IMG/VR virus record: IMGVR_UViG_3300025879_000049 | Span: 1 to 37,114 of that record | Origin: a virus | DNA length: 37,114 nt | Direction: 5' to 3' (one strand) | Part shown: positions 1 through 37,114 of the stretch, piece by piece | Position numbering within the stretch: the stretch's first letter is position 1 | How the letters are laid out: every line of letters starts with the position of its first letter | Notes under the pieces: model-generated | The model's input: only the letters and a program-made list of their open reading frames with translations | What the model was told of the DNA's origin: nothing | The model's database searches: none | Translations under genes and position numbers: made by a program

Positions 1-743
1 AAGAATTTAGAACATCAGTTACTACGTTGACTAGTAAAATGCAAGAAATCAAAAGAATTGGTGGTAAAACTCCAAAAGTCATGATGATTCTTGATTCTGC
101 TGGTAACTTAGCAACACAAAAGGAAATTGATGATGCACGATCAGGTTCTGAAAAAGCAGATATGACAAGATCTAAAGTTCTTAAATCTATCTTCCGTATT
201 ATTATGACACCTCTTGCTGATCTTAAGATACCTTTTATTTTCACTAACCATACGTATCAGACACAAGATTTTATTTCAAGACAAGTTGCGGGTGGTGGAA
301 CAGGACCAGAATATGCTGCATCTATTGTATTATTCTTAAACAAGGCACAACTTAAAGATTCAGGTGGTGAAAAAGCTGGAATTATTGTAACAGCAAAACC
401 TAATAAGAATAGATTTGCTAAACCAACCAATATTAAATTTCATTTACACTTTACAGAAGGAATGAACAGATATGTAGGTCTAGAACAATACATTGATTGG
501 GAAGAAATCGGTATTACTAAGGGTGTAATAGAAAAGGGTGAAAAGATTCCTAAGAAAACTGCACGTAATTGGATTTGTAAGCATCTTGATGAAACAGTAC
601 CGAATAGTGAATTCTTTAGCGAAAGGGTATTTACGCAAGAAGTATTAGAAAAAATTGAAGCAAGAATTAAACACGTTTTTAATTACAACACCGAAGAGCG
701 TGAACTTGATTTAGAAACATTATTAGAATCAGATGCAGATTAA
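1..743 (+). CDS. uvsX: UvsX-like RecA-family recombinase, 5'-truncated
   Basis: The reading frame is open from the window edge (codons begin at position 3), so the N-terminus and Walker A lie outside. Visible is a Walker B-like strand VMMILDSAG, followed by a RecA-core stretch with TNHTYQ and a Gly-rich segment (AGGGTGPEYAAS) typical of the phage UvsX/RecA DNA-binding loop region. The tail is acidic (ELDLETLLESDAD), as in UvsX. The family forms ATP-dependent filaments on single-stranded DNA for strand exchange and recombination-dependent replication. The stop overlaps the next gene by 11 bases. A TTG at 27 and the ATG at 39 are internal, not true starts. The family call is confident; the symbol is by analogy to T4. 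Confidence 0.88.
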   Translation, partial: EFRTSVTTLTSKMQEIKRIGGKTPKVMMILDSAGNLATQKEIDDARSGSEKADMTRSKVLKSIFRIIMTPLADLKIPFIFTNHTYQTQDFISRQVAGGGTGPEYAASIVLFLNKAQLKDSGGEKAGIIVTAKPNKNRFAKPTNIKFHLHFTEGMNRYVGLEQYIDWEEIGITKGVIEKGEKIPKKTARNWICKHLDETVPNSEFFSERVFTQEVLEKIEARIKHVFNYNTEERELDLETLLESDAD

Positions 744-1032
744 TGAGGATAAGTTACCTATAAAATATGTTCTAGGCATTGAAGGGGACTTACCTAATTA
801 TCCAACATCTTTCGATATTTTATTAGCAGAAATTAAATTATGTGTCAGGATGCCTGATAGGCATAAAGGTAATTTTACTTTACACGCTTTAAAAACATAT
901 AGGTTTCCAGAAACAACAGAGGAGCATCTACTAGAATCCATTTCTGAATTAACAGATTTGGATCTAGTAGAACCTTTAAACACTACACATGGCAAAGAGT
1001 CATGGAAAATAAAAACAAACCCGTTTGAATGA
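733..1032 (+). CDS. Small hypothetical protein between uvsX and the oxygenase
   Basis: A 99-residue protein that I do not recognise. The ATG overlaps the end of uvsX by 11 bases, and its TGA overlaps the next ATG in an ATGA arrangement, so all three genes look translationally coupled. The sequence is mixed alpha/beta in character with no signal peptide or membrane segment. The C-terminal half (HLLESISELTDLDLVEPL) could be part of a small winged-helix-like fold, but this is only an impression. Its place in the recombination/replication operon suggests an early or middle accessory role. Confidence 0.7.
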   Translation: MQINEDKLPIKYVLGIEGDLPNYPTSFDILLAEIKLCVRMPDRHKGNFTLHALKTYRFPETTEEHLLESISELTDLDLVEPLNTTHGKESWKIKTNPFE

Positions 1033-1604
1033 TATTAGTAATAGACGATTTTATTAAAGATAGGAATTTACTACAAGAAATAGCAAATGATAGTAAATTC
1101 TTTTCAGATCCGGGCGTTTATTATTGGTGGGATGGATGGTGGAATGAAGAAGCTAAAACTACCAAACAACGCCTCATAGATGCTATATGGGCTGATAATT
1201 GCCCATTGAGTAAACCAATGTCAATTAGAGGTTTTGAATATTGGACAGGTATTCAAACAGCCGATATAGAAATGGGATTTAGCAATAATTTAGGAGGTCA
1301 TTATGACAAAGACGAAGAATTATTTGCTAAAACGGGTGAAATAGTAACGCCATCTATGGGTACAGTTTATTATCCAGAACAGCCTGAATTTGAAGGTGGT
1401 ATGTTAGAGATTTATACAGAAGGCATAGATAAAACGCCAGAATTGGTTTATGCAAAACCAAACAGATTAATAATTTTTGATGCCGGAAAATATGTACACG
1501 CTGTTACACCTGTAACTAAAGGTACTAGAAAGGCAATCGCTATTAATCTGTGGTTAACAGAACCATTCGGGAAACAAAACGGCGCTATGCGCATAGAAGG
1601 ATAA
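1029..1604 (+). CDS. 2-oxoglutarate/Fe(II)-dependent dioxygenase
   Basis: A 191-residue protein with the prolyl-4-hydroxylase-type double-stranded beta-helix signature. GGHYDKDE supplies the HxD iron ligands (H91, D93). FDAGKYVHAVTPV supplies the distal His (H157), and Arg167 in TKGTRKAI is the expected 2-oxoglutarate-binding residue. FEGGMLEIY is the usual strand between them. The enzyme class hydroxylates proteins or small substrates using O2 and 2-oxoglutarate; the substrate here cannot be read. It starts with a 4-base ATGA overlap with the previous gene and is about 20 bases upstream of the helicase. Such genes are frequent in marine T4-like phages. All key residues are present, so it is probably active. 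Confidence 0.85.
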   Translation: MILVIDDFIKDRNLLQEIANDSKFFSDPGVYYWWDGWWNEEAKTTKQRLIDAIWADNCPLSKPMSIRGFEYWTGIQTADIEMGFSNNLGGHYDKDEELFAKTGEIVTPSMGTVYYPEQPEFEGGMLEIYTEGIDKTPELVYAKPNRLIIFDAGKYVHAVTPVTKGTRKAIAINLWLTEPFGKQNGAMRIEG

Positions 1605-1624
1605 TAACGGTTAATAAAAAAAAT

Positions 1625-2941
1625 ATGCAATTCGGACAAGACTTTGAAAAAATATTCTTTAGATTATCTTTAGTTAAAACTAAATATCTAAAAAGCATTA
1701 AAAGTAGCTTTTACACTTCACAGGAGATTGATATTCTAAGTCAGTTGTCTAATAAATTCTTTGAGCGATTTAACGAGACTCCTACGAAGGATCAATTAAA
1801 TATGTTGATTCAAAGAAGTGAAAAAGCTAAAGAGCGAATCACCGAAAATATTTTAAATACTATTTTTGAGGTTGATTTAGACCAATACGATGAAGAGTGG
1901 TTAACATCCGTAACAGAATCATGGATCAAATACCGTACATTTGAAATATCATTAACAGACACTGTTGAATTTGTTAAAACAACAGCAGTAACCCCAGAAA
2001 ATGTAGACAGTATTGTTGCAAAAGTAAAGGGTCTTATTAATGATAGAAATAATTTATCGTTTAATTCTGACCTAGGACTTGACTTCTTCGAAGTTGAATC
2101 ACATGATCAAAAAGACACTGAAAAGGTTAGTACAGGTTACAACTTCTTAGATAGAATGTTAGGCGGTGGATATGACAAAGGAGGTAACTTAATCGTGTAT
2201 GCAGGTGAACAGAATATTGGTAAATCAATCTATTTGGCAAATGACGCGGCTAACTTCGTTAAAATGGGTACAAATACAGTAGTTGTAACCGCAGAGATGG
2301 CAGCGCATAAATTTGTAAAGCGTATTGGTTCTAATTTATTAACTATTAATATCAATGAATATGCAGACAAGGCTAAAAACAAAGAACATGTTCAGCGTAG
2401 ATTAGAGACTGTTGGTGATGGATTTACTCCACCAGGTTCATTATTTGTTAAACAATTTCCAACTTCACAAGCAACTGTATTGGACATTGAAGCATATGTA
2501 AATCAAATAGAAGAAGAAAAACAAATTAAGGTAGGTGCAGTTGTAATTGACTACATTAATATCTTAGCAAATTATAGAAACCAAAACACAGAAAATACTT
2601 ATATGAAGATCAAGCAAATTGCAGAAGATCTTAGAGCAATGGGTATTCGTAATAACTGGTTAATAGTAACTGCAACACAGATTACTAGAAATGGATATAA
2701 CTCATCCGACATAGGCATGACAGACATTGCAGAATCTGCAGGTCTTTCACACACAGCTGACGTTATGTTAGGTATTATTCAAGACGATTTAATGAGAGCT
2801 AATAATGAATATTGGTTAAAGGTTCTTAAGATTAGAGATGGTGAAGGAAAGGGTACAAAATGTAAATTAGATATTAATTGGAATTACATGCGTCTCATTG
2901 AAACCGAAGAAACTACAAATTCAAACTTACATAGCATATAA
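1625..2941 (+). CDS. 41: gp41-like replicative DNA helicase (DnaB family)
   Basis: A 438-residue helicase from the ATG at 1625; an open frame extends upstream into the oxygenase gene, but the ATG just after the oxygenase stop is the more sensible start. A helical N-terminal domain is followed by a RecA-like ATPase: Walker A GEQNIGKS at about residues 194-201, a Walker B-like AVVIDYINIL near residue 305, then ATQITRNG and the downstream SAGLSHTADVMLGI segment typical of DnaB/gp41. The family forms a hexamer that unwinds the fork 5' to 3' on the lagging strand, loading primase. Length is close to T4 gp41 (475). The next gene starts 2 bases after its stop. Confidence 0.9.
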   Translation: MQFGQDFEKIFFRLSLVKTKYLKSIKSSFYTSQEIDILSQLSNKFFERFNETPTKDQLNMLIQRSEKAKERITENILNTIFEVDLDQYDEEWLTSVTESWIKYRTFEISLTDTVEFVKTTAVTPENVDSIVAKVKGLINDRNNLSFNSDLGLDFFEVESHDQKDTEKVSTGYNFLDRMLGGGYDKGGNLIVYAGEQNIGKSIYLANDAANFVKMGTNTVVVTAEMAAHKFVKRIGSNLLTININEYADKAKNKEHVQRRLETVGDGFTPPGSLFVKQFPTSQATVLDIEAYVNQIEEEKQIKVGAVVIDYINILANYRNQNTENTYMKIKQIAEDLRAMGIRNNWLIVTATQITRNGYNSSDIGMTDIAESAGLSHTADVMLGIIQDDLMRANNEYWLKVLKIRDGEGKGTKCKLDINWNYMRLIETEETTNSNLHSI

Positions 2942-2943
2942 TT

Positions 2944-3378
2944 ATGGCACAAGATAAAATATTTAATAATAATTTCGAATCACCAGATACTGAATTTAGT
3001 AATATAAATTTCGAATTAGATCCTAATGTTAAAGATAATAAAGATGAAGAAGAAAAAATTCATTTTGAATTAATCGCAAGAGAAATTCATAGACTAATAG
3101 AATTGTCTAGATTCAAAAAATTTAACGATGTAGATGAATTAGGACGTTGTACTACACTTAAGAAGGTAGATATTAATGACATATATGGATATATTATTGA
3201 TGAAATGGCAGCTAAAAACAGCCGCATAGATATCTTTAGTGAATTATGCGTATATTTTGATATTAATCCTACTAAATTTTATAGTTCTCTCTCTAACGTA
3301 TATAAAGAAGATTTAATACAAGAATTAGATTTGCGCACAGGTATTCTTAAGAGAAAGAATATAATGAAACTTTTTTAA
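2944..3378 (+). CDS. Candidate late-transcription co-activator, gp33-like
   Basis: A 144-residue acidic protein between gp41 and gp47. The N-terminal third is low-complexity and Asn/Asp/Glu-rich. The C-terminal half (IYGYIIDEMAAKNS, then FSELCVYFDINPTKFYSSL, then YKEDLIQELDL) follows the helical spacing I recall for the T4/cyanophage gp33 family, and the chain ends in a hydrophobic tip (IMKLF) where T4 gp33 ends in a sliding-clamp-binding tail (LDFLL). Gp33 bridges RNA polymerase beta-flap and the clamp at late promoters. This is recognition by pattern only, and a plain hypothetical protein remains possible. The presence of gp55 and late-promoter motifs makes it a reasonable candidate. Confidence 0.45.
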   Translation: MAQDKIFNNNFESPDTEFSNINFELDPNVKDNKDEEEKIHFELIAREIHRLIELSRFKKFNDVDELGRCTTLKKVDINDIYGYIIDEMAAKNSRIDIFSELCVYFDINPTKFYSSLSNVYKEDLIQELDLRTGILKRKNIMKLF

Positions 3379-3379
3379 A

Positions 3380-4495
3380 ATGATTGAAACGTCTATGCTA
3401 AAGCGTGGTGCCAATCGAGTTTGGGTGCTAGGTGATTTACATTTTGGAGTGAGAGCTAATTCCGTAGAATGGTTAGATATTCAAAAACAATTCTTTGAAG
3501 AGGTTTTTATACCCACTTTAAAAGAAAATGTTAAACCAGGCGATGTTTTAGTGCAAGTCGGTGATACCTTTGATAATAGACAATCTATTAATATTAGAGT
3601 ACTTAATTACGCTGTAGATTTATTTGAAAGATTAGGTCAAATTCTTCCAGTACATATCATATGTGGTAATCATGATATCTGGGCTAAAAATTCAAATGAA
3701 GTGACTTCAATAGATTCACTTAAATGGATTCCTGGAGTACAGATCTATAAAGAGCCTAAATTAATGGATTGGTCAGGTAGAAAAATATTAATGATGCCAT
3801 GGCGTAGAGATGCAGACCATGAAGCAGAAACATTGGCAGATTATCCAACAGCAGAAATTGTATTTTGTCACTCTGAAGTTAAGGGTATCTACTTAAATGC
3901 TAAAGTAAAAAATGAACATGGAACAGATTCCAATATTTATGACAAATACACCAGAGTCTTTAGTGGTCATATTCATTTTAGACAAGAACGCGGTAAATTA
4001 TTAATGGTTGGAACCCCGTATCAATTAACAAGGTCTGATGCAAATAACACAAAAGGATTTGATCTCGTTGATTTAGAAGATATGTCGGAGACCTTTTATC
4101 CAAATGATGTGTCACCTAAGTTTATGAAATATAACATCACACAACTGTACGATATGCCACTGGGTCAGTTTAAAAATCAAATTAGAAATAATTTTGTAGA
4201 TTTATTTGTACCTTCTAGGATAGCAACTACTAACGCTCTCAGTAAACTGATTAATAAAATACAAAATATTAGTAGAAAATTAGAACCAAACATTTATCAA
4301 GAAGAAAATTACATAGACAAAGATTTTTATGACATGGATGATGTTGAAGAAATGTATAAAAATTATAGCATTATGAATTTATGTAATGTTTATGTTGATG
4401 GATTAGGTGATGATGAAGAAACTAAGTCAAGATTAAAGAAAAAACTAAAAGCACTTTATAATCAATGTGCTCATGATAACGGTACTGAAATATGA
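3380..4495 (+). CDS. 47: gp47-like recombination nuclease subunit (SbcD/Mre11 family)
   Basis: A 371-residue calcineurin-like phosphoesterase. All metal-binding motifs are present in order: GDLHFG (D19, H21), VGDTFDNR (D62), GNHD (N97-H98-D99), FCHSEV (H164) and SGHIHF (H197, H199). With gp46 it forms the Mre11/Rad50-type complex that processes DNA ends for recombination and, in T4, degrades host DNA. Length is slightly above T4 gp47 (339). The stop overlaps gp46 by four bases (ATGA), so the two subunits are translationally coupled. Confidence 0.93.
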   Translation: MIETSMLKRGANRVWVLGDLHFGVRANSVEWLDIQKQFFEEVFIPTLKENVKPGDVLVQVGDTFDNRQSINIRVLNYAVDLFERLGQILPVHIICGNHDIWAKNSNEVTSIDSLKWIPGVQIYKEPKLMDWSGRKILMMPWRRDADHEAETLADYPTAEIVFCHSEVKGIYLNAKVKNEHGTDSNIYDKYTRVFSGHIHFRQERGKLLMVGTPYQLTRSDANNTKGFDLVDLEDMSETFYPNDVSPKFMKYNITQLYDMPLGQFKNQIRNNFVDLFVPSRIATTNALSKLINKIQNISRKLEPNIYQEENYIDKDFYDMDDVEEMYKNYSIMNLCNVYVDGLGDDEETKSRLKKKLKALYNQCAHDNGTEI

Positions 4496-6162
4496 GAATA
4501 AATTTTATAGAATTTAAAAACTTTGCATCTTACGGTAATCAATTACAAAGAATAGAATTTGAAGAAGATCAATCAAAATTATTTCTAACTCTTGGTAAAA
4601 ATGGCGATGGTAAAACTACTATCGCCAATGCTATTATATATGCATTATACGGTAGAGTAGAAGGTGTTAAATTAGCTGATTTACCAAATAGAATTAATAA
4701 AGAATTACAAGTTAAAATAGGCTTAACGTGCGGTAATATTGAAGTTGAAATAGAAAGAGGTTTATCGCCCAATACTTTTACGGTAAGACTTAATGGTACT
4801 GAATTTGATAAAGCAGGTAAGAAGTCTGTACAAGATTATTTAGAAGAAGAGATATTTGGAATTCCATATCACGTTTTTAAAAATATAATTATTTTATCTG
4901 TTAATGATTTTAAATCTTTTTTGACAATGTCAAATCAAGATAAGAAACAGATCATTGATAAGATGTTTGGCTTTTCTATCCTTAATGATATGCAAATGTC
5001 AATTAAAACGGAAAGAAGAAACATAAAAATGGATATCGATTCATATGAATCTGAACTAAATCAAATCATTGATTCCATTGCTTCTGTTAAAGGTAAACTC
5101 AATGCTTTATTAGAAGAATCACAAGAGAAGAATAATTCTAAAATAGATGAATTAAAATCTAGTCTAGTTAAATTAAACGAAAGCGTTAAGACATTAGATT
5201 TAGAAAAAAATGATCTTGAAGCTAGAATAAAAACTAATACAGAATCATATGAATCTACGCGATCGGATGCATCTTCATTAAAACACGAGATAGAGTATTT
5301 AAAAAAGAAATTAGAATTGTATGAAAGTGGTAAATGTCCAACGTGTGAAACTCAATTAGATAGTCAATGGCACCTAGATAAAAAAGAACATTTTTGTACT
5401 AAAATAGAAGAAGACACTAAAAAAATAAAAGAATTTAAAAAATCATTGGAGGATATTAAGAATAATATTGATGATTTAAGATCTAATAAAAGAAATATAG
5501 AAGAAAGAGCTACCGATATTAGATATAGTATGAAGACATTTAAGTCTGAATTACTTAAAATAAAGGGTACTCCAGACGATTCTCAATTTGAACATCTTAA
5601 GAATTTAATTACAGATTTTGAAGAAAAAGAATCTACTAAGTCTAAAACTAAAGGAGATCTTAGTGCTGAATATGCATTTATGGAAATTGTTGAAAGAGTG
5701 TTAGGAGAAGATGGCGTAAAAAATCTAGCTGTTAAAACTATTTTACCTGGGCTTAATACTAACATTGCTGCAATGGCTCAAACCATGCACTTGCAATTTC
5801 ATATTAGATTTGATGAGAAGTTTAACTGTATCATCAATCACTTAGGTGAAGATATTAATCCAATGACACTTTCAACTGGAGAACGTAAGAAAGCCGATTT
5901 TATTATTATCATCGCCATTATTAAAATCTTAAAACTTAGATTTCCACAATTAAATCTCTTATTTTTAGATGAATTACTGAGTTCAGTTGATCACGATGGA
6001 GTTTACAATATATTAAAAATATTGAATCAAGTCATTAAAGAAAATAAGATAAATACATTTGTAATTAATCACTCTGTTCTCCCGCATGAAATATTTGACA
6101 AGAAATTGCAGATATACAGAGAGAACGGTTTTTCTAAATTTACTATAGAAAATATAGATTAA
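4492..6162 (+). CDS. 46: gp46-like recombination ATPase subunit (SbcC/Rad50 family)
   Basis: A 556-residue SMC-like ATPase, nearly the length of T4 gp46 (560). Walker A is GKNGDGKT (about 35-42). A long charged coiled coil runs from about 165 to 400 with a zinc-hook CPTC at residues 282-285 at its apex. The ABC signature LSTGERKKAD and Walker B LLFLDELLSSVD follow near the C-terminus, then the H-loop region VINHS. It pairs with gp47 as the end-processing nuclease complex. It is the last gene of the replication/recombination block; a late-promoter motif begins right after its stop. Confidence 0.93.
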   Translation: MRINFIEFKNFASYGNQLQRIEFEEDQSKLFLTLGKNGDGKTTIANAIIYALYGRVEGVKLADLPNRINKELQVKIGLTCGNIEVEIERGLSPNTFTVRLNGTEFDKAGKKSVQDYLEEEIFGIPYHVFKNIIILSVNDFKSFLTMSNQDKKQIIDKMFGFSILNDMQMSIKTERRNIKMDIDSYESELNQIIDSIASVKGKLNALLEESQEKNNSKIDELKSSLVKLNESVKTLDLEKNDLEARIKTNTESYESTRSDASSLKHEIEYLKKKLELYESGKCPTCETQLDSQWHLDKKEHFCTKIEEDTKKIKEFKKSLEDIKNNIDDLRSNKRNIEERATDIRYSMKTFKSELLKIKGTPDDSQFEHLKNLITDFEEKESTKSKTKGDLSAEYAFMEIVERVLGEDGVKNLAVKTILPGLNTNIAAMAQTMHLQFHIRFDEKFNCIINHLGEDINPMTLSTGERKKADFIIIIAIIKILKLRFPQLNLLFLDELLSSVDHDGVYNILKILNQVIKENKINTFVINHSVLPHEIFDKKLQIYRENGFSKFTIENID

Positions 6163-6174
6163 GATATATAAATA
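6163..6174 (+). promoter_or_regulatory. Late-promoter-like motif
   Basis: GATATATAAATA directly after the gp46 stop, 16 bases before the ATG at 6191. This copy also contains TATAAATA, the exact T4 late-promoter core. It separates the replication block from the first structural genes. Confidence 0.7.
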
Positions 6175-6190
6175 AAAAATAATATTCACA

Positions 6191-7000
6191 ATGGCATCAA
6201 GACCCTTTGCATTTAGCAGTAACAATACAAGATTAGGAGGAACCGAAAATGTAGGTAGAATTTTAATTGGAGAACCTACAATTGGTTTTCAAGCAGCATT
6301 AGAAAATGGAATTAGATTTTTTATGGGACCAGAAGAAGTTCCCGGGAAAATTATAGCATGTTTTATAACAACTGAAGATACACCATTTGGTACTAATACA
6401 AGTCCTGCTATCGGTAATCCAACTGGAGGTCCAACGGCATATTTTGCATTTGAAGAATTAGATTCTGCTGCGGCATTTGTATCTTGGGTAGAAGAGTATT
6501 CTGTATTTATTGAAAATCCAGTTGAGTTTGATAAATCTCCCGGTAACAATAATGGAGAAAATGATGCACTATCATGGTGCCAAACAAATGAAATTTGGAC
6601 TAATTTCAATGCAGCGCCTTTACCGACTGCAACACCAGTGCCGACTGCAACTCTACCACCGACTGCAGTGCCTCCAACTGCAACACCAACACCTACTGCA
6701 ACGCGACCAAGTCCAACTGAAACACCTGTACCAACAGTATCAACATACTTGTATGATGTAATACCATGTGGTTATGAATTCGGTACATATGCATTGTCAA
6801 CCCATAATTTAACTGTTGGAAAAACATATATAATTGATTCTAATACAGTAACTACATCCGTAGGCAGTCCAGGAGAAGCAATTGCAGAAGCAAATTATAA
6901 GGTTACTATTGTACTAAATCGAGGTGCACAAGAATTTAATGAAGATTCATATGATGAGAATAATTATATTCGTTTCTCGGCTCAAGTTAATTGCGACTAA
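6191..7000 (+). CDS. Unknown late virion-associated protein with Pro/Thr linker
   Basis: A 269-residue protein under a late-promoter motif. An N-terminal domain (1-140) with no family I recognise is joined to a C-terminal domain (about 185-269) by a Pro/Thr/Ala-rich linker (about 143-184) of TATP/PTAT-type units. No signal peptide or membrane helix is evident. Such linkers usually act as extended flexible spacers, so an exposed virion decoration or adhesin role is a reasonable guess. Cysteines (C58, C130, C193, C268) are few. It precedes a gp15-like tail gene by only 9 bases. Confidence 0.75.
   Translation: MASRPFAFSSNNTRLGGTENVGRILIGEPTIGFQAALENGIRFFMGPEEVPGKIIACFITTEDTPFGTNTSPAIGNPTGGPTAYFAFEELDSAAAFVSWVEEYSVFIENPVEFDKSPGNNNGENDALSWCQTNEIWTNFNAAPLPTATPVPTATLPPTAVPPTATPTPTATRPSPTETPVPTVSTYLYDVIPCGYEFGTYALSTHNLTVGKTYIIDSNTVTTSVGSPGEAIAEANYKVTIVLNRGAQEFNEDSYDENNYIRFSAQVNCD
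6617..6742 (+). repeat. Low-complexity Pro/Thr-rich linker coding repeat
   Basis: Imperfect short repeats of the form CCAACTGCAACA and CCGACTGCAAC encode PTAT/PTAV/PTPT units, joining two otherwise ordinary domains. The repeats are degenerate, so they have partly diverged at the DNA level. Confidence 0.8.
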
Positions 7001-7009
7001 CATATATAG

Positions 7010-8092
7010 ATGGCAACATATAATTTAAAATACAACAAGGATGATAGTGTTATTAGACATATCATTATCGGCCTTTTAGCTGATCTAAACAGCAAGCTTA
7101 GTTTTTGGAGACAAATCTCTAATGAAGAACGAGCTGTTGTAGATGTGCCATTTTTTTATGCAGTTTCTGGTGATGAAAACTTTATTAAAGATAATTTTTT
7201 ATTTTCAAATGTAAACGGAGAATCATGTGACCCAAATGGAGAATTCGCAGATGGCAACTACGATAAAGTACCAAGAGGTATAGTAAACTTATCTTCATTT
7301 TCAATAGATCCAGGTAAACTTGTCAACAAGAGAAATTTAGGTAATTACACAATGATGAATCAAAGCGGCTTAATGGAAGGTTTTGTTGCTGAATTTGAAA
7401 TGATTCCATGTGTAGTCAGTGTTGATGTAGAAATATTATTATCTAGTCAATTGGATATGTTTAAGGTTACTGAATCGATTATTAAAAACATGTATAAGGC
7501 TAATTTCTTTCATGTTGATGCGGGTCACCTAGAAGATGGTATGTATAGAATTTCATCTGAGTATATGATGCCAGATGATTATAGTCAAGAACGTCCAGTT
7601 GAATATGGATTCGACGACAAAGGAAATCATAAAATTACATTTAGCTTAGAAATTAATACAAATATACCTTCATTTGATTTTGAAGATGACATTTACACTA
7701 AGTTTACAAGATCTACTTATGAAAGTGGTGTTACTGGTAACTATGGAGATCCTAATACACTGGCACTTGATCCTAATCAATTTTATAAGGGTGAATTACC
7801 AAGTCCAGTAGTATACTATGACGTATCAGATTGTACTGTTTGGCATTGGAATGAAGATCTTACTAATTGGATTTTAGTTGACACTGATTGTGATTTTAAT
7901 ATGAATACCTTAGGTCAATTAATAAATACTAATACACAATTATTAAGAACTTCTAAGAGAAGAAAGAATTCTAATAGAATTTTTAAATTTACAAATGCAA
8001 GCGATTATGGAACTAATGTTTTAGATAAAGATAAGCCTATGATGGGTGACATAAACGATATTGAAGCAACTGATCTCCCATTCAACGAATAA
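7010..8092 (+). CDS. 15: gp15-like tail sheath stabiliser / tail terminator
   Basis: A 360-residue protein whose N-terminal 200 residues follow the T4 gp15 pattern: a Tyr-rich start, IRHIIIGLLADLNSKLSFWR, VDVPFFYAVSGDENFIKD, VPRGIVNLSSFSID, then EFEMIPCVVSVDVEILLSS leading to LDMFKVTESIIKNMY. In T4, gp15 caps the tail tube and sheath and joins the tail to the head neck. T4 gp15 is 272 residues; the extra length here is C-terminal (from about residue 230), of unknown role. The match is from recalled sequence pattern, not a search. A CATATATAGATGG stretch at the start is too close to the ATG to be a convincing promoter. Confidence 0.6.
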   Translation: MATYNLKYNKDDSVIRHIIIGLLADLNSKLSFWRQISNEERAVVDVPFFYAVSGDENFIKDNFLFSNVNGESCDPNGEFADGNYDKVPRGIVNLSSFSIDPGKLVNKRNLGNYTMMNQSGLMEGFVAEFEMIPCVVSVDVEILLSSQLDMFKVTESIIKNMYKANFFHVDAGHLEDGMYRISSEYMMPDDYSQERPVEYGFDDKGNHKITFSLEINTNIPSFDFEDDIYTKFTRSTYESGVTGNYGDPNTLALDPNQFYKGELPSPVVYYDVSDCTVWHWNEDLTNWILVDTDCDFNMNTLGQLINTNTQLLRTSKRRKNSNRIFKFTNASDYGTNVLDKDKPMMGDINDIEATDLPFNE

Positions 8093-8098
8093 AATAAA

Positions 8099-8110
8099 GA
8101 TATATATAAA
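8099..8110 (+). promoter_or_regulatory. Late-promoter-like motif (variant with extra TA)
   Basis: GATATATATAAA, one TA longer than the common form, 16 bases upstream of the ATG at 8127. Confidence 0.55.
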
Positions 8111-8126
8111 AAATTAAATAACACAA

Positions 8127-9311
8127 ATGGCAAATTTAAACAAAGGAATTATTTCACCAGTTATAGAATCTAAAAATGGTTTTGTATTTCATGCCGGTGG
8201 ACAAAATTTCAGAATGACGGGAAGTCATATCGAAAAAGTCACTAATGTTTCAGAAGAGTTTTCATTTTTAGTTAAAGCAAATGAATTGTTTAACATTACT
8301 AATGAAGGTGTTTCTTTTTACTATGACTATAACAATAAGAAGACTATTTCTAAAGTTAATGAATCAGCATTAGATAACTTTAATACGTTAGTAGAACTAG
8401 ATAAAAAGATTAATTTCTTAAATGAAAACATTAAATCATACAAAGTATCTGGTAAGAAATTAGCAGTAACTGAAGTTGAAAATGAATTAGCAGTTTTAGA
8501 ATCATCAAAACTTAATTTACTTACAGAATCAATCGTAGTTAAATTATCTTATAGTGTATCTGAGAATAAGTTTTATGCAGGTAATGTAGAATTAGCATAT
8601 TCAACATCTCTTCCTCTTGCAGAATCCTTATTAGCTGCAGCATATATTAAGTATAATGACAAAGCATTGATCAATTTATTTGAATTTGCATCTAAAAATC
8701 ATAATCATTATAACGTATTAGAATTTATCTCAGAATCCAGAGACGGAGATGTTAGAGTTTTAGCAATGAGAGCAGATAATAACATGTTCGTGTATAGAAT
8801 TAATGAAGCTACTAAAATTGAAAAATTCACAAAACTTTTAGCAGATGCAGCGATAGAATATGTTGCTGAAAATACAGGTGCAGATATTACAACAATGGTT
8901 GAAGATATCTTAGAATCTTACAAAGAAAGAAGAGCTGCTAAATTAGCAAAGACACAATTAATGCATGAAATGATTGCATTCTTAAAAGATCAAAAGGGTA
9001 GATTATCAGAAGCAAATAGAAATTTACCAGATATTAAAGCAGCTGACAACTTATTAAATAGTGAAATAACTAGAATCTCTGAAGAATTAGCTGATTTACA
9101 AAATGAAGATCTTTTAACGAGAGACGATGGTTATGTTAGTGCAGAAACAACAGTAGAATCAGAAGATTTACCACTAGGATCTAAAGTTAAAGTAGATGCT
9201 TTAGAATTCACAGGAAAAGGTAAATCAGATATCTTAACGGTTTTCGTAAACGAAGAGCCAATGAGAATAGAGAAAAATAAACTTAAAATCGCAGCAGAAG
9301 ATTCGATTTAA
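8127..9311 (+). CDS. Unknown late protein, probably virion or assembly related
   Basis: A 394-residue protein I do not recognise. It is Glu/Lys/Ser-rich with helical segments (about residues 95-135 and 270-330, possible coiled coils) and a beta-rich C-terminal end (SKVKVDALEFTGKGKSDI) that looks like a small OB or SH3-like module. There is no signal peptide or membrane segment. It has its own late-promoter-like motif and is closed by a strong terminator, so it appears to end a late transcription unit. A structural or assembly role is inferred from context only. Confidence 0.75.
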   Translation: MANLNKGIISPVIESKNGFVFHAGGQNFRMTGSHIEKVTNVSEEFSFLVKANELFNITNEGVSFYYDYNNKKTISKVNESALDNFNTLVELDKKINFLNENIKSYKVSGKKLAVTEVENELAVLESSKLNLLTESIVVKLSYSVSENKFYAGNVELAYSTSLPLAESLLAAAYIKYNDKALINLFEFASKNHNHYNVLEFISESRDGDVRVLAMRADNNMFVYRINEATKIEKFTKLLADAAIEYVAENTGADITTMVEDILESYKERRAAKLAKTQLMHEMIAFLKDQKGRLSEANRNLPDIKAADNLLNSEITRISEELADLQNEDLLTRDDGYVSAETTVESEDLPLGSKVKVDALEFTGKGKSDILTVFVNEEPMRIEKNKLKIAAEDSI

Positions 9312-9329
9312 ACATGTATATTATTATTT

Positions 9330-9363
9330 AAAAAGCCCATTTGGAAACAATTGGGCTTTTTTT
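9330..9363 (+). terminator. Intrinsic terminator after the 8127 gene
   Basis: Stem AAAAAGCCCA / TGGGCTTTTT with a short loop and a T run. It separates the preceding late unit from the gp55 unit. Confidence 0.88.
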
Positions 9364-9377
9364 AGTATAATACTAAA

Positions 9378-9388
9378 CATATATAAAG
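9378..9388 (+). promoter_or_regulatory. Late-promoter-like variant before gp55
   Basis: CATATATAAAG ends only 3 bases before the ATG at 9392. This is too close for a leader if transcription starts 6-7 bases downstream as in T4, so it may be a chance match or give a leaderless product. Confidence 0.3.
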
Positions 9389-9391
9389 ATT

Positions 9392-9772
9392 ATGGCCAGA
9401 AAAAAGAATTATTTAAATAATAAAGACTTATATAACGAATTAGTAAAATCTAAAGAATTAGATAAATTAACGCCAACTGCAGAAAAAATGTTGGTGCTTT
9501 TAGCAGAAAGAACTATTAACAAACTAAATTATGTTAACAGCGACGACAGGAACGATTGTCTTCAATTTGCGTTATTAGATCTACTTAAATATTGGAGAAA
9601 CTTTAATCCAAAATATCCAAATGCGTTTGCATATTTTACAGAAATTGCAAAACGAGGATATGCAAAGGGTTGGAATAAAATTCACCCACAAAAATATAAA
9701 GGAACTTTATCAATCGACAGAATTACTACTAATGGTGGAAGTGATGATAGCGGCGGAATGTTTAATATTTAA
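9392..9772 (+). CDS. 55: gp55-like late transcription sigma factor
   Basis: A 126-residue protein that follows T4 gp55 along its length: YLNNKDLYNELVKSKE matches the gp55 start (YVNNKELLQAI), then LAERTINKLNYVNSD, DLLKYWRNFNPKYPNAFAYF and EIAKRGYAKGWNKI. This is the reduced sigma region-2 core that recognises TATAAATA-type late promoters. T4 gp55 is longer (185) and ends in a clamp-binding tail; here the end is short (SGGMFNI), so clamp contact may be different or weaker. It lies directly upstream of gp4 with no gap. Confidence 0.85.
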   Translation: MARKKNYLNNKDLYNELVKSKELDKLTPTAEKMLVLLAERTINKLNYVNSDDRNDCLQFALLDLLKYWRNFNPKYPNAFAYFTEIAKRGYAKGWNKIHPQKYKGTLSIDRITTNGGSDDSGGMFNI

Positions 9773-10246
9773 ATGTCAATAAAGAATCTCAAACCAACTG
9801 GAAATTCTGGATTTGTACAAGGGTATTTTACACCAACAAATCCAGAAAAATATATTGGGCCAATTCCAATTATTTATAGATCTTCATGGGAACGTAAATT
9901 TATGATCATGTGTGATACTAGAGATAGTGTAATTAAATGGTCCAGTGAACCAGTTGAGATTAACTATATATGGTCATTCGATAAAAGAGAACACAAATAT
10001 TATCCAGATTTCTATATGAAAACTAGAGGTATTGATGGAGACGAAGAGTTTTTAATAGAAATTAAACCAGAGGCACAAATTACAAAGCCAACTCCACCTA
10101 AAAAGAATAGTCAAAAGGCACTTAAATCCTATAAGTTTTTAGCAGAACAGTATATAAAAAATAGAGATAAATATAAATATGCAAAGGCATGGGCTGAAAA
10201 TAGAGGTTGGAGGTTCATAGTTCTAACAGAAAAGTCTCTTAAATAA
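9773..10246 (+). CDS. 4: gp4-like head completion nuclease
   Basis: A 157-residue protein with the T4 gp4 (gp50/65) pattern: GYFTPTNPEKYIG, IIYRSSWERKFM, IKWSSEPVEINY, KYYPDFYM and FLIEIKPEAQI, ending AENRGWRFIVLTEKSLK. The E..PDF..EIK arrangement is the TnsA-like restriction-endonuclease core. Gp4 acts at completion of DNA-filled heads, before tail joining. The ATG immediately follows the gp55 stop, and its TAA shares one base with the next ATG (TAATG). Confidence 0.88.
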   Translation: MSIKNLKPTGNSGFVQGYFTPTNPEKYIGPIPIIYRSSWERKFMIMCDTRDSVIKWSSEPVEINYIWSFDKREHKYYPDFYMKTRGIDGDEEFLIEIKPEAQITKPTPPKKNSQKALKSYKFLAEQYIKNRDKYKYAKAWAENRGWRFIVLTEKSLK

Positions 10247-10872
10247 TGGGTAAAATAAAAAAAGAAATTAAGGATTTATCTAAGGAAGCTGGCAGTAAAA
10301 CTAAAGCACGAAAAAGCGCGGAAAAATGGTTTGATGAAGCTTCCAAATCTATTAGAGATAATACTGTAGCAAAACACAGTAAACCATTTAGGGTTGGAAT
10401 GATCCATGTATTTAGATATGAAAAACCTAAACACATTAAAACATTAGAATGGTGGGATATGAATCCTGTTGTGTTAGCTATGGATCCACATGAGAGTGGT
10501 ACGGACGTTGGAATTAATCTTAACTTATTACCAGTACAGATGAAAGAAGATCTATTAGATATGATCTATGATAGAATGGATGGTCAAATTAAATCTAAAA
10601 CAGGAAGATCTAAAGAAAATAATGCGTTAACACAAGGTGAAATTAATCTAATATACAAAGACGTTGTCAAGTTTTTAAAACAATTTGGATTTGATTTTGC
10701 TATTAGGCAATACATACCTCAACTAAAAAAGAATCAAAAAGTAGTTTCTTATGAAAGTTGGGCTAAAATAGCTCTTTGCGATTTTCAAGACTTAAATGGT
10801 ATTGGGATCAATGAAGTTAAAAGACAATTTAGAGAGCACCTAAAGGCGCGCTCAAAAAGAAAAGATATATAA
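10246..10872 (+). CDS. Candidate gp2-like DNA-end protector / head completion protein
   Basis: A 208-residue basic protein. The central motif (MIHVFRYEKPKHIKTLEWWD, then MNPVVLAM, then GINLNLLPVQMKEDLLDMIY) follows a pattern I associate with the T4-like gp2 group (FRY-PK, Leu/Tyr-Asp, GLN-HYLP, R-LL). The N-terminus is Lys/Ser-rich. Adjacency to gp4 matches the T4 gp2-gp4 neighbourhood. In T4, gp2 is carried on packaged DNA ends and protects them from RecBCD. Assignment is tentative; a baseplate wedge protein is the main alternative. Its last codons lie inside the next late-promoter motif. Confidence 0.45.
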   Translation: MGKIKKEIKDLSKEAGSKTKARKSAEKWFDEASKSIRDNTVAKHSKPFRVGMIHVFRYEKPKHIKTLEWWDMNPVVLAMDPHESGTDVGINLNLLPVQMKEDLLDMIYDRMDGQIKSKTGRSKENNALTQGEINLIYKDVVKFLKQFGFDFAIRQYIPQLKKNQKVVSYESWAKIALCDFQDLNGIGINEVKRQFREHLKARSKRKDI

Positions 10873-10873
10873 A
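10864..10873 (+). promoter_or_regulatory. Late-promoter-like motif overlapping a stop codon
   Basis: GATATATAAA overlaps the stop of the upstream gene (GAT-ATA-TAA reads Asp-Ile-stop), 22 bases before the portal ATG at 10896. Confidence 0.7.
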
Positions 10874-10895
10874 CAGAACATAATAATATAATAGT

Positions 10896-12488
10896 ATGGC
10901 AGGATTTAACGACAGAAATGGACCATTGAGTAATGGATCAAGACCTTTTAGCATTTCAAATGCTCTAAAGTCATTGTCTTCGTTCGGTATGCGCTATGAT
11001 GATTTAGTACTAAGACAATCACAAGCAATTGGACCAATGGAAGCTGAAATAGGTTATGGTCAAATGAACCCATTTGGGGTTGACAACGACGATATCTATG
11101 GTGCATTTGCAGCAATGTCTATGACAGACACTAACCTAAGATCTAATATTCCCTTCTTTGATCAATCATATGAAGGTAAAAGAGAAGAACTTAGAAAGTT
11201 TTCATTAAACGATGAAGTAGAAGATATTTTAGATATTCTTTGTGATGAAACTATCGTATATGATGAGAAAAACTTTTTCTGTTACCCTGAAATATTAGGT
11301 ATTGATATTTCAGAACAAGTAGATAAGGATCTTAATAAATATTTTAGACAAATCTATCACTATTTCGGTTTTAATTCTGACCAATCCGCATGGTATTTCT
11401 TTAGAAAATTTCTAATCGATGGTTATCTTGCATTTGAAATAATTTATTCTCCTGACCAAAAGGAAATTATTGGTTTTAAAGAATTAGATCCAATCACACT
11501 TATTCCTGGTTATAATCACGATGATGGTAAGAAAGTATGGGTACAATATAAAGATGATCCAGTTAAAGAACGTAAACTCTACGATTCACAGATTATCTAT
11601 ATTTCGTACTCTTCAATTACTACGGCATCAAGAGTTTCGTATATTGAGAGATTAACAAGAGCATTTAACTTGTTAAGAATTATGGAACACACCAGAGTTA
11701 TTTGGGCCGTGACCAACGCTTCATTTAGAATGAAGTTTGTTATTCCAGTTGGAGGTAAATCTAAGACTAGGGCAAAACAATCGCTTTCACAGTTAATGAA
11801 CTCATATAAAGAGTCAGTTGATTTTGATTGGGAATCAGGTACTTTGGCTACAGATGGTAAACCAATGCTACAGTTTAGTAAAGAGTATTGGTTACCTTCT
11901 AAAGATGGTGATTCACCAGAAATTGAAACACTTAACAGTGAAGGACCAGATCTTTCAGATACAGAAGCACTTAAATACTTCTCAGATAAATTAAAACACG
12001 TTTCAAAAATTCCTTACTCAAGATTCTTATATGAAGATGGTGGTGGAGACTTTAACTTAGCAGCAGATGGTATGATTAGAGATGAGATCAAGTTTGGTAA
12101 ATTTATCAAGCGTTTAAGATCTATCTTTATGGAAATTTTAGCTAAGCCTCTTTATATTCAAATGTGTCTTAAATACCCTGATTTTACAAATGATCCTCAA
12201 TTTAAAACTCAAATTGCACTTAGGTTCAATGAAGAAAATGTTTTCTCAGAATTAAAAGATATGGAATTGATGGAGAAGAGACTTGACTTTATAGGTACAA
12301 TGAGAGATAGTCTAATGACAACTAATCAAGAGACTATGGAAGAAGAATACTACTTCGATCAAGAATATTTAGTTAAGAAATATCTTAAATTAAGTGACGA
12401 CGAGATTAGAGCTAACGAAGCATTTAAATCTAAGTTAAAGAAGAAGACTGCTGAAGAGCCAGAGGCTGAAGATCCATTTGCAATGTAA
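10896..12488 (+). CDS. 20: gp20-like portal vertex protein
   Basis: A 530-residue protein, close to T4 gp20 (524). T4-type portal segments are present: a FGMRYDD/DIYGAFAAMS N-terminal region, LNDEVEDILDILCDETIV, the wing/clip domain (FRKFLIDGYLAFEIIY, FKELDPITLIPGY), YSRFLYEDGGGDFNLAADGM and RDEIKFGKFIKRLRSIFMEIL, which forms the crown/channel region. It forms the dodecameric portal that initiates prohead assembly and docks the terminase. The C-terminus is acidic and ends EAEDPFAM, a tail strikingly like that of the next gene (GDDPLAGM). Confidence 0.93.
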   Translation: MAGFNDRNGPLSNGSRPFSISNALKSLSSFGMRYDDLVLRQSQAIGPMEAEIGYGQMNPFGVDNDDIYGAFAAMSMTDTNLRSNIPFFDQSYEGKREELRKFSLNDEVEDILDILCDETIVYDEKNFFCYPEILGIDISEQVDKDLNKYFRQIYHYFGFNSDQSAWYFFRKFLIDGYLAFEIIYSPDQKEIIGFKELDPITLIPGYNHDDGKKVWVQYKDDPVKERKLYDSQIIYISYSSITTASRVSYIERLTRAFNLLRIMEHTRVIWAVTNASFRMKFVIPVGGKSKTRAKQSLSQLMNSYKESVDFDWESGTLATDGKPMLQFSKEYWLPSKDGDSPEIETLNSEGPDLSDTEALKYFSDKLKHVSKIPYSRFLYEDGGGDFNLAADGMIRDEIKFGKFIKRLRSIFMEILAKPLYIQMCLKYPDFTNDPQFKTQIALRFNEENVFSELKDMELMEKRLDFIGTMRDSLMTTNQETMEEEYYFDQEYLVKKYLKLSDDEIRANEAFKSKLKKKTAEEPEAEDPFAM

Positions 12489-12504
12489 AAATAAAGATAA
12501 AAAA

Positions 12505-12515
12505 GATATATAAAT
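12505..12515 (+). promoter_or_regulatory. Late-promoter-like motif abutting a start codon
   Basis: GATATATAAAT with a single base between it and the ATG at 12517. If transcription starts 6-7 bases past the TATA core, the first base would be after the ATG, so this copy may not serve the adjacent gene. Confidence 0.5.
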
Positions 12516-12516
12516 T

Positions 12517-12855
12517 ATGAAAATTATTAAAACATTTGAAGACTTTATCTCTGAAGAAGCACTGAGAGCTGGAGAAAATTCTAAAGTAGTTATAGATGAC
12601 ATTGCTTTGGACTCAGGTTCAACTATTAAAGCTGCAGAAATTTTAGGTGCTATTACGGCGTCTATGACTGACGAAGAGTTTAAGCAATATTTCTATGACA
12701 ATTACGGAGAAGCTGCCTTTGGAGAAGGTGAGATAGATCAATTAGTAAAGATCTATAACGATAAGCAAGCCGAAGATTTAGAGGCTGAAAAAGAGGCTGA
12801 AAAAGAGGAAGAAGAAGGCGCAGAAGGCGGCGATGATCCTCTGGCTGGAATGTAA
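12517..12855 (+). CDS. Small acidic prohead core protein (gp67 position)
   Basis: A 112-residue acidic protein between portal and protease, the position of the small prohead core proteins gp67/gp68 in T4. Its N-terminus (MKIIKTFEDFISE) closely resembles the capsid-targeting propeptide of T4 internal proteins (MKTYQEFIAE) that gp21 cuts after the Glu, predicting cleavage after ISE. The C-terminal half is nearly pure Glu/Asp/Ala/Lys and ends GDDPLAGM, resembling the portal tail. The role is inferred from position, charge and N-terminus; no sequence family was recognised. Confidence 0.65.
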   Translation: MKIIKTFEDFISEEALRAGENSKVVIDDIALDSGSTIKAAEILGAITASMTDEEFKQYFYDNYGEAAFGEGEIDQLVKIYNDKQAEDLEAEKEAEKEEEEGAEGGDDPLAGM

Positions 12856-12879
12856 TAAGATATTTCAATAATAAAGTAT

Positions 12880-12892
12880 GATATATATTAAA
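12880..12892 (+). promoter_or_regulatory. Late-promoter-like variant before the protease/scaffold
   Basis: GATATATATTAAA, a divergent copy 19 bases before the ATG at 12912. Confidence 0.45.
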
Positions 12893-12911
12893 AATAGAAA
12901 AATAAAATATT

Positions 12912-14981
12912 ATGAATAATATTAACGATTTATTAATCGTCGAGATGTCTTCATCCGCTCTGAATGTTACTACATCAGAGAATAAAGATTATATTCTAGA
13001 AGGTGTTTTTGGTCAAATTGATCAAAAAAATAGAAACAATCGTATCTATACCGAATCTGAATATGTTCCTCAAATTGAAGCATTACAGGCAAAAATTGGA
13101 GCTAGCAAATTATTGGGTGAATTAGATCACCCTGCGCAGTTCGACATTTCTTTAAAGAACGTATCACATATCATTGAAGAATTAACTTACGACAAAGAGA
13201 GTAAAGAAGTAAGAGGACGTATCAAATTATTAGATACTGATGCTGGTCGTCAAGCTAAGGCTTTAGTAGATGCTGGTGTTCCTTTACAAATTTCATCTAG
13301 AGCAGCGGGTGCAGTAGAATCTAATGGACAAGTGAAGATCAAACAATTATTTACGTATGATCTAGTCGCTGATCCAGGTTTTGAAAACGCTGAACTAAAA
13401 AGAGTTAACGAATCTTATGGTTACGACAATGACGGTTTATTGTCTATTTATGAGATTAATAAAATGAACTCTAATGAAGAAAACATTGAAAATCAAAATA
13501 CAAACATAGAAATAAAAGAAAATAAAAACATGGCAGAATTTGTAAAATCTGAGGATTTCAATAAGTACTCTGAGTATTTAGCGAATGAAATCAAGACATT
13601 AAAGGAGTCTATTGAAGCTAAAGATGCTGAAGTTTCTGAAGACAACTCATTAGAAAATCTAAAAGAGCACAATGATCATATCGTAGAAAATGTTAATAAA
13701 TTAACTAACTACGTTGAGTATGTTGCTGGTAAATTAGATGAATCTATTCAATACACAGAGCACGTTGCTGAAAAAGCAGATCAAGGTATCTCTTATTCTG
13801 AGTCTTTGGCTGAGAAATTAGATCAAGGTATCTCTTATACAGAACATGTTGCTGAAGCAGTTTCTAAAGTTAAAGATTTCGCTAACTATTTAGCTGAAGC
13901 ACATAACGAAGGAGCTACATCACATACAACTTTATTAGAGTATGTTGAATACCTAAAAGAAAACTTACAATCAGTTTCTGAATATGCTGAATATATTGCA
14001 GAATCTTTAAACGAAACAGTTGAATCTGAAGAAGTTGAAGTTAACGTTGAAGCTGAAGAAGATAAAGAAGAAGACGTAGAATCAGCTGACAAAGTTGAAG
14101 GTGAAGAAGTTGCTAAAGACGTTGTTACTGAAGAGGAAGATCCTGCTAAAGACGCTGACGAAGCTGAAGAAACTGACGAAATAGAAAATATTGGAGATAA
14201 TTCAGAAGAAGGTGCAGTTGCTGCAGATAGCGATGAAGCTGGAAAAGAAGTTGAAGAAATCGAAGACGAAGAAGTAGAAGCTGGAGATAATTCAGAAGAA
14301 GGCGATGTCGAAGGTGAAGAAAACGGTGAAGATGCAGAAGATTTGGAATCTGACGCAGTAACTTCAGACTCAGAAGTAGAAGATGAGGTTGATGCGGCTG
14401 AAGCTGGTGAATCAGATGAAGAAGCAGAAGGCGAAGATGGTGCACATGATCCATTAGAAGCTTATAAATCAGAAATCTCTTCTAAGTTAGACGCTTTAGT
14501 TGAAAATGCAACGAGAAAAGAAAATGAATCTCCATCTTTCTTTAGAGTTGTTTCTTCTGCAACTAGAGAAAAATACAACACATTAAACGAAGCTGCTAAA
14601 ACTGAAGTTAGAAATACTGTTTCTAAAAGAGGTTTCATGACAGAATCTGAAATAGTATCATTAATGAATAGCGCACAACTAATTGTAGAGAGCGTAGGTG
14701 AACAACCGTTCTTTATTAGTGCAATGCCAGCAGAATATACTGAAGCATGGACAAACTTATCAGAAGCTAAGCAGAATCAAATTGTAGCACAATCTAAATA
14801 CCATACTTTAAATACTGAATATCAAGTTGCTAATTTCTGGCAAACTAGAGACTTAAGAGATACTTCAGTTGTAATGGAAAAAGTAGCAATGGTTACAGAA
14901 TCTAAAGAAGAAGCTAAATCTACATTAGGATATGACGTATCAGATATGGCAGATGCATTCAAAAAGAGATTTAACAAATAA
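12912..14981 (+). CDS. 21: Fused gp21-like prohead protease and gp22-like scaffold
   Basis: A 689-residue protein in one uninterrupted frame. Residues 1-185 are the gp21/S78-type prohead protease: KLLGELDHPAQF holds the catalytic His (H73), QISSRAAGAV the catalytic Ser (S128 or S129), and LVADPGF the family's third conserved segment. Residues 207-689 resemble a scaffold core: a helical region of 14-residue repeats (about 267-350), an acidic stretch (about 370-460) and a helical C-terminal domain. In T4 these are separate genes 21 (212 aa) and 22 (269 aa). The ATG at 13530 (residue 207), in an A-rich leader like this phage's other starts, could give a scaffold-only product. The protease would mature the head; the scaffold would organise and then be removed. 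Confidence 0.88.
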   Translation: MNNINDLLIVEMSSSALNVTTSENKDYILEGVFGQIDQKNRNNRIYTESEYVPQIEALQAKIGASKLLGELDHPAQFDISLKNVSHIIEELTYDKESKEVRGRIKLLDTDAGRQAKALVDAGVPLQISSRAAGAVESNGQVKIKQLFTYDLVADPGFENAELKRVNESYGYDNDGLLSIYEINKMNSNEENIENQNTNIEIKENKNMAEFVKSEDFNKYSEYLANEIKTLKESIEAKDAEVSEDNSLENLKEHNDHIVENVNKLTNYVEYVAGKLDESIQYTEHVAEKADQGISYSESLAEKLDQGISYTEHVAEAVSKVKDFANYLAEAHNEGATSHTTLLEYVEYLKENLQSVSEYAEYIAESLNETVESEEVEVNVEAEEDKEEDVESADKVEGEEVAKDVVTEEEDPAKDADEAEETDEIENIGDNSEEGAVAADSDEAGKEVEEIEDEEVEAGDNSEEGDVEGEENGEDAEDLESDAVTSDSEVEDEVDAAEAGESDEEAEGEDGAHDPLEAYKSEISSKLDALVENATRKENESPSFFRVVSSATREKYNTLNEAAKTEVRNTVSKRGFMTESEIVSLMNSAQLIVESVGEQPFFISAMPAEYTEAWTNLSEAKQNQIVAQSKYHTLNTEYQVANFWQTRDLRDTSVVMEKVAMVTESKEEAKSTLGYDVSDMADAFKKRFNK
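13530..14981 (+). other. Possible internal in-frame start for a scaffold-only product
   Basis: ATGGCAGAA at 13530 is in frame with the fused gene and preceded by GAAAATAAAAAC, the same A-rich context and ATGGCA opening as many genes here. Initiation would give a 483-residue protein without the protease, analogous to lambda Nu3 within C. This is a suggestion from context only. Confidence 0.45.
13710..13961 (+). repeat. 14-residue (42-bp) helical repeats in the scaffold
   Basis: Six consecutive 14-residue units begin at residues 267, 281, 295, 309, 323 and 337, of the form Y-T-E-H-V-A-E-K-x-D-Q-G-I-S. The best three are 281-322. Fourteen is two heptads, so the repeat is likely a coiled-coil rod. 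LAE/VAE triplets recur at the same phase (E287, E301, E315, E329). Confidence 0.75.
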
Positions 14982-14995
14982 TCAAAAAGAATACT

Positions 14996-15008
14996 GATAT
15001 ATAAATAA
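14996..15008 (+). promoter_or_regulatory. Late-promoter-like motif for major capsid protein
   Basis: GATATATAAATAA, which contains the T4-type TATAAATA, lies 94 bases before the capsid ATG, giving an unusually long leader of roughly 90 bases. Confidence 0.72.
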
Positions 15009-15011
15009 CAA

Positions 15012-15055
15012 TCGACGATAAGGGTGACAGAAGCAGAAAACCCATTAAATGTCGA
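15012..15055 (+). other. Possible structured 5' leader of the capsid mRNA
   Basis: TCGAC (15012-15016) can pair with GTCGA (15051-15055), and GGGT (15022-15025) with ACCC (15040-15043), giving a nested two-part stem with internal loops. Only nine base pairs support it. Confidence 0.35.
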
Positions 15056-15102
15056 GTTTTTAACTAAACACAATTAATAAACAAAAAAAACGATCATTAA
15101 AA

Positions 15103-16482
15103 ATGGCAAATTTATTAAACGAAGCTGAGATCAAGAATACATGGGCACCGATTATCTCGGAAGCTACAGGTATCAACGAATCTAGCAAATTAGCGTGGAT
15201 GTCGACTTACTGTCACAACCACAAACTTTATGAAGACGCGAACATCATGTCTTTAACTAACAACCCTGGCCCAATGAACTTAACAGGTATGGGTGCAGTA
15301 TCATTTCCTGGAAATGTAGGAGGTAACGGAGCGGCAGACGCAGCACCTGGTTCAGGTGACAAAGCCCCAACTTTATTACCTTTAGCAATGCAAGTTGCTG
15401 CTCAAACTATCGGTCTTGACTTAGTACCAGTAGTACCAATGGCTGGTCCAATGGGATTATTGTCTTACTTAGACTTTACTTACGAAGGTGGTACTGTTGC
15501 ATTAGGTGCAACTGCTCCTACTTACGTTAAATCTGATTTAACTATAGCAGACGGAAGTAAAGACGAATTAGTTGGTGAATCAAGAATTGATGGTAAAAAT
15601 ATCATCAAAATCGTTGACGCTATCACTGACGCTGAAAAGAACATTGCAGGTAGATACGCTGACGCTGTATTGGTTGCTGCATTAGAAGATCATATCCCAG
15701 GATTCTCTGGTGCTGACGCTAATGGTAAGCCAATGACAAGAGAAGTTGGTGAAAGAACTGCTGACAAAGTAATGGGTCTTTCTTTATTCTCTAAAAGTGT
15801 TGCTGCTGAAACTTTCCAAGTTGCTGCTGCAGTTACAAGAGAGCAAGTACAAGATTTAAAACAATTCGGTGTAGATGCTGTTGCTCAAGTAGAAGCAGTA
15901 TTAACTAACGAATTAACTCAGTCTATTAACAACCACATCTTAGCTAAGATGAGAGCTATCGCTGAAGAAGGTATCGGTGCTGTTGCATTATCATACACTA
16001 ATAATGGTGGTAACACTTACGGTGACGTTAACAGAAGAGTCTTAACTAACATTCTTGCTGCTGCGAACTTAATCGCAAACAGAGGTAGAAGAGGTGCTGG
16101 TAACTTCGCAGTTGTTGGAGCAAAAATTGCTTCTGCATTGCAATCAGTTGCTGGTTTCGTACCAAACCCAATGGCTAACACTTTCAACCAAGTTGCAGGT
16201 GCTATCTACCCATTAGGTTCTGTTGCAGGTATCAACATCTATACTGATCCTAACTTAGAGTGGGAAGGTGATACACAACAAGTATTAGTTGGTAGAAAAG
16301 GTGACGGTAACGGTGCTGGATTAGTATTCATGCCTTACTTAATGGCTGAATCAGTTCAAATGATCGCTGAAGGAACTATGGCTCCTAAAGTAGCGGTTAA
16401 ATCTAGATACGCTCTAGTTGAAGCTGGTTTCCACCCAGGTACTCAATACCAAAAATTCACAGTTACAGGTTTACAATTGTAA
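15103..16482 (+). CDS. 23: Major capsid protein, gp23-like
   Basis: A 459-residue HK97-fold major head protein of the T4 type. The N-terminus is a helical region (ANLLNEAEIKNTWAPIISE) expected to be removed by the prohead protease, with IISE followed by Ala a possible cut. Then come GMGAVSFPG, the LVPVVPMAGPMGLLSYLDFTY segment typical of gp23, a long helical spine (LTNELTQSINNHILAKMRAI) and a C-terminal GFHPGTQYQ end. Codon use is more biased than in neighbours, in line with heavy expression. T4 gp23 is 521 residues. No gp24-like vertex paralogue was seen in the window. Confidence 0.93.
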   Translation: MANLLNEAEIKNTWAPIISEATGINESSKLAWMSTYCHNHKLYEDANIMSLTNNPGPMNLTGMGAVSFPGNVGGNGAADAAPGSGDKAPTLLPLAMQVAAQTIGLDLVPVVPMAGPMGLLSYLDFTYEGGTVALGATAPTYVKSDLTIADGSKDELVGESRIDGKNIIKIVDAITDAEKNIAGRYADAVLVAALEDHIPGFSGADANGKPMTREVGERTADKVMGLSLFSKSVAAETFQVAAAVTREQVQDLKQFGVDAVAQVEAVLTNELTQSINNHILAKMRAIAEEGIGAVALSYTNNGGNTYGDVNRRVLTNILAAANLIANRGRRGAGNFAVVGAKIASALQSVAGFVPNPMANTFNQVAGAIYPLGSVAGINIYTDPNLEWEGDTQQVLVGRKGDGNGAGLVFMPYLMAESVQMIAEGTMAPKVAVKSRYALVEAGFHPGTQYQKFTVTGLQL

Positions 16483-16506
16483 TCTTAAACTAGAATAGTT
16501 AATATG

Positions 16507-16534
16507 AAAGGTCACCTTCGGGTGACCTTTTTTT
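16507..16534 (+). terminator. Intrinsic terminator after the capsid gene
   Basis: AAAGGTCACC-TTCG-GGTGACCTTT: a 10-bp stem closed by a C(UUCG)G tetraloop and followed by T residues. It is the strongest terminator in the head cluster. Confidence 0.92.
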
Positions 16535-16560
16535 GTTTAAAAAGTTTTAAATTTAAAGGG

Positions 16561-16573
16561 GATATATAATATA
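16561..16573 (+). promoter_or_regulatory. Late-promoter-like motif for the 16611 gene
   Basis: GATATATAATATA lies 37 bases upstream of the ATG. A second TA-rich stretch, CAATATATAAAT at 16583-16594, lies closer (16 bases) and could be an alternative. Confidence 0.6.
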
Positions 16574-16610
16574 ATAACATCACAATATATAAATTAAACA
16601 AACAAATATT

Positions 16611-18167
16611 ATGAAATTAAAATCTAAATTAAAACTTTACGAAGAATTCGTAAATGAATCTAAAGAATCTATCGATAGCGTACCGGTAGATCAAGTAACA
16701 TCAGACGCTACTAGCGCATCCGATACTATTAGAACAGAAGTAATCAGAGACGTAGATACTATACTGGACACTTTGTCAGAATTATCAGATAGAATTGGAG
16801 AATCTACTTCTATCGATTTAGAAATAGACGAACTATATGAAGAGCTATTTGACTTAACAAATGTTTCAGAACTTAATGAAGGTATATTAGATTTTATCAA
16901 GAGTCCTATTAAATTCATGAAGATTAAGAAAAATCTTAAAGCATATCAAAAGGCTCTAGTACAAAAGGCAATTAACGATGTCGATTTCGCTAAGAAGAAA
17001 CAGGTCGGAGACGCTGATGAGAAAGATAAGAAGAGAATGGAAACTTTGAAGCAAGCTAATCAAGCTAAAAACAAAGCACTAGATGATCAATTATCTGCTA
17101 TCGGAGAGAGAATGACTGAATTGTCAAGCGGAGACGAAGGTTTAGGTAAAGTAGTTTCTATAGGAAAAACTAAATCTAAATTAGCTGCGGCTAAAATAGT
17201 AATGAAAGCAACTTCAGGTGAAGAGGCAAAACAACTTAAATTAGAAATTGATACTTTATCAGATAGAATCGCAGCCGATGAAAAATCTCTTAAAGATTAC
17301 GCTAAAAAAGTTGGTCCAGCTGATCATACAAGTACTGACCAATCAGGTGATAATGATAATACGACTAGTCAAGATCAAATGGCTGGTATAGGCGGTGAAG
17401 GTAAACCAAAAACTACACCTAAGGCGACTTCAAAACCAGAACCAACACCGGAGGCGACTTCAAAACCAGAACCAACACCGGAGGCGACTTCAAAACCAGA
17501 ACCAACACCGGAGGCGACTTCAAAACCAGAACCAACACCGGAACCTACTCCAGAAACTGAGACAGAAACTGACACTGAAAAATTAGATGCAGCTGTAACT
17601 AAAGCTAAAGAAGCTAAAGATAAATTACCAGCAGATGCTAGTCCAAAAGATAAAGCTGCTGCGGATATAGCAGTGTTTACAGCAGAAATTGCTGCAGCTA
17701 AAGCTAAAGGTGAAGATACTAAAGATCTTGAAGGAAAATTAGCAGCTGCTAAAAATACTGCAGCGTTACAAGTTCAAAAAGTAGGTGGAGTAGAGAATGA
17801 AGGTATGGAAATAGATTTATCATTTGACACATCATTAGTTGAAGCATCATTAAACGGTTTGATGGCATATGACGCTGATGAAGATGGCTACTCATATCTA
17901 AAACAACAGGCTAAGAAATTAGGTGTTAAAGTTAGTGTAGATAAAGATCCATTCGGAGATGGTTACGATGAATTAAATTACAGTGGTGATAAAGCAGCCA
18001 TTCTAAAATTAGCTAGTATATCAGGTCATGATTCAGATATTACAAGCGGACCAGATGAAGGTGGTTATTGGATTGAAGAATCAGTAAAAGAAGAATTACC
18101 TAAAACTATTAAATTAGACGAAGGTTTATCAGTTGCAGAGAAATTTGCAATCTTAATGAATAAATAA
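16611..18167 (+). CDS. Putative internal head protein with capsid-targeting-like N-terminus
   Basis: A 518-residue protein with no family I recognise. It opens MKLKSKLKLYEEFVNESKES, resembling the T4 capsid-targeting propeptide, so protease cleavage after FVNE or after the later ELNE (followed by GILDF) is plausible. Residues 90-230 are Lys-rich helical, likely coiled coil. About residues 265-320 hold four perfect 10-residue ATSKPEPTPE repeats followed by acidic Thr/Glu repeats. Residues 325-400 are Ala/Lys/Asp-rich. The C-terminal domain (about 402-500, around SFDTSLVEASLNGLMAYDAD) is compact and acidic. Position after gp23 and the N-terminus suggest a protein packaged inside the head, possibly ejected with DNA. 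Function is unknown. Confidence 0.75.
   Translation: MKLKSKLKLYEEFVNESKESIDSVPVDQVTSDATSASDTIRTEVIRDVDTILDTLSELSDRIGESTSIDLEIDELYEELFDLTNVSELNEGILDFIKSPIKFMKIKKNLKAYQKALVQKAINDVDFAKKKQVGDADEKDKKRMETLKQANQAKNKALDDQLSAIGERMTELSSGDEGLGKVVSIGKTKSKLAAAKIVMKATSGEEAKQLKLEIDTLSDRIAADEKSLKDYAKKVGPADHTSTDQSGDNDNTTSQDQMAGIGGEGKPKTTPKATSKPEPTPEATSKPEPTPEATSKPEPTPEATSKPEPTPEPTPETETETDTEKLDAAVTKAKEAKDKLPADASPKDKAAADIAVFTAEIAAAKAKGEDTKDLEGKLAAAKNTAALQVQKVGGVENEGMEIDLSFDTSLVEASLNGLMAYDADEDGYSYLKQQAKKLGVKVSVDKDPFGDGYDELNYSGDKAAILKLASISGHDSDITSGPDEGGYWIEESVKEELPKTIKLDEGLSVAEKFAILMNK
17424..17543 (+). repeat. Four tandem 30-bp repeats
   Basis: Four consecutive 30-bp units, identical except for the final base of the last unit. 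Each begins GCGACTTCAAAACCAG and encodes ATSKPEPTPE. Near-identity at the DNA level, including synonymous positions, implies recent expansion. Confidence 0.97.
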
Positions 18168-18168
18168 T

Positions 18169-18678
18169 TTAAAGAGAGCGCTTAGCGTTCTTCTTTGCAA
18201 GTTTAAGAAACTCCTGTCTCTCATTGAGCAGGAGTTTTTTACATTCCTTGCGAAACTCAATTGAACTTTTGAGGATACGACTGTCTATCATTGGTGCTTT
18301 TAAAACATCATGATATTCCGGGTGAACAAAATTTTCTAAATCAAAGTTCATAAATTTAGCTTTAATTGGTTTTAAACTCACAGCACAATGCCAATCTACT
18401 ATATTACAATTTTGATATAGAGTCTCTTTATCTACCATGGATTGGGTAGTATTGTCCCAATATTTTTTTAGTAACTTAACACTTTTAACTGGTGGTTTTT
18501 GCATTCTAAGTACACAATGTACAAATTGATCATCATCAGACCACCTTTTAATGTGCCTGTGTTCAACAAGGAACTTCCTGAAGAACTTAGTTAACGGCGC
18601 AAGTATAATACCGTACCTATTCCGTGGATTAGGACCAGATGTGCGGGTGATGATTATATGAGAATAAGATCTTGCCAT
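18169..18678 (-). CDS. Unknown protein, the only minus-strand gene
   Basis: A 169-residue basic protein that I do not recognise. Its stop lies one base from the end of the convergent 16611 gene. The start (AATAAATGGCAAGA when read on its strand) is in the same A-rich context as plus-strand genes, which supports a real gene. Arg/Lys and aromatic residues are plentiful, with a HIKRWSDDDQFVHCVL core and a Lys-rich helical C-terminus, suggesting nucleic-acid binding at most. It stands near the clamp-loader genes where T4 has the translational repressor regA, but I see no sequence likeness to RegA. A plus-direction terminator hairpin lies inside its 3' coding end. Confidence 0.75.
   Translation of the reverse strand: MARSYSHIIITRTSGPNPRNRYGIILAPLTKFFRKFLVEHRHIKRWSDDDQFVHCVLRMQKPPVKSVKLLKKYWDNTTQSMVDKETLYQNCNIVDWHCAVSLKPIKAKFMNFDLENFVHPEYHDVLKAPMIDSRILKSSIEFRKECKKLLLNERQEFLKLAKKNAKRSL
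18208..18240 (+). terminator. Terminator hairpin embedded in the minus-strand gene
   Basis: AAACTCCTG with CTC, a TCATT loop, then GAG-CAGGAGTTT and a six-T run on the plus strand: about a 12-bp stem with one bulged base. It would stop transcription leaving the 16611 gene. On the minus strand the stem is coding sequence. Confidence 0.8.
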
Positions 18679-18693
18679 TTATTATATTTATCA

Positions 18694-18723
18694 TTGAAAC
18701 CTTTTAGCGCTTGACAGTATAAT
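18694..18723 (+). promoter_or_regulatory. Possible sigma-70-like promoter for the clamp loader
   Basis: TTGAAA (18694-18699) and TATAAT (18718-18723) with an 18-base spacer lie in the 64-base divergent gap, about 20 bases before the ATG at 18743. No GATATATAA motif is present here, which fits early or middle expression. Bacteroidota primary sigma prefers a different consensus, so this is tentative. Confidence 0.35.
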
Positions 18724-18742
18724 TAGTAAATATATCAGATAC

Positions 18743-19699
18743 ATGAATTCAATAAATCAACTCTTTACAGAGAAATACAGACCATCTAATCTAGAAGAAC
18801 TTATATTACCAGAGAGAGTAATGTCAAAGTTTAAAGATGGTTTAGTTCAAAACATGTTGTTCGCAGGTTCACCAGGTACAGGTAAAACCTCATGTGCAAA
18901 AGCAATCGTTCAACAATTTAAATTACCATATCTATACATTAATGCATCAACTGACACGTCTGTCGATGTAATTAGAACTCGAATTACAGATTTTTGTTCT
19001 ACTGTTTCTATTATGGATGCACCTGGAATGTTTAAAGTAGTTATTCTCGATGAGGTTGATGGTGTATCAGATCAATTCTTTAAGGCACTTCGTGCTACTA
19101 TGGAAACATTTGCTAGCAATAGTCGTTTTATTGCTACTTGTAATTACATTAATAAACTACCAGATCCAATCCTTTCAAGATTTGAAGTTATTGATTTCGA
19201 CTTTGATAAAGCAGAAGAAACTGAATTAACAAAGAAGTACATTAAAAGAGTGTATGAAATTTGTGGCAAAGAAGGAATGACAATTGAAAAACCAGCTTTG
19301 GTTGAATTTGTTAAAAGAAACTTTCCAGATCTTAGAACTACACTTAATAAATTACAAGGTTACAAAACACAAGGTACATCGAATATTACAGCAGAAGATG
19401 TAAAGAAATTTAATTCGGTATACAAAGATGTATTTGATTTGGTATTTAATGAAACGGATCCAGCTAAAAATTATCAAACACTTGTCGGTAATTATGCCAA
19501 CCGAGTTGATGATGTATTACAAACTTTAGGCGAAGAATTTATTGAATACATTCAACAAGAGAAAGGACAATATATAAAACATATACCACAAGTTATTATA
19601 ACTGTCGCTAAGCATCAAGCTCAACGAGTTCATGTTATCGATCCTGTAATTACAATGTTAAGTTGTGTATATGAAATACAAAGTATAATTAATTCGTAA
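18743..19699 (+). CDS. 44: gp44-like sliding-clamp loader large subunit
   Basis: A 318-residue AAA+ protein, essentially the length of T4 gp44 (319). FTEKYRPSNLEEL is the clamp-loader box II. Walker A is GSPGTGKT (42-49), Walker B VILDEVD (100-106), sensor 1 FIATCNY (129-135), and SRF (145-147) holds the inter-subunit arginine finger. It loads the gp45 clamp for replication and, in T4, for late transcription. Gp45 is not in this window. RNase H follows by 57 bases; a gp62 candidate is separated by two genes. Confidence 0.93.
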   Translation: MNSINQLFTEKYRPSNLEELILPERVMSKFKDGLVQNMLFAGSPGTGKTSCAKAIVQQFKLPYLYINASTDTSVDVIRTRITDFCSTVSIMDAPGMFKVVILDEVDGVSDQFFKALRATMETFASNSRFIATCNYINKLPDPILSRFEVIDFDFDKAEETELTKKYIKRVYEICGKEGMTIEKPALVEFVKRNFPDLRTTLNKLQGYKTQGTSNITAEDVKKFNSVYKDVFDLVFNETDPAKNYQTLVGNYANRVDDVLQTLGEEFIEYIQQEKGQYIKHIPQVIITVAKHQAQRVHVIDPVITMLSCVYEIQSIINS

Positions 19700-19706
19700 A
19701 TAATTT

Positions 19707-19741
19707 TTTAGTCTCAATTTTTTTTAGTATATTGGACTAAA
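19707..19741 (+). other. Imperfect inverted repeat upstream of RNase H
   Basis: TTTAGTCTCAAT (19707-19718) pairs with ATTGGACTAAA (19731-19741), about 11 pairs with one bulge around a T-rich loop. There is no T run after the 3' arm, so it is not a classic terminator. It may be an operator or mRNA structure. Confidence 0.4.
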
Positions 19742-19756
19742 TAAAGAAATATAAAT

Positions 19757-21025
19757 ATGAAAGTGGGAAAACATACACTATTAATAGACGGTAATTATTT
19801 CGTATTCAGTAGACTATTTGTTTTACCGAAACCTAAAACAGGTCAACTGTTAGGTGACGATAAACAAAAGTCTCAATTCATGAGAAAATTATCTATTGAT
19901 TTTGCATCCGAGATGCGTAAATTAAAAATGTTCGTAGACGACGTAGTATTAACAGTTGATTCTAAATCTTGGCGAAAAGATTTATATCCGGAATCAGACT
20001 ATAAAGGTACTAGAAAGCAAAGTAGCAGTGTAAATTGGACAAATGTATATTCAGTATATGAAGAATTTCAAAATATATTAGCATCTAAGGGTGTTACAGT
20101 GCATCAAATTCAAGGTGCAGAAGCAGATGATGTTATTTTTGGGTGGTCAACTGCATTGAATAATAGAGGCAAATCATGTATTGTTTGGTCTGGTGATAGA
20201 GACCTTATTCAATTGGTCAACTATTCTAAAACCAATGATGCACATACTCTCTGGTATTACAATACTAAGAAATCTTTATATGCATATGAAGGATTTGCTA
20301 AAGACATGGAAGCATCGGTTGCATCTGAAATGTCAAATGAAGATCTTCTATTTAACATGGGAGGTGAACACATGACAAGAGATTCGTATCAAAATAATAT
20401 TATGTCATGGGTAAAAGCACTTAAAATAGAAATTACGGAAGTAGATTGTGATAGATTTATATTTAATAAAATATTGATAGGTGATAAATCAGACAATATC
20501 CAATCCGTTGTGACATGGCAGAAAGAAATGAAAAATGGCAAACTTAGAACATACTCTATCACAGAGAAGATGGCAGATACCATATACGATCAATTCATTA
20601 AAGAACTAGATAACTTTACAATAGAGCATCTATTCAATGCTGAACATAAAAACGCTTTGGCTGATATCATTTATAGAGTCGTCGGTCACACTAATACAAC
20701 TCTAGTTAAAGCAGCTTTAGCTAATAACATAGCGTTAATGTTACTACACATTAAAACCATCCCAGATTCTATTCAAGAAGCTATCTATTCTGCAATCGAT
20801 AAAGATTGGGAAGGAGCTTTGGAAAATGTAGAACAGTTTATGGATATGGAAAAAATATTGGAAGGTACGCATTGGTTAAAGGATAAAACAGGATTTGGAG
20901 TAGATGCCTTTGCAGGTATGGATATTCCAGATGAAAATAAAAAAGAAATTCCACCGATGAAGTTAGTAGGTAAGAAAACACAAACTACTACCAGAAATTT
21001 AGAACCTACTAAAAAATTATTCTAA
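19757..21025 (+). CDS. rnh: RNase H / 5'-3' exonuclease (FEN family)
   Basis: A 422-residue flap-nuclease-family protein. Metal-site acidic residues are in order: D11 (LLIDGNYFVF), D68 (VLTVDSKSW), E122, D124 and D125 (GAEADDVIFGW), D147 and D149 (WSGDRDLIQLV), then ILIGDKSDNIQ of the helix-hairpin-helix region. DYKGTRKQ is the family's mobile-arch segment. T4 RNase H (305) removes RNA primers from Okazaki fragments. About 100 additional C-terminal residues end TRNLEPTKKLF; this basic tip with a terminal Leu-Phe could bind gp32 or the clamp (inference). Confidence 0.88.
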   Translation: MKVGKHTLLIDGNYFVFSRLFVLPKPKTGQLLGDDKQKSQFMRKLSIDFASEMRKLKMFVDDVVLTVDSKSWRKDLYPESDYKGTRKQSSSVNWTNVYSVYEEFQNILASKGVTVHQIQGAEADDVIFGWSTALNNRGKSCIVWSGDRDLIQLVNYSKTNDAHTLWYYNTKKSLYAYEGFAKDMEASVASEMSNEDLLFNMGGEHMTRDSYQNNIMSWVKALKIEITEVDCDRFIFNKILIGDKSDNIQSVVTWQKEMKNGKLRTYSITEKMADTIYDQFIKELDNFTIEHLFNAEHKNALADIIYRVVGHTNTTLVKAALANNIALMLLHIKTIPDSIQEAIYSAIDKDWEGALENVEQFMDMEKILEGTHWLKDKTGFGVDAFAGMDIPDENKKEIPPMKLVGKKTQTTTRNLEPTKKLF

Positions 21026-21031
21026 ATTAAT

Positions 21032-21190
21032 ATGACATTAGATGACTATATACAAATAGAAGAGATATTAGCAGAATCTAATGCGTATGGTCTTAGAATA
21101 GAGGTCCATGGGACAGCTTCTCAATTTATAAAGGAAGGTTATGGTTATGTAGAAGCACATAACTTAGCATTTAACGAGTGGATTAAATAA
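21032..21190 (+). CDS. 52-residue hypothetical protein
   Basis: ATG ACA TTA GAT GAC through TGG ATT AAA TAA encodes 52 residues (MTLDDYIQIEEILAESNAYG, then a segment containing GYGYVEAHNLAFNEW). It starts 6 bases after the RNase H stop in an AAATTAAT leader and is a compact mixed alpha/beta acidic protein. The clean fit between neighbours and natural codon use support it. No function can be given. Confidence 0.65.
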   Translation: MTLDDYIQIEEILAESNAYGLRIEVHGTASQFIKEGYGYVEAHNLAFNEWIK

Positions 21191-21219
21191 ACATTCACCC
21201 TACTTAACATATAATAGAT

Positions 21220-21648
21220 ATGCTAGACGAAACAAAATTATTTGATTTTGTGAAAATAATGTTCACAAAACCAGACCAATATAGTAATATTAAAAATCAT
21301 TCAAAGAAGCGTCATCATTTCATGATCAATCGTTTTTTTGCTATTAAATATCCATCTAACGCTAACATGTTTAACGTTAATGGAATTAATGGTGGAAATG
21401 TAGTAGAATCATGGTCTATGGTTGCAAAAAGATTTAAAGGTGTTCCGGGTTGGTTTTATACTAAGACTAAAAAAGCTCCTAAAAAACAAGTAGATAAATA
21501 TACTCCAAGCGAAGCTTCAATTGAATTGTACTTATCAAAGAATGAAATAGGTATGCGTGAATTTAATGAATTAAAGCAATACGCTAAGCAGGAATTATTC
21601 GATGATTTACAAAAAATTGAAACGCAACTAAATGTTTACAGAAAATAA
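21220..21648 (+). CDS. Candidate gp62-like clamp loader small subunit
   Basis: A 142-residue protein. The segment HHFMINRFFAIKYPSNANMF, then NGINGGNVVESW, then AKRFKGVPGWFYTKTKK follows the pattern of cyanophage gp62 (a Y-VNK-LS block, then NEMN, then a KR-S-W-K block). A C-terminal helical part (IGMREFNELKQYAKQEL) would be the adaptor helix. In T4, gp62 partners four gp44 subunits in the clamp loader. Here it is three genes downstream of gp44 rather than adjacent. Shorter than T4 gp62 (187). Pattern-based call only. It overlaps the next gene by 17 bases. Confidence 0.45.
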   Translation: MLDETKLFDFVKIMFTKPDQYSNIKNHSKKRHHFMINRFFAIKYPSNANMFNVNGINGGNVVESWSMVAKRFKGVPGWFYTKTKKAPKKQVDKYTPSEASIELYLSKNEIGMREFNELKQYAKQELFDDLQKIETQLNVYRK

Positions 21649-22282
21649 AGATGATTTTTCAGAAGTAATTGACATCACATTATATAAATATAATTCTATA
21701 GATGTTAAATTATGGGGTTTAATTTCAAGAGATACGTCTACTAAGAAATTAGCAGAAACCTCATATTTAGTACCAGTTGATAGAATAAACAATTATATTA
21801 ATAAATGGTTCGCTAGTGATGTTACTAGATTTCAATCGGTTAGCGATATATCAATTCACAAAGAAGCTACTTCAATATATTTTATTTGGCAAATGCTAAA
21901 TGCAACTCCAAATCTTTCTTGGATTAAAGTTACATTAAATAAAAACTTAACTTATAGTAGGCTTGTAACAATAGATCAAATCAAAACTATTAAATATAGT
22001 ATTAAAACTATTAGAGGTAGTTTAAGACTATTTGATTTGTTTGAATCCAGAGAATTGAGAATAGTAAATGAGATATTAGAAAAATGTGGACTTCTAAAGT
22101 CAGATCAAATGTATAATGTATTTAAACTTAAAAAATTTATGTCTATTTTAGACATGTTTTTATCTGATGATAATGCTAACGAAACATTTGGTGTAATAAA
22201 TACTATAATTCAAAAATTAGAACAATACGAAGGAGATGATCCGGAGATACTCTTAATAACTGATAGAAATTCAGATATATAA
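21632..22282 (+). CDS. Unknown protein downstream of the clamp-loader genes
   Basis: A 216-residue protein with no family I recognise. It overlaps the candidate gp62 by 17 bases in a different frame. It is a mixed alpha/beta protein with Ile/Lys/Asn-rich composition, no signal peptide and no membrane segment. Its last codons (GAT-ATA-TAA) form part of the late-promoter motif for the following neck gene, so it marks the end of this replication block. T4 gp59 helicase loader (217 aa) is of similar length, but I cannot align it. Confidence 0.72.
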   Translation: MFTENKDDFSEVIDITLYKYNSIDVKLWGLISRDTSTKKLAETSYLVPVDRINNYINKWFASDVTRFQSVSDISIHKEATSIYFIWQMLNATPNLSWIKVTLNKNLTYSRLVTIDQIKTIKYSIKTIRGSLRLFDLFESRELRIVNEILEKCGLLKSDQMYNVFKLKKFMSILDMFLSDDNANETFGVINTIIQKLEQYEGDDPEILLITDRNSDI

Positions 22283-22286
22283 TAAA
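22274..22286 (+). promoter_or_regulatory. Late-promoter-like motif overlapping a stop codon
   Basis: GATATATAATAAA includes the previous gene's stop (Asp-Ile-stop) and lies 23 bases before the ATG at 22310. Confidence 0.68.
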
Positions 22287-22309
22287 AATAAGACATCAGT
22301 CAAGTATCA

Positions 22310-24259
22310 ATGGTAAATAACTTTACAGCAAATCAAATCGGTGATTCATTTACGGCCAAATTAGTAACTCCTTATGAAAATGTAGTTAATATAAACTCAT
22401 GGGACATTATAGTAGGCGTAAATACACCTAATACGATAGGTACTCTATCAATGACAGCTGGTGAAACCCTAGTAACGGGTACCGGTACCAATCTAAATCT
22501 CTCATTTGGTAGTAAAATTATAGTAGGAAATACAATATTCGATGTTATAGAAATTATAGATTCTAATACATTTCGTGTATTAGAAGCGCCCTCATTTTCA
22601 GGAGACTCTTTAAAATTTTATGAAACATTAGACCCTAATAACTTTTTTGATTATGAATTTAAATGGTCTCAAGAAGATAAAACCAGCGATGGCGGCATCA
22701 TGTCAGAATACAGACCTCTTAATAATAACACGTCAGATCAAGATTTATTAGGATTAATATTTGATCCCACAAAACCATTATGGATTACGGTTAGATTTAC
22801 CGTAAATAGATTATCGACTGCTCATTCACTTTCATTATTAAGTTTAACATTTAATTTGGAAACAGAATCTGGAGAATTAGTTTCATGTCCACAATACTGT
22901 GGAGATTGTGATGATCCATATGCAATGACAGGATGCGCTAATATAATAGTAGAATGTAATGAGAATTTATTTGACCCATATGCTTTAAATAAACCTGTCA
23001 ATATGTATAAACAAATTAGTGATTTATCTACTGATATGTTTGGGCATAAAGTTAAATATTTTAAAGTAGAAGCTGATAAAAGATCTAAAGATGTTATATT
23101 AATGGAATACTCATTATATAACGTGAAATCTTCTGGAGAGTTTAAAGTTATGGTACCTGATAATGAAATGCCAGCTAATGATTTTAAATTTGACATATAT
23201 GGAATGGGATTTGAAGATTTTGAAATTCACATTACAAAAACTCAGTTTGAATCGGCATTCGGGGCACATAAAAAACCAAGCGCTAGAGATTATCTTTATT
23301 TCCCGTTAATGAATAGAATGTATGAGGTAAGTTCAGTTACTTTTGCAGATGAATTTAATATGGAAATGACGTATTGGAGAGTAATGTTGAAAAAATATGA
23401 AGAAAGAACAAGTTCAATACATACCGATACTGCAATAGAAGAAGAATTAGATACATTGGTTACTGGTCTAGATGAAGTTTTTGGTGAAGAGATAAAAGAT
23501 GAATATGCACAAGTCTCTAAACCTGAACAATATCAAACAGTATTTACACCGGTAAGCGATGGTATTAGAGATAGAATCCATAATAATTTAACGATATTAG
23601 ATACAGAAATTAGACACAAATGGACTATCATTAGTAAAAATACATACGATCTTAGTAGTATAGCAGATGTTGGTATAGAAGCATTAGTATACAAAAGAAA
23701 ATCTGTTTTGGCGTCAGATAGTAATTTAGCAGTTGCTTTATGGTTTAAACCAAATTTAACTACAACCAATCCTAAAGCAACATTATTAGATGGTTTAATA
23801 AGTAGAAAGGGTTTAAAAATATCTACAACTTCAAATGAATTACTAGTTCAAATAAACGAAGACACACATACATTCGCTTATAATAATTCAGTACAATCAG
23901 ACGCGTGGTATGGATTAGTAGTTAATTTAAATAATAAATATAATAAATTAACCGCAGATGTATTTAGATTAGAACCAGGTAATAACATGCTACCCGCAAA
24001 TTCATTACAAGAAACTATTACATCGGTATTAAGAGAAGATAAAGAAATTTCTTCATATGGATGGTCTACTCCAAAGCAATGGTCTTTAATGCCCGGTCAA
24101 GTTAAATTAACAAACGTTAGATTATTTAAAAAGCCTATAGAGGCAGAACAAAGAGTTAATATATTACAACAATATGTTGTAAGAGACAATCAATTGGCGT
24201 TAATTATCGACAATGCCATTCCATCAATTCAATTAAGAAGATATAACCAAAATAGGTAA
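22310..24259 (+). CDS. Neck protein candidate (gp14-like core) with a lectin-like C-terminal domain
   Basis: A 649-residue late protein upstream of the terminase genes, where T4 has gp13-gp15. Residues about 230-375 look like gp14: KVKYFKVEADKRSKD, FDIYGMGFEDFEIHITK, then DYLYFPLMNRMYEVSSV and WRVMLKKYEE. Residues 1-110 form an extra beta-rich domain. Residues about 470-590 resemble a LamG/concanavalin-type jelly roll (AVALWFKPN, LLDGL, NELLVQINEDTHTF, DAWYGLVVNLNN). T4 gp14 has only 256 residues. The neck position plus a sugar-binding-like fold could mean a collar decoration; both domain calls are by eye. Confidence 0.6.
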   Translation: MVNNFTANQIGDSFTAKLVTPYENVVNINSWDIIVGVNTPNTIGTLSMTAGETLVTGTGTNLNLSFGSKIIVGNTIFDVIEIIDSNTFRVLEAPSFSGDSLKFYETLDPNNFFDYEFKWSQEDKTSDGGIMSEYRPLNNNTSDQDLLGLIFDPTKPLWITVRFTVNRLSTAHSLSLLSLTFNLETESGELVSCPQYCGDCDDPYAMTGCANIIVECNENLFDPYALNKPVNMYKQISDLSTDMFGHKVKYFKVEADKRSKDVILMEYSLYNVKSSGEFKVMVPDNEMPANDFKFDIYGMGFEDFEIHITKTQFESAFGAHKKPSARDYLYFPLMNRMYEVSSVTFADEFNMEMTYWRVMLKKYEERTSSIHTDTAIEEELDTLVTGLDEVFGEEIKDEYAQVSKPEQYQTVFTPVSDGIRDRIHNNLTILDTEIRHKWTIISKNTYDLSSIADVGIEALVYKRKSVLASDSNLAVALWFKPNLTTTNPKATLLDGLISRKGLKISTTSNELLVQINEDTHTFAYNNSVQSDAWYGLVVNLNNKYNKLTADVFRLEPGNNMLPANSLQETITSVLREDKEISSYGWSTPKQWSLMPGQVKLTNVRLFKKPIEAEQRVNILQQYVVRDNQLALIIDNAIPSIQLRRYNQNR

Positions 24260-24298
24260 TATCCTGTGCAAATTATTAATTTGTTACTGTGGAATATT
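24258..24298 (+). other. Weak stem-loop before the small terminase gene
   Basis: CAAATT-ATT-AATTTG (24269-24283) flanked by AATATCC and GGAATATT arms gives an interrupted stem without a T run. It may be a weak terminator or have no role. Confidence 0.25.
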
Positions 24299-24300
24299 TA

Positions 24301-24312
24301 GATATATAAACT
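24301..24312 (+). promoter_or_regulatory. Late-promoter-like motif for terminase genes
   Basis: GATATATAAACT ends 13 bases before the ATG at 24326. Confidence 0.7.
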
Positions 24313-24325
24313 ATAATATAATATT

Positions 24326-24991
24326 ATGAGTGAAGACAAAAAGAAAAATATATCTGAACAAGCGGATCAAATCCGAAAAGAGTTAGATGATTTAATAGGG
24401 GATACGGGTTCTTTGGATGTTGAAAAAGATCCATCAGATTTACCTATAAGGCGACAAAATACAGACCTTGTTCCCAGAGTTAGTTATGAAGAACTAAAAT
24501 CTACTGCAACTAAAAAAGCAACTAAAACAATTTCAGCACTTATGAAATTTTATTTAGATGCAGATATTATTGAAAATGATGAGTATATTCAGGCTAAAAA
24601 GAAAATGGATGAAATGACAATGAGTTCATTGATCTATCAACTACAAGCTGGAGAAAGAGCATTAACTACGCTTTTACAAACGATTGACGACGGTGAATTA
24701 GCACCAAGAATGTTCGAGGTACTTGCAACACTACAAAAATCAATGTTAGATATCATTAAATCACAAACAATGTACTTGATGGCTTCTGAAGAATCTACTA
24801 AAAGAATAGCACGCGATATTGAGATTTATAAAAAGAGAGATGATGTTCGAGAGATTGAACAATCTGGTGGCGATAAAGAAAATAAAAACCTACAAAGAGG
24901 TACAAAAGACCTAATGGCTGCAATTCAAGCAGGTATTAAGAATGCGCCAGTTGATGATATAGAAGATATAGAAGAATCTACTGAAGAATAA
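24326..24991 (+). CDS. 16: gp16-like small terminase subunit
   Basis: A 221-residue, mainly helical, charged protein immediately upstream of the large terminase with a TAATG overlap. Like T4 gp16 (164), it has acidic variable ends and a central helical region (YIQAKKKMDEMTMSSLIYQL to MLDIIKSQTMYLMAS) that would form the ring-oligomer coiled coil. The small subunit regulates packaging initiation and stimulates gp17 ATPase. The call rests on position, length and helical character. Confidence 0.8.
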   Translation: MSEDKKKNISEQADQIRKELDDLIGDTGSLDVEKDPSDLPIRRQNTDLVPRVSYEELKSTATKKATKTISALMKFYLDADIIENDEYIQAKKKMDEMTMSSLIYQLQAGERALTTLLQTIDDGELAPRMFEVLATLQKSMLDIIKSQTMYLMASEESTKRIARDIEIYKKRDDVREIEQSGGDKENKNLQRGTKDLMAAIQAGIKNAPVDDIEDIEESTEE

Positions 24992-26817
24992 TGAGTGATT
25001 ACGTAGGAGATAATAAATGGATACCCAAAGAAGAGGGTGATGTACTATCAGAGAAAATTGTTTGGTCTACTAAACAAGTAAATGATTTGATGGTTGCTAT
25101 GGACCAAGGTTTTAGACCTAAAGTTGCTATGCCATTTTATGAAGGTAAAAACTTTTTACGTAAAGGTAATATTGTATTTGAGTATACTGATGAAGAAATT
25201 ACTGAGTTGGCCAGATGTGCCACAGATATTGTTTACTTTGCAGAAAAATATGCAGTAGTAATGACAGATGATGGTATTCAACAAGTAAAACTTAGAGAGT
25301 ATCAAAAAAGGATGTTAAGAAACTTTCAAGATGAAAGATTTAATATTGTTTTAGCATCTCGTCAAATGGGTAAAACTGTGACAGCATCCATCTTTAATGC
25401 ATGGTATTTAATCTTTAATACTGATAAAAATACCCTTCTTTTAGCCAATAAATCTGATTCAACTAAAGAGATTATTGATAAAGCAAAAGTAGTTGTAGAA
25501 AACGTACCTTTCTTTATGAAACCAGGTATTGTCAAATATGATGTGATGAATGTTAAGTGTGATAATGGTTGTAGACTCGTTGGTCAAGCAACTACTGCGA
25601 AAGCAGGTATCGGTTTTACTATTCATAATTTGTACTTAGATGAGTTTGCTCACATTCACCCGACAATCGTAGATACTTTTTACGAAAACGTTTATCCAAC
25701 GCTTTCAGCTTCAAAGGTTTCTCGTATTACTATTACATCAACGCCAAATGGATTTAACAAATTTTATCAAATCTATGCTGCAGCAGATAGAGGTGAAAAT
25801 GAATATACAGCAATGCGTATCGATTGGTGGGAACACCCTGACAGAGATGATGCATGGTATCAAAGAGAACTGGGAAATCTTGGTTCTATTGAGGCGTTTA
25901 ATAGACAATATGGTAATGAATTTGTTTCATCTTCGAATCTGCTATTAGATCCAATTGATTTAAAGAAGATGCGTAAACGTATGCAGAAATATATTTATCA
26001 TGATTTTGATGAATTTGATTATATTTCAATAGACACAAAAGACTTCTTAATGTGGGATCCTATGTTTGATGTAGAATCTACAAAAGATCCTGAGAATTTC
26101 TGGTTATTTTCAGTAGATATTGCCGAAGGAAATGGTGGAGATTATTCAGTGATCAATATATTTCAAGTAGAACCTATGAATAAGGAAGAAATTGTCAATG
26201 CCACAAATCCAGGTGCGATGTATGATTTCTTTAAAATAAAACAGGTAGGTGTTTTTAGGTCAAACGAACATGTCATAGAAGATTTCGCAAAAGTATTATA
26301 TACATTATCGTGTGAAATCTTTTACAACGAAAACGTTAAATTAATTGTAGAATACAATACATACGGATCTGTGTTGTTCCAATACTTAAGATCTGTGTTT
26401 CCTCAGAAAAATGATTTTGATGATGAAATGGTTGTTAAGTTTAAACACAGACATGATTCCAGAACTCTAAAACAAGGTATTAAAATAAAATCTGATAATA
26501 AAGCTATATTTTGTCAAAATTTTGCCAAGCTTTACAAAATAAATAGAATAGATATAACAGATGAAACTACTATAAGTGAAGCTAGTTTATTTGGAGGTTT
26601 ACCAAGAGGTGGTTATGGAGCTCAAATGGGAAATGACGATACGATCATGACGGTTATTAGTTCTACAGAATTCTTTAACACCACAGACTACGCCGACTAT
26701 ATAGAAGAATTATTAGATTTTATTGACCCGGATTTACATTTAGAAATGGAAAAAGTTTTATATAAAGATAATACAACTGATGGAGATCTACAATATGATA
26801 TATATGACCTGATATAA
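24991..26817 (+). CDS. 17: gp17-like large terminase (ATPase/nuclease)
   Basis: A 608-residue protein, matching T4 gp17 (610). The ATPase domain has a Q-motif-like REYQKRML, Walker A SRQMGKT (123-129), Walker B LYLDEFA (D217, E218) and motif III ITSTPNG (248-254). The C-terminal RNase H-fold nuclease begins FSVDIAEGNGGDYS (D376) with LIVEYNTYG and a late acidic NDDTIMT. It drives DNA into proheads through the portal and cuts concatemers. Near its end are extra TA-rich stretches (26798 and 26811) that resemble late-promoter motifs. Confidence 0.95.
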   Translation: MSDYVGDNKWIPKEEGDVLSEKIVWSTKQVNDLMVAMDQGFRPKVAMPFYEGKNFLRKGNIVFEYTDEEITELARCATDIVYFAEKYAVVMTDDGIQQVKLREYQKRMLRNFQDERFNIVLASRQMGKTVTASIFNAWYLIFNTDKNTLLLANKSDSTKEIIDKAKVVVENVPFFMKPGIVKYDVMNVKCDNGCRLVGQATTAKAGIGFTIHNLYLDEFAHIHPTIVDTFYENVYPTLSASKVSRITITSTPNGFNKFYQIYAAADRGENEYTAMRIDWWEHPDRDDAWYQRELGNLGSIEAFNRQYGNEFVSSSNLLLDPIDLKKMRKRMQKYIYHDFDEFDYISIDTKDFLMWDPMFDVESTKDPENFWLFSVDIAEGNGGDYSVINIFQVEPMNKEEIVNATNPGAMYDFFKIKQVGVFRSNEHVIEDFAKVLYTLSCEIFYNENVKLIVEYNTYGSVLFQYLRSVFPQKNDFDDEMVVKFKHRHDSRTLKQGIKIKSDNKAIFCQNFAKLYKINRIDITDETTISEASLFGGLPRGGYGAQMGNDDTIMTVISSTEFFNTTDYADYIEELLDFIDPDLHLEMEKVLYKDNTTDGDLQYDIYDLI

Positions 26818-26838
26818 ATAAATTTCGAAAGAAGAATA

Positions 26839-26850
26839 GATATATAATAA
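26839..26850 (+). promoter_or_regulatory. Late-promoter-like motif for the tail sheath
   Basis: GATATATAATAA, 27 bases before the ATG at 26878; the rest of the leader is A-rich. Confidence 0.7.
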
Positions 26851-26877
26851 AAGTAAAAAAAATAAATAAGAACAACT

Positions 26878-29724
26878 ATGGCATTAAGTCCTCAATTATT
26901 ACAGTTCAAAAGCTCAGGCGTATATCGCTTAGAGTTTGACAAATCACAAACAGTGAACATTCCGGCTGAAACTATCAGATTGGTTGTTGGTAGATCTAAA
27001 AAAGGTCCTTACAACACACCAGTATTTATTGAAAATGTTGAGCAATTTACTCAAGTTTTCGGTGGTATTGATAAATCTTTAGAAAAGAAAGGAATGTATT
27101 TCCACAGATCAGCAATCGAAACTCTTTCTAGAGGGCCGATCTTAGCTTTAAACCTAACAGCAGCGGATGCTGAAGATAGAATTGCAATGGTTTCACCAGC
27201 AACTAATTCTTCTGAAGAAGGTTTATCAGCTAAAACAGCATCTGTACAATATAGTAGCATTTTTGATACTGATAAATTCTGGGTTCCTTCAGATATTGAA
27301 GTATTAGAAGCTGCTGGAAATTCAGACGAAACATCAAACAATGCAATTACTTTTGCTAACATCAAACAAGAGCCAATCTCAGTTATCGTAAGACAAGCTG
27401 CTAATACTGCTGGTTTTGAAATGACAGCAAGAGAATGGTACGGTGAAGGTAATGTACCAGACGGTATTGAAGATTTAGAATACGTATCTGATTATATGGT
27501 AGATGTATTTGTATTTAAAGGATCTTATGATTCTGAAAAATTACAAAACGATCCAACATACGGTTCATTCTTTAACGAACACGGTTTACACAGAAATCAA
27601 TTGGCTAAATTTACTGCTTTAAGAGAAGTTAGTTTAGTAGCACAATACACAGGTTCAGTAATTCCTGAATTCCAAGATCAAGAAGGTCGTCAATTATACA
27701 TTGAGACTTTAATTAACTTGGAAGCTAGAAGAACTGGTTTATTCTGTGCTATCAACGAAGATGCTCTAGAAAATATTGATTTCGTAGGTGAAAACTTCGA
27801 TATCTATCAAGATTATAAAGTTCTTTCTCACAGAGTTGAACAAGATGCTACACCAGACATATTATCTTTATCTAAAGTAATGATAGTAGATGGTAATGAA
27901 TTAACTATCGAAGGAGCAACACTATCTGAATTAACTTTATTAGGTATTTCAGAGAGCGGATTCTTAAGAGCTGAAATCGATGGAGAATTTACACCTATTT
28001 CTGCAATTTACGAAGATGGTGCTAACGTAATCGTTGAATGTGAAAGCGCTATTAAAGCTTCTACATTTGAATCTTATGAATTAGGTTTAGCTGCAACATT
28101 CCACGCAGGAGAAATCACAGTTGTTGACGGAGATATCTATATCGCAGCACCAGTAGTTGGAGCGGATCCAGCTGGTAAATTCCTTACATCAGGTAGCGTA
28201 ATCTTAGGTAACTTCTTACTAGGATCAAACGGTATTGATTATGTTAAAATTTCACAAGTTACTGAATTATTTAATTTAGGTGGAGCAAACGTTATCAAAA
28301 TCACACCGGCTGCAGGAAAATCATTTAGCTCAACATATGCAACTGCATCAGCTACTTCTATCTCAGCATATTCTAGAAAAGCATCTGCAACATTTGAATT
28401 TACTACAATTGAGCCTAACTCAAGAGCGATTATGTTACCAACACAAACTGATAACTATTCATTCTTACCAATCGGTGCAGGTCAATTTAGATTATCTGCT
28501 ACATTAGAAGATGATACATTTGATTGGACATCAGTTTCAGTTGGTATGTACATTCCAGCAGATGAAGGTAAATTAGCAAGAATTAAAAGAATTATCAAGA
28601 CAGTTGTTGGTGGATCAAACGTATATACATTTGAATGTCACAGACCAGTATCTGAGAGACCAGGATATGCTCTTAAAAGATATGAAGAAAGTACTTCAAC
28701 ATATACTATGTTCCCATTAGCGGCTGCAACACAATCTGAAAAATCAATTGCTGAATTGTTAACACAATTAAGACCAGGTAATGGTTTATCAAATACTTTA
28801 ATTGACAAAGACGCAATTACATTTAGATATGTTGTTGATACATTTGGATCATTAGAAAATGGAGGTATTCTTAACAAAGAAGAAATTACTCAACTTTGTA
28901 AAGAAAGACAAAATGCTTCTGCGATTCTTAACGCACCGATGGTGAAAGAATTTAAAGCAGCTACTAACCCTTCATTTAAAGATGCTAATACTGGATCATT
29001 CGAAACTAGATTAGTAGCAACTGGCGGTAACTTAGAACTTAACCCTACTGCAGTCTACACATTACCATCTATCAACGAGGGTGCAAACTTCGGTTTCTAC
29101 TACTCACCGGGTCTTAATGTATTAGAAAATGGTAGAACTAAAGTTATTCCACCAGCGGCTTACATATCAAACAACTATATCGATAAATATTTAGACGCAT
29201 TACCATGGTCTATCATCGCAGGACCAAGAAGAGGTGTTGTAGGTGGTACAGGTGTACAAGGTCTAGAATTTGCATTCGATAAGAACGATAGAGATTACTT
29301 AGAGCCATTCGGTATCAACCCAATCGTATTCGAAAGAGGCGTTGGTTTGACTATCAAAGGTAATAAGACTGCACAACAATCAGTTCAATCAGCATTGTCT
29401 TCAGCTCACGTAAGAGAAGCAATGATCTACATTGAAGATGGTTTAGCAGAAATCTTGAAAAACTACTTATTCGAGTTTAACAATGCTCAAACAAGATTAG
29501 AGATTAAAACTTTAGCTGACTCATTCATGGAATCAGTGAAGAAAGACGGAGGTGTATACGACTATAGAAACGTTATGGACGGATCCAACAACACTAACGA
29601 AGTAATCGATAATAATATGGGTATTTTAGATACATTTGTTGAGCCAGTTAAAGGTCTTGAGATCTTAGTATCGAGAGTAACTATCTTGAACACGGGTGAA
29701 ATTGCAACCGGAAACTTTGCATAA
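26878..29724 (+). CDS. 18: gp18-like contractile tail sheath protein
   Basis: A 948-residue protein, far longer than T4 gp18 (659). The N-terminal region (SSGVYRLEFDKSQ, LVVGRSKKGPYNTPVFI, FTQVFGG) and the C-terminal region (LPWSIIAGPRRGVVGG, EPFGINPIVF, SALSSAHVREAMIYIEDGL, LKNYLFEFNN, ending GLEILVSRVTI) are the conserved sheath core. The middle (about 300-620) is a beta-rich, Gly/Ala/Ser-rich insertion, probably one or more domains exposed on the sheath surface. The protein polymerises around the tube and contracts on infection. Codon use resembles that of the capsid gene, in line with abundant expression. Confidence 0.93.
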   Translation: MALSPQLLQFKSSGVYRLEFDKSQTVNIPAETIRLVVGRSKKGPYNTPVFIENVEQFTQVFGGIDKSLEKKGMYFHRSAIETLSRGPILALNLTAADAEDRIAMVSPATNSSEEGLSAKTASVQYSSIFDTDKFWVPSDIEVLEAAGNSDETSNNAITFANIKQEPISVIVRQAANTAGFEMTAREWYGEGNVPDGIEDLEYVSDYMVDVFVFKGSYDSEKLQNDPTYGSFFNEHGLHRNQLAKFTALREVSLVAQYTGSVIPEFQDQEGRQLYIETLINLEARRTGLFCAINEDALENIDFVGENFDIYQDYKVLSHRVEQDATPDILSLSKVMIVDGNELTIEGATLSELTLLGISESGFLRAEIDGEFTPISAIYEDGANVIVECESAIKASTFESYELGLAATFHAGEITVVDGDIYIAAPVVGADPAGKFLTSGSVILGNFLLGSNGIDYVKISQVTELFNLGGANVIKITPAAGKSFSSTYATASATSISAYSRKASATFEFTTIEPNSRAIMLPTQTDNYSFLPIGAGQFRLSATLEDDTFDWTSVSVGMYIPADEGKLARIKRIIKTVVGGSNVYTFECHRPVSERPGYALKRYEESTSTYTMFPLAAATQSEKSIAELLTQLRPGNGLSNTLIDKDAITFRYVVDTFGSLENGGILNKEEITQLCKERQNASAILNAPMVKEFKAATNPSFKDANTGSFETRLVATGGNLELNPTAVYTLPSINEGANFGFYYSPGLNVLENGRTKVIPPAAYISNNYIDKYLDALPWSIIAGPRRGVVGGTGVQGLEFAFDKNDRDYLEPFGINPIVFERGVGLTIKGNKTAQQSVQSALSSAHVREAMIYIEDGLAEILKNYLFEFNNAQTRLEIKTLADSFMESVKKDGGVYDYRNVMDGSNNTNEVIDNNMGILDTFVEPVKGLEILVSRVTILNTGEIATGNFA

Positions 29725-29732
29725 CAAAATAA

Positions 29733-29747
29733 GATATATAAAATAAA
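29733..29747 (+). promoter_or_regulatory. Late-promoter-like motif for the tail tube
   Basis: GATATATAAAATAAA, 12 bases before the ATG at 29760. The tube thus has its own promoter despite following the sheath. Confidence 0.7.
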
Positions 29748-29759
29748 CACATACAAATT

Positions 29760-30317
29760 ATGGCTTTACCACATTATTCAGAAGATCAAACACAGAAGAA
29801 GGGCAAGAACTTCGAACCAGTACAGGCTAACCTGTTTGAGGTGACAATCTTACCTCCCGATGGTGTTGCCGGTCAAGAATTGTTATTACAACATGTAAAT
29901 TCAATTTCAGGCCTTGCAGGTTTACATAAAGATGTTGCTGCAATTGAGCAGAAGTATAAATTTGCTACTAGATCATTCGCTGGTATGGTAGACAATACTT
30001 CAATCGACGTAACTGTTAACTTTTCATTGAACCTAAATGATTCTAACCAAGCGTACTTATATAAAACTATGAGACAATGGTACAGAGCACAATATAATCC
30101 AGAAACTGGTGAAATGGGCTTGAAAAAGAATTACGTAGGAACTATTGTTATCGTACAATTTAATAGAGAAGGTGATATTTTTAGAAAAATCACATTAGAT
30201 GATTGTTTCATCACTTCAGGACTTGGATTTACGGATGCATTAGATTATTCAGCTGCAGACGTACAAACATTAGAGATCACTTGGAGATCTGATGTATACG
30301 CTGAGGAAGTAAACTAA
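29760..30317 (+). CDS. 19: gp19-like tail tube protein
   Basis: A 185-residue protein directly after the sheath, the gp18-gp19 order of T4 (gp19 is 163). It is the beta-rich Hcp-like fold of phage tubes: NLFEVTILPPDG at the start, YKFATRSFAGMVD, SIDVTVNFSLN, MRQWYRAQYNPETG and the ALDYSAADVQTLEITWRSD end that is typical of the family. It forms stacked hexamers of the rigid tube through which DNA passes. The call is confident. Confidence 0.92.
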   Translation: MALPHYSEDQTQKKGKNFEPVQANLFEVTILPPDGVAGQELLLQHVNSISGLAGLHKDVAAIEQKYKFATRSFAGMVDNTSIDVTVNFSLNLNDSNQAYLYKTMRQWYRAQYNPETGEMGLKKNYVGTIVIVQFNREGDIFRKITLDDCFITSGLGFTDALDYSAADVQTLEITWRSDVYAEEVN

Positions 30318-30332
30318 TTAACACACACTACT

Positions 30333-30368
30333 AATAAGAAGGTATCTAACGATATCTTCTTATTTTTT
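30333..30368 (+). terminator. Terminator after the tail tube
   Basis: AATAAGAAG-TATC pairs with GATA-CTTCTTATT around a TAAC loop with a mismatch, followed by a TTTTTT run, about 13 pairs. It closes the sheath-tube unit. Confidence 0.85.
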
Positions 30369-30408
30369 GCAAGATAAATATATTATATTATTAACATACA
30401 CAAATATT

Positions 30409-30636
30409 ATGAATAACCACAAGTTAACAAAAAAACTTCAAGTTCTTCTCACAGAAGATGAAGTGGCCGATGTTAATCGATGTATCTTAAATGATGCAGT
30501 CGAAACTGAAACTAGGCCGGTTTCTGTTAGTGCATGGATTAGAGACTTAATTAAAAAGGAATTAAGTTTAAAATCAGGTGAACAGCAATCATATATTAAA
30601 ACAAAAGTAAAAAACTTAAATAACAAAAAACAATGA
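30409..30636 (+). CDS. Small ribbon-helix-helix-like DNA-binding protein
   Basis: A 75-residue basic protein from the ATG at 30409; an upstream TTG at 30367 lies inside the preceding terminator and is not a credible start. A beta strand KLQVLLTEDEVADVNRCI is followed by SVSAWIRDLIKKEL, the strand-helix-helix layout of CopG/MobC-like proteins, then a Lys-rich tail. Such proteins usually dimerise and act as repressors. Its TGA overlaps the next ATG (ATGA), coupling it to the tail-chaperone gene, so it may regulate that operon or belong to it as an odd passenger. Confidence 0.7.
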   Translation: MNNHKLTKKLQVLLTEDEVADVNRCILNDAVETETRPVSVSAWIRDLIKKELSLKSGEQQSYIKTKVKNLNNKKQ

Positions 30637-31640
30637 GCGAAGAATTAAACAAAAAAGAAGAAGCGGCAAAAGCAATGCTAGACGCTAGGGATCAAATTAA
30701 TAATCCACAGACTTCTAATGATTCGACAGTTGAAGATGTTTCAGTAGAAATGTTGAGCGCAGTTGAATCCAATGGATTAGGTAGAGTTAATATGGACAAT
30801 TTTGGACAAGCAAGACCAGAAAAGTCTGCGGACCAATTCTTAGGATGGATGGTTCTAGATCAAGAAGAATTACCATCTAAAGGTAAATTTTACCCCAATG
30901 GTACAGTAATTAAGATTAGATCTGCAAGAGCATCTGAGATTAGACATTTTTCTACTATGGATGAAAACAACTATATTGACATGGAAGAGAAATTGAACCA
31001 CATTGTAGAAATGTGTACTCAATTAACGGTGGATGAAAAGAGATTATCTTATAAAGATATTTTAGAAGAAGATAGAATTGTAATTCTATTAGCAATTAGA
31101 GATCTTACTTTCCCTGAACCAGAAAACAAATTGATTCTTAAGGGTAAAACTGAAAACAGTAAAATTCCAGTTGATATTGAATTGTCATCTAGATATTTAG
31201 TAGCCACACAGGTTCCTAATGAAATTGAGGCATACTATAGTTCTAAAGAAAGAACATACGTTATTAAGACTAGATCTGCTGGTGAAGTTAGAATGCGTCC
31301 GCCTTCAATTGGTGTTATGCAAGAAATTACTAAATATCTAAAGGATCGTCAAGAAAAAGAAGTTGAGTTTGATAAAGCATTTATCCAAGTTCTACCTTAT
31401 ATCACGCCAGATTGGAGACAAGTAAATCTACCTAAAATATTTAACTTAGAAGTTGATTACAAATCATGGGATCAAAATAAGTTTATGGTTATCTATAGAC
31501 TTGCTGAGAAAATGAAAATTGGAGTTGAAACAACACTTGAAATGGAATTCGAAGGAGAAATTGCGAAAGCCCCTCTTGATTTCCCAGGTGGCATCAAAAG
31601 TCTTTTCATTATTTCAGATCTCGCTGGAGAATTACTTTAA
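30633..31640 (+). CDS. Tail assembly chaperone, G-like (upstream frame)
   Basis: A 335-residue protein. After a disordered N-terminal 70 residues, the core follows the T4 gp26/cyanophage hub-chaperone pattern: LPSKGKFYPNGTVIKI, SEIRHFSTMDENNYIDM, LNHIVEMCTQL, DILEEDRIVILLAIRDLTF and IPVDIEL. It lies directly upstream of the tape-measure-like gene, as G/GT chaperones do in many tailed phages. The last codons are ELL-stop (CTT TAA G), a favourable +1 slip site that would add 82 residues of the overlapping frame to make a 417-residue fusion. The family is assigned from pattern and position. Confidence 0.7.
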   Translation: MSEELNKKEEAAKAMLDARDQINNPQTSNDSTVEDVSVEMLSAVESNGLGRVNMDNFGQARPEKSADQFLGWMVLDQEELPSKGKFYPNGTVIKIRSARASEIRHFSTMDENNYIDMEEKLNHIVEMCTQLTVDEKRLSYKDILEEDRIVILLAIRDLTFPEPENKLILKGKTENSKIPVDIELSSRYLVATQVPNEIEAYYSSKERTYVIKTRSAGEVRMRPPSIGVMQEITKYLKDRQEKEVEFDKAFIQVLPYITPDWRQVNLPKIFNLEVDYKSWDQNKFMVIYRLAEKMKIGVETTLEMEFEGEIAKAPLDFPGGIKSLFIISDLAGELL

Positions 31641-31887
31641 GACTAAGTTCTATCTGGGCATACATCTCAGAATGCAACCTTCAGAAGTTGATAATTTATA
31701 TTACTACGAGTATTGGTATTATGTTAAAAACCTGTCGGATTACATTAAAGAGAAGAATAATCAGAATAAGGATCAAGAAGAACAACAGGCACAACAACAG
31801 AATCAGATGAGTTCTAAATATAAAACGCCTGCGATGCCTAAGATCCCACAAATGAAAGCACCTTCAATGAAGATGCCTAAATTTTAA
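31588..31887 (+). CDS. Tail assembly chaperone, T-like (downstream frame)
   Basis: This overlapping reading frame is real in content but lacks a good start. It reads FYLGIHLRMQPSEVDNLYYY, then EYWYYVKNLSDYIKEKN, the aromatic-rich helical signature of the second tail-chaperone frame, then a Gln/Met/Pro-rich tail. A TGA at 31513 limits it upstream. GTG at 31588 could start a 99-residue protein; a TTG at 31519 and ATG at 31672 are less likely. The simpler explanation is translation by +1 frameshifting from the upstream gene at 31635-31641, giving 82 fused residues. Both products are possible. Confidence 0.65.
   Translation: MASKVFSLFQISLENYFKTKFYLGIHLRMQPSEVDNLYYYEYWYYVKNLSDYIKEKNNQNKDQEEQQAQQQNQMSSKYKTPAMPKIPQMKAPSMKMPKF
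31626..31641 (+). other. Putative +1 programmed frameshift site
   Basis: GGAG (31626-31629), five bases, then CTT-TAA-G (31635-31641). Slipping one base forward on CTT reads AAG next and exactly enters the T-like frame. It mirrors the RF2 (prfB) site, where an SD-like AGGGGG precedes CUU-UGA-C. Confidence 0.5.
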
Positions 31888-31888
31888 A

Positions 31889-31899
31889 GATATATAAAG
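31889..31899 (+). promoter_or_regulatory. Late-promoter-like motif for tape measure
   Basis: GATATATAAAG right after the T-like frame's stop, 63 bases before the TTG start at 31963. A strong hairpin starts about 6 bases after it. Confidence 0.68.
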
Positions 31900-31904
31900 A
31901 GTAT

Positions 31905-31937
31905 AGACAAACGCTACACATTAGTAGCGTTTGTCTT
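31905..31937 (+). terminator. 12-bp perfect hairpin at the 5' end of the tape-measure leader
   Basis: GACAAACGCTAC - acatta - GTAGCGTTTGTC, followed by TTATATT, which is a poor T run. It may terminate read-through from upstream, or sit at the 5' end of the new transcript as a protective stem. Confidence 0.6.
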
Positions 31938-31962
31938 ATATTAAAAAATACACACACTTAAG

Positions 31963-34900
31963 TTGGCTCAACTAATACCACCTATTTTAGCAAGTGCATT
32001 CGAAAGAATGGGATCTGGTAATAAATCACTAGAACAAGTAGCAATAAACACAGGTCAAACTGCAGCCGCAGTTTCGGTAGGTGGCGACTTGTATGAAAAA
32101 ATGGACGAGCTTGTTAAGGCACTTAAAGGCGACACTGGTAAAGGTGGCGGCAAAGTTTCCATTAAAGAAGCATTAGTTCTTAGAATTACTGCAGGAGCAT
32201 TAGAACCAATAGGACTTGGTTTAGGTGTAATTATAGATGCTTTAGAAAGAGCACCTGAGGGTAAAGAACTTAAATTAAAGATGGAAGCCTTGACAAATGG
32301 TCTTTTATCTTTAGCCGACATAGGATATTCAATCCTTAAATTTGCAGCCACTATGATATTGGCTACTCCACTTTTATTATTAGCCGGTATTGGAGCCATC
32401 ATTTGGGTTCCATTATTAAAACTTATGATCCAGGGTCTATTGTGGGCCACTGAGAAATTAGATAAAAAGGCACTTAAGAAGATTCTTGTACTCGGAGACG
32501 TGGGTGCGGCATTATTAATAATGTCAGGTAGTTTAGTCTTAATGTCACTTCTAGCTCCTTATATTTTAAAAGGTTTATTGGTAGCCGGCGCTATTTTATT
32601 AAGTTTTGGTCTATTGGGTATGCTCCTAGATAAAATGAAAATAGGTAAGAGTTTGCATAAAATGGCCAAAACTCTAAAAACATTATCATTAGCATTATTA
32701 GGACTTTCAGTTGGTTTGATATTAATTGGACTTTTAACTGAACCTATTTTATATGGTTTAGCCACAGCTTCATTGATAATTCTTACATTAGCTGGAGTAT
32801 TTTGGTTAATAGATAAGATGCAGGTCGATAAAGCAATGAGGAAAACTAGCAGGGCACTTATAGCTGCATCTATGGCTATTTTATCAGTAGCAGTTTCATT
32901 GGTATTATCTTCTCTTATTATTTCTACATTAGGATGGGATGAAGTAGGTAAAGTATTACTATTAGTTGGTACTGTTGCCCTCGCATTCTATGTAGTTGAT
33001 AAAGTATTAGGTAAGAGTACCACAAAGGGTGCAACTATATTAATGTATGCTGCGGGAGCAATTTTAGCAGTTGCAGTAGCAATTTTCTTAGCTAAATTAT
33101 TGATAGGCCCGGTTGATGCAGAGAATGCTCTTCAAACCTTCGGTGTTTTAGTTGTATTAGGCGCAGTTGCTGCAGTTTTTGCACTTGCTGGCGTTGGCGA
33201 AAAGTTTATTAAGAAGGGTTCAATAGCAATGATGTTTGCGGGTGGCGCAATGATAGTAATAGCAATAGGCGTCTATGCAATGAAAAAAGCAATAGATGGT
33301 CTCTCATGGGGTAATTTAGGTATGATGGCAGCGGTGATTGTTGGATTAGCTGTAGCGATGGGAATTGCGGGAGCAGGACCAATTCCAGCATTTATTGCAC
33401 TAGGTTCAGCAGCGATGATAGTTGCTGGACTTGCATTGATCGTAATCGGTGCAGGAGTTGCTGTACTTTCAAAAGCAACCGAAGAACTAACATTAGATAA
33501 ACTACTTGTAATGGGTGGAGTTATTGCAGGTCTTGCAATAGCGATGGGAATAGCAGGCGCAGGTCCTCTTCCAGCCTTTATTGCACTTGGATCAGCAGCG
33601 ATGATGATTGCAGGTATAGCTCTATTACCTATCGCACTTGGGGTTGCTGCATTTGCGAAAGCAACCGAAGAACTAACATTAGATAAAATACTTGTAATGG
33701 GAGGAGTAATTGCAGGTATTGCAGTAGCAATGGCTGCAGCGGGTGTAGCCTCTCCATTTATATTATTAGGTTCAGCTGCGATGTTAGTAGCTGGAGTTGC
33801 AACATTAGGTATAAGTTTAGGTTTATTAGCAATTAGTAAATTAGACTTTGCCGCTTTAGGTAGTATCGATAAAAAAGGTAATAAGCCATTTAACTTCTCT
33901 GGAGAAAAGGGATTCTTTGGCGGTAAGAAAACTAATTTCGAGGTTGCAATGGATGCAATTGCAGATGGTATGTCATTAGGACCTCTTTCTGTTGCAGGTA
34001 TTGCAATGGGAGCACCTATGTTGATATTAGCTGGAGCTGCATTAGTTGGTATAGTCGCAGGTATTAAAGCATTTTCAGGTATAGCAGAAGATGCTGATCT
34101 ACCTGGATTAAAGCAAAATGTTAGTCTTATAGTAAGCGGTTTAGCCGATACTTTTGCAGAAGTTGGAAAAAAATACCCAGGAGGAGGTTCTTCATTATTA
34201 TCTGCATTAACAGGTAATACTAGTGGACAATCAGTAGTTGCTATGGGTATTTCAGCTGTCGGTGGAATGGGCTCAGCACTTACAGGTATTGCCAAAGGTG
34301 TACAAGCTATGGCTAATCTTAAATTCCCAACAGGATTTGATAAAGAAGGTAATCCAACAGGATTTGAAACTATAGATATTGGTACTGTAGTTCCAGGTTT
34401 AATAAAGAATACACAATTATTAGTAGCAGGTTTAAGTTCTGTATTCGCAGAGGTTGGGAAAAGTGACGCAGCACAAGGTAGTTCATGGTTTAGTAGTTCT
34501 AACTATGAGAAGGGTATTAATGTTGTTAAACAAATGGGTGAACCTCTTTATAATTTGGCAAATGGTGTACAAGCTATGGCCAATCTTAAATTCCCAACAG
34601 GTTATGATAAAGATGGTAATCCAACAGGATTTAAAGCAATTGGTAATGTAGACGGACTAGTCAAGAAACTTGCTAAAAATACTAAAGCTCTTATTAAAGG
34701 TTTAGCTGGAGTTTTTGAAGAAGTTGGTAAATCTAATATTGGTAAAGATGGCGGATGGTTCTCTTCATCTAGTTTTGAAAAGGGTGTAGAAATTGCAATG
34801 CAATTAGGAGAACCTTATTCAACATTAGCATCAGTAGTCGATAATGTTGTTAAAATTACTTCTAAAATCACAGATGCTCAAGATGTAAAAGAAAAGGTAA

Positions 34901-35886
34901 CTGCTATTATATCAGCAATCACTGATGCAGGTGGAGATGATACTGGTATTATTAATGCTAAAAAGAATTTAATAGCAACCATAGGAAGCACATATACTAA
35001 ATTGGGTACTGCAATTCCACAGATCATTACTGCTATTGCAACATTTACAGTAGACAAAGCAAAAGCATTTGCATCTATTTTTGGAGGTGAATCTCCAGCA
35101 GAATTGTTTGAATCTAAAACAAATTTCTTAAAAGGCTTAACAACATCATATATGAGAATGGCAGTGGCCATTCCAATGATCATAGGATCAATTAATACGG
35201 TAAGTGCTGAACAATTAGATGAGTTTACTGCAATATATGGAGGTCGAATGAATGTCGGAACAGAAGTACTGGATAGTAGATCAAACTTATTTTTAGCAGT
35301 AGGAACCGGTTATGAAAAAATGGGCAAGGGCGCTCAAGCTATTTCAGGTGCTATTAACGGAACTAACATAAAAACGTTAGAAGTATTTAAAGGTATGTTT
35401 GTTGGTAAAGTTAGTATGATAAGACCTGTTGCTGGATATGAAGCTCAAGCTGACTTGTGGAAATCAATAGGTGTTAGTATGAAAACAAGTGGAACTGTAT
35501 TCCCTACTATAAGTTCTGCTATTAACTCTATGGATTTAGCTAAATTAACTGAGGCTAGAACAATGTTTGAAGCACTTGCAGTTTTATCAGAAGGAGGTTC
35601 TCCTAGCGATGTCTTGGCTCAAATGGGCGAATCTTTAGAAGATGCACTTGATAATTTAGCTGAAATGTTAGAGAATTTTAGAAGCACTGTTGAGGAAGGA
35701 AATGAACAGAATACAGGTATTATTGAAAAAGTAGGTAATGCAGTTTCTAATATGATCGGTAGTAATTCAGGTGGTTCTTCAAGTTCACCTGCACCTAAAA
35801 TTAATTTCCCGTCTAAAATGGTGGTAAGTTTAGATCGTAAATCTATTGACGCAATCAAAGAAGACGGATTAGGCGGAGGTCGTTAA
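31963..35886 (+). CDS. Tape measure protein candidate
   Basis: A 1307-residue protein downstream of the tail chaperones, the classic position. The start is TTG (TTGGCTCAACTA); there is no ATG between the upstream in-frame stop and residue 16, so a non-ATG start is needed. Residues about 100-640 hold many hydrophobic Gly/Ala/Leu helices, including repeats of a 62-residue unit (ATEELTLDKLLVMGGVIAG). Residues about 700-970 hold three diverged copies of an 89-residue unit with GVQAMANLKFPTG and FAEVGK segments. The C-terminus is helical and Ser-rich. T4 gp29 has 590 residues, so if length is proportional to tail length this tail is longer. A membrane-active role on ejection is also typical of such proteins. 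Confidence 0.78.
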   Translation: MAQLIPPILASAFERMGSGNKSLEQVAINTGQTAAAVSVGGDLYEKMDELVKALKGDTGKGGGKVSIKEALVLRITAGALEPIGLGLGVIIDALERAPEGKELKLKMEALTNGLLSLADIGYSILKFAATMILATPLLLLAGIGAIIWVPLLKLMIQGLLWATEKLDKKALKKILVLGDVGAALLIMSGSLVLMSLLAPYILKGLLVAGAILLSFGLLGMLLDKMKIGKSLHKMAKTLKTLSLALLGLSVGLILIGLLTEPILYGLATASLIILTLAGVFWLIDKMQVDKAMRKTSRALIAASMAILSVAVSLVLSSLIISTLGWDEVGKVLLLVGTVALAFYVVDKVLGKSTTKGATILMYAAGAILAVAVAIFLAKLLIGPVDAENALQTFGVLVVLGAVAAVFALAGVGEKFIKKGSIAMMFAGGAMIVIAIGVYAMKKAIDGLSWGNLGMMAAVIVGLAVAMGIAGAGPIPAFIALGSAAMIVAGLALIVIGAGVAVLSKATEELTLDKLLVMGGVIAGLAIAMGIAGAGPLPAFIALGSAAMMIAGIALLPIALGVAAFAKATEELTLDKILVMGGVIAGIAVAMAAAGVASPFILLGSAAMLVAGVATLGISLGLLAISKLDFAALGSIDKKGNKPFNFSGEKGFFGGKKTNFEVAMDAIADGMSLGPLSVAGIAMGAPMLILAGAALVGIVAGIKAFSGIAEDADLPGLKQNVSLIVSGLADTFAEVGKKYPGGGSSLLSALTGNTSGQSVVAMGISAVGGMGSALTGIAKGVQAMANLKFPTGFDKEGNPTGFETIDIGTVVPGLIKNTQLLVAGLSSVFAEVGKSDAAQGSSWFSSSNYEKGINVVKQMGEPLYNLANGVQAMANLKFPTGYDKDGNPTGFKAIGNVDGLVKKLAKNTKALIKGLAGVFEEVGKSNIGKDGGWFSSSSFEKGVEIAMQLGEPYSTLASVVDNVVKITSKITDAQDVKEKVTAIISAITDAGGDDTGIINAKKNLIATIGSTYTKLGTAIPQIITAIATFTVDKAKAFASIFGGESPAELFESKTNFLKGLTTSYMRMAVAIPMIIGSINTVSAEQLDEFTAIYGGRMNVGTEVLDSRSNLFLAVGTGYEKMGKGAQAISGAINGTNIKTLEVFKGMFVGKVSMIRPVAGYEAQADLWKSIGVSMKTSGTVFPTISSAINSMDLAKLTEARTMFEALAVLSEGGSPSDVLAQMGESLEDALDNLAEMLENFRSTVEEGNEQNTGIIEKVGNAVSNMIGSNSGGSSSSPAPKINFPSKMVVSLDRKSIDAIKEDGLGGGR
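33475..33700 (+). repeat. 186-bp (62-residue) repeat inside the tape-measure gene
   Basis: GCAACCGAAGAACTAACATT occurs at 33475 and again at 33661, with closely similar following sequence (TTGTAATGGG). The two copies encode ATEELTLDK with hydrophobic helices. Confidence 0.85.
34297..34635 (+). repeat. 267-bp (89-residue) repeat inside the tape-measure gene
   Basis: GGTGTACAAGCTATGG at 34297 recurs at 34564, each followed by a run encoding NLKFPTG and GNPTGF with a few substitutions. A third unit (FEEVGKSN at about 34715) and an earlier one (FAEVGKK at about 34150) are recognisable in protein. Confidence 0.85.
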
Positions 35887-35933
35887 TTGAAACAGTATTT
35901 TAATAGATCATATAATATTTAAATACATTTAAT

Positions 35934-36176
35934 ATGATCACATCAACACATTCACATTACAATAGCTCTACGCTTAAGTCAGCTGCATATAATTATGCAC
36001 ACAAGACTCTATTAGTGCATTTTAATCATGGTTCATATCTATATAAAGATGTTGAAGCTGCTGATTGGAATCTATTTAATCTTGCAGAATCTCAGGGCAA
36101 AGCTCTCAATCAATTTATTAAAGGTAAATATGAGTTTGAAAAAATTCATAGCGAAGATACTTCTTTAGTCGAGTAA
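35934..36176 (+). CDS. KTSC-domain small protein
   Basis: An 80-residue protein matching the KTSC domain: a Ser-rich start, LKSAAYNYAHKTLLVHFNHG, SYLYKDVEAADWNLF, and AESQGKALNQFIKGKYEFEKI. The role of this domain is not established, though it is often found in phages and next to lysyl-tRNA-synthetase-like proteins. A weak TA-rich stretch (GATCATATAATATTTAAAT at 35907) lies upstream. Confidence 0.75.
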   Translation: MITSTHSHYNSSTLKSAAYNYAHKTLLVHFNHGSYLYKDVEAADWNLFNLAESQGKALNQFIKGKYEFEKIHSEDTSLVE

Positions 36177-36193
36177 ATAAAAACAAATAAATT

Positions 36194-36625
36194 ATGGAAC
36201 AAACAATTGCATACGTTTTAGGTGTATTGTCAGTGTTAGCTTTAGCTGGTGTTTACAGTATGTTTAAGACTCGTGTACAGATCAAGGATTTGTATACAGA
36301 AATTGAAGATTTACAAAATGTTATCAATGACTTAGAACGAGAAATTCACAGGGATAACGAAATGTTAGATCGCAGAATCGATCAAGAAATAGATAGGATC
36401 GACAATATTAGTCATAAATTACATGACTATGCTGATACTCTAAATAATCATACGCATGATGAAATGGATAAGCTATATGCTTATGTTGATTCACGTACAG
36501 ATAAAATGGCAGATGGTATCTCAAAACACATCGCAGACATTAATACAAAATTTAATGACAATACTACATTTGTAGATAAACTATATCATATGATAGAGGA
36601 AAATAAACTAGTACAAACAAAATAA
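36194..36625 (+). CDS. Membrane-anchored coiled-coil protein of unknown function
   Basis: A 143-residue protein. An N-terminal hydrophobic helix (IAYVLGVLSVLALAGVYSMF, residues 5-24) is followed by a long charged coiled coil (about 30-110, rich in Asp/Glu/Arg/Lys with heptad character) and a C-terminal helix (VDKLYHMIEENK). Topology suggests a short periplasmic or cytoplasmic tether. Spanin-like or membrane-associated phage functions are possible but unsupported; no lysis gene is recognised nearby. It follows the KTSC gene by 17 bases and is closed by a terminator. Confidence 0.75.
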   Translation: MEQTIAYVLGVLSVLALAGVYSMFKTRVQIKDLYTEIEDLQNVINDLEREIHRDNEMLDRRIDQEIDRIDNISHKLHDYADTLNNHTHDEMDKLYAYVDSRTDKMADGISKHIADINTKFNDNTTFVDKLYHMIEENKLVQTK

Positions 36626-36649
36626 ATTAAACTTTCGACTAAAGAATAT

Positions 36650-36678
36650 AAAAATGCAACTTCGGTTGCATTTTTTTT
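36650..36678 (+). terminator. Intrinsic terminator with UUCG loop
   Basis: AAAAATGCAAC-TTCG-GTTGCATTTTT with further T residues: an 11-bp stem with the same C(UUCG)G tetraloop as the capsid terminator. Confidence 0.92.
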
Positions 36679-36696
36679 GAAACAAATAAAATGTGT

Positions 36697-36706
36697 CATA
36701 TATAAA
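36697..36706 (+). promoter_or_regulatory. Late-promoter-like variant
   Basis: CATATATAAA followed by CTATAAATA (TATAAATA at 36709-36716), 8 bases before the ATG at 36725. The second element is the exact T4 late core, but very near the ATG. Confidence 0.5.
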
Positions 36707-36724
36707 CTATAAATATAATAATCA

Positions 36725-37081
36725 ATGAAAGATCAAATAATTGAAAGACTACTTACACAGGGTCATATTACTGTAAACATGGCAGATATATTATTAAATG
36801 ATAGGCTTGAGAAAACAAGTACCGTTGCACTACTAAAAGAAGATGGTATTATTTCGATTCATGAAGTTATTATTTTATTGAAAGAAGGATATGAATTATA
36901 TCAACCTTCATTTCCAACCAATCCTTATCAACCTTCATTTCCAACCAATCCTTATCAACCGCCTTTCACACCCGGAGATGTTCCACCGGGCCAACCCTTT
37001 TGGTATACAACAGGAACCACTTATAATAAAACGCCATTTGAATATTCGGATACTAAATGGCCCGGAGATAAAAAAGAATAA
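36725..37081 (+). CDS. Small protein with duplicated Pro/Phe/Asn segment
   Basis: A 118-residue protein. Residues 1-58 form a helical domain (IIERLLTQGHITVNMADILL, EVIILLKEGYEL). Residues 59-85 hold a proline-rich duplicated motif YQPSFPTNP twice, then YQPPF. The C-terminal part is Gly/Pro/Tyr/Trp-rich (PGQPFWYTTGTTYN). This layout resembles a flexible virion or tail-tip accessory, but no family is recognised. It has its own late-promoter-like sequence. Confidence 0.72.
   Translation: MKDQIIERLLTQGHITVNMADILLNDRLEKTSTVALLKEDGIISIHEVIILLKEGYELYQPSFPTNPYQPSFPTNPYQPPFTPGDVPPGQPFWYTTGTTYNKTPFEYSDTKWPGDKKE
36899..36960 (+). repeat. 27-bp tandem repeat
   Basis: TATCAACCTTCATTTCCAAC begins identical units at 36899 and 36926 (period 27), with a partial third (TATCAACC) at 36953. 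It encodes YQPSFPTNP. Confidence 0.92.
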
Positions 37082-37097
37082 TTAAATTACATTAAAA

Positions 37098-37114
37098 ATG
37101 AAGAAGCGCAGAAC
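37098..37114 (+). CDS. Possible start of a following gene, truncated
   Basis: ATG-AAG-AAG-CGC-AGA at the window end, in an ATTAAAA leader 16 bases after the previous stop. Only five codons are visible. Confidence 0.35.

Follow-up and report, generated by a model that had tools for sequence, protein, structure and literature searches.

Tail-chaperone frameshifting is a classic form of recoding that is most familiar as a −1 slip, and tailed phages variously use −1, −2 or +1 shifts, the +1 shift being described as very likely in archaeal HSTV-2 in a recoding review (PMC5009743). The locus analysed here shares with lambda G/GT and other TAC-N/TAC-NC frameshifts a position between the tube gene and the (probable) tape measure gene, a start common to both products and a shift near the 3′ end; whereas the lambda G/GT type is commonly −1, the shift here would be +1, probably at UUU_C, with an SD-like element upstream of it and an extended dual-coding overlap. 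A further comparison is offered by the T4 gp26/gp51 “baseplate hub” chaperones, as the model of our first open reading frame (ORF1) matches BFVD proteins so named; here one gene appears to make both forms by a +1 shift. T4-like phages reportedly use a mechanism other than frameshifting, to go by the title of Vladimirov et al. 2022. PMC12846349 credits Vladimirov et al. 2022 with −1 slippery sequences in T4-like TAC-N genes.

With prfB (RF2) the locus would share a +1 shift with an SD-like element, a combination that is common in Bacteroidia despite a hidden anti-SD (PMC8710568); the SD lies 3 nt from the slip codon in prfB and 17 nt from it here, the A-site codon is a stop in prfB and a sense codon here, and the slip codon is CUU in prfB and not CUU here. 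The influenza PA-X shift site is UUU_CGU (PMC3498833). With this UUU_CGN class the sites of most relatives share UUU_C, on which the P-site Phe-tRNA would move to UUC, and the next codons CGU, CGC and CGA occur among the relatives too, the window’s own clade having TTC_CCA instead; PA-X, in contrast, belongs to a eukaryotic virus, shifts at low efficiency and has no evident stimulatory signal, and the phage sites here mostly carry Pro codons (CCC, CCA, CCT). Schwartz and Curran (1997) are said to have worked on UUU-pyrimidine sites. The recoding review names UUU_Ynn as especially +1-prone in bacteria and likewise gives YopN-TyeA, an unrelated gene, as a bacterial UUU_Ynn +1 shift (PMC5009743).

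Among the literature matches listed, which consisted of titles and abstract openings with subscription papers mostly beyond reach, none dealt with this site or with +1 frameshifting in Bacteroidota phage tail genes. The DNA analysed is the IMG/VR virus fragment IMGVR_UViG_3300025879_000049 (37,114 bases, hereafter the window), which comes from a contractile-tailed phage. On comparative sequence grounds, we consider it very likely that a tail-assembly chaperone gene in this fragment undergoes programmed +1 frameshifting, with a slip about 19 codons before the ORF1 stop and with a short and a long form as its products.

Sequences analysed

The close loci were the best 80 of 131 found in IMG/VR. 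A tblastn search yielded 31 phage records, and further loci, among the matches listed, were added by later scans. Several relatives in this family of tailed phages infect Bacteroidota; those with names are phages of Prevotella (Lak), Chryseobacterium, Tenacibaculum and Flavobacterium and Sphingomonas phage PAU, and there are other large phages besides; a search for relatives seeded with MA9V-2 found none, and one seeded with PAU found PAU only. One phage locus (L178, contig CAIQHU010000041.1) is carried by a MAG labelled beta proteobacterium and is possibly a misbinned phage contig.

Substitution events were counted on a tree of 143 distinct sequences, which left out the distant loci that do not align gap-free (L082-L092), L241 with two extra codons, the duplicates L093 and L098, the split version of the locus (L108/L109/L193/L194), and sequences that contain N or are too short. 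The distant loci and L108 were retained in a set of 112 distinct ends. All counts are of distinct sequences that are related to one another and so not independent.

Gene neighbourhood and protein models

The window encodes a sheath, a tube, a short ORF, the pair formed by ORF1 and the +1 frame, and then a 1307-aa protein for which Pfam and PHROG searches returned no match (Table 1); the placement of the pair between the tube gene and the (probable) tape measure gene is that of tail-assembly chaperone frameshift genes. As listed, the second frame opens at TTG 31519, inside ORF1. MA9V-1 carries, after the chaperone pair and ahead of the next large gene, an annotated glycoside hydrolase family 16 gene (L086 4154-6235); MA9V-2 (L082) has no gene annotated there.

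The AF2 model of ORF1 has a mean pLDDT of 82. A Foldseek search of BFVD matched it to Gp93 of an uncultured marine phage and to PTm1 and pT24 proteins, followed by T4-type gp26/gp51 “baseplate hub” proteins, with E-values of 2e-10 for SP-15, 1.4e-3 for Aeromonas phage 25 Gp26 and 7.5e-3 for a CP21 gp51-like protein. As matched among predicted models, the ORF1 fold resembles that of the T4 gp26/gp51 chaperones, and we infer a chaperone function for it. The model had no PDB match at E ≤ 0.001, ORF1 had no Pfam family at E ≤ 0.1, and its PHROG match is 36717, a PHROG of unknown function. When the 100-aa +1 piece was modelled alone, AF2 placed helices at residues 2-27, 32-36 and 40-78, and a BFVD fold search with this piece gave no match at E ≤ 0.001.

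Table 1. Features of the chaperone locus and its context (window coordinates unless a locus is named)
Feature	Position	Strand	Remark
Tail sheath protein	26878..29724	+	PHROG; context gene
Tail tube protein	29760..30317	+	PHROG; context gene
ORF1, short chaperone, TAC-N-like, 335 aa	30633..31640	+	Model resembles T4 gp26/gp51-type proteins
SD-like AAGGAG, upstream of slip region	31552..31557	+	Distance from the end of its GGAG: 23 nt to TTC 31581, 14 nt to CCT 31572
CCT CTT, candidate slip site (one of two)	31572..31577	+	CCT CTY in 37/37 distinct TTC-class sequences
TTC CCA, other candidate slip site	31581..31586	+	Homologue of the relatives’ TTT_C
+1-frame C-terminal part	31585..31887	+	100 aa for a slip at TTC_CCA; the ORF1 stop position lies within the first predicted helix
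Dual-coding stretch	31594..31637	+	+1 frame S-K-V-F-S-L-F-Q-I-S-L-E-N-Y-F constrained while frame 0 runs on to its stop
GGAG-AATTA-CTT-TAA-G, site of the original prediction	31626..31641	+	Present; considered not to be where the slip occurs
Probable tape measure protein, 1307 aa	31963..35886	+	Position, length, hydrophobic repeats
Split version of the locus	L108 1501-2647		Also L109; L193 and L194 are the same contigs

Two conserved frames in a +1 relation

The bases, frames and spacings of the original prediction are correct: ORF1 ends GGA GAA TTA CTT TAA G, with GGAG (31626-31629) five bases 5′ of CTT (31635-31637) and TAA at 31638-31640, and skipping one base at the ORF1 end leads into KTKFYLGIHLRMQPSE..., which adds 82 residues and gives a 417-residue fusion. 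A long open frame after a stop is common in the window, where 9 of the 31 other listed ORFs also have one of at least 80 codons, in each case the next listed ORF, and the case therefore rests on conservation. That two tail-chaperone-like frames are linked by a +1 shift is supported by 79 of 80 close relatives (best 80 of 131), in which ORF1 ends CTT TAA and the +1 frame stays open as far as its own stop or the contig end, the one exception (L037) running off its contig. This is further strengthened by more distant phage loci, 12 from 10 lineages, all of which likewise have a +1 second frame that stays open across the junction. In Lak-B5 (L083) an open +1 frame requires that TAG be read as a sense codon, which agrees with the recoding of Lak phages, where the stop TAG is read as sense. 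Lak-C1 (L085) has no such TAG stop in its +1 frame.

The same arrangement could arise if the downstream frame were an independent gene with a weak or non-canonical start of its own and translational coupling. We scanned the +1 frame from its nearest upstream stop to nine codons past the ORF1 stop and found no ATG in 66 of 105 distinct sequences and none of ATG, GTG or TTG in 12; the commonest candidate, GTG at −50, occurred in 44. A conserved ATG or GTG, named at the outset as an argument against frameshifting, is thus missing. Points in favour of a separate gene are the in-frame ATGs near the junction in MaF61 (L084) and PAU (L087), a GTG (31588) retained in the window’s clade, and the L108 lineage, in which a separate ORF2 has its own ATG four bases past the ORF1 stop (L109 is identical there). 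Weighing these against the start scan, we hold an independent gene to be very improbable.

In L108, the +1 frame stays open for just 8 codons past TTT_CCA, the upstream GGAGG is absent, and ORF2 retains the helix that other sequences encode upstream of the ORF1 stop. This lineage, a single one, is a natural control for the frameshift.

A probable frame change well before the ORF1 stop

The original prediction placed the slip itself at CTT_TAA-G (31635-31641), on the RF2 pattern, with the GGAG five bases upstream helping, and this part was not supported. On the 143-sequence tree, events at frame-0 positions 1/2/3 numbered 158/137/336 in codons −36 to −21, 77/16/28 in codons −10 to −1, and 329/133/40 in codons +1 to +15 after the ORF1 stop; on an earlier 109-sequence tree, positions 1 and 3 differed between the upstream region and the overlap with Fisher p = 4e-11, events being treated as independent. 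The +1-type periodicity in codons −10 to −1 indicates that reading in the +1 frame has begun at least 10 codons before CTT-TAA, an example of the +1-frame sequence upstream of KTKF being SLFQISLENYFK. The first predicted helix of the +1 piece (residues 2-27) crosses the ORF1 stop position, so that a shift at CTT-TAA would swap its first half for frame-0 residues.

An RF2-like slip would draw on the CTT found before the stop in 91 of the 112 distinct ends and in 79 of 80 close relatives (best 80 of 131), and CUU_U is the conserved RF2 shift site according to the recoding review (PMC5009743). The conservation of CTT-TAA was accordingly upheld among close relatives; beyond them it gave way, the last codon being TTA, CTA, TTT, ATT, GAG, TCT, GAA, AAG or AAA in 21 of the 112 ends. 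Among the 12 distant loci the codon is CTT in L081 and ATT, TTT, GAG, TCT, GAA, AAG, TTA or AAA in the other 11. GGAG stands at the proposed position in 52 of the 112 ends and is absent from 60. Read in the +1 frame, CTT TAA is TTT AAR (Phe-Lys), which lies in the overlap. Three features of prfB-type sites were tested, namely a conserved CUU before the stop, an SD a few nucleotides before CUU and a +1 frame that is unconstrained upstream, and none was found. A slip at CTT-TAA is, on this evidence, highly unlikely.

Constraint on frame 0 persists through the overlap, where ORF1 ends in Glu-Leu-Leu in all 95 sequences of the set without distant loci, despite codon changes. Frame 0 is thus also read there, and both the short and the long product are probably needed. 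In the close clade (55 distinct sequences) the last 23 ORF1 codons are nearly invariant save for the free base 31580 and rare changes, despite ORF1 proteins that differ by up to one third.

The onset of +1 constraint was bounded from both sides. The 109-sequence tree has 2 and 1 events at the third positions of codons −15 and −13 (the 143-sequence tree has 4 and 1), as against 14-35 events in 13 Ile columns and 15-26 in 10 Ala/Ser columns elsewhere on the 109-sequence tree, on which just 5 of 214 background columns had three events or fewer, one of the five being neither Met nor Trp. At codon −13 the frame-0 residue is free (Ala, Ser or Gly; Tyr, Thr, Asn or His in distant phages) and the +1 residue is Val, Ile or Leu, with exceptions in Lak, L241, the L173/L200/L201 clade and split L108. 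In 63 TTT-class sequences, +1 stops fall at codons −21/−20 in 19, at −22/−21 in one, and none lies nearer. The stop positions, combined with the constraint at −15 and −13, point to a slip near −19, about codons −20 to −16.

Third positions at −17, −16, −14 and −12 are free (14, 21, 14 and 17 events, 143-sequence tree) and would, taken by themselves, be compatible with a slip as far downstream as CTN|TTC at −12/−11. A +1 shift at CTT_TTC (31602-31607), or at the equivalent CTN TTC 11-12 codons before the stop, would agree with the free Leu third position (17 events) and with changes past TTC that mostly affect frame-0 first positions, which are third positions in the +1 frame, and the site is CUU_U in the window’s clade. 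The freedom of N in CTN means, however, that no tRNA re-pairing rule holds there, and the constraint at −15/−13, the TTT_C, CCC and CGN codons and the SD spacing would all be unexplained; we judge such a late slip improbable.

The UUU_C motif

The preferred slip near codon −19 coincides with a conserved motif. A scan of the 112 distinct ends for TTY_C, with C required and codons −24 to −16 allowed, found a Phe codon followed by C in 109, as TTT_C in 72 and TTC_CCA in 37; 103 of these matches are at −19 and 6 at −20 to −22. The codon after TTT is CCC in 49 ends, CCA in 7 (one of them split L108), CGT in 6, CAA in 4, CCT in 4, CGA in 1 and CGC in 1, and the residue after the slip-region Phe is accordingly Pro, Arg or Gln. 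The three ends without TTY_C (MA9V, L091 and PTm1) have no Phe-Arg pair at codons −24 to −16 and no GGAGG in the last 120 nt. In the 143 tree sequences, 78 of which also have TTT_C, the first base after the Phe codon shows 0 changes and the second base 3, here without requiring C.

Codon choice at this point departs from that of the ORF1 bodies. Arg after the Phe codon is CGN in 8 of 8 cases, where CGN makes up 15% of Arg codons in ORF1 bodies and AGA/AGG 85%, and CCC, 2% of Pro codons in ORF1 bodies, yet follows TTT in 49 of the 112 ends. UUU_C allows perfect re-pairing of tRNA-Phe one base forward, and in most relatives the best slip site is probably UUU_C, about 19 codons before the ORF1 stop.

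The same final frame would be reached by a −2 slip. This kind of shift is known in phage Mu (PMC5009743), an SD lying farther upstream than that of RF2 might pull backwards, and by eye the L108 ORF2 aligns as if with one extra residue. Inspection of the region showed no codon able to re-pair two bases back, whereas UUU_C re-pairs perfectly forward, and we regard a −2 slip as very improbable. Slips at CTN_TTC, AAA_A, GGN_GGN and any −2 slip were weighed and set aside.

The upstream SD-like element

A second conserved motif accompanies the UUU_C site. Of 109 sequences, 59 carry GGAGG in codons −29 to −23, compared with a mean of 3.1 and a maximum of 8 in 200 synonymous resamplings, and the spacing from its end to TTT is exactly 17 nt in 51 of 71; the remaining TTT-class sequences have GAGG or GGAG, other spacings from 0 to 28 nt, or nothing (2). 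The 17-nt spacing is far from the 3 nt of RF2, and no precedent for it was found. The prfB frameshift site of Flavobacterium johnsoniae, AGGAGGUAUCUUUGAC, keeps its SD even though the ribosomes hide the anti-SD (PMC8710568), which makes an SD effect in such hosts possible.

Weeksellaceae ribosomes have an altered anti-SD, UCUCA, according to the same source (PMC8710568). Chryseobacterium phage MA9V-2 (L082, about 3757-3876) has no GGAGG or TTY_C and has CGAGAC near the SD position; a match of this sequence to the Weeksellaceae anti-SD is hinted at by this one case and its four matching bases.

RNAalifold returned no consensus structure (energy 0) outside the window’s clade. Within that clade it gave a fold of −25.7 for nt −84 to +30, which the near-invariant sequences make uninformative. 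A GCCCCT/AGG(T)GGC hairpin noted by eye in the window’s clade was dropped, as a ribosome at the site would melt it.

The window’s own clade

The window belongs to the class with TTC_CCA, which is present in all 37 distinct sequences of the class, and the change from TTT to TTC arose once on the 143-sequence tree. TTC re-pairs poorly with Phe-tRNA in the +1 frame, so the window itself is without an ideal site. The slip region of this clade reads NNC CCT CTY NNN TTC CCA, where codons −23 and −22 (NNC CCT) show no third-position events, codon −21 is always CTT or CTC even though TTA and CTA make up 63% of Leu codons, and codon −20 is free (15 events). Window positions 31569-31579, GCCCCTCTTGA, are invariant in the close clade (codons −23 to −21, 0 third-position events), and the next base, 31580, is free. 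The nearest +1 stops lie 71 nt before the ORF1 stop in the 37 TTC-class sequences, and 21 or 23 nt separate the end of GGAG from TTC in 30 of the 37, 4-6 nt more than for GGAGG in the TTT class. The fixed codons −23 to −21, the free codon −20 and the greater distance of GGAG suggest that the slip has perhaps moved two or three codons upstream. They hint at CCT_CTT as its place in this clade, with TTC_CCA as the other candidate.

Proposed mechanism and implications

Most ribosomes would stop at the ORF1 end and yield the short chaperone. A minority would shift forward by one base some 19 codons ahead of the ORF1 stop, near the Phe-Pro/Arg/Gln codons, and their product would be a long form that joins the ORF1 body to a helical domain encoded in the +1 frame. 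At UUU_C, the probable site in most relatives, the P-site Phe-tRNA would go from pairing with UUU to pairing with UUC, aided by the SD-like GGAGG, usually 17 nt upstream; in the window’s clade the slip would fall within 31572-31586. The two forms may divide the work as in lambda G/GT, the short one coating the tape measure protein and the long one bringing in tube subunits. We tentatively propose, beyond this, a phage class of SD-assisted UUU_C +1 sites, mostly with a fixed 17-nt SD spacing, that works on the anti-SD-hiding ribosomes of Bacteroidota, and from which the window’s lineage may have moved its slip to NNC_CCU_CUY or UUC_CCA, without good tRNA re-pairing.

Annotation is also affected. 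The deposited records list the +1 part as a separate gene that starts inside the conserved domain in PAU (gp94, L087), MA9V-2 (MA9V2_060, L082), MA9V-1 (MA9V1_007, L086) and PTm1 (ORF-023, L092), and PHROG 8286 (54 aa) may be a fragment family of such split-annotated +1 parts.

If true, a conserved +1 shift among chaperones of the T4-type family would offer another solution to the same ratio problem. It would also suggest an internal SD at work on ribosomes that seldom use the SD for initiation.
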